Shown one piece after another: positions 1 to 64,000 of a stretch of DNA of 64,000 nt; the first letter of the stretch is position 1, and every line of letters begins with the position of its first letter. The position numbers and the translations under genes were made by a program. The stretch covers positions 620,001-684,000 of the forward strand of contig JAACMV010000027.1 of the NCBI GenBank assembly GCA_010909725.1, read 5' to 3'. The DNA is from Picochlorum sp. 'celeri' (Eukaryota; Chlorophyta; Trebouxiophyceae). The notes under the pieces were generated by a model, which saw only the letters and a program-made list of their open reading frames with translations, was not told where the DNA came from and ran no database searches.

Positions 1-12
1 ATCATATCTCTA

Positions 13-431
13 TTATCTTTGCTGCACGTGAAAACCTCGCATTTGACACTCGACACAATTCAGCTCTGTTTCTCCTCGCGCTGGACAAATGTGACTCCCA
101 ACTGTACCATAGTATCGTCCACAGCCCATACAAGGGGTATTAAAACGCCCCAAAGGCTCTTCAGAGAAATTGTATCGCATTGTTCATAGCAATTTCTGCG
201 GTTCTTGCAGGGTTTTCTGTCTCGGCAGAAAAGGCGAATGGCAAGTTCACAATGCGATTTCTTGGGTATCTCTTGAGCAAATCATGCAGAATTACTTCTC
301 CATTTGTATTTTAACAGAATTTAATTTAATAAACATATATTTTGAATGCTGTAATCAGCACATAGCCCATTGGGACCAAAACGGTTTCAAAGTCGGTTAC
401 CACTGGTCTTGGCGCCCATGAACGGCGCCAT
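13..431 (-). CDS. Small cysteine/histidine (zinc-ribbon-like) protein, hypothetical
   Basis: I do not recognise the family. Reading from an ATG at 431, a short first exon (MAPFMGAKTSG) appears to be interrupted near 410 and reading resumes near 260. The C-terminal part has two Cys pairs in a pattern like a zinc ribbon (PCMGCGRYYG, then SHICPARGETELNCVEC) and ends FHVQQR with a stop at 13-15. One base near 173 has to be dropped to join the helix-rich middle (RNRIVNLPF) to the Cys-rich end. The spacing is C-x2-C, then H-x-C, then C-x2-C, consistent with metal binding. The intron and start are inferred and weak; the Cys-rich tail is the best supported part. Function unknown. Confidence 0.33.
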
Positions 432-534
432 GCTTTTTAAAATTTGCAGGAACAAGTCACATTTCCGGAAGTACAAGGAACCCAACCGCGGGGTCTCGAT
501 GGGAAGAAAGAGCTGTACAGGAATCAAAATAATT

Positions 535-1658
535 CTACTTGAACATGTTGTAGATATACAATCCAACCGGCCAAACAAAATCAAATGAGGATGATGTCGA
601 TGGATGAATATTCTTCATACGCACGCTTCCTCCACCTGGGGTGATGCACTCCCCTTCAGCTTCATATTATTTGTCTGCAGCTTCTCGAGTGGACAACTTC
701 CATTTTGTCTCCTACTACATCAATGACGACATCATGACGTTCCAACTCTTCTCCATGGCAGTTTCCATCTCTTTGAGGAGTGTCAAACACCCCTCTCTAT
801 ATTTTCTAACTGGGCATCCTTGTCGATCCTGACCACAGTAGCTTGCCGTACAAAATTCTCCTCGCATTTGTTCTGTATATGCTCATACGCCCCCCACTAT
901 CCGTTAGGGACCCTTTAATTCCCTTCCAGAAGCCCCATTACTTATCGACCCAGGAGACCCAAAGCCTTGTCTAGAGGGATGCTTGATAGAAGAACTACCA
1001 AGACCATCGTCAATCGCCCAACGGCCTCTGAGCCTCTCAAACTGCTGGCGTCTTTCATCCAGACTTTCAGCAGAGACATCCCTTCCTCTCGATCATGGAA
1101 TAAAATGCATTGACTTCATTCTGCAATCAATCTTCTCCTCCTAAGTTTCTGCATTCAAAGAGCTTCATCGCTCTGTTTCTTCTCTCCTGCGTTGGGCTTC
1201 AGCTTTCTGACATCACATACATGTATTTATATACTCTTACTTAGAGGCAAGCACACACATGGTATCCAACATACCAGAGCCATTTCCTGAGCAACATCCA
1301 TAATCTCAAAGTACTTGTCGGTGAAAGGATCATCTGTCTTCTTCCTCTTGCTTTTTTTCATCGCTTCTTTCTTCATAATGCCCGTACCTATATTGACAAC
1401 AACCGCATGTCAGTGCAACACTAGTCGCAAGGCAACGACCTACAGGGGGAAATTGGCAGTCTTTCTCTCCCATACTTCTGGCCCAGTTAAACCACATCCA
1501 TATACAAACACATTTTGATCAATACCCAAAGGAATAGTAGCCACGAACAACAATCACCTCCATTGGTGTGATACAAGGCGAACCTGACAGCGCAACCAAC
1601 AACTCACTTTTTTGATGATAACATCAGTACGCAACATTATTTCAGAAAAAGCTGCCAT
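535..1658 (-). CDS. SYP7-type Qc-SNARE (syntaxin-like), frameshifted in this sequence
   Basis: Membrane-anchored Qc-SNARE of the plant SYP71-73 type, expected at the ER or plasma membrane in vesicle fusion. Exon 1 (1658-1608) reads MAAFSEIMLRTDVIIKK, like the SYP7 start with its VDxICKKY motif. Intron 1 is about 1607-1388 (GTGAGT donor). The next exon has YGHYEERSDEKKQEEE and DPFTDKYFEIMDVAQEMAL. Intron 2 is 1274-1207 (GTATGT...CAG). Further on come a central coil (SLDERRQQFERL), the SNARE motif (DAQLENIERG, LLKEMETAMEE, HDVVIDVVGDKMEV, LQTNNMKLKG) and a C-terminal hydrophobic anchor ending LYIYNMFK with stop at 537-535. The frame must be shifted by one base in at least five places, including A-runs, but the conserved pattern persists throughout. 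That argues for sequence errors over decay. A pseudogene is the alternative. Confidence 0.6.
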
Positions 1659-2033
1659 CTTTACTAACTATTATTGTATACCAACGATAGTTGAGCAGCT
1701 GAAAGAGCTTTACTGTAAAGAAGCTACCGTGTTGCCGGTGTCCCACGCACGAGTGACTACTCGTCTATACACCAGGAGCGACTCGGACTAGTCCGCCGCA
1801 AATTGCTAACGAATAAAAGTATGAATTTATATTTGTATGAGATGGAGATTATCCCTCGTATCCGTAGATCATGAATTGAGCATGATCCCAACGACGTCCT
1901 CTCCATCAATTTGCACAGTGCCATTTGCTCTTGAATCTCTTTCAACATGCATCAAAAATGATCCTGGATGCGGGACAGCCAATAGCTGTGCACATTATAA
2001 TTATCTTTACATGACCAAAAATCAACCATATCG
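1659..2033. other. Gene-free stretch upstream of the SNARE gene
   Basis: About 375 bp between the SNARE start and the 3' end of the next minus-strand candidate. I see only short unrelated reading frames and no RNA gene. It should hold the SNARE promoter. Confidence 0.4.
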
Positions 2034-2802
2034 TCATTGAAGAATGTGTTTTTGTTCCTCAGAGGAAGCTCTGATGACCCCAGGTCCATCATCTGAGCAA
2101 TAAATATCCAATTCTGATGTTATGCTTGTTTCCTTTCCTAGAGATGAAGATGCATTAGGCAATGTCCACGCAAGATCCTCGATTCTGCATTGCCCATCAC
2201 GTCTCGAACAATCATTCTCCTCGCCTGTACATACAAAGAAATGAGTGCCATGATGCCGCAGTACTGTCTATGCTTTCATTTAGGAAGTAAATTTGTGATT
2301 ACTATTTTCAGAAAATCCTTGCATACCTCGGTACCCGACGTGGTCCTTCAACCCAATCCTCCTCGCACAGTTTTGATACACTGCGTCTGTATCATATTAT
2401 TGTAAGCCGATACAGCATATTTAAGGTGTCTGCAGACCCAAGCTCTTGTAGTACTTGTTGCTCCTCCCAAGTAGGCCCAGCGCTACATTCCACGCCCCCT
2501 TGCACTAAAGATTCGATCCTTGTATTCTTTCGTTATCTATTGCAGTATTCTGCTTCGTATCTGCAAGCGCCGTGCCTGCTCTGAGAGCGAAGTCCGTTGT
2601 TCTCGCTTCGACGGACAGATATCTGCTGTGGCTTACTTGCCGTGTGAATATTACCGTTATTTGTAATATTTCCTAAGGCTCGTCTATCTGATAAAGCAGT
2701 TTTAGAGGGCATGAGACTTTCATGACCTGTCCGAGACGCTAGATGCTGAATTCGGTTGAACGGTCGTTGTTCTACCTGCGACAGCATGATGAGAATTCTC
2801 AT
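2034..2802 (-). CDS. Unidentified protein, frameshifted, at least two exons
   Basis: Not recognised. From an ATG at 2802 the frame reads MRILIMLSQVEQRPFNRIQ for 89 codons. After a likely 1-base shift near 2535 it continues in a protein-like stretch containing GPTWEEQQVLQELGSADTLN. A good intron follows (donor GTATGC near 2329, acceptor TGTACAG near 2230), then a last exon reading ENDCSRRDGQCRIEDLAW to a stop at 2036-2034. The composition is coding-like and the intron signals match the rest of the window, but no family could be named. An inverted GGCCCAT/ATGGGCC pair lies about 100 bp upstream of the start, as in front of other genes here. Confidence 0.3.
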
Positions 2803-2897
2803 CTTGAAATAAGTGAAAATTCGTCACTCATATTTTTTAATTTATTTATATTCGTCAGCTGTCGCGTGTGGATTTCCCAGGGATATAAAATCTGATT

Positions 2898-2912
2898 GGC
2901 CCATCATGGGCC
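2898..2912. promoter_or_regulatory. Inverted TGGGCC-type palindrome upstream of the 2802 gene
   Basis: GGCCCATCATGGGCC is a palindrome with 7-bp arms and a 1-bp centre. It lies about 95 bp upstream of the inferred start at 2802. TGGGCY (site II) elements are known plant promoter motifs bound by TCP factors; a role here is inference. Confidence 0.4.
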
Positions 2913-3053
2913 AAGTTACATGGCAGAATGTGCATCTGAGGGAATTCTGAGTCTCATGAGGTGGATCTATTTATAAATTACATATACACCGCAAGGAGTA
3001 TCTATATCTCATCATTATATTCGAAGCAAAATCAAGTGTGGCTAGCAGAGCTT

Positions 3054-4331
3054 ACTTTTTCTCACTCATGGTGTTGATTTGGTTCAAGGCTGGTCCAGCA
3101 ATGTTGAATCCCACCCAGCCCAAGGCAGCAAGAAGAGGGAAGGCAAGGAGTCCCTCCACGGCCATCTCCACCAGCGACGCTCATCATCTCAGTGGCAGCA
3201 TCAGCATTCTGGGCGGCCAGCAAGGTGGCAAGACCCATGCCACCGGCAACAAAGGCCTTCTTCTTCTCTCCCATGCTGTTGATCTGGTTCAAGGCTGGTC
3301 CAGCAATGTTGAATCCCACCCAGCCCAAGGCAGCAAGAAGAGGGAAGGCAAGGAGTCCAGCACGGCCGTCTCCACCAGCGACGCTCATCATCTCAGTGGC
3401 AGCATCAGCGTTCTCAGCAGCCAGCAAGGTGGCAAGACCCATGCCACCGGCAACAAAGGCCTTCTTCTTCTCTCCCATGCTGTTGATCTGGTTCAAGGCT
3501 GGTCCGGCAATGTTGAATCCCACCCAGCCCAAGGCAGCAAGAAGAGGGAAGGCAAGGAGTCCAGCACGGCCGTCTCCACCAGCGACGCTCATCATCTCAG
3601 TGGCAGCATCAGCGTTCTCAGCAGCCAGCAAGGTGGCAAGACCCATGCCACCGGCAACAAAGGCCTTCTTCTTCTCTCCCATGCTGTTGATCTGGTTCAA
3701 AGCTGGTCCGGCAATGTTGAATCCCACCCAGCCCAAGCAGCAAGAAGAGGGAAGGCAAGGAGTCCAGCACGGCCATCTCCACCCAGCGACGCTCATCATC
3801 TCAGTGGCAGCACTAGCAGACTCTGTGAAGAGCAGAGGAGAAGCAAGAGAATCATGGCTACTGCTTTAGTCACATCATCAACCTGCGCACATGAGAAATC
3901 CATTAGAATCCCAAACATGACCTAACACAATCGCAAATACTGGCAGAATCCCAGCATCATCCTAAACTCCAGACGTCTGATCGCCGATCTATACGGGATA
4001 GCGACTTTGAGAAGATCTCGGCGCATATTCGATCCCTAGATCACCTCAATGGGCTTTTAGAAGCCCATGAGGCGCCGTATAATACAAGAATGGACGCGAC
4101 CGGCTCGTGAGCAAAATTTATTCAAGAGCATCAGGAGGATACATAGGCCCCCCTTCTCCTTTATAACAATGCAAATCAAGGCATCTATGAATATAAATTA
4201 TGAATCACTCACCTCAGAAGACTTGGAAGCTCTAACGGTGACGTTGGCGACCCTTACTGGTTTGGAACGTGAGCTCCTCGCAAGGCAACTGTTGGAAGCC
4301 TGGTGGATGGTGCCGCGGAAAGGGCCAACAT
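3054..4331 (-). CDS. psbY: PsbY polyprotein precursor (four PsbY units), plastid-targeted
   Basis: Precursor of PsbY, a one-helix thylakoid protein of the photosystem II core near cytochrome b559. Exon 1 (4331-4213) gives a transit peptide starting MLALSAAPSTRLPTVALRG, with RVANVTVRASKSSE after one frame correction, then a GTGAGT donor. The intron runs to about 3883. Exon 2 carries four units. Each has a signal-peptide-like helix ending in an A-x-A site (FVAGGMGLATLLAAENADA in the later units) followed by mature PsbY (ATEMMSVAGGDGRAG, LLAFPLLAALGWVGFNIAG, PALNQINSMGEKK). The last unit ends MSEKK, stop at 3056-3054. Land-plant and Chlamydomonas precursors have two units, processed at such internal signal sites. 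Compensating indels near 3783 and 3735 garble part of unit 1, and an extra base near 3155 shifts unit 4. Confidence 0.85.
3063..3799 (-). repeat. 204-bp tandem direct repeats encoding the PsbY units
   Basis: The same landmark (CCATGCTGTTGATCTGGTT on the + strand) recurs at 3271, 3475 and 3679, exactly 204 bp (68 codons) apart, and a diverged version lies at about 3067. Between copies only a few substitutions and single-base indels are visible, including at synonymous positions. This indicates very recent amplification or continuing homogenisation. The repeats lie wholly inside psbY exon 2. Confidence 0.93.
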
Positions 4332-4746
4332 TGTCTTTTTAAAGCGAATTGAATGCTATTGTAGCAACTGTGAGTTGAACGGTTAGAAATGACCCTTGCT
4401 GGAAGGGCAGCAATCGGATAAGGCTTCTAGAGAAAAGCTGGCAATTGTAGGATAGGGTATCTACGTAAATCGGTGTCACCATCGTTTGGCCACCTCGATG
4501 GGAACCATTGACCACCGGCAGCAATTGGTTGTTATGTTTTGCACCAATTGTAACGGGTGTGAAGAAAATATCGTAATGTTCGTTTCAGGAGGCTACATTG
4601 ACGTTCTGGCTCTTGTTTGTTCCTTCCCACTGCGTTGACCATGACGAGGTGTAAAGACACACAGAAGCCAAAAAGTTAGGCTTTGGAGGCAAAAGACGCT
4701 CCCAAGATGGGATCATCTTTCATATCAGAGTAGTCACAGTTCCTTT
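4332..4746. other. Gene-free region between psbY and the SDR gene
   Basis: About 415 bp containing only short unrelated frames. It separates the psbY start (4331) from the 3' end of the next minus-strand gene and should hold the psbY promoter. No RNA gene or repeat seen. Confidence 0.45.
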
Positions 4747-5618
4747 TCATACTGTCAAAAGAGATTGGAAATCCGTTGTAGGCTTTCCATCCTGGGGATC
4801 CCGTGCTACACAATCTACAGCACGTCTGTCTCCCATGGTCAAACTTTGGACACACAACTCTGCCACATCAGCACGAGGAATCGATCTAGGCCCAGACCTT
4901 ATCGTTGATAAAGGCATCATCAACGTTCAGTAAGATTTCTCTCTCAGACCCAGGATCATCCTTCAAACCTCCTGGGTGCAAAATTGTGTAATTGATTTGC
5001 CACTATCAATCAAATACTTCTCTGCCCTCCTTTTCCAGACCAAATATTGCCATCACCTATAGTGTTCAGGAAGTTATCCTTGTCCGTTCCTCCCATAGAT
5101 CCAACAAGAACTACCTTCTCAACTCCAGAACTCTTGGCAACATCTATTTGGCTCTTCTGGCCCAACCAATCGATTTGCTCCGGTGTTTGATCATTCTTGA
5201 AGGTGAACTTGGGCCTCACGCCCTCTCTCCTAAATATTTTGGCGAGGATCACTGGAATGAGGGACAATTTTACAATCTGAGGCACAGCGCTCGTGCAGAT
5301 GACGAGTCTCTGGCTATCAGCCATGGCCTTCTCCAAAGTAGCCTTCCCATTTTCACCGATGATATCTCCAATCACTATCTGATCATCTGTTGCACCATCT
5401 TCTTTCAATTTGGCAGCGCTCGCCTCAGATCGGACGACGCCAATGGGCAAGAACTCATCCTTGCGATCCTGGAGGAGCTTCTTCATTACAAGTTGCCCAG
5501 TCCTGCCACCTGCTCCGGTGACTACGACCTTCATCTTGTTGGTATCGTTCTTGGAGGCTGACATTCTTACGGATCGTCTTGCAGGAGCAGCAGATACACC
5601 AGCCTTGGACGACAACAT
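4747..5618 (-). CDS. NAD(P)-binding SDR protein (atypical, NmrA/Tic62-like), two frameshifts
   Basis: Small atypical short-chain dehydrogenase resembling the Arabidopsis At5g02240/At2g37660 type; the reaction is not predictable from sequence. The start chosen is ATG at 5618 (MLSSKAGVSAAPARRSVRMS, organelle-presequence-like). A Rossmann fold follows with the dinucleotide loop VVTGAGGRTGQLV and, later, VVLVGSMGGTD. The family hallmarks LVWKRRAEKYLIDSG and NYTILHPGGLKDDPG are present but need one missing base restored near 5042 and one near 4990, both beside T or A runs. The C-terminus (RADVAELCVQSL, then KPTTDFQSLLTV) and stop (4749-4747) are then in frame. Full family length is recovered, so sequencing error is more likely than decay. 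Confidence 0.75.
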
Positions 5619-5733
5619 GCGAACAAAATTGCACAAACTCTTGCACTCTATCTGCGATTTTTACGAATTAAAAATGATTTGATTTCACAATGTCCGGCAT
5701 AGATGTACATACTCACGAATCAGGTCAGGAAAA

Positions 5734-5769
5734 GGCCCAGATAGTCGGCATCTTCCTCTCAGATGGGCC
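5734..5769. promoter_or_regulatory. GGCCCA / TGGGCC pair upstream of the SDR gene
   Basis: GGCCCA at 5734-5739 and TGGGCC at 5764-5769 in inverted order, 115-150 bp upstream of the SDR start. Same motif pair as in other intergenic regions of the window. Confidence 0.35.
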
Positions 5770-5804
5770 CTAAGATATCTGCTCTATCATGGACACCGCA
5801 TGCG

Positions 5805-8527
5805 TCACTGCACTTCAATGCATGACAATGAGTCGCCCACCATGAAGTCTCCAAACTCTTCTAGGATGACACCGCACTCGGTTCCTTTCCCCACTGTTTG
5901 GACATCCAGCTTATGTCTTCTCAAGGAATCCAAGTGACCCTCGTGGATAATCTCCCCGCTCCTGAGAACATGCACCTTTAGACCAGCTTTAATATTTCCA
6001 TCCAAAACCCTGCCATCCAGCAACAACTTTTGCAGGGTTTCCTTCCTTGCAGGAACCTTGAACAGAGCCAATACCTCTGCATTGCCGATTACAACATCCT
6101 CTGGAGGTTTTGGAGTGGCTCCCTGTACTATAGATTCAACATCTTCCATCAATCATAAATGATTCTCCTGTTCATTATCATAATGCCTCTAGATTTTGCT
6201 AACGCCTCTGCATCTGATGCGGTTTTGACGTTGAATCCCACTACAACGGCCTCCAAATGGAACAGCAAGATCAATATCAGAGCATGTGATTGGTCCAACT
6301 CCTACATGCACGACATTAATTTTGACGTGCTCATTTCCCAAAGCGAGTATTGATTCTTTCACAGCTTCTGCAGATCCGTGAACGTCAGCTTTCACAATCA
6401 CTGGAATTGAAATGGGGCCATGCTCAGTGGATTCTTCGTCACCTGATTCGACTTCACTTGTTGCTGGTTCAGTTATGTTACTTGCTTGAATAATGGACTG
6501 CTTCACTGCTTCAGCCCGTATTGAACGCGCTTTACTCAATTTTTGAGCTCTATCGTCGCTCGTGACCACGAGAAGCTCGTCACCTGCATTTGGCACACCT
6601 CGTAGCCCTACCACCTCTACTGGCCTGCCAGGGGAGATACCTTCTGGGCCAACTTGTTTTCCCGTGTAATCTTTTAAATTTCTTACTCTTCCCCATTCAC
6701 TTCCTACGACAATTGATTGTCCTTTTTTCAGTTGACCTCCTGTCACAATCACCATTGCCAGTGGCCCTTGGCCTTTGTCTACCCTAGCTTCCACAACAAT
6801 GCCCCTAGCAGGTACATCCACCGGCGCTTTAGGCTCCATCACTTCCGATTCTAATAGCAAGGCAGTCCTCTAGTTCTTTGAGACCGATACCTTTTGGTGC
6901 TGCGAGTTCTACCACCTGAACATTTCCTCCAAAGTCCTCTATCTCTAATCCCAAGTCAGCTACATCTTGCTTTACTCTGTCTACATTCGCCCCATCAAGG
7001 TCGCACTTGGTGATTGCAAACAACTATTGGACATCCAGATGCCTTAGCATGAGCATACGCTTCCCTAGTTTGAGGCATTACGCCATCATCTGCAGCAACG
7101 ACCAAAACTACAATATCTGTCAAGCAGCTCCCCTAGCCCTCATGGCAGAAAACGCTGCGTGACCTGGTGGTGTCAAGAAATGTTAATGAGCTCCCAGATT
7201 CTGGCATTGACACCTCAAAAGCCCCAATATGCTGCGTGATTCCCCCAGCCTCTCTTGCTGCAACACTCGTGCTTCTCAATGCATCCAGCAAACTAGTCTT
7301 GCCATGATCAACATGCCCCATGACTGTTATTACAGGAGGGCGGGGATGCATAACGGCCATCTATTTCCGGGCTTTCGTCCCCCTTTATGACTTCAATAGT
7401 CTTCCCCAACTCCATAGCAACCAACTCTGCCAAGTCGGACTGAGACTCTCTTCGTCACTTTGGAGAGGTTTCTCCAATATCGCCCAGCACTCTTTCGACT
7501 TGGGAATACGAGACACCTACAAGGAAATTCAAGCATAATTATTTGATCTGCGTTTCAAGCATGCATCACATTTGTAAAAAGAAGCCGTACCAAGTAACTT
7601 TGCAAACTTCACAACGGATACATCTGCAGGCACTTGTATTATTACAGGGGCACTGGCCTCCTTCTTTTTCACCACCCCTCTTTTCAGGGCCCTTCTTCTC
7701 TAGAAAACTATGCTTGGACGATTTGATCTGAGATTCATTCTGACTGTGTCGTGAAGTCCCTTTCTGTCTCTCTTGAGTTCTTCCCTTATTTTGCTTTGAC
7801 CAATTCTTTTTACTCCGCAAAGTAGATCCCTCAGGTAACCCCAAGATCCGTCCATATCGACATCACCTCCAGCATCGCTAATATTGTCCTGAGGTAAATC
7901 TGCCATTGGTGTACGCCTTTGTGAAAAATCACGAGGGGCACGAGGACTCTGTCTACTCGGACCGCTTCTCTGCCACTCACCAGCCATCCCGATTTTTCTA
8001 GACCTGTGCTCGGAATCATTTTTCTGGGGTGAATTCCACCTTATTTGACCATACTCTATTGCCTCTTGATCATTTCTATCCTTCTTCTCTCCAAATGCTC
8101 TCTGACCTGCTCCTGACCCAGGACGACCTCTGCCTCGAACGTCAAAAGTACTCTCACCCTTCTTCAACTTTCTCCTGGGCCGTTTATCACTGGTATTCGA
8201 TGACTCGCTCTTGAAATCTTTCCCAGCAGCAGCATCCACAAAGCTTGGCAAGGTGACATGAAAAGACCTGTCTTGCAAGTGTTGAGACGTTGTACCCCTC
8301 AAGTCCCAATGACACCCATTCACTGAAGATACAATTATACTTTTACAAGTATCAACAATATCATCCCAACCTATCCTCTTACTACAGGGAGTGAGCGCTG
8401 TCTTTCGAACCACCTGCATGACACACACCCAGCAGCCCTCTTCCCAACGATTCTCCTCGAATACTCTGCTTAAAAAATAAAAAATAATTGATGGCAATAT
8501 GAGGTATTTCCAGTCTTTGCCCATCAT
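5805..8527 (-). CDS. Organellar translation initiation factor IF-2, heavily frameshifted
   Basis: GTPase that delivers initiator tRNA to organellar ribosomes. In order: an N-terminal presequence region (ATG at 8527 or, more likely, 8419, [15 protein letters not shown]), a charged low-complexity linker, and an IF2_N domain ([19 protein letters not shown]) split by an intron at 7590-7517 (GTACGG...TAG). Then come the G domain ([19 protein letters not shown], later AITKCDLDG), domain II ([19 protein letters not shown]) and the C-terminal domains ([37 protein letters not shown]), stop at 5805. At least seven one-base shifts are needed, near 6150, 6246, 6865, 7022, 7126, 7165 and 7440, plus one near 7835. 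Residues conserved across the family persist between the breaks. The tail looks nearer to mitochondrial than plastid IF-2, which is a weak judgement. Confidence 0.8.
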
Positions 8528-8755
8528 CTTTCAAGATTTTTCAAGATTTTGAGATCTGAACTTGAAGAGATCCTGAGAGAAACGTGAAGCATTTGATTCA
8601 GGCTTCATCCCATTTTTTAATTATTAGTATTGGATAAGAATCATTTTTACCTACTAGTATCGGCACTAGTTTCGTTGAACAGAGAAAGGCGAGTTAAATC
8701 GGCATTGTGCCTGTTTGACTTCTGACACAGACGATAGCGAGTATAGTATCTATCC

Positions 8756-9258
8756 ATGTCTAGTAAACAGCAGATTGATATTTCTCAACTTAGTGTGGGA
8801 GAGTTACAGCAACTGCAGCAACAGTTGTCCAATGAAGTGAACAACTTTGTGAACAGCCTTGTTGCATTGCAGCGGACAGCTGCACGATTCGCTGCGGCTG
8901 GGCGGAGTGTTGAGGGATTAAAAGATGCAAAAGAGGGAGATACGCTGATGCTTCCGATGACAGAGTCTTTATATGTTCCTGGTACATTGAAGAGTGTGGA
9001 AACTGTGTTGCTTGAAGTTGGCACTGGGTACTACATAGAGGTGGGTATCCCGGCATGTTCATGTGTGATGTTCATGTGATTACTGTATATGATATCTCTG
9101 TGCAGAGAGATGTGGACGCTGGCATTGACTATTGTCGAAGAAAAGTTATGCTGGTCAAAGATAGGGTGGAGCAGCTATCACAGATTATTCAGTCAAGACG
9201 GGATGCTTTGCAGCAAATTGCCATGTATATCGAGCAAAAAGCACCCAAAGCATCATGA
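8756..9258 (+). CDS. PFDN5: Prefoldin subunit 5 (alpha-type)
   Basis: Alpha-class subunit of the hexameric cytosolic prefoldin chaperone, which passes nascent actin and tubulin to CCT. Two exons, 8756-9040 and 9106-9258, are joined over a 65-bp intron (GTGGGT...TGCAG) to give 145 residues, normal for the family. The N-terminal coiled coil (ELQQLQQQLSNEVNNFVNSL) is followed by the beta-hairpin core (TLMLPMTESLYVPGTL, then VLLEVGTGYYIE). After the splice comes the C-terminal helix (VDAGIDYCRRKVMLVKDRV, then RRDALQQIAMYIEQK). It is convergent with DBR1; the two stop codons are only 18 bp apart. Prefoldin 2 lies at 35.7 kb. Confidence 0.92.
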
Positions 9259-9276
9259 AAAGAATATTTATATGTA

Positions 9277-10628
9277 TTAATGTAAAATTGCCTGAATGGC
9301 TGGATCAATGTCATCGTCATCAATGTCAATCATTTCTGGATTTGGCGGTGGGTTGTTTCGTGCTGAAGCATGTCGTGCAGGAAATTCAATCTCCAATGTA
9401 TCCATCAAAGACTTTGTCTGAGGGTTTTCTAACAGTTGCGTAGGCATGTTCCCCTTCCCCTGACTTGTCATTGTATCAAAAGGGGGGGCAGTGCATGCAA
9501 AGTTCTCAGGGACCTTCATGTCTCCTTGGAACACCTCCCGTATGTGACGCAGTTCCTCTTCCTGTATTTCTACAGGAGGAGGGGGCGTGATTGGCGAACG
9601 ATCAAATGAGAGACTTGGATGAGTCTTCTTGATAATGGCAAGCCATTGCTCATCATATGAGAATTCTTTTGGCCCACTTGCCTCTGGGAAGTCTACAATT
9701 TGCAAAAAGTCCCTTCCAGGAAGACATTTATCTAGAGATAAAAATCGCGTGAATGACGCATCTGAATGCGGAACGAGCGCTGCAAACTTTGTATGAAGAT
9801 GTGCGGAGAACCAATATGATGGCTGAATCTTTTTCAACAGAGACATCAGTGGAGGAGATCCCAGCGAATTTTGTTCTATATCCCTCGCTAAGAATCTTTT
9901 CCTTCTCACAAGATCATTCACATCTCCGTATGATGTGATTCCAGCTGGCCAATCATGAGATAAAAAGACATCAACATGTCCCGTCACGCTCATCAACTTG
10001 CTCACCTCCATACATCGCACATGATATGCGCTTCTCATACTACTATTGTCATATGGAGGACTTTCATGGTGTCCCATCAAGTAATCATGCCCCTTAAATA
10101 TCCCAGAAATCCCAGCAATACGAATCCCCCCAAAATGGATGACCCCAGAATACCCCATAAAGTAGATATTCGGTGCTACCCACCCCCCATAGTACAGCTC
10201 CCTCAAATAATTAATTGCCTCATGATTCCCTCCAACTACATCCATAATAATGATTCATGCGTTAACATCAATGTTCCACTGGGGATTTCCCCAAGATTAT
10301 CCAGCGTACCAAACACTGTAGGATATGGAGCTTTTTTCACTCCAGAGTAATACTCGTAAAAAGACCCTAATTTCCTGTACTTGACCGGACAAGCCATACA
10401 TTCCAAATCATCCAGATTCCTCACACTCTGAAAATCCCCGCAGCACACAACCAAGTCCACCTTTTTCCCATCCAATTCCTCCAGCTGTTTCACTGACGAG
10501 TACACCCTGTCCAACTCTCCATGACCACATCCTTCGATAGCAATCTATATAACAGTATCATTAGTATAATATTCGAATGCGTTCATCAGGTAGACAATTC
10601 GCCTCACCCGTAGACCTGTGCTCTCCAT
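9277..10628 (-). CDS. DBR1: RNA lariat debranching enzyme
   Basis: Nuclear 2'-5' phosphodiesterase that opens intron lariats. Three exons, 10628-10608, 10544-10310 and 10235-9277 (introns of 63 and 74 bp), give 404 residues. Exon 1 reads MESTGLR and joins IAIEGCGHGELDRVY. The metallophosphoesterase motifs are in order: GCGHGELD at the start, VVCCGDFQSVRN, VGGNHEAINYLREL (across the second splice), GGWVAPNIYFMGYSG, IRIAGISGIFKGHDY, FLSHDWPAGI and WFSAHLHTKFAAL. A DBR1 C-terminal domain follows. A stretch ending in IDIDDDDID precedes the stop. The start is supported by the exact splice junction restoring the first motif. Confidence 0.95.
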
Positions 10629-11110
10629 GCAACAATTAGTGTATCATCGTGATCATTCAGAATATCTTCTAATCGATGGTGAACAATTTGAATTTGATGT
10701 ATTTTCTAATAATGGATCAGCCAGTTGTATTGACCTGGGTCTTGTTTTGGTAAGATCCCTAATAGATGAAAGCTTTTTCTCTGCCTCAATTGAGGCAATT
10801 GCAATTGAGGCAGAGCATCCTTGTCATGCATGTACGAGGAAATATGATGCACAGAAACCACACATTGAGAGAGGTGGTACATAGAATATCTAATGATGGT
10901 ATCATGTCGAGACAGATCTGGGTGATCAAGCTAGAAATATTTCTCTTTGCCACGTCATCGCATTGACGCGCGTCCTCTGAGATGCTGGAATGTCTACAAT
11001 CCAGATATGGTCAAAATGCCACAGATTACTAGATCAATCGACTGATCTATTGATCATTATCATTAGAAACGACAAAGTAAAGAGAGAACAATCTCTGATC
11101 AACTGTCATT
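10629..11110. other. Divergent intergenic region, DBR1 / alanine aminotransferase
   Basis: About 480 bp without a credible gene. It should hold both promoters. The notable content is an inverted-repeat cluster at 10782-10812, listed separately. Confidence 0.5.
10782..10812. promoter_or_regulatory. Palindrome cluster in the DBR1/ALT divergent promoter
   Basis: TGCCTCAATTGAGGCA (10782-10797) is a perfect 16-bp palindrome. It is followed directly by a second half, CAATTGAGGCA, so that CAATTGAGGC occurs twice. A dimeric factor site is a plausible reading; no known motif was matched. Confidence 0.4.
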
Positions 11111-12889
11111 ATGTGTGTATTGTGTCACATGTCCCGCAAATCTTCCAAGAGCATTGGCTCTCTCCTCGCACGAGGATTGATGGGATCGAAATCTGCTCTG
11201 CATGAAACAAATCAGAAGCAGTTTGCTGCTACACAGCAAATGATGCCGCGGTTCTACGGAGCAATGCCTGCACAGGAGACTGACCAAAAGGAGGGTCCTC
11301 CAACAAAAGTGGATGGGTATGTGTTGCATCCAACAACGTTGAATGAGAATTTGTTGAAGGCTCAGTATGCTGTGCGTGGTGAGCTTTACAACAAGGCACA
11401 AGAGATGGCTGCGGAAGGGAAGGATATCATTTACACGAATGGTGCGTTTTGTTGTTTGTTGGGCCGAACCACTACTACCATTACCCTAAGATCAGGGTGG
11501 TAGGGTTGTGGTTGTTGTTGTTGTTGTCCAAGGGACGCCCACCGATACTGTGCGAGGTTCTGTGTTGTGGCAGTTTTAATGATATTGAATTATATTGCAG
11601 TCGGAAATCCACAGCAGTTGGGACAAAAGCCAATCACGTACAACAGGCAAGTTCAGGCTTTGGTTTCAGCACCATTTTTGATGGATCATCCAAAAGTCAC
11701 AGAATTGTTTCCTGAAGACGTGATTGCAAGGGCCAAGGAGATGAACAAGTTGTTTGGAGGTGCACTCGGAGCATACACTGATTCCAGAGGATCAGCTGGC
11801 ATCCGTAAGGAAGTGGCAGACTACATTGAACGCAGAGATGGACACCCAGCTGATCCAGAGCACATTTATTTGACAGATGGTGCTTCGGTGGCCGTACGAT
11901 ATGTGCTGAATGCCGCAATTAGAAATGAGAACGACGCAATTTTGGTTCCAATCCCACAATATCCATTGTATTCAGCATCGATTCAATTGTACGGAGGTAC
12001 TTTGCTTCCTTACTACTTGAAGGAGGAGAAGGGTTGGGGTATGGACCTGGACGGAATCAAGAAATCGATCGACGAGGCTCGTGCTCAGGGTACAAATGTT
12101 CGTGCTATTGTCTTTATTAATCCAGGAAACCCAACAGGGCAGTGCATGACAGCTGATAGCTTGAAAGATATCGTCAAGTTTGCATATGATGAAGGTTTGG
12201 TTCTGTTGGCTGACGAGGTGTACCAACCAAATGTTTACCAGACAGAAAAGCCATTCATTTCCGCCAAGAAGATCTTGTCTGAAATGGGTGCTCCATATTC
12301 CAATGGAGTCGAGTTGGCGTCATTCCATACAGTTTCAAAAGGAGTCCTGGGTGAGTGTGGATTGCGTGGAGGATATGTCGAGTTTGTGAACTTCCATCCA
12401 AAGACAATTGAAGAGATGTACAAGGCTGCCTCTATCAATTTGAGTCCTAATACAACTGGACAGCTGGCGATGAGCCTCATGGCAAATCCACCAAAGCCAG
12501 GAGATGCATCATACAATGAATACAAGAAAGAAATGGATGAGGGACTTGCAAGTCTTACGAGGAGAGCTCACGTCATGACTGATGCGTTCAATTCGCTCGA
12601 AGGAGTTTCTTGCACATTCACTGAGGGTGCGATGTATTCTTTCCCAAGGCTGCACCTGCCTCAGAAGGCGATTGATGCTGCCAAAGCAGCAGGCAAAACA
12701 CCAGATACATTCTACTGCCTCGAGCTGTTGAAAGAGACTGGTATTGTAACAGTTCCAGGAGCCGGATTTGGCCAAGAAGAAGGAACATTCCATATGAGAA
12801 CAACTATTTTGCCACAAGAGGACCAGATTGCTGATTTTGTACAAAAGTTCAAGAGCTTCCATGAGAAATTCATGAACACCTATCGCTAA
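11111..12889 (+). CDS. Alanine aminotransferase, probably mitochondrial
   Basis: PLP enzyme interconverting alanine and 2-oxoglutarate with pyruvate and glutamate. Two exons, 11111-11441 and 11601-12889 (159-bp intron, GTGCGT...TTGCAG), give 539 residues, or 533 from the second ATG at 11129. The N-terminus (MSRKSSKSIGSLLARGLMG) looks like a mitochondrial presequence. The class I aminotransferase fold is clear: VGNPQQLGQKPITYNRQV, GAYTDSRGSAGIRKEVADY, the PLP contacts INPGNPTGQ and DEVYQPNVY, the Schiff-base lysine in SFHTVSKGVLGECGLRGGY, and the C-terminal GIVTVPGAGFGQEEG then HMRTTILP. This domain order is typical of plant and algal ALT. The start between the two ATGs is uncertain. Confidence 0.95.
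11500..11528 (+). repeat. GTT-rich microsatellite in the ALT intron
   Basis: A short run of GTT/TTG units (five consecutive GTT after GGTTGTG) inside the 159-bp intron. It is low-complexity and likely variable in length; no further role visible. Confidence 0.6.
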
Positions 12890-13012
12890 GAAATGAACTC
12901 AAGAATTAGGTTATAGAGATCAGTATGCGCATGTGTGAGTAGACAATGAGATGCTGAGCACTCGATGTATTATGGACCAAAAAAAATTCATGATTTGTAA
13001 ATGCATTTTATG

Positions 13013-14227
13013 TTATGCCTTGCTGAATGCAGCCTCGGCCCCATCAACACAGTTCCTGAGAAGCATGGCAATAGTCATTGGACCAACACCCCCGGGAACG
13101 GGAGTAATATACGAGGCCTTCTCCGACGCCTCCGCAAAGTTGACATCTCCCACAAGCCTATATCCCCTCTTTGCGGTTGGATCCTGCATTCAAAATGGCA
13201 AGCATGGAGTCATACTTCAGTTTGACCATGAAGAAAAAAAAAGAGTAAGTAACATACATCAACAGCATTGATCCCGACATCAATCACTGCAGCACCCGGC
13301 TTGATCCAAGATCCATCAACCATTTCTGCCTTCCCACATGCAGCGATAACAATGTCTGCACTAGAGCAAATCTCTGCCCCATTTGGCGTACGAGAATGAA
13401 TTATTGTAACAGTTGCATTCTCCCTCTGCAACAAGAGAGCAGCAGGCATTCCAACAATATTACTTCTTCCAACGACTGCTGCTTTCTTTCCAGCCATCTC
13501 TACCCCACTTCTTTTCAAGAGCTCAATGCATCCCTTTGGTGTACATGGAACAAACTTTGGATTCCTCCCTCGCATAGCGAGACATCCAATGTTCAATGGA
13601 TGGAACCCATCAACATCCTTTTCAATTGATATAGCATCCAAAATTACCTGTTCATCAATATGATCTGGAAGAGGAAGTTGCACCAGAATACCATGAACAT
13701 TTGGATCAGCATTGTATTCCTCCACCACCTTCAGAACTTCCTCTTGGCTGGCAGTTTCAGGCAAATCCGTCCCGTATGACACAATCCCAACCTCTTCACA
13801 TGCCTTCTTCTTATTCCTCACATACGTCTGAGAGTCCTTGCGCTCCCCCACCAGCACCACCGCCAACCCAGGAGACTTGCCATACTTTTCTCTCAACGCA
13901 TCCACCTCCACCTTCAACTCCTGTCGGATTGTCGCAGCAGTAGCCTTTCCGTCAATAATTTCTGCATTAAGAATTCAATGCATGCGTTAGAAATCCCGTC
14001 ATCCTTGAACAGTGAAGGTCATGCATTCAAGACTGTCTGGCAGACGCACCTGCACTCATCGCCTGTACCACCACACCAGCTGGATGTCTCTGTCTGACAG
14101 TCTTCAAACGATTCTGATGAAATCGACACGCAGCCTTGTTCTGTGCCCAATTGTGCCTCAAGTGGACCTGACGTTCCAGTCTTGCACCTTCTGGAACCAA
14201 TCTCGTATGATGCACCGTGCAATTCAT
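13013..14227 (-). CDS. folD: Bifunctional methylenetetrahydrofolate dehydrogenase/cyclohydrolase (FolD)
   Basis: Converts 5,10-methylene-THF to 10-formyl-THF with NADP. Three exons, 14227-14050, 13961-13258 and 13183-13013, with introns of 88 and 74 bp, give 350 residues. Exon 1 encodes a basic presequence ([20 protein letters not shown] ... VVVQAMSA), suggesting organelle import; the FolD domain begins at [16 protein letters not shown] exactly across the first splice. Motifs: [17 protein letters not shown] with the catalytic lysine, [49 protein letters not shown], and [19 protein letters not shown] after the last splice. A short cytosolic form could start at the ATG at 14059 (MSAEIIDGK). It is divergent from ELP3 over about 200 bp. 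Confidence 0.93.
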
Positions 14228-14433
14228 CAATAAAGCCTTGTAAAATTCTGTAAAAACTTTGGAATAGCGAGATCAGGTCACATGGCACAGAGATCATGGT
14301 GTGGACCAAAATATTTTCAAATTCCAATCCAACCAATTTGATACGGCAAGTCGACAAGATTGTTCTCCCGGCATTCCATGCCTGCATGTGCCTTGAGATG
14401 GATTCAAAATAATGTCAGTAGGAATATATATGC

Positions 14434-16233
14434 ATGAGTGTACAGACTGAATCGATTCGAGAGCAGGAAGGGCTCGCGGTGGGACACCGGACCACCTATG
14501 TCCCTAAGAAGAACAAACGTGGCCATGTTGTATACAGTGAGGGCGAGGTACGACTATTGTATTAGATTAAGGATGTCTCAAGGGTTTCAGTGGAGGATGA
14601 GGTGGTTTGTTGTGCTTTGCAGGCTCGCATGCGAGCAATTTCGGACATTGTCAATGCTCTCGTGCAGAGCATCACATCCGGCAAGGATGTGAATCTTAAC
14701 ACATTAAATAAACATGTTGGTATGAAATACTCCCTCGCAAGGTTACCAAAGCTGGTAGAGATCATTGCAGCACTTCCTGAGGAACACAGGGCGACTCTGC
14801 TTCCCCAGTTGAGGGCAAAACCGATCAGGACTGCGTCGGGCATTGCGGTGGTGGCTGTCATGTCGAAACCGCATCGATGCCCTCATATTGCAACGACTGG
14901 TAACATTTGTGTGTATTGTCCGGGGGGGCCTGATTCAGACTTTGAATATTCGACACAGAGTTATACTGGATATGAACCTACATCGATGAGGGCTATTAGG
15001 GCTCGATATAACCCATATATTCAAGCCAGGGCGAGAGTAGATCAGTTGCGAAGATTGGGGCACTCTGTAGACAAGGTGGAGTTTATTCTGATGGGGGGCA
15101 CATTTATGTCTCTTCCTGCAGAGTATAGGGATTATTTTATTAGGAACTTGCATGATGCCTTGTCTGGTCATTCTTCTGAAAATGTAGCAGAGGCTGTGGC
15201 ATTTTCGGAACAGAGCTCTACTCGTTGCATTGGTATGACGATTGAGACAAGACCTGACTTTTGTCTCACCCCTCATTTGTCAGCCATGTTGTCGTATGGG
15301 TGTACGAGGCTGGAGATTGGCCTACAGAGCACATATGAGGATGTCGCCCGAGATACAAATAGAGGCCACACTGTAGCAGCAGTCGGCGAATGTTTTGAAC
15401 TGTCTAAAGATGCGGGATTTAAAGTTGTTGCGCATCTTATGCCAGATCTGCCCAATGTTGGATGGGAGAGGGATGTTGAATCCTTTACAGAGTTCTTTGA
15501 GAATCCAGCATTTAGGTCAGATGGTTTGAAAGTATATCCGACTCTTGTGATTCGAGGTACTGGATTGTATGAGCTTTGGAAAAAGGGCTTGTATAAGAAT
15601 TACGAGCCTCATAAATTGGTGGACCTTGTTGCGAGGTGCCTTGCATTGATCCCTCCCTGGGTTCGAATTTATAGGATCCAGAGAGATATACCAATGCCGC
15701 TAGTATCAAGCGGTGTTGAGAAAGGAAATCTGAGAGAGTTGGCACTCGCACGATGCAAAGAGCTTGGACTGCGATGCAGAGATGTCCGGACCAGGGAAGT
15801 CGGCATCAAAGATATTCACCAAAAGGTGAAGCCAGAGGAGGTTGAATTGGTGAGACGAGACTATGCAGCAAATGGAGGATGGGAAACATTTTTGGCATAT
15901 GAAGATCCGAGGCAGGATATCTTGGTGGGCCTGTTGCGATTGAGAAAGTTGGCAGGGAAACAGAAGACTCGGCAACCTCAGCTGCATGGACGTGTTTCCA
16001 TGGTACGAGAGCTCCATGTGTATGGAACTGCTGTAGGTGTCCATTTGCGAGATGCAGGGAAATGGCAGCACCAAGGATATGGAACTCTTCTGATGCAGGA
16101 GGCAGAGCGAATTGCTCGAGAAGAACATAAATCCACCAAGCTAGCCGTGATTGCAGGTGTAGGGACCAGACATTATTATAGAAAGCTGGGTTTTGAATTG
16201 GATGGCCCATACATGTCCAAAATTCTAACTTAA
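14434..16233 (+). CDS. ELP3: Elongator complex catalytic subunit ELP3
   Basis: Radical-SAM and acetyltransferase subunit of Elongator, which makes the cm5/mcm5 modification on wobble uridine of tRNAs. Exons 14434-14547 and 14623-16233 (75-bp intron, GTACGA...TTGCAG) give 574 residues, the usual length. Exon 1 ends VVYSEGE and joins [13 protein letters not shown]. The Fe-S motif [19 protein letters not shown] has the C-x9-C-x2-C spacing of Elp3. It is followed by [55 protein letters not shown] and [16 protein letters not shown]. The C-terminal GNAT domain has [19 protein letters not shown] and [18 protein letters not shown]. Nothing is missing. Confidence 0.96.
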
Positions 16234-16254
16234 ATTATTATATTATTTACATGC

Positions 16255-17316
16255 ATGTGTATAATGGCATATTGTGGTACAACGAGTGGTTTTCTTCAAC
16301 AAGGGGGTATCGTGGCATATGCCACAACCACCCGACACGCTTCCGTCACCAGAACACATCGATGGGCACCACGCCATCATTCAAAGAATCATGGAATATT
16401 TATGAAGCGATATTTGGTCACCGACAAGCAGAAAAGCGTTGTTTGGGCTGTACCAGAACATGAAGAGTCTGTGGCTGAGGCTGAAATTGAGAATGATATT
16501 GACACATCATACAAATTCTTTGATCTTGAGAGATACACAGTACCTTTAGAGGCACCATGGGGCCTTAAGAATTCTGTTCTTGGAATGGTTGGGTGGGGGG
16601 CGTCCTTCTTGCTGGTTGGACTGACCTTCCTGCCTATTGCCAAGCTTGTTGGGGGACCAGGGGGGTTCATGGATTTAAGCCAGCAGCAAAAGGCTGAATT
16701 TGCTCTGATTAATCAGATTGTCGAGACTATCGTAGGTATAGGCATCATCACGACGTCAGCAGGTGCATGGTACAATGCAAAACCTTCTATGCTTCGGTTG
16801 GACATGAAAGGACCATTTAGAAAACCCGATGGGTGGCTTGTCTGGGCTCTGATAGGAATTCTTCTTGCTCCTGAGATTGTATATGTGGCGTCTAGCATAT
16901 GGGAGGCAATAGGAGCAGAAGATTTGCAGGCCAAGGGTACAGCAGATGCCATCTCCCAAATTCTTTCTTTGGATCAGGTTACATTTGCCTGTCTGTTCGG
17001 CACAACGGCTATCTTAGCACCCTTGTTAGAAGAAACAGTGTTTAGGGGTTTTCTACTGCCCTCTCTGGCAAAATATATGCCAACTCCCTTGGCTGTTGTC
17101 TTGTCCTCTGTGGCATTCGGTTTGGTACATTTTTCCCCGAGAGACACACCTCAGTTGACAGCTCTTGGCCTGCTACTAGGATTTTCATACGTCCGTTCTG
17201 GTAATTTACTCACACCTATGATAATCCACGGAACATGGAATGGAACAGTTTTAACAATTTTGTATATTCTGCAAGCCAATGGTATTGATATCGAAAAACT
17301 TTTACATTCTGTTTGA
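16255..17316 (+). CDS. CPBP-family (CAAX-type/Abi) membrane protease, probably plastid
   Basis: Multi-pass membrane protein of the CPBP intramembrane protease family; plant members of this type are often plastid-located and substrates are unknown. 353 residues from the ATG at 16255. The first 50 residues are rich in Arg, His, Ser and Thr and poor in acidic residues, like a transit peptide. Hydrophobic segments follow (SVLGMVGWGASFLLVGLTF and others). The glutamate motif EETVFRGFLLPSLAKY (EExxxR) is at about residue 263. The second catalytic histidine motif is in VLSSVAFGLVHFSPRD and the third region reads LLTPMIIHGTWNGTVLTILY. Single exon, convergent with the Mpv17 gene with a gap of about 20 bp. 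Confidence 0.85.
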   Translation: MCIMAYCGTTSGFLQQGGIVAYATTTRHASVTRTHRWAPRHHSKNHGIFMKRYLVTDKQKSVVWAVPEHEESVAEAEIENDIDTSYKFFDLERYTVPLEAPWGLKNSVLGMVGWGASFLLVGLTFLPIAKLVGGPGGFMDLSQQQKAEFALINQIVETIVGIGIITTSAGAWYNAKPSMLRLDMKGPFRKPDGWLVWALIGILLAPEIVYVASSIWEAIGAEDLQAKGTADAISQILSLDQVTFACLFGTTAILAPLLEETVFRGFLLPSLAKYMPTPLAVVLSSVAFGLVHFSPRDTPQLTALGLLLGFSYVRSGNLLTPMIIHGTWNGTVLTILYILQANGIDIEKLLHSV

Positions 17317-17336
17317 AATTCACTATATGTAATATT

Positions 17337-17855
17337 TTATTTCCCATCAACAGCCTTGCTTTGTTTAGAACTAGAATAGGACAGGAAAGCAGTCCAAACC
17401 ACACCGCAGCAGGACATGTACAACACCTGATGCTGAAGAGGCACAAGGACAAAGTTGATACTGGATGCCGGCACCCAGAATTTCCACCCAGTAAACAATG
17501 TATTCTTAAAGTCCCTGTTGCATTTTTCTGGGAATTCGTCAAGCTTGTTTTGCAGAGCCAGGGTCCATGCAAACACAGCTGAGATTACTATGGGAGCCAG
17601 GCATGTCTGATTCATGAACACTTTAATCGCAAAATTTTTAGTGCTTCTCGCATTAAATGCTCTATCTAATGCACGGTACCAGTAGTGCTGATAGGGACCG
17701 TACAGGAAAAGACCAAATGAGCCCATCCTGGCTGCCCTAAATATGTCATACTCTGTTGCTGTACCACCAGCCATCTTCTGCAAGAGCTGAGCCACCAGGT
17801 CACCAGCCAGCGACAAAGATCCTGATATGATGGCAGATTTGAGGAGGGGATGCAT
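17337..17855 (-). CDS. Mpv17/PMP22 family membrane protein
   Basis: Small four-helix membrane protein of the Mpv17/PMP22/Sym1 family, found in mitochondria, peroxisomes or plastids; channel-like function is proposed for relatives. From ATG 17855 there are 172 residues, close to family length: HPLLKSAIISGSLSLAGDLV, DIFRAARMGSFGLFLYGP, HYWYRALDRAF, KVFMNQTCLAPIVISAVF and the C-terminal signature WKFWVPASSINFVLVPLQ, then WTAFLSYSSSK. The frame stays open upstream (VSSG) to a good acceptor (GTGTAG), so an extra N-terminal exon may exist upstream of 17880, possibly the candidate starting MEHLRLGTAWATPF near 18090. This is not proven. Confidence 0.88.
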   Translation of the reverse strand: MHPLLKSAIISGSLSLAGDLVAQLLQKMAGGTATEYDIFRAARMGSFGLFLYGPYQHYWYRALDRAFNARSTKNFAIKVFMNQTCLAPIVISAVFAWTLALQNKLDEFPEKCNRDFKNTLFTGWKFWVPASSINFVLVPLQHQVLYMSCCGVVWTAFLSYSSSKQSKAVDGK

Positions 17856-18145
17856 CCCACTTGAAACCTACACAATGTTACATCATTCATACAACTTTGT
17901 ATACCACAGGAAGGGTGTACTCAGACTATTTCTTCAGAGGACGATCTACATCGATATGCATACATACACTTGAATTTATATTTGATGATCGGATTGATTG
18001 GGTCTTGTGATGTCGAAATCTTCTTTGCTTTCCCCCAGCAGAGCACAAACGGTGTAGCCCATGCAGTGCCGAGACGGAGATGCTCCATGATCTTGCACCA
18101 AACATATCGAACGTGGCATTAAATAGAGTATAATTATTATATAGA

Positions 18146-19751
18146 TTAAAGTTCTGAGATATCATGGACTGTTGATCCAGATTGCTTTGACAGACTCTCT
18201 CCATCATGAAGGTTCCTCTTGTGGACTCCATGATACATGCTTCCAAACGGTTCAAGAGGAATGAATCGCCCTGCACCCCTCTTGACATTTAGTTTCCCAT
18301 TGTTCCACACAATTCTACCCTGGCTGATCGTTGTCACGACCTTTCCTGTGATTGTTTTACCCTCATACACATTGGTGTCCATTCTGGAGTGATGACTGGC
18401 AGCACGAAGAGTGTGTCTCACCTTTGGATCAAATATGATAATATCTGCATCCGAGTTGCGCGCTATTGTGCCTTTCTGAGGGAAAATATTGAAAATCTTG
18501 GCCGCCTCTGTACTCGTCACTCTCACAAAATCCATGGGGGACATGGCACCAGAATTTACAAGTTCTTCCCATGCAACATGCATCCGCTCTTCTATTCCAT
18601 TCACACCGTTAGGGATCGCTCTAAAATCTTTGATACCAGCTTTCTTTTGAGTACTATTGAACACGGCGTGGTCGGTCCCCAAAAGCTGCAAGATGCCTCC
18701 TGCCAGGGCAGCCTTGACTGCAGCCCCACTCTCTGCTGATCGAATAGGTGGACTCATGACATATTTTGCAGCTTCCGTAAAATTGGAATTCCACAATACT
18801 GATTCATTGAGACTGATTGCAGACGTCACTGTTTCTCCAATAATACGGCTACCTCGAAAGCGTGCCCTTGCAATCTCTTCGGCAGGCTGCTTCCCCATGA
18901 CATGTACAACATACAATGGAGACCCAACGAATTCTGCCAACCGTATCGCCCGAGAAGTAGCTTCAGCTTCTAATACTTCAGGTCGAGACATTGCATGCCC
19001 TTCTGGACCTGTCACCCCCAATGAATTCACCACATAATCCTGACCATGTGCCACAGCATCCCCATTCTCTGCGTGGACTTGAGGAATGGCACCTAGTTCT
19101 TTACACTGAGAAAATCCCTGCAAAAGCTCTGTATCAGTCACCATCAGGGCCCCCTTATAGGCCATGAAGAATTTGAACGAATTGATGCCATGAGATCTGA
19201 CCAATGTTTCCATATCTTTCTTTACTGTATCACTCCAAGATGTCACTGCCATATGAAACCCATAGTCCATCACAGAGTCTTTAGATTTCCTCCTCCACTC
19301 TTCGTACCCTGCCATCAGATCGTGATCGACAGGTAATGCAAAGTCAATATGAAATGTTGTTCCCCCCGCCAGTGCTGCAGCTTGTCCACTGTAAAAGTCA
19401 TCGCAAGCAACCATGCCCATAAAAGGCATAGACAAGTGCGTGTGTGGATCTATACCCCCAGGCATAACATACCTTCCCGAGGCATCCACTATCTCATCGA
19501 CCCCATTGACCGGTATGCCCTGTCTAACCTCCTCCACAACACCGTCCCTCACAAGAACGTCAGCCTCCTCCATAGAGTCAGCCGACACCACAGTCCCTCC
19601 CTGAAACGATTCACAATAAACCCAATCAAATTATGAGATGCGTTCGATATGAAATAGAATGCCATACCTGGATGAGGATCGAATGCCCGTGACATGGGTA
19701 CCCACGTAGGACAAGGCAAATGGCGATAAGGATGCATATAAACCTATACAT
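18146..19751 (-). CDS. PYD2: Dihydropyrimidinase with N-terminal signal sequence
   Basis: Zinc hydrolase opening dihydrouracil and dihydrothymine rings, second step of pyrimidine catabolism. Exons 19751-19668 and 19600-18146 (67-bp intron) give 512 residues. Exon 1 encodes MYRFICILIAICLVLRGYPC, a typical secretory signal peptide, and runs into SILIQ which the splice joins to GGTVVSADSMEEADVLV, the family N-terminus. Metal ligands: MPGGIDPHTHLSMPFMG, the carboxylated lysine in NSFKFFMAYKGALMVTD, QVHAENGDAV and LYVVHVMGKQPAEE. Then LLGTDHAVFNSTQKKAG and GVNGIEERM. Arabidopsis PYD2 is also an endomembrane protein, so the signal fits. The exact splice restoring SILIQGGTVV supports the start. Confidence 0.94.
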
Positions 19752-20121
19752 TGTTGTTCATAGCATTATTTATTCCTAAATCGTATCCTAATTTCTCATT
19801 AGAATGCCCCAAGGTGAAGGAACAAATTCAAACATTAGTCAGGTTTGAACCCATTGCCACCCAAATCAAAAGAGTGATTACGAGTCTTCAAATATGACAT
19901 GAGCAATAACAGTACTCGCGATGGGGTGTTCTCATATATTTCATTGGATGTGTGCCACGTACTAGATACAGTGATGTACTATCCTGGCATCTGGGTGCTT
20001 TGTCAAGGGGACTAGACTGTGCGAGACGCTATGACACCACAAGGGTATTCATCCCTGATTGAGACGGATAACGCCACAATTGCGCAGAAAAGTATCGAAT
20101 TGCATCAATTATAGAATTAAA
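19752..20121. other. Divergent intergenic region, dihydropyrimidinase / AAAP transporter
   Basis: About 370 bp; no gene, RNA or repeat recognised. Presumed promoters for both flanking genes. Confidence 0.45.
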
Positions 20122-21432
20122 ATGCCTTCAGAATTAGATGGCAGGGATGCGACCTCGTCAACCCTAGAGGAGGCGCTTCTGGAGCCTGAGAACATAGAAA
20201 GGCAAGCTGAGAACACTTCGGTTTTCCACACAGTGTACATTATAGTATCCATCTATGCTGGGCTGGGTATCTTGGCACTCCCGTATGCTGTGGCAAAGGG
20301 GGGTTGGTTTGCCGAAACGCTGCTCATTGGCATGTGCTTGCTATTTTATTGCAGCTCTGTGCTTATGATTAGATCGTTTCGGCTATTGGAAACTAGAAGA
20401 GAGGGTCTCACCCCGTTGTATGAACTTGGCGAGATTTTGGGTATTGGTAGGGTTTTATATACGATGATGCAATTAGAGCTTGGCGGAAATATGATCTTGT
20501 GCTCTATTGTCTGTCTCCAGCAGTTGGAATTTCTGATGTCAACCGTCATCAGTCATCACGAGTTCCATGTAGCACTTGCCTTGTTCTGTATTATCACAGG
20601 ATTGCTCTTGTTGCTTCCAGATCTACGATCTCTTAGACATATTTCTTTTGTAGCTGTCTTGGCAACGTTGTGTCTGGTCCTCTCGGTTGCAGCACTTGCT
20701 GTTGGAGATCCAAAGAAAAAGTATATACCATCTGGATATGGGGACGTTTCTTACGATATCTTCAATTGGATTGGAGTTTTTAGGTCGGTATCAATATTTT
20801 CTACTTCACTGAGTGGTCATACAGCGCTTGCTTCAGTGAGAAAGGACATGTCATCATCTCTGGTACATTTTTCAAAGTCTGTGATGTTGTCGTTTGCTAC
20901 CATGGGAGTTCTATATATGGCGATTTCGTCATGTGGCTATTACTATTGGGGCGATCAAGTATCTCCCATTGTTCTCTCAGATATTGTGTATCATTCTGCT
21001 TTCTCAGCAGACTCTCAGAGCCCGTGGCAGTGGCACATTGTCCAGGTTCATGTGCTGCTTTCAGCACTTGTGCTTGTATCATCCATTGCAAAGTTGCCTG
21101 CATTGGTCATGGTCATGCTGGATACTATGTCGTCGGTGAAGAATAATGGGCATCATCGACATATGTCGTACAAACTGATTATTACTTGTGTCGCATTGTC
21201 TATTGCTGTTGTATTACGAGAAAAGGTTGGTTCGGTGATTGGCCTTGTCGGCGGATTCTGTAGCATTTTCGTCAGCCTTCTCCTACCCACCATGGCGTAT
21301 TTGAAACTTTCTTGGAGTACATCTACGGTTATTCAAAAGTTTTGTCTTATCTCTATGTGTTTCTGTGGGTGGATCATCCTGATTGTTGCCACAAGCTTGA
21401 ACATTCATGATTTGACCTTTGGCCTGGTTTAA
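20122..21432 (+). CDS. Amino acid transporter, AAAP family (vacuolar AVT-like)
   Basis: Proton-coupled amino-acid transporter of the AAAP family. ATG at 20122 (MPSELDGRDATSSTLEEALL) gives 436 residues with a hydrophilic acidic N-terminus and about 10-11 hydrophobic spans. The family start of TM1 is visible as VFHTVYIIVSIYAGLGILAL, with PYAVAKGGW directly after it. Later spans include VALALFCIITGLLLLLPDL, HISFVAVLATLCLVLSVAA, FATMGVLYMAISSCGYYYWG and a C-terminal IVATSLNIHDLTFGLV. SIFSTSLSGHTALASVRKDM corresponds to the conserved loop of the family. Substrate and membrane are not determined. Its stop lies 11 bp from the ZNHIT2 stop on the other strand. Confidence 0.88.
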   Translation: MPSELDGRDATSSTLEEALLEPENIERQAENTSVFHTVYIIVSIYAGLGILALPYAVAKGGWFAETLLIGMCLLFYCSSVLMIRSFRLLETRREGLTPLYELGEILGIGRVLYTMMQLELGGNMILCSIVCLQQLEFLMSTVISHHEFHVALALFCIITGLLLLLPDLRSLRHISFVAVLATLCLVLSVAALAVGDPKKKYIPSGYGDVSYDIFNWIGVFRSVSIFSTSLSGHTALASVRKDMSSSLVHFSKSVMLSFATMGVLYMAISSCGYYYWGDQVSPIVLSDIVYHSAFSADSQSPWQWHIVQVHVLLSALVLVSSIAKLPALVMVMLDTMSSVKNNGHHRHMSYKLIITCVALSIAVVLREKVGSVIGLVGGFCSIFVSLLLPTMAYLKLSWSTSTVIQKFCLISMCFCGWIILIVATSLNIHDLTFGLV

Positions 21433-21443
21433 TACGTGTACAA

Positions 21444-22673
21444 TCATTTATTAGTCAATACTATATCATCAGATTTATTCTCATCATCTAAAGATGACAT
21501 GTGCTGTCTGTAAATTGAGTCAAGTCCAGTGCATACTATAAGTTTTGAATCCTCATCGATGCTTTCATTGGCCCATGCAAGCATGAATATCAGCTTTCTC
21601 TCAAATTTTGCAAGCGTTTGCTTTCCGGAAGATGTCTTTTCATTCACACCATTGTTTATTAAATCAACCTCACCTCGCAAAATTGTCCGCAGAAGATCTG
21701 AAAGGGCCAAAATGACTCCAGTGCGACCTAATGAAACTATGCCCACCACATCCCTGACTGCTCCGATTGCCATTCCCCTAGGTATGCTTCCAAAGTATGG
21801 TTTAACACCTGTGCAAGCCGTCTGGAGGATATCGATGATGACATTTTCAAGTCCAATGTCCTCGGTTATCTGCTTTCCTGGAGTCAAGGCTTTGGAACAA
21901 GACAAGAGGAGGCATACCACATCAGTTTCAGCAGATTCAAAATCACCATTCAGGAGCCTTAGCGCCAGAGCATACCAGAAAATCAAGTCAATGAGATGGT
22001 ACATCAATAGCGGTGACGGATTTTTTGATGTTAGACTAGATAAAGCAGGCAATGGACTTTCGGGTGCCTTTGGAAGGGAGCACACGACCTTGCTTGTTGT
22101 TCCAGTGGGCTCAAGATCTTGGACAACAGGCATCCCTTGATCTGTCAGAGTCATGTCCTTTGCCTCCTGACTCTCCCACCATGGTGACCAAGCTTTAACC
22201 ATGCAATCATTACCAGCGAGGGATGAATAGACAGCTGTGTGCAAGGACTCTCTTTCACTTTCTGTCAAATCCTCCAGTTTGAGATTCCCCTCAGCAAATG
22301 CCATTGCCCTGATGTACGGTATTCCGCCGACAAGCTCATCCTCTTCATCGACAGAGATAGACTCATCTTCTAGGTGCTGCCTGTGCAATCGCACGAGGAC
22401 ATCCTTCATGTGAATTTGGTCATCAAGAGTAGACACCACGCTGCTCAGGTTTTCCCGGACTTGTTCACTGCAGACATCGAGTGGATCGTTATGTAAGACC
22501 CGCTAGCGAGGTATTTTATTTTCTTATCATGAGATGAAAACTTACTTTTCGAAAGTAGACGTGCAGGAAGCAGAATGCTGTCTGTAACAGGCAAGCGAGC
22601 AATATGGTACGTTACATTTTGGACAGACGTACGCTGAGTCGTCCTTGCCGCAAACTTTGCAAGCTCTTTTCAT
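21444..22673 (-). CDS. ZNHIT2: Zinc finger HIT-domain protein 2 (ZNHIT2-like)
   Basis: HIT-type zinc-finger protein of the ZNHIT2 type, which in animals links the R2TP chaperone complex to snRNP U5 assembly. Exons 22673-22546 and 22467-21444 (78-bp intron, GTAAG...TGCAG) give 383 residues. Exon 1 is the zinc finger: ACKVCGKDDSAYVCPKCNVP followed by YCSLACYRQHSASC, with the spaced Cys/His ligands of zf-HIT. The splice joins FEN to EQVRENLSSVVSTLDDQ. The rest is helical with an acidic segment (SISVDEEDELVGG) and a domain ending KSDDIVLTNK. The gene starts just 37 bp downstream of the PolA stop on the same strand, so its promoter must overlap the PolA 3' end. Confidence 0.82.
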
Positions 22674-22710
22674 GTGAAAAATAACATTTCAGATATTACA
22701 ATTTGTCAGA

Positions 22711-25700
22711 TTATTTTGCATCGTACCAAGTATCTGCATATTTGCTATCAACGCTTAATTCGACACGTAAAGGCATTGGCCCACAGTCGTCTCCAAAGGG
22801 AGATTTCATACATTCAATCACAATATCTTGAGCTACCTCTGCGCTTTCCTTTGGACCCTCTAGAATCACTTCATCGTGAACTTGTAGCAAGAGTCTCCAG
22901 CCTAGTTGCCGCAAAGTTGGGTTGTTGTTGATGCGAAGCATGGCAGCTGTTGCAACATCGGCTGCAGATCCCTGAATTGGGGTGTTTATAGCTGCTCTCA
23001 AAGAGTGGGCTCTGAGAGCCTTGTTTTTACTCCTTGCGTCAGGTAATTGCCTTCTTCGGCCTAAAATAGTACACACATAGCCCTCAGAGAGAGCCAGAGC
23101 ATGTTGCTCGTGTTGCCAAGTTCTTACCTCTGCTCGTTCGGCATACCATCTTTCCACCGTCTCCTCAGCTTCTTTCAGAGTTACACCCCAATCTTTGCTC
23201 AGCCCATGGGCGGTTTTGCCATACGCAATGGAAAAGTTTAAAACTTTCGCCCGTCTTCTCTCAGCGCTGAACATATCTTTGAGTAGAGGGACTGGAGGTT
23301 CTCCTTTGCCTTCATTTTCATCCCATTCAAGCAGACAGTCTCCTTGGTCGACAGCTTTCTTGATATGGTCATACATACCGAGAGCTGTTCTAGAGTGAAA
23401 GTCTCCTCCTAGTTCGAATGCATCAATCATCGACGAGCAGTTAGCCATGTGTGCTAGGATTCTAAGTTCCAATTGCCCATAATCTGCCACAATGAGAGTA
23501 TTCCCTTTGTTCCTATCTGCAGTGAATGCTTGGCGAACTTTATACCTATCCTTCTCGAGAGCTGGCTGATTTTGTAAATTTGGTCGTCTGGCTGACAGCC
23601 TACCTGTCTCAGTGTTGATATTTAGCGAACAATGAACCCGCTGGATTCCTGATGAATCAGATTTCAAAATGGCATCTGACTGTAGTGGCACTATGAAGTT
23701 GGAGAGAAGAGTATCTATGGCAGATGCATCAATTAAAGAATCTACCGCAGCACATGCTTTGAGACCTTCTTCTCGGTTTCCGAAAAGAGAGAAAAGTCTT
23801 CCAAAGCCCTGTTGCTTTGCAATCTCGTCCAAAACTTCTATTGGCTCTTCCTTTTTGGCCAAGTTCATTCCTTCTTGCAATTTTGAAATCTCTGCATCGT
23901 CAGTTGACCATACATCATCAAAATCACTTCTGACTGATTCGATGCCCTCCTCACCAGTTTTTCTGTCTTTTGTAAGTTGCGCAAGAGCTTTTCTTGCCCG
24001 CCCTGGCTTTCCAGCCATTGTCTTGAGGACTTGAGTGCTGCATCCTGGGAGACCAGCTGGAGTGTAAATCTCAGGAACCAGCTTAGTAGGCACATCCTTG
24101 CTCCATACATTGTGTATGGTGATATCCATATTCTTTTTGGGTTTTTTACCATCTTCAGGTGGCAACATGTTTGGGACCTTGAACGTCCTTGAGAGTGGCA
24201 CCCCCGGCTTGTCCTTATTCCTGTTCTTGGCACCTCCAAACAATAGCTGAACCACCTGGCTACTACTTCCAACATTCATGTAGGCTGCGTCAGGAACTTT
24301 AGAAGCAGCCCATTCGCGGAATATTGCTTTGGACTTTGCTTCTTCCTCTGTCGCCTGTTTCTCAGCCTGTGAGAGATGGTCGACATCGACAGCTACTCCA
24401 TATGCCTCAAGATCTGTTAATAAATCACCAAAAGGTCTCCAAACATGGCAATAAATGTCCCATAGGCTCTTGATTTCAATCCCAGACTGTTGATAAGCAC
24501 GATTCACGTATGCATCTGGTGCTGTGTAGATACCCATCAATTTTAAAACCAAGGCCTCATGCAATTCCCAGGTGGCTTTGGCATCATATGCTGAATAATT
24601 AATCCAATCCCAGCGGGTCTCTTCGGATGACTGAAGCTCTTCTATGGGTGGGAGAATTATGAGCTTGCCTTCTGTACCATCTTTCTTTATGTTCGGCCTG
24701 CCAAAAATTTTCTTCATTGATATCTTGCCTCTGGCATCTGTCATATCCAAAGGTCCCATGAGATCTTCTTCAGCTGCAACAATCATTTAATACCGGGCAT
24801 TATGCCTGTCATTATGCACAAAGCAATCTAAAATATACGTACTTGTTAGGGCTTCCAGAGAGTAGCCTCCTCTTCCTGTTCTGGAGGAATCCCACAGCCT
24901 TGCCATATGCATTGTATCCCCATAAAAACCATTGCATTTCACTCCCATTCTTTCCATCACATGCCTATCGAATGAATAATTGTGCCAAACCTTTTTATGG
25001 CTATTGGACTCGAAAAAAGGCTTGAAAGTATTCATGATATCCATAGCCTCTTCTGCTCTCGCATCCTCGCCATTCAGCCATGTATCAACCCACAGCATTG
25101 TCTTCTTCTCACCTGTCACACTACCTTGACTGAAATCAACGTCCGATCCACAATAAATAGAGAAGCATGTCACCACTCCATGACAGCATGGGGATTCCCT
25201 AGTAACATCAATACCCATCACCTCAGTATCACATGCAAATGTCCTCCCTTGCATTTCCTCTTCCATCAAAATCGCAGCAACACGCTTGGCTTCTGCCAGA
25301 TTATCCACCACGTGGACGTCCTTTGGAGGTTCATTGTGATAAAATTTCTTGATTGCATCATCGTCAATTATATCATCAAAAGCACCTCCAGACTCATCGT
25401 CGGATAGGGATGTAACAGCCATCGCTTCTCTTTTGACTCGAGGTGTCAGTGTTGTCCTGCTATCACGTGATCGTTTTGGCTTGTCAGAATGGCTTTCCTT
25501 CTCTGTCTCCTTTAGTTTCTTTGTGGATGGCACAAAAACTCCCGCTGATCCACTAAATGAATCCTGCTCGCCCCTAGTCTCTTTTTTCTCTGTGAGAATA
25601 CTATCATGTTTCTGCAGAGTTGCGCTGCCTGACACAGGCATGTCATCATGCAGAGGACGCCCTGCTGCTGTTCTTCGAATCTTTTGTTCGTAACGCAATT

Positions 25701-26289
25701 TGGCTCTACTCCTTGACATAGTATTGTGCCTTTTCAGCTCTTCGGCATTCTTTTCCTGAATGCCCTGGATCATATCCCTGTGATCCCTAATAGATGGCCT
25801 CAGCTTGCTTGTGTGGTCCCCATACTTTCTTTGTTGTGACATACCATCTCCTTGCAATGATCCAGCAGCCCCCTTGCTATACACATTTTTAATCGATTCA
25901 CTCTGATCCCATCTTCCCATAGCGTGTATTCGACTGGAATATCTCCTCTCTTGCCAAAATGATGACTGGCATGCACCAGGTAGACCTTGAGCCACATTTT
26001 CTATGGTAGAACGTAGTTGTCTCGTTTTCTTCGCCAAAGATCGCATATCAACCATCGATCTCGCGTTTACTACCCCTTGATTTTCAAAGTGACGGACACC
26101 ACGGCCCTTTAGAGAACGAAATCTCCTCGCTCTGAGAAAGGGAGCAGAGCCTCTTCGCCAACTGTCCTCAGCACGTCTTCGCAGAAACCCACAAACTTTC
26201 TTTCGATATACAGTACCTTTGTCACGAGAAAAATTACAGTTCGAGTCAACAGATGAGATCATACACGTTGCTCTATGGTCTACCAGCAT
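22711..26289 (-). CDS. Organellar DNA polymerase (PolA type, POP)
   Basis: Family A polymerase that replicates plastid and/or mitochondrial DNA. Exons 26289-24843 and 24773-22711 (69-bp intron, GTACGT...TTGCAG) give 1169 residues. A long basic N-terminal region (MLVDHRATCMISS ... RRRAEDSWRRGSAP) fits organelle import plus linker. The 3'-5' exonuclease domain has FACDTEVMGIDV (DxE), KVWHNYSFDRHVMERMG and GDTMHMARLWDSS with YSLEALT next to the splice. The polymerase domain has motif A (VADYGQLELRILAHMANC), motif B (RRRAKVLNFSIAYGKTAHGL) and motif C (RLLLQVHDEVILEGP). This domain order is that of plant POP enzymes and of neither PolQ nor bacterial Pol I with a 5' nuclease. Complete. Confidence 0.95.
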
Positions 26290-26697
26290 GGCGCACTACT
26301 ACTCTAAAGAACGTATATTCTTGCTTGAGTGTCGAGGAAGGCATATACTCTACGCATGTGATATAAATAAGCGTTAATATCTTATAATTCAATTGTTCTG
26401 CGTATCACAGAGGGTGCTCGTACGACCGGCCCCCACCTCTGAACGCACCCATATGCCTACGATGAATCAAATCCACTCACAGAGAACCATTCAACAATGA
26501 TTTTGAAATTTATTCAATTTTTTGAATCAATTTGTGCCAGTTGAGATTGCTGAACCCATGCTCTTTCATCTTGATGACTTTCATGATGAAACTTTCATCT
26601 TGAGATTGATATAGATGCGCATGTCTCTACAGCAGTCATACATCATAAATTATTATGTATTTGCATCATCTTTTTTAGGAGTCCAACTGTGGAGGAT
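26290..26697. other. Divergent intergenic region, PolA / QSOX
   Basis: About 400 bp, AT-rich. It contains CTTTCATCTTGA twice (around 26563 and 26593) and clustered TTGAAT/ATTCAA runs near 26510-26530. No gene recognised; presumably shared promoters. Confidence 0.45.
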
Positions 26698-28230
26698 ATG
26701 ATGGCACGGGGAAGGCAGTCATGTCAGATCGTTGCCATTCTTGTAATTCTATCGTTGCAGGCTTGCTTTGCTGCGAAGAAGAAAGAAGATGCGACAGTGG
26801 GCCTTGTCGAGTTGGATGAGACGAACTTTCTGGGGACGGTGACGGAGTTGGCCCTGGAGTACGACTGGGTTTTGATTGAATTTTATTCTCACTGGTGCCC
26901 TGCTTGTAAAGCTTTCCAACCGGATTATAAAAAGATTGCAACCCACATTTTCAATGTTATGGGTGAGGAAGAGAAGGCGTGGAAGGGAAAGCTGGATGGG
27001 AAACCTGCCACTTTGGCTGTAGGCCGGGTTGATTGTCCAGAGAACTCACGGCTATGTGATGATTTTGGGATTACTAGCTATCCTACGATGTTTCTCGATA
27101 GCCCAGTGCATTTTTCTACTAAAACGAAGGATAATATACGTGAAGTGAAGCCAAGGAGAAGAAATTTCAATGGAGTTATCGCTGCACTGGAGAAGCTACT
27201 TGATAGGGACTTGAAGGGATCTGTTTTGCCAGAGCCCAAGGACGACCAGGGGGAAGTGTCTGTTGACGGCGAGCATGTGCATCAGGAGAGTGATATCATT
27301 CTTCCAAAGACAGAGGATGATACAAAGGTTACGGTGTATCCCAAACATGCTGATAGGGGGGATATTATTGGAGCAACTGTCCTGTCTTTTGAGTATCTTG
27401 GATCCAGTGCCCTTTTGAAAGGACCTGATGCAAGGAAGGCTCTGAGCCGATGGCTGCATTTATTAGCTAGCTCTCATCCTGTTAAAGAATGTGCTATGGG
27501 AGCAGACGCAGCCCTGGTCTCTCTGAATAAAGTGTGGGATAAATCTTCTCCGGAAATCCAAGACCTGGACATGTTTAAAAGGCTCAAAATATGTGGAGGA
27601 CTGACACGTGAGCCTTGGAATCAATGTGCGGGATCTACCTCTGAGTCGAGAGGATATACTTGTGGTCTCTGGATGCTTTTCCATTCTTTATCTGTTAGAA
27701 TGCCAGAGAAGAATGGTAGTCGATCAGGGCAGGAATGGCTGGATGTTATTAGGGGTTTTGTACAACATTTTTTTCAGTGTGGTGATTGTGCCAAACACTT
27801 TTTAGAATATGCTGGTAAATCAGATGCCAGGGATGTCTATTCTAAAAGAGATGGTGTTCTGTGGCTGTGGAGGACGCATAACCTTGTCAATGATAGGTTG
27901 TCAAGAGAGCAAGATTCTGTGGGCAAGGGAGACCCCCTCTTTCCTCACCAACAGTGGCCTTCTAAGGAGCACTGTCGCAACTGCATTGTAGACACAGACT
28001 ATTTTGAAGACAATGTCTATAAATTTCTGTTCAAATACTACAATGGGACAACTGTCACTATGGTAGATTCTACACTGTCTGCAGTTTACAAGAAGAAGGG
28101 TGCATCGACTGAAGCTGGGACCTCTTGGTCATTTGCATTCATTATCGTAGCCCTCGTGACAGCGATTGTGTACATTATGCTAGGTAGATCTTCCCAGTAT
28201 TCTGTTCTCAGAAAGAAAGGTCGAAAATAA
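26698..28230 (+). CDS. QSOX: Quiescin sulfhydryl oxidase (QSOX)
   Basis: Secretory-pathway enzyme that introduces disulfides, passing electrons from a thioredoxin domain to an Erv/ALR FAD domain and then to O2. ATG 26698 gives 510 residues starting with a signal peptide (MARGRQSCQIVAILVILSL). The thioredoxin domain has EFYSHWCPACKAFQPDYKK (WCPAC) and the cis-proline region GITSYPTMFL. The Erv domain has YTCGLWMLFHSLSVRM, the active pair FFQCGDCAKHF and WRTHNLVNDRL; a third pair is EHCRNC. A C-terminal membrane segment (SFAFIIVALVTAIVYIML) is followed by a basic tail RKKGRK. The plant-type layout, with one Trx domain, is what is seen. A GTG 9 bases upstream is not a credible start. Confidence 0.94.
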   Translation: MMARGRQSCQIVAILVILSLQACFAAKKKEDATVGLVELDETNFLGTVTELALEYDWVLIEFYSHWCPACKAFQPDYKKIATHIFNVMGEEEKAWKGKLDGKPATLAVGRVDCPENSRLCDDFGITSYPTMFLDSPVHFSTKTKDNIREVKPRRRNFNGVIAALEKLLDRDLKGSVLPEPKDDQGEVSVDGEHVHQESDIILPKTEDDTKVTVYPKHADRGDIIGATVLSFEYLGSSALLKGPDARKALSRWLHLLASSHPVKECAMGADAALVSLNKVWDKSSPEIQDLDMFKRLKICGGLTREPWNQCAGSTSESRGYTCGLWMLFHSLSVRMPEKNGSRSGQEWLDVIRGFVQHFFQCGDCAKHFLEYAGKSDARDVYSKRDGVLWLWRTHNLVNDRLSREQDSVGKGDPLFPHQQWPSKEHCRNCIVDTDYFEDNVYKFLFKYYNGTTVTMVDSTLSAVYKKKGASTEAGTSWSFAFIIVALVTAIVYIMLGRSSQYSVLRKKGRK

Positions 28231-28270
28231 ATAGACATGTTCAATATTCTTTTAATAAAGGTTTTCATTC

Positions 28271-29002
28271 TCATTCTCGTCTCATGAACCAAACATGTTG
28301 CTCTCTTGTGCATGCCGCCGATGCAATATTTTTCCTTTCTACTGTTTCAAATCCAAATCTTTTGTATAAACCCTCGTTAGAAGCAGACTGGGTTTCAAGA
28401 AACATAGAATGTCCATGGTCATCTGCAACTTTGGAAACACACCCCAGAAATGTAGCACATAAACCCTTCCCTCTGTACTCTGGAAGAATACCAAAGGCCT
28501 CAATGTACCAATATTGTTTCTCTTCCTTTCTATTTAGATTCCTGGACGTTTCTTTCATGGTATCTAAAGACTGAAATCGTTTTATGGATTGAAAGCCCCA
28601 TGAAAATACATGTGGAAAAGGGGGAGGCAACCCATGTGTTAAAAGTTTTCTAATAGCTTCTTTCCTTGTCAGTGTGGGATCACCAGGAACACTACAGCAT
28701 ATGACACCAACAAGTCTACCCTCTTCATCTCTGGAGCCTAAGACCACCCCATGTTTCAAACACGTTCCACAAATGCCATTCATAATGTATTTGAGTGTCT
28801 TTCTCATTCGCTTTTCAAGGGCCTGCTCTGAAAGATTGCCAGTGCTTTCGCAAATCCAGGTAGCAATTGGATCATGAGGAGTCATAAAGGACTCTACGAG
28901 CACGCTGACACAATCATCCTTGTCAGACCTTTGCAAAACTTCAAGTTTCTTCTTGCTTGCTTCACTTTCCAAGTCCCTCTTGTGCTGTATCAATTTCATC
29001 AT
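28271..29002 (-). CDS. GNAT-family N-acetyltransferase
   Basis: Acetyltransferase fold of 243 residues from ATG 29002 (a second ATG follows at once). The acetyl-CoA loop is in FGILPEYRGKGLCATFLGCV (RGKG) and the C-terminal strands in MFLETQSASNEGLYKRFGF. The N-terminal part (DDCVSVLVESFMTPHDPIA) is like the start of general acetyltransferases of unknown substrate. No targeting signal is obvious. The gene is convergent with QSOX (gap 40 bp) and divergent from the phosphoacetylglucosamine mutase gene over 212 bp. Substrate cannot be given. Confidence 0.82.
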   Translation of the reverse strand: MMKLIQHKRDLESEASKKKLEVLQRSDKDDCVSVLVESFMTPHDPIATWICESTGNLSEQALEKRMRKTLKYIMNGICGTCLKHGVVLGSRDEEGRLVGVICCSVPGDPTLTRKEAIRKLLTHGLPPPFPHVFSWGFQSIKRFQSLDTMKETSRNLNRKEEKQYWYIEAFGILPEYRGKGLCATFLGCVSKVADDHGHSMFLETQSASNEGLYKRFGFETVERKNIASAACTREQHVWFMRRE

Positions 29003-29103
29003 GGGAGTATCATTGAATGAACCAACACCATACCATAATATACACCATATCCATTATACTCGGGAACAATGTGCAAAGATACATGTATGTAATTGAATAG
29101 ATC

Positions 29104-29122
29104 GGCCCATCCCACATGGGCC
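29104..29122. promoter_or_regulatory. Inverted GGCCCAT/ATGGGCC pair in a divergent promoter
   Basis: GGCCCATcccacATGGGCC has 7-bp arms and a 5-bp spacer. It lies midway between the GNAT start (29002) and the phosphoacetylglucosamine mutase start (29215). It resembles the plant site II element TGGGCY; function inferred. Confidence 0.45.
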
Positions 29123-29214
29123 CTGCTGGATCTCCTGACCACGGGCACCTTGATTCCATCCACAGAATGCGATTCACTCGGGATATGGATCAGAAATAAA
29201 AGTTTCAAAACAGT

Positions 29215-30792
29215 ATGGATGCAAAAATCTTAGAGGCCGCGTCTAAAAGACCCAAGCCAGAATCTTTTTTCCCTAGTTATGGGACAGCTGGTTTCAGAGC
29301 AAAGGCAGACCTTTTGTCTTCAACTGTCTTCCGATGTGGCATTCTCATGGCATTGAGAGCCTTGAAAACAAACAAGACAACCGGAATATGTATTACTGCG
29401 TCGCACAATCCCGCTCCAGACAATGGTGTCAAGTTAGTTGAGCCGACCGGGGAAATGTTACTTCAGGAATATGAGAGTCTTGCGGATGAGATGGCAAGGG
29501 CAGAATCGTCTGAGAAACTATTAAAGATTGTGAAAGGAGCTATTGAATCTGAGAATATCTCTTGCGATCAAGGAAACTGTGAAGTTTTGATTGCTTTTGA
29601 CACACGACCAAGTGGGGAGTCTCTTGCTACGGATGCTGCGTCTGGAGTCGAATGCCTTGGAATTTCATACAAATTGCTTGGCAGACTGACAACTCCTCAG
29701 TTACACTGGGCTGTAATGCGCACAAATCGGGGCATGGATCCATCAGAAGAGGCATATTATGCCTTGTTGTCCAACTCCTTTGGAGCTCTTGTTGGGAAAG
29801 GGTTTGAAAAGCAACTTCACATAGATTGCGCCAATGGTGTGGGTGCATTAAAATTAGAGAAAATGGCAGTTTTCTTGGAGAAAGTTGGGCTTCGAGTTAT
29901 TTTGCATAATAATGGGGATGGTGTTTTGAATCATGAATGTGGATCAGATTACATACAGAAAGAGAAGATGCTTCCTTCTAGCATGATGGGTATGCAAATC
30001 AACGATTTTGGCTGTGCTGTAGATGGAGATGCAGATAGGCTAGTTTACTTTTACCGGAAATCCATCGAATCAAACGACATTGTTCTCTTGGATGGGGATA
30101 AAATTGCCGCTTTGGTCGCAGGCCTGTTCAAGGATTTGGTGGGTTGTCTTCCTGAGCCTCTTTGCACATCTTCCATTGGAGTTGTACAAACAGCGTATGC
30201 TAATGGAAGTAGTACAAAGTATTTGGAAGAAAATGTCGGATGCCAAGTCACGATAACTCCTACAGGAGTGAAGCATCTGCACAAGGCGGCACACAATTTT
30301 GATATTGGGATTTATTTTGAAGCAAACGGCCATGGCACTGTTCTTTTCAAGAATACTTTTCTGTCAGCATTACAGCAGGAAAAGGGCGAAGCTGCAAAAG
30401 AGCTTCTTGCTGTATCTAGTGTCATAAATGAGGCAGTTGGGGATGCTATCAGTGATATTTTGTTGGTGGAGGCTGCCTTGAATAAAAGAAGAATCAGGAG
30501 TCTCTCTGAATGGGCGGCTTTATACCACGACCTGCCATCTAAACAGCTTAAAGTTCAGATAAAGGATAGAAGCGTAATTAAAACGGAGGATGCAGAGCGA
30601 AGAGTGGCACACCCAAAAGAACTCCAACAAGCAATTGACGATGCAGTTGCCAAATATCCAGGAGCAAGAACGTTTGTGCGACCATCAGGGACTGAGGATG
30701 TTGTTCGGATATATACTGAAGCTCGGAACCCTTCAGATGTGGATGAATTGGCGAACATGGTCAAGAACATAGTGATACAAACTTTAAGCTAG
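29215..30792 (+). CDS. PGM3: Phosphoacetylglucosamine mutase
   Basis: Converts GlcNAc-6-phosphate to GlcNAc-1-phosphate for UDP-GlcNAc synthesis (AGM1/PGM3). Single exon of 525 residues. Family marks: FPSYGTAGFRAKADLL at the N-terminus, the phosphoserine loop GICITASHNPAPDNGVKLVE, the metal loop GCAVDGDADRLVYFY, the sugar-binding loop GIYFEANGHGTVLFKN and the C-terminal phosphate-binding RTFVRPSGTEDVVRIYTEA. The order and length match AGM1 rather than bacterial-type phosphoglucomutase. No signal or transit peptide, so cytosolic. Confidence 0.95.
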   Translation: MDAKILEAASKRPKPESFFPSYGTAGFRAKADLLSSTVFRCGILMALRALKTNKTTGICITASHNPAPDNGVKLVEPTGEMLLQEYESLADEMARAESSEKLLKIVKGAIESENISCDQGNCEVLIAFDTRPSGESLATDAASGVECLGISYKLLGRLTTPQLHWAVMRTNRGMDPSEEAYYALLSNSFGALVGKGFEKQLHIDCANGVGALKLEKMAVFLEKVGLRVILHNNGDGVLNHECGSDYIQKEKMLPSSMMGMQINDFGCAVDGDADRLVYFYRKSIESNDIVLLDGDKIAALVAGLFKDLVGCLPEPLCTSSIGVVQTAYANGSSTKYLEENVGCQVTITPTGVKHLHKAAHNFDIGIYFEANGHGTVLFKNTFLSALQQEKGEAAKELLAVSSVINEAVGDAISDILLVEAALNKRRIRSLSEWAALYHDLPSKQLKVQIKDRSVIKTEDAERRVAHPKELQQAIDDAVAKYPGARTFVRPSGTEDVVRIYTEARNPSDVDELANMVKNIVIQTLS

Positions 30793-30867
30793 TAAATGTG
30801 TAAATATGAATAAACTTCTGAGAGAATGCTTCTTTTACAAAATTAAGACAACCTAAATCATAGAGGC

Positions 30868-33374
30868 TTAGCAAAGCGATTTTGCAGCATCAACGACGGC
30901 ATCAACAGTGATTCCGTACTTCTCATACAAGATTGGAGCTGGGGCAGATGCACCGAAGTCATCAACTCCAATGGCAATGCCCTTCTCTCCAACATACTTC
31001 TGCCAACCGAAGGTAGATCCTGCCTCTACGGAGACCTTTGCAACTCCTGGGGTAAGGACAGAGTCCTTGTATGACTGTGGCTGCTCCTCGAAGAGCTCCC
31101 AGCATGGCATGGACACAACACGGACCTTCTTGCCCTCAGCCTCAAGCTTCTTTCCAGCCTCAACAGCCATGGAAAGCTCTGAGCCAGTTCCGATAAGAAT
31201 GATGTCTGGGTTGGCACACTCAACAACTGGGTAAGCTCCCTTCATGGTTCCATCAATGGAGGTGGTGTCCATGTTTGGCATACCCTGTCTGGAGAACACA
31301 AGAGTAGATGGTCTCTTGATTCCCTTTGGATTCTGGGCATTAGCATTCAATACAGCTGCCTTGTAAGCTCCAGCAGTCTCGTTACCATCTCCTGGGCGGA
31401 TGGTCAACATGTTTGGCATGGCACGGAAGGAAGCCAAGTGCTCAATTGGCTGATGGGTTGGTCCATCCTCTCCCAATCCAATAGAGTCGTGTGTCATGAC
31501 ATAGATAACTCCAGCCTCAGACAAAGCGGACATACGCATAGCATTACGCATATAGTCACTGAAAATGAAGAAAGTGGCACAGTATGGAACAAGTCCTGGA
31601 GCATACAAGGCAAGGCCATTGCAAATAGCTCCCATGGCATGCTCACGCACTCCAAATCTGACATTGCGCTCCTCTGGAGAGTCCTTCTGGAAATCTCCGA
31701 ACATCTTCATCAAGGTCATGTTTGATGGAGCCAAATCAGCAGATCCTCCCAAGAATCCTGGGATTGCTGGGGCAAGGGCATTGAGCATGGTCTGAGAGTG
31801 AAGACGGGTAGCAAGTCCCTTGTCCTCAGAGGTGAAAGATGGAAGAGAGTCTTCCCAGTTAGCTGGGAGCTTTCCTGTGGAAATGCTCTGAACCTCTGCC
31901 CACTCTTCTGGGTACTTCTGAGCATACTCAGCAGCCATCTTGTCCCAAGCAGCATGGGCTTCCTGTCCACGCTTGGCAAAAGCAGAGAACTCATCATATG
32001 CCTCCTGTGGAACCTCGAATTCACCATATGGCCAGTTCAAGTACTCACGAGTGGCTGCGGTCTCATCTGGTCCAAGAGGAGCTCCATGGACATCATGGGA
32101 ATCAGCCTTGTTTGGCGATCCATAACCAATCAATGTTGACACCTTGATCAAAGATGGCTTGTCAGTCACGCTCTTGGCATTCTCGATGGCAGCTCTGAGA
32201 CCATCGATATCATGGTTTCCATCAGCCACATGCTGAACGTGCCATCCCATGGCTTCATAACGGGCAGCAACATCCTCGGTGAAAGAGATGTCGGTATGAC
32301 CATCAATGGAAATGCGGTTGTCGTCGTACAAAGCAATCAACTTTCCAAGTCCCCAATGTCCGGCAAGGGAAGCAGCCTCGGAAGAAATACCTTCCATGTT
32401 GCAACCATCTCCCATGATGACATATGTGTAGTTATCAATCAAGTCCATTCCAGGCTTGTTGTAGCGAGCTGCCAAGTGCTTCTCAGCAACTGCAAGTCCA
32501 ACTGCGTTGGCAATTCCCTGTCCCAATGGCCCAGTTGTGACTTCGATTCCCTTGGTCAGGAAATTCTCTGGATGTCCTGGGGTCTTGGATCCCCACTGAC
32601 GGAACTGCTTCAAGTCCTCAATTCCCATGTCGTATCCCATCAAGTGAAGGAGAGAGTAGTGAAGCATAGATCCGTGTCCAGCAGACAACACAAAACGATC
32701 ACGGCTCAACCAGGCTGTGTCCTTTGGATCGGCTGTCATGAAATCCTTGAAGAGGACATAGGACATTGGAGCACATCCCATAGGAAGTCCAGGATGTCCA
32801 GAGTTAGCCTTGTTCACACCATCAATAGAAAGGAAACGAATGGCTGCAATCAAATTCGACACTCTTAGAATGACGTTCCACAGAAATAGGAACAAAAGCG
32901 GGAGGGAAACGTGGGCCCTGTCGTCTGTCTTGGTTTTGCCTTCCTATCCCGCATCCTCCCTGATAGGGGGCGACATCAGGGTATCGCGGCAACCTCCAAC
33001 ACGCACAGACGCAGTCGCCCACAAATAGTCGCTGACACACATTCCCTCATTCAAGTATGGGAAAGGATCCAGTCTTGAACAAAATCAGTGCTGACGGCAT
33101 TTTCCAACGCCGTCTGTCGCTTCTCCGCCCGAGACAATAGGATAACCTTATCATGTGCGTCAGCCCTTCCGATGCCACGCATAAGCACACACGTACCATT
33201 GATTGCCAACTCAGCGTTCTTGTCCTTGATTTCTCCAGATGCTGGAGGAGCAGCAGCAGCAGAGGCCTGCATTCGCACAGCAAATGTGCGGCGAGAGCTG
33301 CTTGCACGGCATGGCTTTGCAGAGAGCCTGTTGAATCTGAGGCTGACAGACTGTGTTGCGATTGCGAAAGACAT
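30868..33374 (-). CDS. TKL: Transketolase, plastid
   Basis: TPP enzyme of the Calvin-Benson cycle and pentose phosphate pathway. Exon 1 (33374-33197) encodes a transit peptide ([20 protein letters not shown] ... [14 protein letters not shown]) plus the start of the enzyme ([11 protein letters not shown]). Exon 2 (32843-30868) continues [19 protein letters not shown]. Total 717 residues. TPP-binding [20 protein letters not shown], substrate residues in [18 protein letters not shown], and the pyrimidine-domain motif [17 protein letters not shown] are present, with the C-terminal [20 protein letters not shown]. The synonymous codon choice looks more restricted than in neighbours, as expected for an abundant protein. 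The 353-bp intron is the longest well-supported one in the window. Confidence 0.96.
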
Positions 33375-33617
33375 TGTTAAGATCGTTTTGTAAATTAATT
33401 GCTTAGTGTTGCTTGCTTTAATTTATCTTCACAATCTCGAAAGGGAGATGCACGTGGCGACGATTCCCCTAGAAGGGAATCCAAGCCGGCCAATCGTGAG
33501 GAACAGGTAAGCGATAGCCCATCAAGCTCGACTATTGACCGGTCTGTAATCCGTTAGCTGACGAATACAGACTTCAGACGACATACATGGCTTAAAAAAG
33601 AAAAATATTACGGACAT

Positions 33618-35378
33618 TCAGTATGCCTTGGCAAAAATTGCAACTTCTGTGGCTTCTTGTCCAGTCAAGAAGCAAACTCCATTTCCCCCTGGTTGATCAA
33701 AAGGAAAGCATCGAAGAGAGGCACTCGTCTCTTCTTTTACTCTGAGTTCATCATCATCTGTTCCTGCCCAATACCCTCTAGCCCACCTGCCAGACTCGAT
33801 CACAGATTTCAATTCATCATAAGATGAGACATCGACGATGTTTTCATCACGGAATTGCAAAGCAGAAGCTAATAGAGACTCCTGTATTTCATCCAAAACC
33901 TTGGAAACATGTCCGACAAGGGCATCAGGCTCTGTTGAAACACCAAAAGTTTTCCCCTCTTTCCCCACAATATCTCTACGAGCTACAACGCAGGATCCAG
34001 ATTCTACATCGCGAGGTCCAATCTCAATGCGGATTGGTACCCCTTTAAGTTCATAATTGTTGAACTTCCATCCAGGAGTGCGGTCAAGTGCGTCATCTAA
34101 CACTGTGCGGAACCCTGCTTTGGTAAGAGTAGAATACACGTTTCTCGTTGTTTCTAAAACAGAATCAATATCCATTCCTTTCTTTGCGATTGGTATGACG
34201 ACAATCTGGGTCGGCGCCATCTTGGGAGGAAGCCGCAATCCTTGATCATCCCCGTGAGTCATGATGATGCCTCCAACAAGCCTTGTGCTCACTCCCCAAC
34301 TGCTTTGATGGACGTGCTTTCTCTCTCCATTTTCATCCAAATATTGTGTCTTGAAAGCTCGCGCGAAATTGTCACCGAGGTTGTGAGACGTGCCAGCTTG
34401 AAGGGCCCTCTTGTCCTGCATCATTGCTTCAATAGTATATGTACAGTTTGCCCCAGCAAACGACTCCCTTTTCGATTTCCTACCCGCAACCACTGGCATA
34501 GCAGCAATATCTCTTGCAAATGACTCATACACTCGGAGCATCTTGACTGTTTGTTCCTCTGCCTCTTCAGGTGTTGCATGAGCAGTGTGTCCCTCTTGCC
34601 ACAAAAATTCTAAATTTCTGATGAATGGTCGTGTGCGCATTTCCCACCTATGCACATTGGCCCACTGGTTGATCAAGAGAGGAAGATCCCTGTATGACTG
34701 AACCCATTGACTGAACATGTGATTCACAATTGTTTCAGAAGTTGGCCTGACAGCCAATGGCTCTTCCAATTCCTTTCCACCTCCCTGAGTCACAAGAGCC
34801 AGCTCAGGAGCAAATCCCTCTACATGCTCGGCCTCTTTCTGCAAAAATGAAATAGGAATAAGCTGGGGGAAATATGCATTTTGGACTCCGATGGCCTTGA
34901 ATTCTGCATCAAGATGGGACTGAATGCTCTCCCACAATGCAAATCCTGATGGTCGAATCACCATGGTACCTCGAACTGGACCATAATCAGCCAACTGAGC
35001 CTCTCTCACAACATCTAGATACCAGCGAGAAAAGTCCTCTTCCCTCGAGGTAATCCCTCCAGAACTACCATCCTTCTTTTTACCTTGCTGCTGCTTGCTA
35101 CCTTTTTTCCCCTGTGCTTCGGCCTGAGCATGAGCTACTGTAGAACTATATTTTCTCGAAGAATCGCTCAATCTTCTATGGAATGTGCTACTATTGTCAT
35201 AGTGTGCTGAGACAGCCAAAGAGAACCTGAGCCTCATACCAATTCTATGAAGCACTGATGATGTCATGTTTTTCTTCCCTGTTTGGTAAAATATATTTCT
35301 CGATTTTAATCCAAGTGATTGCTGATTTGGCACTCTCACCACATCACCAGGTACCCTGTGGCGCTGGCACTGCACCAT
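33618..35378 (-). CDS. Prolyl-tRNA synthetase, archaeal/eukaryotic type, probably organelle-targeted
   Basis: Class II synthetase charging tRNA-Pro, single exon of 586 residues. The first about 100 residues are basic and Ser-rich (from the second ATG: MTSSVLHRIGMRLRFSLAVS), suggesting mitochondrial and/or plastid import. The catalytic core is of the eukaryote/archaeal type, lacking the bacterial INS domain: EEDFSRWYLDVVREAQLADY, GTMVIRPSGFALWE, PLAVRPTSETIVNHMF (motif 2 region), QEGHTAHATPEEAEEQT, WGVSTRLVGGIIMTHGDDQG. The anticodon domain follows, and the C-terminus ends CFLTGQEATEVAIFAKAY, the usual tyrosine end. Plants also import a ProRS of this type into organelles. The start among upstream ATGs is uncertain. 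Confidence 0.93.
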   Translation of the reverse strand: MVQCQRHRVPGDVVRVPNQQSLGLKSRNIFYQTGKKNMTSSVLHRIGMRLRFSLAVSAHYDNSSTFHRRLSDSSRKYSSTVAHAQAEAQGKKGSKQQQGKKKDGSSGGITSREEDFSRWYLDVVREAQLADYGPVRGTMVIRPSGFALWESIQSHLDAEFKAIGVQNAYFPQLIPISFLQKEAEHVEGFAPELALVTQGGGKELEEPLAVRPTSETIVNHMFSQWVQSYRDLPLLINQWANVHRWEMRTRPFIRNLEFLWQEGHTAHATPEEAEEQTVKMLRVYESFARDIAAMPVVAGRKSKRESFAGANCTYTIEAMMQDKRALQAGTSHNLGDNFARAFKTQYLDENGERKHVHQSSWGVSTRLVGGIIMTHGDDQGLRLPPKMAPTQIVVIPIAKKGMDIDSVLETTRNVYSTLTKAGFRTVLDDALDRTPGWKFNNYELKGVPIRIEIGPRDVESGSCVVARRDIVGKEGKTFGVSTEPDALVGHVSKVLDEIQESLLASALQFRDENIVDVSSYDELKSVIESGRWARGYWAGTDDDELRVKEETSASLRCFPFDQPGGNGVCFLTGQEATEVAIFAKAY

Positions 35379-35726
35379 TTGTTTCTACAGGTCAATACCT
35401 GAATAACTCGATAAGATCCTGTATCCGATTTAGCCAAATGATCATTTACAATTGGAAATAAATAGAGATTGGTGATGCATTGTGTCGAGATTGCTTTGGA
35501 TGGGATTGGGCCTCGCCCATTCAATGCGGCACCCTCCAGAGTGCCGGCATGGCCCACTGGGCTCAAAATGACGGTTCATGACGGAGCCCGAAATATTCCA
35601 AAGAATAAAATCTACGATATTTTTGCTGATATTTCTCACGCAAAGCGTTGATCTGGGGCATCACTTAACATTATACGAACAGTCTGATTCAAGTCAGTTT
35701 TGACCAAGTAGGGGACGCTTCAGAGG
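35379..35726. other. Divergent intergenic region, ProRS / prefoldin 2
   Basis: About 350 bp with no gene. It contains GGCCCACTGGGCT at 35551-35563 (inverted GGCCCA/TGGGCT), the same motif pair seen in other divergent promoters here. Presumed bidirectional promoter. Confidence 0.5.
35551..35563. promoter_or_regulatory. GGCCCA/TGGGCT inverted motif pair
   Basis: GGCCCACTGGGCT, two inverted TGGGCY-type elements separated by 1 bp, about 165 bp upstream of the prefoldin 2 start and 170 bp upstream of the ProRS start. Confidence 0.4.
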
Positions 35727-36125
35727 ATGTTGGAGACAGAGCAACAGATAATAGAAGTATATAGAAGGCTTTTAGATGAGCGGGAGGCGATCGCGGGGAT
35801 GATTCTGGAGAGGCAAGGGGACCTAGATGAGCATGTTTTGGTTTTGAAGACCCTGCGTGGCTGCGACCGGGACAAGAAAGCGTGGCGTTTAGTAGGAGAC
35901 GTTCTTGTTGAAAGAGATGTGAAATCAGTCATACCAGAGATTGAGAAGAATAGAGATAGTTTGAAGGGGGTCGTGGAGAATGCGAAGCAGCAGTTGGAAG
36001 CGAAAGCAAAGGAGATGAGAGAGTTTGAGAAGAAGTATAATATTAGAATTAAAGAGAAAGGGGAAACTCAGGGATCGGAGAAGAAGGAAGACTCGAAAGG
36101 ACAGCAGGGTGTTCTTGTGAAATAG
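35727..36125 (+). CDS. PFDN2: Prefoldin subunit 2 (beta-type)
   Basis: Beta-class subunit of the prefoldin hexamer. Single exon of 132 residues, normal length. The N-terminal helix (QQIIEVYRRLLDEREAIAGM) and C-terminal helix (EKNRDSLKGVVENAKQQLEA) form the coiled-coil tentacle. The central hairpin (DLDEHVLVLKTLRGCDRDKK, then AWRLVGDVLVERDVKSVIPE) is close to PFDN2 of plants and animals. The tail is Lys/Glu/Gln-rich. It shares a divergent intergenic region with ProRS. Confidence 0.9.
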   Translation: MLETEQQIIEVYRRLLDEREAIAGMILERQGDLDEHVLVLKTLRGCDRDKKAWRLVGDVLVERDVKSVIPEIEKNRDSLKGVVENAKQQLEAKAKEMREFEKKYNIRIKEKGETQGSEKKEDSKGQQGVLVK

Positions 36126-36227
36126 AAAACAACTGCTGCTGGTTCTTCTTCAAATCTTGTGATCTTTGTAAAGATTTATATGTATAAGCACTAATTTCGA
36201 GAAAATAATGCATCCTGTAAAGCAAAT

Positions 36228-37643
36228 CTAAATCTCAGCATCAAACACGATGGAATCCCTGGAAGGTGGTCTACAGACAAAAAGAACTTTCCCAAGGATG
36301 GAGGAATGGTCTGGGATATCCTTAAGCTCCAGTACATCAAACGAGGTACTATTTGCTCCAATACCTATGTAGTATGACGTCGGATCATCAGTGGTTTCTG
36401 GATGAATGTCTATAACGATGATACCTTCACCTTGCAGTTTGAGTGCATCCTTCTGTGTCTGAATCCCTGTCACCCGGCGTAACACCTGGACATCCATACA
36501 GTTGGGTACCTCAATAGCGACTGGGTGCGTTGCCAACGACAAAGATGACCAAGCAGGAAGTGGCAGCCAATCTGAGCTAACACCCTCTTGTGGTATGGAA
36601 AATTTGCCAAAGACTCCTGATGACGTAACTTTTGGGGCATTTTTCACAGACTCGACGACCAAATTTTGCAATGTTCCAACAAGAGGAATTGGACGGTACC
36701 CTACTTCTTCTTTCATCAACCTAACGACGTCCAATTTAGCAGATTCTGCAGATGACAGGCTTTCCTCACTGTTGTTGGACTCCAACCGTCGCAGAGCCTC
36801 CTTTGCTGTTTCACTTTCTGCCACTTCCAGGCCTTTGGCAACATAATTCTGAGCATCTTCTTCTTTGCTGTTCTCCAAAGCATCTCTGTAGTATTTGAAT
36901 GCAAGACAATCTGCAGGAGAATCGGAGAATCCTTCTCGTTCACCCTTCCTTCTCTCTTGCTCCTTCACAGCTCTTGCCAGGATCACACTCTCCTTGTCAT
37001 CCAGCTGATTCTCTGCAATGTACTTTGCTGTGGAAACTCTTTGACTTGCTGATAAAAACCTGAGCTCGTGCAGAAGATTTTCCCCTCCAGGTTGGTCAAA
37101 ATACTTCAAATCTGAAAATTCTCCACTTCTTCTCAATGATCCGTAGACCATGCTGCTATTGACCCACGTATTCTGCGTTCTTCTATCGATGCCAGTCATC
37201 TCTTCGATTATACTACCGTCGATTCCTTCTCGCTGCAATTTTGGCAAATATGCTGCAAGTTGGTGCCAGAGGCCTGCCTGAGACTGCAAATTCCTCAACA
37301 TTTCGTCCACGGACAGGTTCTGTTCGACTGGAGCGTCATCATCTGCTGCGTCCATGAATCCTGGTGGTGGCCGGAAGTTCTGGTTGATGGCAACTCCAGG
37401 CGCTTCCGGACTTTTTGGTCCGTCACTACTACCGCCAGGAAGAATCAAAGACCCTCCTCCTGGGCGCTTTGCCGGCCCATCTTCGCCTGGAATCACTAGT
37501 TTTGGGCTTTTATTGTTGTCGAAATTACTTCCACCGAAATTTGGCGAGTAAGCAGCGCTTGGGCGCAATCCTTTCAAGCTGCGTTTGAGAGGAAAAGGAT
37601 TGCAAGCACGATTTGCCTTCTGACTAGCACTGAGAGAGTACAT
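36228..37643 (-). CDS. RAF1: Rubisco accumulation factor 1, plastid
   Basis: Assembly chaperone that binds RbcL dimers during Rubisco formation in the stroma. ATG 37643 (MYSLSASQKANRACNPFPLK) starts a basic Ser-rich transit peptide; an upstream in-frame GTG is rejected. 471 residues. After a Gly/Pro-rich linker come the helix-turn-helix domain (LQREGIDGSIIEEMTGIDRR) and the helical domain (NLLHELRFLSASQRVSTAKY, AVKEQERRKGEREGF, SPADCLAFKYYRDALENSK). The C-terminal beta dimerisation domain has YRPIPLVGTLQNLV, WLPLPAWSSLSLATHPVAIE and a final RDSIVFDAEI. Domain order matches plant RAF1. The protein restricts the organism to Rubisco-bearing lineages. Confidence 0.92.
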   Translation of the reverse strand: MYSLSASQKANRACNPFPLKRSLKGLRPSAAYSPNFGGSNFDNNKSPKLVIPGEDGPAKRPGGGSLILPGGSSDGPKSPEAPGVAINQNFRPPPGFMDAADDDAPVEQNLSVDEMLRNLQSQAGLWHQLAAYLPKLQREGIDGSIIEEMTGIDRRTQNTWVNSSMVYGSLRRSGEFSDLKYFDQPGGENLLHELRFLSASQRVSTAKYIAENQLDDKESVILARAVKEQERRKGEREGFSDSPADCLAFKYYRDALENSKEEDAQNYVAKGLEVAESETAKEALRRLESNNSEESLSSAESAKLDVVRLMKEEVGYRPIPLVGTLQNLVVESVKNAPKVTSSGVFGKFSIPQEGVSSDWLPLPAWSSLSLATHPVAIEVPNCMDVQVLRRVTGIQTQKDALKLQGEGIIVIDIHPETTDDPTSYYIGIGANSTSFDVLELKDIPDHSSILGKVLFVCRPPSRDSIVFDAEI

Positions 37644-37874
37644 TGTGAATTTTATGTTCAATGTTTCTGACAGCACGTGTCACTTCGCGACAAAACGACC
37701 ACGGGTACGCGAGGATTGCAAGAGCATGTTGCCAAAAACGCTTTACCATCAACCACCACCTCTGACCGATAGCCTTAGAAAATGACTTGTGAAAGCCAAG
37801 AGAGCGGCACTTCAATCGAGTCTAAGGAAGTTTTCGTCATTTAAAGTTGATTAAATATATGTATATACATTCAT

Positions 37875-39380
37875 ATGAAATGTAAAAGGCTTCTGGGCAA
37901 AGAATACACGTCCTTTGCAATGGCTCTTTCTTCAATGCAAACCAGTATCGGCGTGAAGACTCGTTGCGTTGATTTTGCGAGGCGTCGGATAGATTTTTCT
38001 CACCCTAGACAGAGTTATTGCGTATTTAATCGTTCTGAGAGATGTTTGAATGCAACACGAGCATCTTCTGCAGAGGGCCGAGAGACAGGCAGAAATTCTC
38101 AGGACCACATGGGTTCAGAGAGTGATATCGATGATGATGTCGCTCCCAAACTGATGGAGACTAACATGCTTGTATGGGAAGAATTACTCTCTTCCCCTGA
38201 GCCAGAAATATTTGGTCCCCGAGCGAGAAGTGCTTCGGATGCTGGTGTCCTTCGTAGAAAGGGGCACCTGAAGGAGCAAGATAAATTCATCCAATTTTTA
38301 TTGGATATGCATGAGACCCATACTAGTTTGGAAGTTATGGAAAAGTTGGATAAATGGATATCTGAACATAGAAGAGAGCCGAGGGCTTCAAAGCTCCGGC
38401 GAATGGTCCCAACAGTGGAGGTCTTCTATACTCCATTGCGTATGGTTGAAGCTTTCCTTGAGTATGACGAGTTTTTCGCTCTGTCTAGGCGCCAATATGT
38501 TCCACCCAATTTCGCTGAAATCAGACACATTTTGAATATTGCTCAAGTTCATTCATCAGCTGATACCTTGAAGCTTTTGACATTCGATGCAGATGGAACT
38601 TTGTATGCTGATGGAGCTCATATGCAGCACGACAATGATATGATTCATTTAATCATATCCCTGATGAAGAGAGGCGTACATGTAGCTATCGTGACAGCGG
38701 CAGGCTATCCGAATGATGCAGATAAATTTGAGCAACGTGTAGAAGGATTGTTGGCTGCCTTCTCCAGATTAGACTTGCCCAAGTCGGTGACTGACAGATT
38801 CCACATCATGGGAGGCGAATGTAACTACCTTTTACGAGTGGCAACGTGTGACAAGACATATCGAAGAAGGTTGGAGTTTGTTCCAGAGGAAGAGTGGAAA
38901 TCCAGTTATATGATGTCGTGGAAGCAGGAAGATATCAACAATCTGCTGACCAAGGCAGAGTCGATGTTATTGGATGGCGCAGCACGACTGCGACTTCCTG
39001 TGGATGTTCTTCGGAAAGAGAGAGCTGTGGGCGTGATTCCGAAAGGCCCGACAATCTATGAAGTTTTAGAAGATTTAGCTATTGTAGTTCAGACTCGACT
39101 CGAGAGTGATCTCCCATTTTGTGCTTTTAATGGAGGTAATGATGTTTTTGTGGACGTTGGAAACAAACTACTGGGCTTACAAGCCCTGATGAACTATCTG
39201 AATTTTTCACCTGAGCAAGTACTGCACGTTGGAGATCGTTTTACTGATTCTGGGAATGATTCAGCTACGAGGGACTGCTGTCCAATTCTATGGGTAGCCA
39301 ATCCAGAGGAAACATACTTTTTTATTCACCTGATGCTCCAGGACATCAAGAGACTTCAGGATTATGCTTATATAGAATAA
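37875..39380 (+). CDS. ISN1: IMP-specific 5'-nucleotidase (ISN1 family)
   Basis: HAD-fold nucleotidase that dephosphorylates IMP to inosine in yeast relatives. Single exon of 501 residues. The first about 80 residues (MKCKRLLGKEYTSFAMALSS ... RASSAEGRETGR) look like an organelle presequence, unlike the fungal cytosolic enzymes. ISN1 motifs: PTVEVFYTPLRMVEAFLEYD, the HAD nucleophile loop KLLTFDADGTLYADGA, VHVAIVTAAGYPNDADKFE, RFHIMGGECNYLLRV, LPFCAFNGGNDVFVDVGNK and the final acid loop QVLHVGDRFTDSGNDSATR. All key residues of the family are visible. The family is best known from fungi and Plasmodium, so its presence in a green alga with a presequence is worth noting. Confidence 0.88.
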   Translation: MKCKRLLGKEYTSFAMALSSMQTSIGVKTRCVDFARRRIDFSHPRQSYCVFNRSERCLNATRASSAEGRETGRNSQDHMGSESDIDDDVAPKLMETNMLVWEELLSSPEPEIFGPRARSASDAGVLRRKGHLKEQDKFIQFLLDMHETHTSLEVMEKLDKWISEHRREPRASKLRRMVPTVEVFYTPLRMVEAFLEYDEFFALSRRQYVPPNFAEIRHILNIAQVHSSADTLKLLTFDADGTLYADGAHMQHDNDMIHLIISLMKRGVHVAIVTAAGYPNDADKFEQRVEGLLAAFSRLDLPKSVTDRFHIMGGECNYLLRVATCDKTYRRRLEFVPEEEWKSSYMMSWKQEDINNLLTKAESMLLDGAARLRLPVDVLRKERAVGVIPKGPTIYEVLEDLAIVVQTRLESDLPFCAFNGGNDVFVDVGNKLLGLQALMNYLNFSPEQVLHVGDRFTDSGNDSATRDCCPILWVANPEETYFFIHLMLQDIKRLQDYAYIE

Positions 39381-39527
39381 GTTAATAAATTACCTTTACG
39401 TGTAACAGATCAGAGCCTCTTCTGAAGATTCTGCTCTCCTTTCTCCACTGCAAAATATTTGAACGGGTACTGGCCAGGGCAAAAATCATCATCATTTGTC
39501 ACAGCTAAACCTTTACATCGCTGCTTA

Positions 39528-40811
39528 TCAATATAAAAATGGAACAATTCTATATGGTACGATTTTGCAGTACTTATCGTAGTCAGCCTTGTATTTCTTT
39601 CTACATGCCTCTTCGTCTCTCAACTCTCGATGAACCAATAAAATTGCAAAATAAATGGCATAAAAGTATGGAACGATGCCAGATTCCGTCCCAGCTGGAA
39701 GGCACCATGCAACACCCATCAGCCAGTCTCCAAAATAATTTATATGCCTCGAGACTCCCCACCAACCTGAGATTATCAGTTTTGTACCCCTTTCTGTTGG
39801 CAGAGTCCTCAAGTGTGCTACAGCAGGATCATTTGGATTTCGACGAAACAAGTCCTTCTGCGAATTAGATCCTCGGAATGTTAAGTAGCCTAGTATTTTC
39901 AAGCAGATAATACCAACCAGAGCTATCCAAGGCAGGGAAGGAGAGCGTGTCACCAATATCCTTGTCTGCAGAGAGTACGTGAACGGCACCCACGCTAAAT
40001 CTCCAAAGGCCAACATAAAGCCAAATCCATCTGTGGTGATATCCATTGTCGTCAAAATGGCTCTCTCAAATACTAGAGAGTCTAACACATATATGGCTTG
40101 GAAAATGTTCACCAGAACCATCGGGGCAGAGATTGTCCCTGTCATTGAAAGCTGCTTGTGCGCCATGCCCAGGTTGAGGATTACCCAACCAATCAGCCCG
40201 GGATAGAGTTCACAGAATTCTTTTAAATCCAAGGATCCAACACGAGGATTTAGTTCACGCCCAAGAAAGAATTCATAAATTACATTCCCCGTACAGCTTC
40301 CTTCAGAAGCAAGGAGCCTGCCAGGCACAAATGATCTGGCATACAAGTAGGCAGAGAACACCAGAGAGAAACCTATCGCAGATGTCATTAACGGAACATA
40401 GTTGTCATACAGCCACGACAAATTCAAATCATTCCTGACAAATCCAAAATATAGTGCTAAACTGACCGTTATAACAAAGTTCTTTAGGCCTGTCAGCTTG
40501 TATGTCAGCCTTGAGCCATCTGCCAATTTTGTTCCTTCGATTTTTTCTCCTGGTAGAATTAAATGCAAAGCCACTTGGAACAATAGCCACCCCAGGAAAA
40601 CAAGGGTAGCTTCCCATGTGAATATTCTGAAATCCCAGGACAAAGACCTCAGCGGCGAGCCAAGACTGAAACAAGTCTCAGCGTGGCACAGGAAAACAAG
40701 GGCATAACACACAGCGGGCAATCCTAAGATGATTCCTAAAGGCCCAACCACTGGTCCAAAGAACTCATAATGATGGCTATCGACCGAGGTATCAATATTT
40801 CTGGTGGCCAT
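39528..40811 (-). CDS. FK: Delta(14)-sterol reductase (ERG24/FACKEL type)
   Basis: ER membrane enzyme reducing the C14-C15 double bond in sterol synthesis, NADPH-dependent. The start chosen is ATG 40811 (MATRNIDTSVDSHHYEFFGP), giving 427 residues. The frame stays open upstream, but that extension runs through the permuted tRNA gene and is not part of the protein. Multi-pass topology with GPVVGPLGIILGLPAVCYAL, FFLGRELNPRVGSLDLKEFC, DGFGFMLAFGDLAWVPFTYS, and the family signature SGWWGVSRHINYFGDWLMGV then AWCLP, ending with RDEEACRKKYKADYDKYC. These fit C14 reductase better than DHCR7 or ERG4, though close paralogues make the exact step slightly uncertain. Confidence 0.87.
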   Translation of the reverse strand: MATRNIDTSVDSHHYEFFGPVVGPLGIILGLPAVCYALVFLCHAETCFSLGSPLRSLSWDFRIFTWEATLVFLGWLLFQVALHLILPGEKIEGTKLADGSRLTYKLTGLKNFVITVSLALYFGFVRNDLNLSWLYDNYVPLMTSAIGFSLVFSAYLYARSFVPGRLLASEGSCTGNVIYEFFLGRELNPRVGSLDLKEFCELYPGLIGWVILNLGMAHKQLSMTGTISAPMVLVNIFQAIYVLDSLVFERAILTTMDITTDGFGFMLAFGDLAWVPFTYSLQTRILVTRSPSLPWIALVGIICLKILGYLTFRGSNSQKDLFRRNPNDPAVAHLRTLPTERGTKLIISGWWGVSRHINYFGDWLMGVAWCLPAGTESGIVPYFYAIYFAILLVHRELRDEEACRKKYKADYDKYCKIVPYRIVPFLY

Positions 40812-40959
40812 TGCGTCGAGTGAGGCTACTGCGCCAGAACGCCTCGTGGGACTGTGTCGCGGGAAGCAAGCGAGCAACAACTTACAAATGGCCGAAACTT
40901 CTCTGCAAAATCTAAAAAAAATACATGCGCAGACAAACAAAAAGTACTGGGCAAGGTAC

Positions 40960-40964
40960 AAAAA
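40960..40964 (-). terminator. Pol III T-run terminator of the permuted tRNA gene
   Basis: Five T residues on the minus strand, 17 bases after the end of the tRNA 5' half. Between them lies a perfect hairpin (CATTC TTTT GAATG, 40967-40980). Position and length fit a Pol III stop. Confidence 0.6.
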
Positions 40965-40981
40965 GTCATTCAAAAGAATGA

Positions 40982-41100
40982 TAGCAGGCTGGCGCCTTAA
41001 CCACTCGGCCAAAGCAGCGGTCCAATCGGACGAAATCACTTTTGCAACTATTACGTCGCTGCCTGCAGGATTCGAACCTACGCGACTTTCGTCACCAGCT
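40982..41100 (-). tRNA. Circularly permuted tRNA-Ser(GCU)
   Basis: On the minus strand the 3' half (41100-41057) comes first and the 5' half (41018-40982) second, separated by a 38-nt spacer. The 3' half has A38, GCTGG (39-43), a 13-nt variable arm (GAC/GTC stem), the T arm (GTAGG TTCGAAT CCTGC), AGGCAGC and discriminator G73. The 5' half has GCTGCTT, TG, the D arm GCCGAGTGGTTAAGGC, G26, CCAGC and loop CTGCTA. Acceptor 7/7 (one G-U), anticodon stem 5/5, T stem 5/5 (one G-U) and D stem 3/3 all pair. The loop is CTGCTAA, anticodon GCT. Long variable arm and G73 independently indicate serine. CTGC of the loop can pair with GCAG just upstream of the 3' half, giving a bulge-helix-bulge-like join. 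A T5 terminator follows. Mature length 81 nt plus CCA. Confidence 0.93.
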
Positions 41101-41404
41101 ACACTGCCTTTGAAAGAATCAAAGAGGTGTCAATCGTGAATTTCCTGCAGTATTTGACCATATGGAATACCCCATTCTCGCCGTACCGTCCCACAGCGCC
41201 AGCGATATGAGTGGATTATGGAACAAAAAGCATGTTGGCATACATAATACTCCATGTCAGCTGCCACAGCACCAGAAGGCAAGCCACCATTCCGTGATGG
41301 TTGTCCCTCGCACTTGTCTCATGACACCTGGGATCATTCATGATTATGTTTCACGACTATTGTTCTGCAAAATTTCAATATAATATCCATATAGTTATAT
41401 AGTT
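41101..41404. other. Intergenic region between the tRNA and DCP2, with tRNA leader hairpin
   Basis: About 300 bp. Next to the tRNA 3' half is CTGC (41104-41107), complementary to GCAG in the anticodon loop, then a hairpin CTTTGA/TCAAAG (41108-41124) that would sit in the pre-tRNA leader. The remainder should contain the DCP2 and tRNA promoters. No gene seen. Confidence 0.5.
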
Positions 41405-42301
41405 ATGGCAGATCCTTCTCCGGATCTTCTGGATGATCTTTGTGTTCGTTTTATTTTGTCACTTCCAGCAACAGAGTTAGAGTGCGTGTGCCGTTTTGAT
41501 TCGTGATCCCCATACGGCAGTTCATTTCACATTCGTTTTGATATTGGATATCACAGGTCCTTTGAGCGACTTCTATTCTCAGTGGAACAGGCATGGTGGC
41601 ACTATGAAGACCACGTTCGTCACAAGTATGGTCTTCGGTCTCTTGGGTTGAAACAATTTACTGGTCTCATTTTCGAAAAATGCCCTGGTTTAGAACCCTT
41701 TCGTGGGTCTTTAGAGCAGATATATACAGCTTTCAATGAGTACAAGAGAACAGTTCCTGTGCGTGGTGCAATCCTCTTGGATCCGAAAATGAAAAAATGC
41801 CTCCTGGTTCGAGGTTTCAAGGAAGGGTCTGGCTGGGGATTTCCCAAGGGCAAGCTGTCTCTTAATGAGACTGACGAAGAATGTGCAATCAGAGAAGTTT
41901 TGGAGGAGACTGGATTCGATATCACAGATAAATTGGTGAAAAAACACTACATTCAGTTGACACTTGGAGACCAAGCAACTAAATTATTTATAGTCCAAGG
42001 TGTCCAAGAAGATACGTTGTTCGCTCCACATGTTAGAGGAGAAATCGGAGCGTTTGGTTGGCATCTGATAGACGATCTGCCTTCTTCCAAGGCAGAGAGC
42101 AAGCGCCTCTTTGTGAATGAACTTGGTGGCCGGCACAAATTCTTCAATGTCTGGCCATATATGAAAAAATTAAAATCTTGGATTGCAAATCATGCAAAGA
42201 ACGCATCCGAGAGTTCTCAAAAAGGCAGTGCCTTGAAAAACTTTTCTTTTGATGCGCAAGATATAGCAAATAGTATCGATACAGCTCTTCAATGTGCTTG
42301 A
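41405..42301 (+). CDS. DCP2: mRNA-decapping enzyme subunit 2
   Basis: Nudix hydrolase removing the m7GDP cap from mRNA in P-bodies. Exons 41405-41481 and 41557-42301 (75-bp intron, GTGCGT...TCACAG) give 273 residues, shorter than animal or plant DCP2 because the long C-terminal tail is missing. The N-terminal regulatory domain (SPDLLDDLCVRFILSLPATE, then FERLLFSVEQAWWHYEDHVR across the splice) is the Dcp1-binding part. The Nudix box is GFPKGKLSLNETDEECAIRE followed by VLEETGFD, with the catalytic glutamates in place. Box B follows (ELGGRHKFFNVWPYMKKLKS). The join recreates the Box A motif precisely, supporting the start. Confidence 0.94.
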
Positions 42302-42566
42302 GTTGGTGTCCTCATTCAAACGTCCTTTTGTATTCTTGGGCAGTGTCTTTGCAAATTGCTTGAAACATGTAATCTCACAAATTTATCGGTTCGTCTAGGC
42401 CAATCATTTACGTGATTCTTCTTTTGACATTGCACAATATATAATGGATCCTAGGATAGTTGTATGAGATTGAAAATCGCATGGATCCATCTTTTCCATG
42501 TAGAGAGAAATCGTACATGAACGGTACGCACCTACAGTGGCCTGACGCCAGAATAAATCAATCAAA

Positions 42567-45500
42567 ATGATTCCAGGAAAACCGACCAAGGTTTACCTTC
42601 CTGACGATGTTCGTCGCGCTTCTTTATCAGCATCAAACGAAGCCCCAATACCGATAGAGGACGACGAATGGATTGAATCGCAAGTCGTTCATCCTTTGTA
42701 TCGAGAGCTTCATTCTGACGGGTACGCTTTGTTTTCGATATTAAGTATTGTAATTCGTATGTTTGACGTATTTGAATGCGTTTCAATTCGTATGGAGTCC
42801 CACCCAACCGGAATTTCTGTCGAGCAGGTGTTCAACTGCCAGGGAGCTAGAGTTACAGCGACTGATCGAGAAGGAGGATTACCTGTGGTACAGCAATAAG
42901 ACTTCATCGAATAGATGGCTGCTACAAAAGATCAAAGTCCGAGAAGTGGGAGATACCTCCTCCAGGATCTCCCCAACCAAGATAGCCTGGGTATTTTTGG
43001 AGAGCTGTAGTACATCCAGGCCTGTACCATGTCTTCTGAAAGGGCGTTTGCTGTACATCTATGACCTCAGCTCCTCCAACAAGATAATTCCTCTCCTGGA
43101 GCACTATGATAGTATCTTTCCCACGTATCGAGGTGTGCTGCTCGTAAATCATTCTGCGAACAAGATTTCCTTTTTGAAGCATCATGAAGAGCCTATGATT
43201 GATGTTCGCATCCCTGACGGGGAAAGAATAGGAAAAGTTGTCTGGTCTTCATCTCGGCTTCCTATAGTAGCAACTTATGTATCTATTGGACAATGCATGT
43301 CCATTCGACTGTGGAGGGTTGTCGTTCGCCAGGGTGGGGAGATTCATTTGGAAGGGCTGAAGGAGAAAAAAATCCGTGGGCAAGTACACATTGAGATGCT
43401 CGAGGAAAGCCAGACTGGAAATCATATTCTCGTATTGAATGATGCTGGACAGGATTCGAGATCTAGTGAAGGATCATCCGTGATCCTGTGGTACTTGAAA
43501 GACTTTGTTGTTACTGGTGAGAAGGTTATGGATGCTTCAATAATGAAAATTCTCCCTCTTCATGTGGACGTTTCTAGTCGATTCCTGTTGGCTCTGTTGA
43601 GAGATGGATCTTTATGCCTTTGGAGTTCAGACGGAGAGAGAAGACTCTTCGACTTGGTCTTACAAACAGAACAGGAACATGCATTGATTTGCCTCGCACC
43701 AGGACACTGTGTGCCATTCCCAACAGCAACGGCATTTGGAGACATATCCGATGTTTCGGGCTGTAACGCTACTATCAAATCTCTTGATGGTGAGGAATCA
43801 AGGGTTCGTCTTTCTATTTTGCCAATCTCATCATGGATGAGGGAGAATTTAGATTGTGTGCATTTCCCTCTAGCCGGGCGAGCGAATGAGCATCTTCTCG
43901 ATTGGAGAAATCTTCTCACACCCGATGAAGAAGTTCAACATATGCTAGAAAATCCATATGACATTTTACAGGAGTCTGACGAGCACTCTAGTATTCTTCA
44001 TAATGTGTTCAGGGAAAGCCACGAGCCAAACAAAATTTCAGAGAACCATTTCTTATCTGAATTATGTCTCAATGCTCTTGATATGCATCTCGTGCACGAA
44101 GGAATGGGCAAGTATAGCAATCCTTTGCCAAATTATAATTTACTTTGTGGGAATGAAACCGGCAAGCGCACGAAAGATGCTATTGAGATTTGCAGCCATG
44201 TGAAGGATCTGTGCCGTCTGTTCAATGATGAGGAGCATCCAGAGATCTTAAGGAATGGATCTCTGTCCATTGCAAGAGCTATGACTGATTACTTAGTCAT
44301 AAACAAGTGGACGTTAGAAGACGTCCAGAAACTTCCTTTCAACCTTGCAATACCGGTATTTCTCCTCCTGAAAATTGCCGCAACTGATCCCAATCAACTG
44401 CAGACTGCATCTGGTTTTGTTCTTCTGGATCGACCAGACTTTGCGGCGCAGTCAAAAATTTGGAGCTTACAAGATCCAGCTTATAATATGTTCCATGAGG
44501 ATGTGATTATTCCAAGGATGGATGAGGACGTCAATAGTATATTGGAAAGCATCGATGGCTATGTTGATAACCTCACTCCAGAAATGATGGAGCACAGGTT
44601 TGGTAGAGATACTCGTGTATTCGAAGCTAGAAAAATTCTGTCTTCTTCTGACCCAGTTCCACTTTTCCTCAATGATTCTGCACATGCAGGAGAAGCGGAC
44701 ATGCAACAGCAGCAGCTGAAACTCCTTAGCAACAGAACTCTTGCAGTTTGTGTTGGTAGGGGTGCGATGGCGCTCTGCACCCATCAATCTCTCCCAACAG
44801 AGCCACTTAACATCTGCAGAGTAAATCTATCAGGACGTGTTGTTGATAGGAACGATGCTATCGTCAATCTTGATTTGACGCAGGAGTTGCCAGCTCCAGG
44901 AGGGGGTGCTGTTTGCAAATTGACAGCATGGCCAGAGTTTCACAATGGAGTTGCTTCTGCTCTCCGGATAGCACCCGGTGGAACGCTCAGTAGAACATGG
45001 ATTGTTTATAACAAATCAGATGAACCATCATATGAGCATGCAGGTATCCTGCTGGGGCTAGGTCTGACAGGGCAACTATCCTGCTTGACAATGACAGATT
45101 TGTACAGCTATTTAAGCCATGAACATGATCCCACATTAGTTGGCGTCTTGTTAGGAACGAGTTCTTCAAAAGATGCTCAATGGATTCTACCCTCACAAAG
45201 ATGTTATTTTTGCATTTGCCAGCAAGACATCCAATAGGGTATCCAGACTTGGAGATTTCACCAGTAGTCCAATGTGCATCCCTAATTGGGCTGGGGCAAT
45301 TGTATTTGGGCTCAGCGCAAAGGTAAATTTATTCTAATATTTATATACACGCGCTGTTTGGTTTATTCGCTGTTTGAGTTTTGCAGGTCGATAGTAGAAA
45401 CATTGTTACAGGAAATTGAGAGAAGTCCAAGACAGGACGGCGAGGACAAGAAACAAGTAAATGTATGTAACTGCCTTTCGGTGAACAGCGATAATATATA

Positions 45501-47803
45501 TCTACTTGTCCTATCAAACACAACTTAAATACTTTTTGTTTCTCACAGGATTTCACGAAAAGCTTTAAAAGCTATTCTCTCTGTGCCGGCTTCGCTCTGG
45601 GGTTGGTGTGCTTAGGAAAAGGGGCAGACCCTGGCATGGAAGCAAAATTACAGTATGTCACCATGATTCTCGCGCAATCTTCCTGGTTTAATGATAACAA
45701 ATTTTGATGGTATGCAGATATCTGATGGTTGGTGGGACCAGATTTGGTAACGTGGCAAGAAAATCAACCCTTGCAAAAGTGTGTGACGTGAATGGTGACT
45801 ATTGCCAAGGTATGCTTCACAAAAGAAATGGATTGGAGTTCTTTTTCATCATATATATAGTTCATCATATATATATAGTAAGAGACTCAGAACCACTCAA
45901 ATATAAATTTATTGTGCAGAGGACTTCATCAATGAATTGATATCTTCAAGCGTCCAAAATCCAGGGAAAGATTCGAATAGGTCTTCAGGAGTGGCAGAGG
46001 AGCTTGCTGCAGCTCAGGCGGATGCAAGGACAATTATGGAGGGAGATCTCATTAACCTCAATACAACCTCACCTGCAGCTACTGTGGCCCTGGGATTCAT
46101 GTATCTCAAGAGTGGGAAAAGACGTATTGCAGAAATATTTCACATACCTGGTACGTACACTGGTCAGGGACTCGTCCTGTATGTCACATTGCTCCTTGAC
46201 ACTACTATTTGTTCTTTCAGATTCAATCTTCGAATTACGCCTTTGCAACCCCCAACACCTTTGCCTTCGGGTTTTGATGAAAAATCTAATTCTTTGGGAT
46301 GACCTCGATGCCTCTGCTGATTGGATCGATGCCCAGATTCCTGGATTCCTGCATGAGGTAGGTTCGCCAATTCTTCCTTTCACTTCTGTGATTTCGCCAA
46401 ATATTCGCCATTCCTTTCTTTGCAGACAACTGATTTGTCGAAGTATTCAGAACCAGATATCTATCTGCTTTCCCAGGTACGAAGATCATTTTTGCACATT
46501 TCGGCGATCGTATTTCCGCTACATCTGATATCCATTTTCGCATTCTTTAGGCACGATTCTTCTTGTTATCAGGATGTTGCTTGGCTCTCGGAATACGCTT
46601 TGCTGGCTCAGAGAATAGCACCGTGAAGGGTTTGATTGAAAAGCATCTGAATTACTTTTTGAGAAGGAAATCAGAGTGTCAGGGAAACAGAGAACGGAAA
46701 GAAAATTTAGAAATTCTAGAAAGCTGCATCGTCGACTGTGCGCTGTCTTTAGCGGTCTTGATGGCAGGCTCAGGCGATTTATCCACATTCTCAATTTGCA
46801 GAGGTACGTTGCACCGTTTTGTCTCACAGTCGACGCTACCGCCGATAACATTTTCATCTCAATCTGTACAGCATTGCTCAATAGGGTGCCAACAGCATCA
46901 AATAGTCAGAATGCGATCACGTACGGATCATACGTAGGTTTATCGATGGCTACGGGCTTTCTCTTCTTGTCGGGTGGCATGCGAACTTTTGGGACATCAA
47001 CAGAAGACGGTACGAACACAGATTTCCAGCGTGACCATCGAAATCTTTGCTCACATGCTTCTTTCCTGCAGTTGCTTATCTCGTAATGTCGATCTTTCCG
47101 GCATTATCTGTTTCATCCTCGGATAATAGAGCCCATCTGCAAGCTCTCCGTCATTTTTACGTGTTGGCAACACATCAAAGGATTGTCGATCAGATAGATG
47201 TACGGTCCAATAGGTATCTGGAATCTCCCATCAGACTTGGAGACAACGAACCCGACAGACAAATTTTATATAATGATACCAGTGAAAATTTCGTGTTTGA
47301 TCGATACTTGCAGCGATCTTTTGAAGGTATGTCATATGTGAAAGGTATCCCAGTCATGAAGATCGCAACTGATAGATATCTTGTTGCAGGTGTTCCAGGC
47401 GTAGAGATCGACAATGCTTTCCGCAACAGGGGGGTTTCTCCCAGCGTACTAGGCTACTTTCACGTGCGTGGTTGATGAGCAATAAACTCTCTATTCCAAC
47501 TTTACGTAACACAGATGTTTGCATTTGATTATGTAGGAATCAGGCTCTGTGGAAGGTCAGAGAGATACTGATTTTACTTGTGGAAACTTTGCCGTGCGAT
47601 CCATCACGGCAACTTTCCCGCGACTATTAGCATCGATTTTACAAGTGTTGAGTTCAGATAGTGTAGAGCAAGAACAAAAGATTCTAGATCTATGGAGTAC
47701 ACTTGCTGCAATTTCTGAGAAGATCGATTTGTGTGGTTTCCCCGCCCTCCATCAGAACGGCTTGCAAATGCTGTGTGCGCAGTCTCTAAGTAGGAACATC
47801 TGA
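42567..47803 (+). CDS. APC1: Anaphase-promoting complex subunit 1
   Basis: Largest scaffold of the APC/C ubiquitin ligase. Twelve exons: 42567-42721, 42843-45322, 45387-45462, 45549-45652, 45718-45809, 45920-46150, 46221-46357, 46426-46476, 46551-46803, 46872-47009, 47072-47463 and 47537-47803, about 1460 residues, shorter than human or Arabidopsis APC1. The N-terminal WD-like domain has ELELQRLIEKEDYLWYSNK and LLALLRDGSLCLWSSDGE. The PC-repeat region is clear: HAGILLGLGLTGQLSCLTMT, VGVLLGTSSSK, DSTLTKMLFLHLPARHPIGY, CASLIGLGQLYLGSAQRS, CAGFALGLVCLGKGAD, ATVALGFMYLKSGKRRIAE. One base is missing at 45178-45181, where GCTCAATGG should read with one more A to keep PC-repeat coding in frame. Confidence 0.92.
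45846..45880 (+). repeat. Short tandem duplication in APC1 intron 5
   Basis: TTCATCATATATATAG occurs twice in a row (second copy slightly extended) within the intron 45810-45919. This looks like a recent slippage duplication. Confidence 0.55.
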
Positions 47804-47839
47804 TTGGAGACACCAATCTGTAACAATTACGATGAGTTT

Positions 47840-50252
47840 CTAGTGACGCTGCCTTATCGCATTTAAAGCAGATATAAACGCTGGATTTTTTATAGATGGG
47901 TTTACGCTTTGGCGCGTCGAAAACTTCGCCACTGAAGATCGATCACCGAAAGTTTCTCGGCAGGATGCGAGAACCTGCGCGATGTTTTGAGGTGTGTCAT
48001 TCTCGTTATTGACAGCATGTAAAGCAACAACAACATACCTCTCTTGCATCAGCTTTGGTCATATCATGCTGGGATGCAACCCTAGCATTTAGTATCCCCA
48101 CGAGTAGCATAGGAGAAAGTGGAGCTTGTTCCAATAACGCACTGTATGATAGAACAAATGCCTCGACTGAGTCAGACGCGAGAAAATCGCCCACATCCGC
48201 TAAAATTTGACACTCGTTCTCGACGACATCGGACGGAAGATATCGATTGAAATATTCTCGTATGGCATCTGTGTCGCGTTTGAGAAATGACAACGTCTCG
48301 GTATTTACGTGACGGGTCTGCGAAAGCAGCGCAGCCATGTAATACGATACACACTCGATCAACATCGATGTTGCGAGGACATTCAGCAGAAAGTCATCAA
48401 GCCAAATCTTGAAGTCTGACAGAAAATCATCCAAGGTTGCAAGCATGCTTCCAGTTGTGATTCCGCGCTTCCAGTCATCACTATGACATAAAAGGGAAAA
48501 CAATTCTCCAAATCCAGGGTCCATGAAGACAACCTGGCCACACATTTCCGAGGATTGCTTTGCAATGAGCTTGAAGTGAGATTGCAGACTTTTTGTGAAG
48601 CCCTCAGTCTCCCTGCTTTTGAGTACAGTATTTATCATTTCGTTTAGATCAGAGATGAGATTGCAGATGCGCAGGCAATTGTTGCCAACTGCGCACAAGA
48701 CCTCGAGGGCATTTGAGTCAGAAGCAATTCTAGACTCATACTGAGAGGCATAATCCTGAACGATCCCTTCCATCACAGACACCACCTTTTCCAGTAGAAC
48801 AGGACCCCCCGTTTCTGCTGCTGACAGCTGCTCCTCAATTAATCGAAACATGTCTTGTGGGCCTGGTGTGTATAAGCGTCCATCTCCATCATGTGACGGC
48901 TCACCTTTAAAATCCGCATTCATAATATTCTTGAGCCAGTTTCGCAGTGCTTCGTCCATTCTATGGACATATGTTTCTAAGAGAGCGTCTACACCTCTCA
49001 TTTGCTCAATACCAGACCCATCTTGGAGCAAATACTGGTCGTGTCTCTGAATCCAGTCCAGTGTAAATAGAATATCGTTGTTTGACAGCTGAGTTGAGAT
49101 CGCACCAATTATCTCTAAAATATTATCAGTTTGTCCTCTATATTCATGCCACAAAAAGTCCTCTACATGGTAAACTGGAGGAAAGCACGGAATCAACCTG
49201 TTTGTTGATGCATGAACCTGAACCAACTTTTCATGAGCATCACTCAAGATAGACCTCAGCAATCTTCCAGAATTCGATTCTGATGAAAGCAGCTTAGAAC
49301 ATCTTTGTAATATATCAGAGAAAGACTCTGCAATAGATGCTGACATATTCTGGATACAACGCCTTCGCCATCCCTTTCTCAGTGGACTGTCACCCATGCC
49401 ATCTGCTAACAATTTTGCATCAACAACCTCTTGAGTCTCAATAACTCTCAACGCCGAGACAAGAATTTCTGGCCTCGAATTCCCCAACGAGATGAAAGAT
49501 CTGACGATACTCCAGAGGCGATACTCTATCTTCGCCATCGCATTATTCACCTGGACAAAATATGTCTCCAGGCTCGGAAGTTGATAGCTTTGCCTGTCTT
49601 GCAGCAGCTCCAGTGTACTTTTAACTCTGTGCACAGTTCCTTCGACTTGTGACAAATATGCATGCGATTCAATCAAACCTACCGCTGTATCACTATCTTG
49701 CAGCATGTTCTCTGCCTTCAATGCTGCCTCTGGTAGCCCAGCTACAGTTTCTGTGCTCTGCAATGTCTCTGAGATATTCGAGTGCATCGTCGCCAGCCGC
49801 CGTAACGTGTCATCTGTCTCGATTGCTTCTATAGACTTGGAGCAAATAGTACTCATCTGAGAAAAAACTGCATCGAATTTTACCAGAGCAGCATGTGCTC
49901 TTTTCAAACTCTCCAGACCAGATAGAATATGCTCTGTATTAGCACCAAACACTGCTCGCAGCTGCCTTTGGGCACTCTGCACCGATAAAACGCCACTATA
50001 GAGGCCAGAATTCATATAGATCAAGTAACCGACAAACCAACGCACCGTCTTCTCCACTTCGTTGTCCTCCTTCAAGGAAGGCAACCTTGCCAAGTCGTCA
50101 GACGTTGCCAGTAGACCCTTGAGCCTCTGCGCAGCCTTTTCTCTGGCTTCTATTGCCTGTAATAAATATGAACAAGAGAAATAAAGACCATATTGAATGA
50201 TAGAAGTCACGTATTCATCTGTGAAACACACCTGGGTCGTTATAGAAGACAT
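47840..50252 (-). CDS. SEC6: Exocyst complex component SEC6
   Basis: Subunit of the octameric exocyst that tethers secretory vesicles at the plasma membrane. Exons 50252-50232 (MSSITTQ), 50156-48039 and 47974-47840, with introns of 75 and 64 bp, give 757 residues, as in other eukaryotes. The N-terminal part is coiled coil (AIEAREKAAQRLKGL ... KRAHAALVKFDAVFSQMSTI). Conserved blocks: VSALRVIETQEVVDAKLLAD, LIPCFPPVYHVEDFLWHEYR, ETYVHRMDEALRNWLKNIMN, GRLYTPGPQDMFRLIEEQ, MDPGFGELFSLLCHSDDWKR and SVEAFVLSYSALLEQAPLSP. These match the SEC6 helical-rod domains. It is divergent from symplekin over about 290 bp and convergent with APC1. Confidence 0.9.
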
Positions 50253-50380
50253 CTCTATGGCATAAACTCTTCACAACCCTATACCCGTCGTCTACCTTCA
50301 GAGGGAAACATACTCAATATTGAAATGGATCGTTGAATAATAGGACCATTTGGATACCTACAGATGGGTACAATCTTGAT

Positions 50381-50402
50381 TGCCATTTGAGCTCAAATGG
50401 CA
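50381..50402. promoter_or_regulatory. Perfect 22-bp palindrome in the SEC6/symplekin divergent promoter
   Basis: TGCCATTTGAG is followed immediately by its exact reverse complement. It lies about 130 bp from the SEC6 start and 140 bp from the symplekin start. Flanks also show weaker inverted similarity (ATTTGGAT at 50348 against ATCCAAAT near 50454). A symmetric factor site or cruciform is possible. Confidence 0.5.
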
Positions 50403-50539
50403 GTGTCCATGGCCATTGCATCTGTATACAAGGAGTCCATGGGGTACCAATCCATCCAAATAAATTAAATATCACCTTATTGAATAACATGAGATCTATT
50501 TGTATGTCGATATCACAGTAGGATTGGATTCTGAGGACA

Positions 50540-53500
50540 ATGTCGACGAGTTTGGCTGAGGAGGAAGCTGTTGAGTTATTTAACACGATTCAGCTGGAGC
50601 ATGGGGCTGCTGAAAAGGTAGATTTCTTTGATTTCGTAATAACTACTGTATAGATACTGTGTGAACCCCTGGGGTTGCGTTATCGCGTGCAGACCAAACT
50701 ACTCAAGAGTCTTACGGAAATCGTTGTGCGGAGGGAGCCACGGTTGATCGATATTTTTGTGGGTAAGGTTTTGGAGCTGCAAATCGACAAATCGCCGGCT
50801 GTTCGGAAGGCTGTTCTCGACTTTTACGATGCATCTTTGTCTGCTGCTGTGACGGCAGACACACTCTTACTGGGAGCCGAGTGTGTTGTGTTTTTGCTTA
50901 GAGATGATAACGTAGGGACGTTGAAACGCTGCATACGTTCCCTGATATCGATATATCAGCTGACGCTAGCTTTGAGTGCGTCTATTGGTAATCAGGAGAG
51001 TGGAGAGGGAGGGACACTATGGAATAAGGTGGAGGAAGCGGTAAACATGGTTGAAAGCATGGTTGTAGATGAAAACTCCAGCACGGGTTTCAAGCTAAGT
51101 GCGGCAAAGTTTCTGGAGCAGGGTTTGATTTTCGCTTCTGGTGATAAGGTTCCGGCATGTTTACCAGTCTTGGATACACCCACTTCATTGCCATTGAAAG
51201 GGTCAATTGTATCAAAGCAGGATGCTGTGAAATCAAGCAATGGGATTTTGACATGTTTGATTAAGTTATTGAAATTTGTGAAAGGGTCTGGGAGTAGTGG
51301 ACCGTTGACGGTGAGCTGTATTCGTGTGGTTTCTACTATTTTAAAGGCTAGGCCACAGTTTGCAGGGAGAATTCTCCCTGTGCTGCTGTCATTTACGAAG
51401 GAGGAGGCATTCCAGGTGCGTATTTAGTGTTTCTAATGCGTATTGTGTTTATACAGTTATATTTAATGCGTATTTTTGCTGCAGAAGGGAGGAGAAGGGA
51501 AAGCAATAGAAGCATTAGAAGAATGCCTGAGGGCATTTGGGGAATCAGATATTTCTCTGGCAACACCGTGGCAAAAGAAAATCAGCGACGCTCTCGTTAC
51601 TATGAGCCTAGATCCACTGCAGAAGATAGTGAAGAGGTGAGACAAAATGTGCATGTAATCTTTTTGAGGCGAGACTGATCCATCAATTCACGTGCTGTGC
51701 AGGAATGAACTGAAAAGGGCCCGAGAGGGAGAACCAGACAGTGCACCCTCAGTTCGGCAGCGATCGGGCCAGGTAAGTAGAAATGATAAAATTATAGGTG
51801 AGAAAATCGAGATTCAGAATTACTTGCTTAATTATGATGCTGATGGATTGTTCCAGCACATTCATACAATATCATCAGGTGTCATAGCTGATCTTGTTCT
51901 CGATGTTCTATCTACTCTGCAACCTCCTAAGTCGTCTCATCATGCTGATCTTATATCAGATAGAGTATGTAATCTAATGATTGGCGCACTAAAGAGTGTT
52001 GGCGGTCAGGTAGATACAAAAGAGGAGGAGAATGTCCTTCCCATGAGAGTCTTCAAGGATCCTCTAACACCAATTGACATGAATGACGATATCGCATCTG
52101 AACAACGCCTGAAAGTTCTCAATCGCTTGATATCTACTACTTCTTCGTCAAACATTGAGTTGAGAAAAAGGATAATCGCTAGACTGCTGACGCTTTTTCC
52201 TGACATGGACAACTGTTGTGAGGTAACTGTCGGTGGCCTTCTCAATGACTATGTTGGCAGGCATGGCCATGAGATCCTTTGCCTGTGGCTGACCATGCTT
52301 TTTGTCGAGTTGCTAGAAAACGGAGAGGACGATGTAGAAATATCAGATCTGATATCAGGTTCACAGTATGAGCAAGTACTGCAGAGCATCATTGAGGAAA
52401 TGCGTCAGAAATTGCCTCCTACTGATAAGTCTTTGCCAAACTTGCTTCAAGAAGCTCCTGTCCTGCCTTTGAAATTGATCGAATGTCTTGTACAGTCTTG
52501 TCTCCAGGACTTGAATGGATGGGAAAGCACTGGCCTCATTGTTGCTAGAGACGTCATTTTATCCAGAGCACAAATCAGAGACAGAATACTGGAGTTGGCA
52601 CTTGAAGCATGTACGTCCACAGAGACAGAACTGCGTACAAAAGCAATTAGAATGTGCACTAATCAATTATTTGGACATGGGTCATTAGATGATAAGATTG
52701 AATCAGCTGCGCTGAATTTTCTGAAGATGCTGCCAACTGACGAATCTGATTCTGAGCAGGCAAAGGCTGACGCTGACAGGCTTTCAAGCCTTTACAGTGC
52801 ACTTTGCACAAAAAAATCTAGCTTGATAACAGAATTGTTCGCCACCTTTTGTGCATCACAGCCAGCAGTGAAGGAGGTGCTGAGTGAAAAATGTGCAAAT
52901 ATAGTTCATGTACTGGGTCCAAATGATGATACTCTGCTGGGCATTATTCAGGCATCTCCGGAGGAATACAAAGATGTAGTTATCATCGTCATCAATGCAT
53001 TATCCGAGAGTATGCCGCCAAGGGCTCTAGTGGAGAAAGTTCTGAAGTTTTTTGATACATGTCATGATCCTTTGTTGATCCTTCCAATCCTACCTAGTCT
53101 GAAGAAGCAAGAGGCAATTAAATTGATCCCATATTTAATCCTTCTACCTGTGAGCTCATTTACGGATGCCGTGAAACGACTCTGTACAACAGTGTATGAG
53201 GGGCAAAATGATCCAGTTATCACACCAGCAGAAATTCTAACAATATTGCATATGGTGGATGATAAAAAGTCTTCAACTCTCCGGCATACCATAGCAGCTA
53301 TTAATGTGTGCCTTGAAATGAGAGAATATTTCACTGCTGAAGTCCTGGCGGCATCGCTTAGCCAGCTGATCACAAGAATCCCACTGCCCCAGCTTTTCAT
53401 GAGAACTGTCTTGCAGAGTATTTCGCTGGCTCCCAAACTGAAGAGTTTCATTGTTGGGCTTCTTGGAGATCTCGTCTCAAAACAAATTTGGACGAACGGT

Positions 53501-53710
53501 ACTCAATTCAAAGGGTGGATTCTGGCAGCGCAGCAGACTGCCCCAGATTCATTCCCAGTGATAGTACGATTGCCAGCAAATATTCTGCCTCAGGCAATCA
53601 CAGGTCTGCAAAGTGACACCCAGTCGAGCCTAGCAGAATTTGCTCTTTCGGAGAAGTCTTTAGACCTATCGGATAATGCGAAAAAGATATTGTCAAGATA
53701 TAGAAGATGA
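50540..53710 (+). CDS. SYMPK: Symplekin/Pta1, mRNA 3'-end processing scaffold
   Basis: HEAT-repeat scaffold of the cleavage and polyadenylation factor and histone pre-mRNA processing. Exons 50540-50617, 50654-51415, 51485-51636 and 51703-53710 give 999 residues. The first intron is only 36 bp. N-terminal HEAT domain: GLRYRVQTKLLKSLTEIVVR, PAVRKAVLDFYDASL, ECVVFLLRDDNVGTLKRCIR, with VSTILKARPQFAGRILPVLL near the end. The C-terminal symplekin domain is clear: EVLAASLSQLITRIPLPQLF then MRTVLQSISLAPKLKSFIVG, VSKQIWTNGTQFKGWILAAQ and LPANILPQAI, ending ILSRYRR. Exon 4 has an intron-like GTAAGT...ATAG of 25 nt near 51773, kept as coding because removing it would break the frame. Confidence 0.9.
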
Positions 53711-53749
53711 ATTTACATGTTCATGGCAAAAGAATTAATTCTACTGTAT

Positions 53750-54720
53750 TCATGAAGCAGTTTCCTTCTCTTTCAAAACTTCACTGTTCACTGCATCTAG
53801 AATAGGCCGGAGATCCGAGTCTTCATATATTTTGAAATTCACAACATCGTTTTGCATGGTTAGCGTGGAAATTTCAACCTTTTCTGGAGAGAGCGTTGTG
53901 CTATCCATTGTCTTACTAAGGACTTTGATGACTAGCTTCATTGCCTGGTCCAAGCTCATATCCTCCTCATAGTCACTTTGCAAAATTCCAGTCGCGGAGG
54001 AATGATTCGCTCCAATTGAAGTTGCCTTCCAGCCACCATAGTTTCCACTGGGATCACTTTGGTACAGTTGGAAACCCTGAAGCCTATCCCAACCAGCATA
54101 CAACAAAGAGACACCAAATGGGCGCATGCCTCCAAACTGCGTGTACCCTTGCTTTGAGTCACAGATCCCACGAACCAATTGATCTACTGGAATAGGCTCC
54201 TGATATGTCAGTAGATATCGTTGCGACTGTAGGCGACACGTGTTGATCAAAATATTAGCGTCAGACGTAATGCCAGCAACAGCACATGCAACATGATCAT
54301 CAATCTTGTACATCTTCTCTCTACGAACTCCCACCGCTTTTGTATCCAACAGCTGCACACATTGAGAGTGGTTTCAAGTACCGGTACTCAAGTAGTATCT
54401 CATCGATAACATTCATACTTACCTTTGAAGTAATTCTCTTCTCAGCTCCTAGCACAATACCCTCCTTCGTCAGAATACCAACGCAGGATCCCGCATTTGA
54501 AATAGCCTCCATAGCATATCTGCAAGAAGTACATCGCGTGAAAGGGTCCTTGAACTCGATAGGCAGAAGTTTGATCAAACACGCACTCTACTTGATGTAA
54601 ACGCCCTTCAGGCGAGAACTGCAAAGAAAAAGGGAAACATGAGCTTGTTTTAAATAACACAATTTACATAAATACGTATTCACGTACGATGGTGGTTCTA
54701 GAATCGTATCTTCGAGACAT
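53750..54720 (-). CDS. PAC1: 20S proteasome subunit alpha-3 (PSMA4/PAC type)
   Basis: Outer-ring alpha subunit of the 20S proteasome core. Exons 54720-54688, 54618-54587, 54519-54423 and 54352-53750 (introns 69, 67 and 70 bp) give 254 residues. Exon 1 is [11 protein letters not shown] and the splices then give [18 protein letters not shown], the alpha-subunit N-terminal signature, which identifies the PSMA4 subtype. Further blocks: [59 protein letters not shown] and [18 protein letters not shown]. Every intron is required to restore the family sequence, giving high confidence in the small exons. The promoter should be shared with or close to the next minus-strand gene. Confidence 0.96.
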
Positions 54721-54869
54721 TTTCTTCTTCCTTGCGAAGTGGACAAGTGTCTCTTTCTCTCTCTTCTACAGTCCAAGAGATAACTTGGTTGTAGTTTTCA
54801 ATGTTATTTTCGTTATTACATGCTTCAAATATTTCAGCGCTATCAGTCGTGAATCTTGTAATGCGACGA

Positions 54870-55739
54870 TCACAACTTTTCAGCCATGGCCTCTACCAAT
54901 CCATCAAAGGTTGACGAGTCTTTGGAAATGCAGTCTATGCCTGAAATATGCAGGGTTTTCTCAACACCCCTAGCTGTGGTGGGCCCATGAGCGGCAATGA
55001 GAATATCGTGTTCCTGTATGCATTGTAGGAGTGTGTCTCTACCTACAATCTGAGATAGTCCCTGAGACTCCGCAGTCGATGTGAATGCAATGGCTTTGAT
55101 TTGGCCAGAGGTGAGCATATCAATCTCAGCGGACGAATACTTCGAGTCAGGCCCTATTCGTGTCTCATATGCAGGTACCCTGATTGGGTCCAAGCCGATG
55201 CTTTCTAAATTTGCTAGGAAGGTTGGGACAACATCAGGCTCGACCAGAGGTGCTACGACATGGGGCACAATGCATAGAGCCTTGCCCGCATTGGATTCTT
55301 TTTTAATCCTCTTAATTGATTCCACTATGCCCTGTGTGCTGGATACGTTTGGTTTCATTACACTATGGACTCCTAGTTCTCTCAAGAAATCAGCATCTGC
55401 GCCCATAGCCCATACCTCAGCATCAATGCTGTTTAGCCTGTCTATGGCCACCTGCTTGTTCCCATTTGACCAGTGATGGAACAGACTCAGAATAGCATTC
55501 TTGGATGGCAAGATCAAATAGTCACAATGGGAGAGATCCTCCATCATGAGTTTCATGTTATCAAGTGTGTCATCACAAGTCAGGTGCGTTATCTCAATTC
55601 CAGGGAGCCACACAGGACGGCCGCCAAGTCTTTGAATACTCGCCGACACTCTGTCTGCGTACTGTAGAGGAGATGTGAACAGAATTCTCTCAAATTTTAG
55701 GGGAGCATTCTTGCAACTGCAGAGACTAGTGCCATTCAC
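54870..55739 (-). CDS. hemD: Uroporphyrinogen-III synthase, start unresolved
   Basis: Closes hydroxymethylbilane to uroporphyrinogen III in tetrapyrrole synthesis, plastid in algae. 289 residues are readable: FERILFTSPLQYADRVSASI, QRLGGRPVWLPGIEIT, SHCDYLILPSKNAILSLFHH, WAMGADADFLRELGV, ALCIVPHVVAPLVEPDVVPT, GQIKAIAFTSTAESQGLSQI and ILIAAHGPTTARGVEKTLHI, which fit the weakly conserved HemD fold in order. The frame begins at a GTG (55739) and extends upstream as CRGSLRVV to a TGA without an ATG. The ATGs at 55762 and nearby are in other frames. A one-base error, or a hidden upstream exon, is needed to give a start and a transit peptide. The upstream gene's stop is only about 60 bp away. Confidence 0.82.
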   Translation of the reverse strand: MNGTSLCSCKNAPLKFERILFTSPLQYADRVSASIQRLGGRPVWLPGIEITHLTCDDTLDNMKLMMEDLSHCDYLILPSKNAILSLFHHWSNGNKQVAIDRLNSIDAEVWAMGADADFLRELGVHSVMKPNVSSTQGIVESIKRIKKESNAGKALCIVPHVVAPLVEPDVVPTFLANLESIGLDPIRVPAYETRIGPDSKYSSAEIDMLTSGQIKAIAFTSTAESQGLSQIVGRDTLLQCIQEHDILIAAHGPTTARGVEKTLHISGIDCISKDSSTFDGLVEAMAEKL

Positions 55740-55802
55740 AACTCGAAGACTTCCTCTGCATGCATAAAACAGTCAACTTAAGCTACATGAAAAATCTTGG
55801 CA

Positions 55803-57147
55803 TCAATCGCTGCTCGAAGGCATGTCGACATGCTGCAAGTAGTCCAGTGACCCTCTGAGTGACAAGTCAGGCATATCTTCATCACTCGAAGACTGCATCT
55901 CCTGTAATTCTGTTTCTTTCTCTTTCTCAAGAAGACCCAATTGTTGTTCTAATCTTCTCTTTTTAACCTTGATATCCCGCATTCGAGCAGCTTCTCGTTC
56001 GAGAACAGCAGTTGCACCAGATATCTTTGTGGGCAATTTTGATTTTGCAATCTGCTGGGCCCCGGCCTTCTTGCGCCTCTTTCCTCCATCTCGACCTTTG
56101 TTCTGCAGCATATATTGAATTTTATTACCCGCGAGAGTAACAAATCGATGGATCTCTTGCCCGAAACTGAGATCTGCAATCCCGTCGAGGTTGTATGATT
56201 CTGGAGTCTCATCTAAATCTCTATCAATCATCACATTTGAAAGAGTACTGCGGTACTTATGGCACATAGATTTAACATATTCCGTCCCCAGTCCACGCAG
56301 AGTGGAATCCAAGTGGTACCGGCATTCCCTGAGAGCTGCAGCATCTTGTATATCCAGTCCAGGAGTCATGGTAAATGACCCAGACCCATGAGCCTCTCGC
56401 CCATTCCCCACATCGACTCGTTTAAACATACAGGAAGATCCAAATGAAAACGAATTACACGTCCACATCTTGATAAACACTTGCCTAGCCTCTCCTGGAC
56501 CAGTGTCAATGAAATTGGCCATATCTGCAGATATCAACCGTATGCTAGTACTTTTATCTTCACATACTATTTCAATCTACCATCACATACCTTTTATGAC
56601 ATCAAAGTAGTCCTCGGAAACACGGATTCGTATTCCGGGGTCATGCGGCTGGGCTTCAAAGAGGCAAAATAGGCCAAATAGAGCACATGTTGTAGCCAGC
56701 TCACGCCAAGCACGTTCCAACACTCCAATATCGCAGTCACCGTGGACGTGATTCCCCTCTCTTAGTTCATTCACAATGAGTGTAATGTCTTGAGTCTGAA
56801 GATCTAAAGATGCAATCTCGAAACACGAGTCGAACAAACTCTGAAGAAAACGTTCAAAGGTCACAGTCCTGGGTTTCGCCTACGACGCAGATAAAGCATC
56901 AAACGTAGGTCAAATATTGTTGATAAAAAACGCGAACACATATGTATCGTACCGTGTATACGTATGAAAATTTTAAATCCTTCCAAGCTTGTTTGAATGT
57001 CTCAAGTGTTGCGCCCTCTCTCTGTTCTACCCCTCGAATCAAGAATAAAACAGAGAGTATGCAAATATCATGCGTGTGATCTTGTCTCAGGAGCACATTC
57101 GTGTATTTCTGAACATCTGTCGTGGTTATTCCTGTTTGGGAGCCCAT
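55803..57147 (-). CDS. SNAPC1-like protein (snRNA-activating complex subunit 1, tentative)
   Basis: Exons 57147-56953, 56879-56591 and 56524-55803 (introns 73 and 66 bp) give 401 residues. The middle part resembles the SNAPC1/SNAP43 N-terminal domain: TVTFERFLQSLFDSCFEIAS, AWRELATTCALFGLFCLFEA, QPHDPGIRIRVSEDYFDVIK and GPGEARQVFIKMWTCNSFSF. In animals and plants that subunit binds the proximal sequence element of snRNA genes. The N-terminal exon (MGSQTGITTTDVQKYTNVLL) is unplaced. The C-terminus has a basic coiled coil (MRDIKVKKRRLEQQLGLLEK) and an acidic Ser tail (SSSDEDMPDLS). Identification rests on the length, order and hydrophobic pattern, not on an invariant motif. Confidence 0.5.
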
Positions 57148-57495
57148 GCCGACAACGTTCCCATCGAACAAACCCTGGGGATTATAAGAAGCACATTACC
57201 TGAAGCAGACCATAATATAGGTTGAATATCAAGGCAGTATTGACCACCTATCTTTAAAGTTAGAATTCGACATTCCGGTCCGACCAGGTGTTTTGAATGA
57301 AAGTTTCAAAATCCCACGTTCGGAATCCGAATTCGGATATATGGGTGCAATGGTCTCAACTAGAGATGGAAACATTTAATGTATTTTCATATGAGAATAT
57401 AGTATGCGAATTGGTACTCCAGATAGCGGCAATTTGAGTATATTTTTTGTTGTTCTTGTCCTTGTAGTCGTTGAGGGCGAAAGCGAGATAGAAAC
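57148..57495. other. Divergent intergenic region, SNAPC1-like / DIS3L2
   Basis: About 350 bp without a gene; presumed bidirectional promoter. It contains GGAATCCGAATTCGGAT near 57321-57337, a partial palindrome around GAATTC. Confidence 0.4.
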
Positions 57496-60198
57496 ATGCC
57501 AAAGGCAGAAAAAAGGTCTCAGAATGGGGACAAAGCGCATAAAAATGTGGAATTAGCGCGACCTAGTTCGACGCAAAGGAAAAGGTTCAAACAGCACTTG
57601 TCAAAGAAAAAGGTTGCTGAAGGGCTCAAGGATGGAACTCTTTTCGAGGCCACTATTCGATATAATGCATCAGACACGACGCAGGCGTTTTGTACTGTCG
57701 ATGGATTATCCAAGGATGTTTTTATTAATGGAGTAGAGATGCAAAATCGGTCGGTTCATGGAGATATTGTGGTCATTCGGATTCTCCCTGAGGACCAGTG
57801 GTATGAGTCTAGTTCAGGCACTCGCGCGAGTAGTAGGAAAAATTCATCCCAGGTAGAGGTGACTTCAGACTCGGATGCTGATACTCTGAGCATGATGTCT
57901 GCGGTAAGAGGGATGTTGGAGGAAGTGAGTCTATCAGGCCCTGAGAAGATTAATGCATCAGGCATTGAGAGAATCCGTCACACGTTAGAGAATGAGAGAT
58001 GTGGTTGGAGAGCGACAGGCGAAGTTGTCTACATAAAAAAGCCTTCGGAGAGAAGGGCATCCATTGTTGGATTTGTGAGGCAAGAGAGAGAGTTGGTATT
58101 TGTTCCATCAGATTCTCGCCTGCCCAAAGGCTACATTGAAAACACAGATTTCAAATGTGACGGTAGCTCTCGTGGTATAGTAAAGAATATGGAGAACTAT
58201 TACGAGGCAAGTATTATTGCCTGGAATGAGAAGGATGGGTTTCCAAGAATAAAGGTCAAATCTATGTTGGGAAAGCCTGGGACATTGGAGACAGACATCC
58301 AAGCATTGCTGAAAGTTGAAAAGATAGACGATGGCGATTTATTTGATGAAGAAGTTTTGAAGTGTTTACCAGAGACACCTTGGAGAATCCCCCAAAATGA
58401 GTATTCTCAGAGAAGAGACTTGCGAACACATAGAATATTTAGTATAGATCCAGAAACAGCAAAAGATTTAGATGATGCCTTGTCTATTGAACCTCTTGAA
58501 CATGGCAAGTATCGCATCGGTGTGCATATAGCAGATGTATCTTACTTTGTCAAGTATGTGTCTTTATTTTGCCATTATGCTGGTGTGACTGCTACCGCCC
58601 CTAATCTATTTTGCTCTGCCTTCTCTCTGCAGGACTGGTTCAAAGTTGGATGAAATTGCACAGCAGAGGTCTACTTCGGTTTATTTGGTCGATAGAGTGA
58701 TTCCCATGTTACCACGCATGCTTTGTGAGGAGTTATGCTCCCTAAATCCTGGTACTGAGAGGCTGGCTATGTCAATTATCTGGGATATGGACAAGTCTGG
58801 TGAAATAATGTATGTGTGTTTGGTCGTTGAGCCCGCAATACCAGTAACTAGTTATATTCTTAAAATTGTTTGTAGGGATGTTTGGATTGGACGTACTATG
58901 ATAAAATCGTGTATTAAGTTGTCATACCAGCAGGCTCAAGAAGTGATTGATGAGTTTGAGTCCACTGGCAGAATTCCAAGCACATCCAAGGCAACAGAGT
59001 TACGTATTCATGGTGGGCACTCAGAGAGCGACATTTGCCATGACATCATTGACTTGCATAAAATAGCCAAGGAGATGAGAAAATCAAGAGTCGCAAATGG
59101 TGCATTAAGACTTGATAATGCCAAGGTTGCAATCAAATTGAAAGAGGGTGAGCCAGAGGACTTTTTCTTGTATCAAGTTGGCTCTGCGAATCACTTGGTG
59201 GAGGAATTTATGCTTGCTGCGAACATATCAGCCGCTACTTTTATCTCAAGTAGGTTTCCTGATCGGTCCTTGCTTCGGCGACACCCAGAACCAAACATTG
59301 AAAAATTGCAAACGACAGCATCGCTCATCTCTTCATGGGCTCAGGGTTCCCCGAGTATTGACACAGACTCTGCTGGGAGCATACAAGCATCCCTGCGCGA
59401 TCTTGCTCAATTCTACAAGGATACACCTGAAGTTTTAGAAACAATCACATTCATGTGCACCAAGCCAATGCAGATGGCTCAATATTTCAACACTGGAGAT
59501 GTAGAGATCAGAGAGCAATGGAAGCATTATGCTCTATCTGTTCCACTTTATACACATTTTACATCTCCAATTCGGAGATATCCAGATATCATAGTACACA
59601 GGCTTATTCTTGCAGCTTTGAGAAAGAAATCCAAACCCAAACTTGGCGTGGCGAGTGTCTCTGAGGTTGCAGAGCATGCGAATGAACGGAAGCTTGCTGC
59701 CAAAGTTATTCAAGAGCGTGTCACGAATCTTTATCTGGTCAAACACCTAAGAGATTATCCACGGGTGTTCATTGCAACAGTTTGTGGCTTGGGAGGACCC
59801 AGATTTTTTGACATTTATGTCCCAGACCTGGGGGTAGATATTCGAATACATGCACAAGAAATATTTTTGCCAGGCGGGAGAGGACTTCGAACAAAGTGGA
59901 TCTCAGAAAAGAGGTATGTGTAGAATAAGTAATCTTAAATTGTGTATTTGAAAAATTACACCTCGTCAAATTGCATTCATGCAGAACATTGCAATTTTCC
60001 CCCACAGACAATGGCTTGACCATCAATCGAAAGGCAAAGAGGCTCGAGCAGACAATATCAAACGCACATGCGATTGATCCTGAGAAGCTTCCTTTCGAAA
60101 TGACTCCTTTCTGCCGAGTTGCAGTGGTTGTTTATGGAAAATATGGAGAATTTGGCAATCTGGACACCTTGGCTGCGACAATATGGCTTGGTCTTTAA
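57496..60198 (+). CDS. DIS3L2: DIS3-like 2 3'-5' exoribonuclease (SOV type)
   Basis: RNase II/R-family exonuclease for cytoplasmic decay of (often uridylated) RNA, exosome-independent. Exons 57496-58553, 58633-58809, 58876-59913 and 59985-60198 give 828 residues. There is no PIN domain, which separates it from RRP44/DIS3. The CSD-type N-terminus ([40 protein letters not shown]) leads to the RNB domain: [20 protein letters not shown] with the catalytic aspartates, [68 protein letters not shown] then DIIVHRL. An S1-like end reads [20 protein letters not shown]. The stop TAA at 60196-60198 overlaps the MsrA stop. Confidence 0.94.
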
Positions 60199-61111
60199 CC
60201 ATAGCACCTAATCTTATCCTTGCAGCCCTTCTCAGCTGATTGAGGCGAGCCAAATCTACCTCCTTTTGACAGGTATTGCTGATGGTACTGCTCAGCCATC
60301 CAATATTCTGCAGCTGGCTTGATCTCCATCATAAATTCCTTTCCAGCAGTCTTCCTTGGATATGTTCCGGATTCCAGTTGCTTCTGAACCTCTGCTCGGA
60401 TCTCTTCAGCTATTTTCTTTTGCTCGTCATTGTGATAATAAATACCTGATCGATACTGTGTACCTCTGTCATTTCCCTGACGGTTCAACGTCGTAGGATC
60501 TGTTCTCTCTAACAAAACATCAACCAGCTCCCTATAGGTCACCTGTTCAGGGATATAGTACATTTGGACTGCCTCAGTGTGACCTGTGCTCCCAGAACAA
60601 ACTTCCTCGTAGGATGGGCTTGCCTTTGTCCCCTGAGTGTATCCGACAGACGTTTTTGTCACACCTGGAACCCTCTGAAAAGCCAGCTCGATTCCCCAGA
60701 AACACCCCTGCACAATCCACATTCACATATTTCACTGACAATCCATCAAAACTATCATCCAAGTACACGTACACCTGCAAATGTGGCAATTTCTTGTCCT
60801 GGTGGTGCTTGAGCCGGTGCCAACTCTGTTCCTGGCCTCGCATTCCTAGCCCACGCAAGGATATCGTCATTCTTACCCTGCATCGTTAATGCACTGGATG
60901 TAGCGATTTATATATACGGCCTTGTGGACAAATTTACTCGTACCTTGTCTCCTTCAGACTTGTTACCACCAAATATTTTCCCGAAAAAACTCATTGGAGT
61001 TGCTTGCCTTGCTGCTCTTTGAGACACGCGAATTCCTCTCTGATGCGCGTATAAGACACGAGTACTGGTTTTATGTGTAAAATTGAGTGCTTGATATCTC
61101 ATTTTAAGCAT
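60195..61111 (-). CDS. msrA: Peptide methionine-S-sulfoxide reductase A
   Basis: Reduces methionine-S-sulfoxide in oxidised proteins. Exons 61111-60944, 60877-60775 and 60707-60195. Exon 1 is a basic presequence ([20 protein letters not shown] ... [15 protein letters not shown]) for plastid or mitochondrion. The catalytic motif is [17 protein letters not shown], then [51 protein letters not shown] and a C-terminal [10 protein letters not shown] with resolving cysteines. Exon 2 ends in phase 1 (ATFAG) but exon 3 begins GGGTGT, so the join is one G too long for the universal GCFWG motif. Either one G of the run at 60705-60707 is an error or an unusual splice is used. Total length is otherwise normal. 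Confidence 0.88.
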
Positions 61112-61322
61112 TTAAAGTGCAGGCTAGAGATAGGAATGACAGTAATTTGAAGGGATCCGGAACACATGATGAACCAGAACCTTCCAGACATGGCCTGTAG
61201 GCCATACACATCCATGTGTTGTTGAGTGGTTTAGAGCTATCACGCATCCACCAGATCTCATTTACATATATTCCTAGTACGTTCGGAGTCATATATGTGC
61301 CAGTGGGTACAGTATTTTTGAC

Positions 61323-64000
61323 TCATTCTGCGATTTCCACATAGTCTGGGTTTTCCTTCACAATAACTGTTCCTTCCAATACCGACGACATTGGTTTATA
61401 TTTTTCCGTGCCCAATTCTGCTCTCTCACCCTCTGCAAGCAACACTGGAGTTGTGTGGGTTTGGAAGCCGGTGATTGCTTTGGGTTTTCCAGCCTGTGCC
61501 ACCACATCCACTGCCTGACCAACCCTGACAGGAACTGGCACTGCTGCTCCATTCTCGTCTACAGTCATGAGCATCCTTGGACGCAAAGCTGGGACCAAAC
61601 CATAGAGAAGATAGTGCATCTTGCCTCCAATTGAAGATGGCATATCAAGAGAAGCCAAGAGAATCGTCAAAAGGCCAGCCATGGCAGGCCTGTGCATTGA
61701 CTTTGTTGATGTCGAGTATGGGTTTAATGTGAGCAAGCCCTTTCCAGAATGAACCAATCCTTGGGAAATTCTAACCAAAAATAACATGCTGACGTCCTTC
61801 GAATAGTAAAGCGACAAATTTCGGAGCAGTCCCGCCAGTCGAGCATTATTTGTACCTGCCCCCACAATGCCCAGTGAAATCAAGGCACTCATAACCACTT
61901 GTTCATCAGTATCATGGCTCAACCTTCCAAGGGTATCTATCACTGCAACATCTGGATTGGACACATTTAATATCGCTAATGCCAAAGGAACGCCCTTTTT
62001 AGCAGCCTGTCCTCCGTACTGAAGGATGTGCTCTAATGCTCTATGGGCCATCTGTGATCCCAATTCTTCTCCACCTGCAATGGCGCCAATGGCCAGGGCT
62101 GCAACGCTCTGATGGGCCGTTTGCCATGGCTCCACTTCTTCATCTTCATACTCTTCTCCACAGGTTGCCAGGAATTGCTGAATCTTGAGCACATCACCAG
62201 TTCCAGCATACGCAAACATGTCAAGGACATTGCATGTATATTTGCAAGTTTTCTCTGGCAGTGTCTTTGCCACTTCAATAGTTGCTTCCACAGCATCCTG
62301 TTTTCCAAGGAACAACATACCAAGAGCGTGAGCCATATTTCTACCATGAACTGAATCCAGCTCCAACTCTCCTCGAAGCATCAAGCTTTCCAAGATGGTC
62401 TCAACAATGTCACCATCTGCCGTGCCAGTGTAAGAAAGGCCGGTTGAGAGTGCAGCGAGCGAAGCCAACTCCATCGACATATCTGAATTACCAGCAACAG
62501 GCAAGAGGGCGTCTTTGACATCCTCCTTGGCTCTGCCAGCATAGGCAATGCCGAGACCCCAAATGGCTCCAATCTTCACATTGTCATCCTCGTTTTCAAC
62601 ATACTCTGAGAGGACTGCAAAAGCTGGATCGACTTCATCAGTCACCCCTGATGCAATAATACCGAATGCAAGCAGGGCACCACTAACTACCATGTGATCA
62701 GATGCATACAGAAATCTATCAACCTTTGGGAGCCCTCCTTCCACATCCCACAGAAGCACCATCCCAAGAGATGCTGCCGCTGCCAACTTACCCAATGACT
62801 TATTTCTGAAAATCCAATGCACTGATTTACTACTTGATTCGTCATTGTCGTCCATCTCAACTGTAACCAGCTTATCCTGACCAAATCCTGCATTGATGAA
62901 GGCATTCACATACGATGCTGCAATGTTTCCACTTGCTGATTCAACGGGATGCGATGATCGACTCTCAATCAGATTAGATTTGTACACATCTTCTGGTACT
63001 TTTGCCTCCATGACATCCAGGTCGCGAGCGAGAGCCAGATACCTCTCACTGAGACGTGTATTGCCCATGATGGCTTGCAATTCTTCTTGCAAAGACTCAT
63101 CCTCCTCAGCCAAATCTATCCATACTCTCGCCTCTCCAAGAATATATGCAATTTGTTTCTTCTCCAGTGGATCCTCCACCGACGACATGACCTGTCCCAT
63201 CAGCCCAACATCCCCCATCTTCAATGCAACACGGAGTGCATGAGTACTGAAGCGTACCTTCATGTAACTGTTATATGCACACATATACACATTCCTATCC
63301 TCTGGCTCTGGTAAATACGAGGCACAAGAAAGAAGATATAAACATGCTCGCCCACAATTATTCTCGTCCACAGCACCTTCAATCAGATCAAGCCTTCCAA
63401 CCTCCAGACACAAATCAACAGCCTCGGGCTCTGCATTATGCGCCATATTCCAAGGAACAATCTCCTCCACCAAACTCATCAAATCAGACATATCAGCCTT
63501 CGAATCCTTCTCCATCCGTGTGGCATACTCGTCTCCAATCTCCCCCGCCAAATGCCTGCTGTACTCATGACCCCAGCATGACACCTCCTTGACCCCAGAT
63601 TGAAGCTTGAACCGAAGCGTCTCCATCGACCCAGCCTCAGCCGATGTCATCGCCAACACAGACAAGATATCCGCCAATAGCGCCGCTACTCCACTCCCCT
63701 TTGGAAGAGAGTCAACATGCTCCTTCAACCCAGCATAGTGCTCCTTTAGGAATTTCAAAGGCTTTGGCACAGACGTCATACTACTCGTCGCCGTCCTACA
63801 ACACACAGAACGCCCATATACTCACACAATTCAACCACACACAGAATCTCACTCAAACCCACCGTATCTCTGTCCTAATAGACTCGAGTGCCGTTGTCGC
63901 CAACCCCTCATCCACATCCTTTGCTCTCGTCACCAATAACTCCAAGTTCTCCTTCAACGCCTTATCCTCCTCAGAAAGCTCTTCCTCTACATTCACATCA
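61323..64000 (-). CDS. RPN1: 26S proteasome regulatory subunit RPN1 (PSMD2), N-terminus outside window
   Basis: Largest base subunit of the 19S regulator, docking ubiquitin receptors and UBP6. Partial: exon 64000-63863 continues beyond the right edge, then a 67-bp intron (GTGGGT...TGTAG) and exon 63795-61323. The visible start reads EEELSEEDKALKENLELLVT. After the splice come SMTSVPKPLKFLKEHYAGLK, CWGHEYSRHLAGEIGDEY and ILGEARVWIDLAEEDESL. The PC repeats follow: SGALLAFGIIASGVTDEVDP, GAIWGLGIAYAGRAKEDVKD, LASLAALSTGLSYTGTADGD, HALGMLFLGKQDAVEATIE and ALISLGIVGAGTNNARLAGL. The C-terminus matches RPN1 (GFQTHTTPVLLAEGERAELG, ends NPDYVEIAE). No anomaly visible. Confidence 0.96.

Follow-up and report, generated by a model that had tools for sequence, protein, structure and literature searches.

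How can a tRNA be made from a gene in which its second half is encoded before its first? This question is raised by positions 40982 to 41100 of the window, by which we mean the whole 64,000-nucleotide stretch of contig C27 of the Picochlorum sp. 'celeri' assembly that was analysed. From its sequence, we interpret the locus with high confidence as a functional, circularly permuted nuclear tRNA-Ser(GCU) gene of type II (37/38), which is probably the sole source of this tRNA in the alga. This interpretation is supported by the arrangement of the halves, by the uniqueness of the locus as far as searched, by its presence in both haplotypes, and by a recurrent design with shared signals.

The locus is encoded on the minus strand, and its two halves were delimited from the sequence, from ARAGORN on the joined halves and from a covariance model (R1, described below). 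The 3' half (41100-41057, 44 nt, A38 to G73) comes first in the transcribed order and comprises A38, the anticodon 3' strand, the variable arm, the T arm, the acceptor 3' strand, and G73. It is followed by an intervening sequence of 38 nt (41056-41019), which bridges the 3' and 5' ends of the acceptor stem and contains no run of four T, and by the 5' half (41018-40982, 37 nt, positions 1-37), consisting of the acceptor 5' strand, the D arm, the anticodon 5' strand, and positions 32-37. The anticodon GCT (34-36) is close to where the 5' half ends, at 40985-40983. One strand thus carries the 3' half upstream of the 5' half, with a spacer joining the acceptor ends, as in a type II circular permutation. 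Upon rejoining, the halves form one complete 81-nt cloverleaf, which ARAGORN calls Ser(gct); the R1 match extends over the full length of the model (1-73 of 73). The acceptor stem has seven pairs (one G-U), the D stem three, and the anticodon and T stems five each; the assembled tRNA features a 7-nt anticodon loop, CTGCTA/A, containing GCT, a long variable arm and G73, while CCA is not encoded. The 37/38 junction (marked by the slash) is read from this loop, and the cleavage site itself is predicted. A sequence-only reading of the window had proposed a permuted serine tRNA gene with this junction; its coordinates, stems and lengths are all correct in the sequence, the ARAGORN call on the joined halves agrees with the serine identity, and the loop bears out the junction at the sequence level. 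The minimum-energy fold of the 81-mer computed with ViennaRNA (-33.4) is not the cloverleaf, which has an energy of -30.6 with its variable stem; minimum-energy folds are often wrong for tRNAs.

The neighbouring gene on the minus strand (39528-40811) is separate from the tRNA gene and encodes a sterol reductase (PF01222), which its homologues place with ERG24. Its ATG lies 170 nt past the tRNA gene; this start is a chosen ATG, and the listed reading frame extends to 41039. The nearest named relatives of the protein are from Micractinium, Chlorella, and Auxenochlorella, which fits a trebouxiophyte.

Conventional searches are blank at this locus. ARAGORN reports 0 tRNAs in the whole window, and Rfam gives nothing between 40500 and 41600 at E-values up to 10 and nothing window-wide at gathering thresholds, in line with the earlier expectation that an ordinary tRNA search would miss the gene. 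The same reading had suggested a permuted-tRNA finder or a split covariance search. A covariance model for permuted tRNAs, R1, was trained on 12 conventional tRNAs of the genome rewritten in permuted order together with the Cys gene, and the Ser(GCU) gene was left out of the training alignment. R1 recovers exactly 40982-41100, end to end, as its sole match in the window up to an E-value of 10 (32.3 bits, E 7.9e-8); weaker matches in the same search (22, 18.1 and 11.7 bits) fall on two loci holding conventional tRNAs. A rule-based finder likewise gives a single match in the window, on either strand, with a score of 27.5 for Ser(GCU). Applied to both strands of 261 Mb of first-order Markov sequence, the finder returned 34 matches, the best scoring 26.0. 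Both finder and R1 are restricted to 37/38 junctions, so that other junction types would be missed.

These searches bear on the idea that the locus resembles a tRNA by chance, or is a tRNA-derived, SINE-like element unrelated to a gene. Sequences of 18 nt resembling the class II D arm do recur near contig ends, which would suit such an element; yet the locus occupies one place per haplotype, 0 of the 34 simulated matches reach its score, and R1 attained its E-value without training on the gene. We regard the probability of this explanation as next to nil. As a separate candidate, permuted tRNAs of phages or viruses were considered: a pattern consisting of a T arm, 20-50 nt and a class II D arm matched two viral contigs. 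Both were rejected, since ARAGORN finds ordinary tandem genes (Asn then Ser) in both and the finder finds none permuted. A search of viral contigs for the ERG24 neighbour found no relative.

The assembly comprises 27,412,692 bases in 30 contigs, which largely form near-identical pairs, and the Picochlorum celeri genome is described as 27.43 Mbp, with 15 scaffolds per phase in two phases and a G+C content of 46% (PMC7225527). A 161-nt segment spanning the locus is present in single copy on each of C27 and C15, and the two are identical, while the surrounding 3,161 bases hold eight differences. When the assembled 81-nt tRNA was used in a DNA search of the genome at E-values up to 10, four matches were obtained, one for each half on C27 and likewise on C15. 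The proposed check for a second, non-permuted tRNA-Ser(GCU) thus revealed no close copy beyond the C27 locus and its C15 counterpart; since this search scored two first-look candidates and left the related Leu genes unreported, it excludes close copies only, and diverged ones could escape. A genome-wide Rfam tRNA search scored 63 of 866 candidates and gave at least 34 places, and the conventional genes L043 and L083 are absent from its output; ARAGORN labels these two as Phe and Ser with introns, whereas our own reading is Ser(UGA) and Arg(ACG). A tRNA of the Ser(GCU) type is needed by the alga, because its codons are in use: AGC and AGT together account for 224 of 11,338 codons in the 22 ATG-started open reading frames of at least 300 codons in the window.

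Class II D-arm-like 18-mers, with up to three mismatches, are found at 41 places in the genome. Eighteen of them are no more than 11 kb from a contig end, and for 11 of these the distance is at most 2.3 kb; examples are C2:2006, C3:1976, C4:1973, C22:1972, C23:1990, and C30:2002. The contig-end places are candidates for a subtelomeric tRNA gene or a tRNA-derived repeat.

A second explanation is that the locus is a decaying relic, in which tandem duplication or rearrangement left swapped, unexpressed halves while a working Ser(GCU) gene resides elsewhere. The copy search covers the places read, and the 18 D-arm-like places near contig ends lie outside them, which leaves this explanation some room. 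Against it, all stems of the 81-nt body are intact, both haplotypes are identical, and the 81-nt DNA search found no other close copy. Together with the signals and sister genes considered below, this makes a relic very unlikely.

The sequence-only reading had set a normal tRNA-Ser(GCU) gene elsewhere against its own proposal; as far as could be tested, the DNA search brought up no such gene, and 12 further loci share the architecture of the window gene. With the window gene included, the genome holds at least 13 permuted loci representing 12 anticodons, alongside at least 20 conventional genes, one per anticodon, so that 12 of the 32 anticodons found are served by permuted genes. Besides Ser(GCU), the permuted genes are Cys(GCA), Leu(AAG), Leu(CAG), Leu(UAA), Ser(AGA), Gly(GCC), Ala(UGC), Ala(CGC), Arg(UCU), Arg(UCG) in two near-identical copies, and Arg(CCU). 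Their spacers range from 11 to 128 nt and their half order is identical, the finder being built for that order alone. Among the genes found here, no anticodon is present in both permuted and conventional form.

This inventory was assembled from a T-arm pattern, GGTTCRANYCC, of whose 187 places 100 were covered. These are on C1 to C16, which, judging from how the contigs pair, amount to about one haplotype. Flanks were taken for 78 of the 100; the other 22 were known tRNA places, the counterpart of Ser(GCU) on C15, or sites on C16, with which C10 is paired. A D-arm pattern served as a second source of permuted genes, and two more D-arm patterns yielded no additional one. R1 scores ten permuted loci at 27.4 to 58.5 bits and Arg(CCU) at 69.5; the next row, at 19.1, is a conventional gene, and the seven of 17 rows between 10.2 and 19.1 bits, the conventional L083 among them, were left out of the permuted count. 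For Ser(AGA), the anticodon was determined by eye (the finder label was TAG), as were several conventional anticodons where the ARAGORN label did not fit, and introns were read in ten conventional genes. Two ARAGORN calls were dropped from the count: 'Cys(aca)' at L054, overlapping with the permuted Gly gene, and the doubtful 'Ser(aga)' with a 12-nt intron at L094. For Thr, His, Tyr, Gln, and initiator Met, neither form was found by the pattern searches, limited to 37/38 junctions, which marks the inventory as incomplete. The initiator Met T arm, GGATCGANACC, occurs at 63 places; ARAGORN, the finder and R1 detected no tRNA at the 30 loci examined, none was seen by eye in a further small piece (L173), and the rest lie mostly on paired contigs.

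Two sister genes allow a comparison between paired contigs. For both Ala(UGC) on C4/C30 and Ala(CGC) on C10/C16, taken as alleles by contig pairing, the spacers and leaders have diverged, while the acceptor, T and anticodon arms are conserved and most changes within the halves affect the D arm. The D stem of Ala(UGC) changes from GCAT/ATGC to GCTC/GAGT, its pairing preserved by two-sided changes; in Ala(CGC), one copy retains three D pairs (pairing judged by eye in both cases). This constraint on genes of the same design also speaks against a relic.

Two further observations concern individual genes. Arg(UCG), whose permuted gene has a spacer of 128 nt, is represented by two copies in opposite orientation (L077 at C8:59353 and L080 at C8:537665), which are identical at 607 of 611 bases; here a permuted gene has been duplicated as a unit. 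The conventional, intron-containing Lys(UUU) gene differs between its two copies on paired contigs, L149 (C3) and L150 (C23), on both strands of the T stem, with pairing kept.

How, then, might such genes be transcribed? At Ser(GCU), the internal boxes are reversed: the B-box-like GGTTCGAATCC of the T arm (41068-41078, C27:661068-661078, minus strand) lies upstream of the A-box-like class II D-arm sequence TGGCCGAGTGGTTAAGGC (40994-41011, C27:660994-661011, minus strand). A candidate upstream promoter element, GGAAATTC, is located at -45 (41138-41145, minus strand) and is common to other permuted and conventional genes. At Ser(GCU) it precedes the 3' half, the side from which a permuted gene has to be transcribed. 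The exact element occurs within 80 nt upstream of five of 13 permuted and four of 20 conventional genes, compared to 0.3% of random window pieces, and is absent there from most genes (8/13 and 16/20, respectively). It was spotted by eye in the permuted set and then counted in the conventional set, which makes the latter the less biased count; it is the commonest upstream 8-mer in the permuted set alone and in the conventional set alone. Downstream, it is found at none of 13 permuted genes and one of 20 conventional ones, and in antisense orientation upstream at none of either (0/13 and 0/20). TATA was rejected as a common promoter, as it stands upstream of some permuted genes and is absent from the 60 nt upstream of Ser(GCU). 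A TFIIIC B-block domain is matched in a 1,597-aa open frame at 30.8 bits, a weak indication, as the family also matches bacterial controls.

At the other end, a run of four T (40975-40972) and a run of five (40964-40960), at +7 and +18 after the 5' half on the minus strand, are candidate RNA polymerase III terminators. Runs of at least four T lie within 45 nt past the 5' half in all 14 permuted sequences (12 loci), compared to 18-20% of 45-nt window pieces, while none of the 14 spacers, including that of 128 nt, contains T4. The Ser(GCU) locus therefore has an upstream signal before its 3' half, a terminator-free spacer and T runs after its 5' half. These signals stand at the right ends, which counts against a relic. 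They also bear on a third explanation, a split tRNA, in which each half would have its own transcript and the two would be joined in trans, their chromosomal order being incidental. The halves do form separate units with a 38-nt gap; the sequence does not, however, point to separate loci with separate transcription, as the halves are 38 nt apart on one strand with no T4 between them, T runs occur past the 5' half, and GGAAATTC precedes the 3' half. Furthermore, the same half order recurs in 13 loci with spacers of 11-128 nt (the finder being limited to that order). We consider a split tRNA extremely improbable and retain the permuted gene.

Elsewhere in the genome, at L005 and L017, the sequence GAGGTCCCGGGTTCAAA, which resembles part of a T arm, is found directly before conventional tRNA-Asn and tRNA-Phe genes. 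Judged by its sequence, it may be left over from a tRNA gene that was in tandem or had been rearranged, or may be an external B box.

Because the second half is encoded first, the cell must probably join the RNA into a circle and then re-cut it. The permuted junctions bear on the enzyme that would do the cutting. A pair between positions 32 and -3, which matters to the eukaryotic splicing endonuclease, can form in 13 of 14 permuted sequences, as it can in nine of ten conventional introns, so most permuted junctions carry the same mark as introns. Ser(GCU) is the exception: C32 faces T-3, unpaired, which is in keeping with a relic. Only a 4-bp helix, GCAG/CTGC, shifted by one position from the usual register, is possible at this junction: the leader GCAG (41104-41107, minus strand) is complementary to CTGC at positions 32-35 (pairing by eye) and may form the central helix of a BHB-like motif. 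Splicing-endonuclease domains of two kinds are detected in the genome, at 69 and 49 bits. One stretch with such a domain is found at seven places (C9, C10, C12, C16, C21, C25, and C26), five of them outside the C10/C16 pair, and is a candidate for assembly duplicates or a repeated segment.

We postulate the following pathway for the permuted Ser(GCU) gene, taking as models the red and green algae whose circular intermediates have been observed (PMC3978253). RNA polymerase III would start upstream of the 3' half, helped by GGAAATTC, and stop at the T runs past the 5' half. The linear precursor would fold, its two halves together making up one tRNA body, with the acceptor end closed by the 38-nt spacer and the anticodon loop open. 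The tRNA-splicing endonuclease would cut leader and trailer at 37/38 in an intron-like manner, and a ligase would join 37 to 38, yielding a circle from which RNase P and RNase Z would excise the spacer; CCA would then be added. For Ser(GCU), these RNA steps of cutting, ligation, circle formation and opening are thus inferred from related systems.

Permuted tRNA genes as a kind are already known. A 2014 review gives their number as 34, the largest single set being the 11 of Cyanidioschyzon merolae (PMC3978253). One close counterpart of our gene there is the permuted Ser(GCT) of the prasinophyte Micromonas pusilla (Maruyama et al. 2010, cited in PMC3978253), which is the same isoacceptor, also of type II with a 37/38 junction and no extra intron, and differs in its 15-bp spacer (38 here) and in algal class. 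The C. merolae genes (Soma et al. 2007, via PMC3978253) likewise have the 3' half first, a spacer between the acceptor ends and a T stretch past the 5' half; unlike the present set, in which only 37/38 junctions were searched and GGAAATTC recurs, the junctions of those 11 genes fall at four positions, and their upstream signals are TATA-like (PMC3978253). Permuted serine tRNA genes are also described from the nucleomorphs of chlorarachniophytes, which share class II serine identity, green-algal ancestry and, in B. natans, the 37/38 junction; in contrast, they are Ser(AGA) and Ser(CGA), reside in a nucleomorph genome, and have 5-bp spacers in B. natans (PMC4494063, PMC3978253). Among trebouxiophytes, Auxenochlorella has been reported to carry permuted tRNA genes (PMC12636532). 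The case of strain UTEX 250-A resembles ours in its phased diploid genome and in an incomplete tRNAscan-SE set, after which permuted genes were detected (PMC12636532). The SENEW3 genome paper annotated tRNAs with tRNAscan-SE, and its main text does not contain the word 'permuted'. Literature searches returned nothing on permuted tRNA genes in Picochlorum among the matches listed; GGAAATTC combined with 'alga' came up in a single paper, which concerns a bacterium, and none of the best 5 of 965 matches of a further search contained the word. Within these searches, the size of the set and its shared element are undescribed.

Five anticodons are permuted both here and in prasinophytes (Ser-GCU, Ser-AGA, Cys-GCA, Leu-UAA, and Arg-UCU). 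We did not take shared ancestry with the prasinophyte genes as our main reading, the overlap of five having a P of about 0.04 for an assumed pool of 45 anticodons. It enters a broader, joint reading, which we offer tentatively and hold to be somewhat less probable than even: a large share of the tRNAs (12 of 32 anticodons) would depend on permuted genes, the shared GGAAATTC would make the reversed A and B boxes tolerable, and the set would be old. On that reading, the five common anticodons would date permuted tRNA genes to the green-algal common ancestor, instead of to separate origins.

For Picochlorum, these results suggest that standard tRNA annotation misses a good part of its genes. As a trebouxiophyte with at least 13 permuted loci, the alga would be a convenient organism for studying circular tRNA precursors, and its haplotype gene pairs, in which the spacer has drifted but the tRNA little, are ready-made functional tests. 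The shared upstream element provides a testable answer to how RNA polymerase III may transcribe genes despite reversed internal boxes. Finally, the overlap in anticodons makes it testable, across Picochlorum, Nannochloris, Chlorella, Auxenochlorella, and Micromonas, whether permuted tRNA genes are ancestral or were repeatedly invented.
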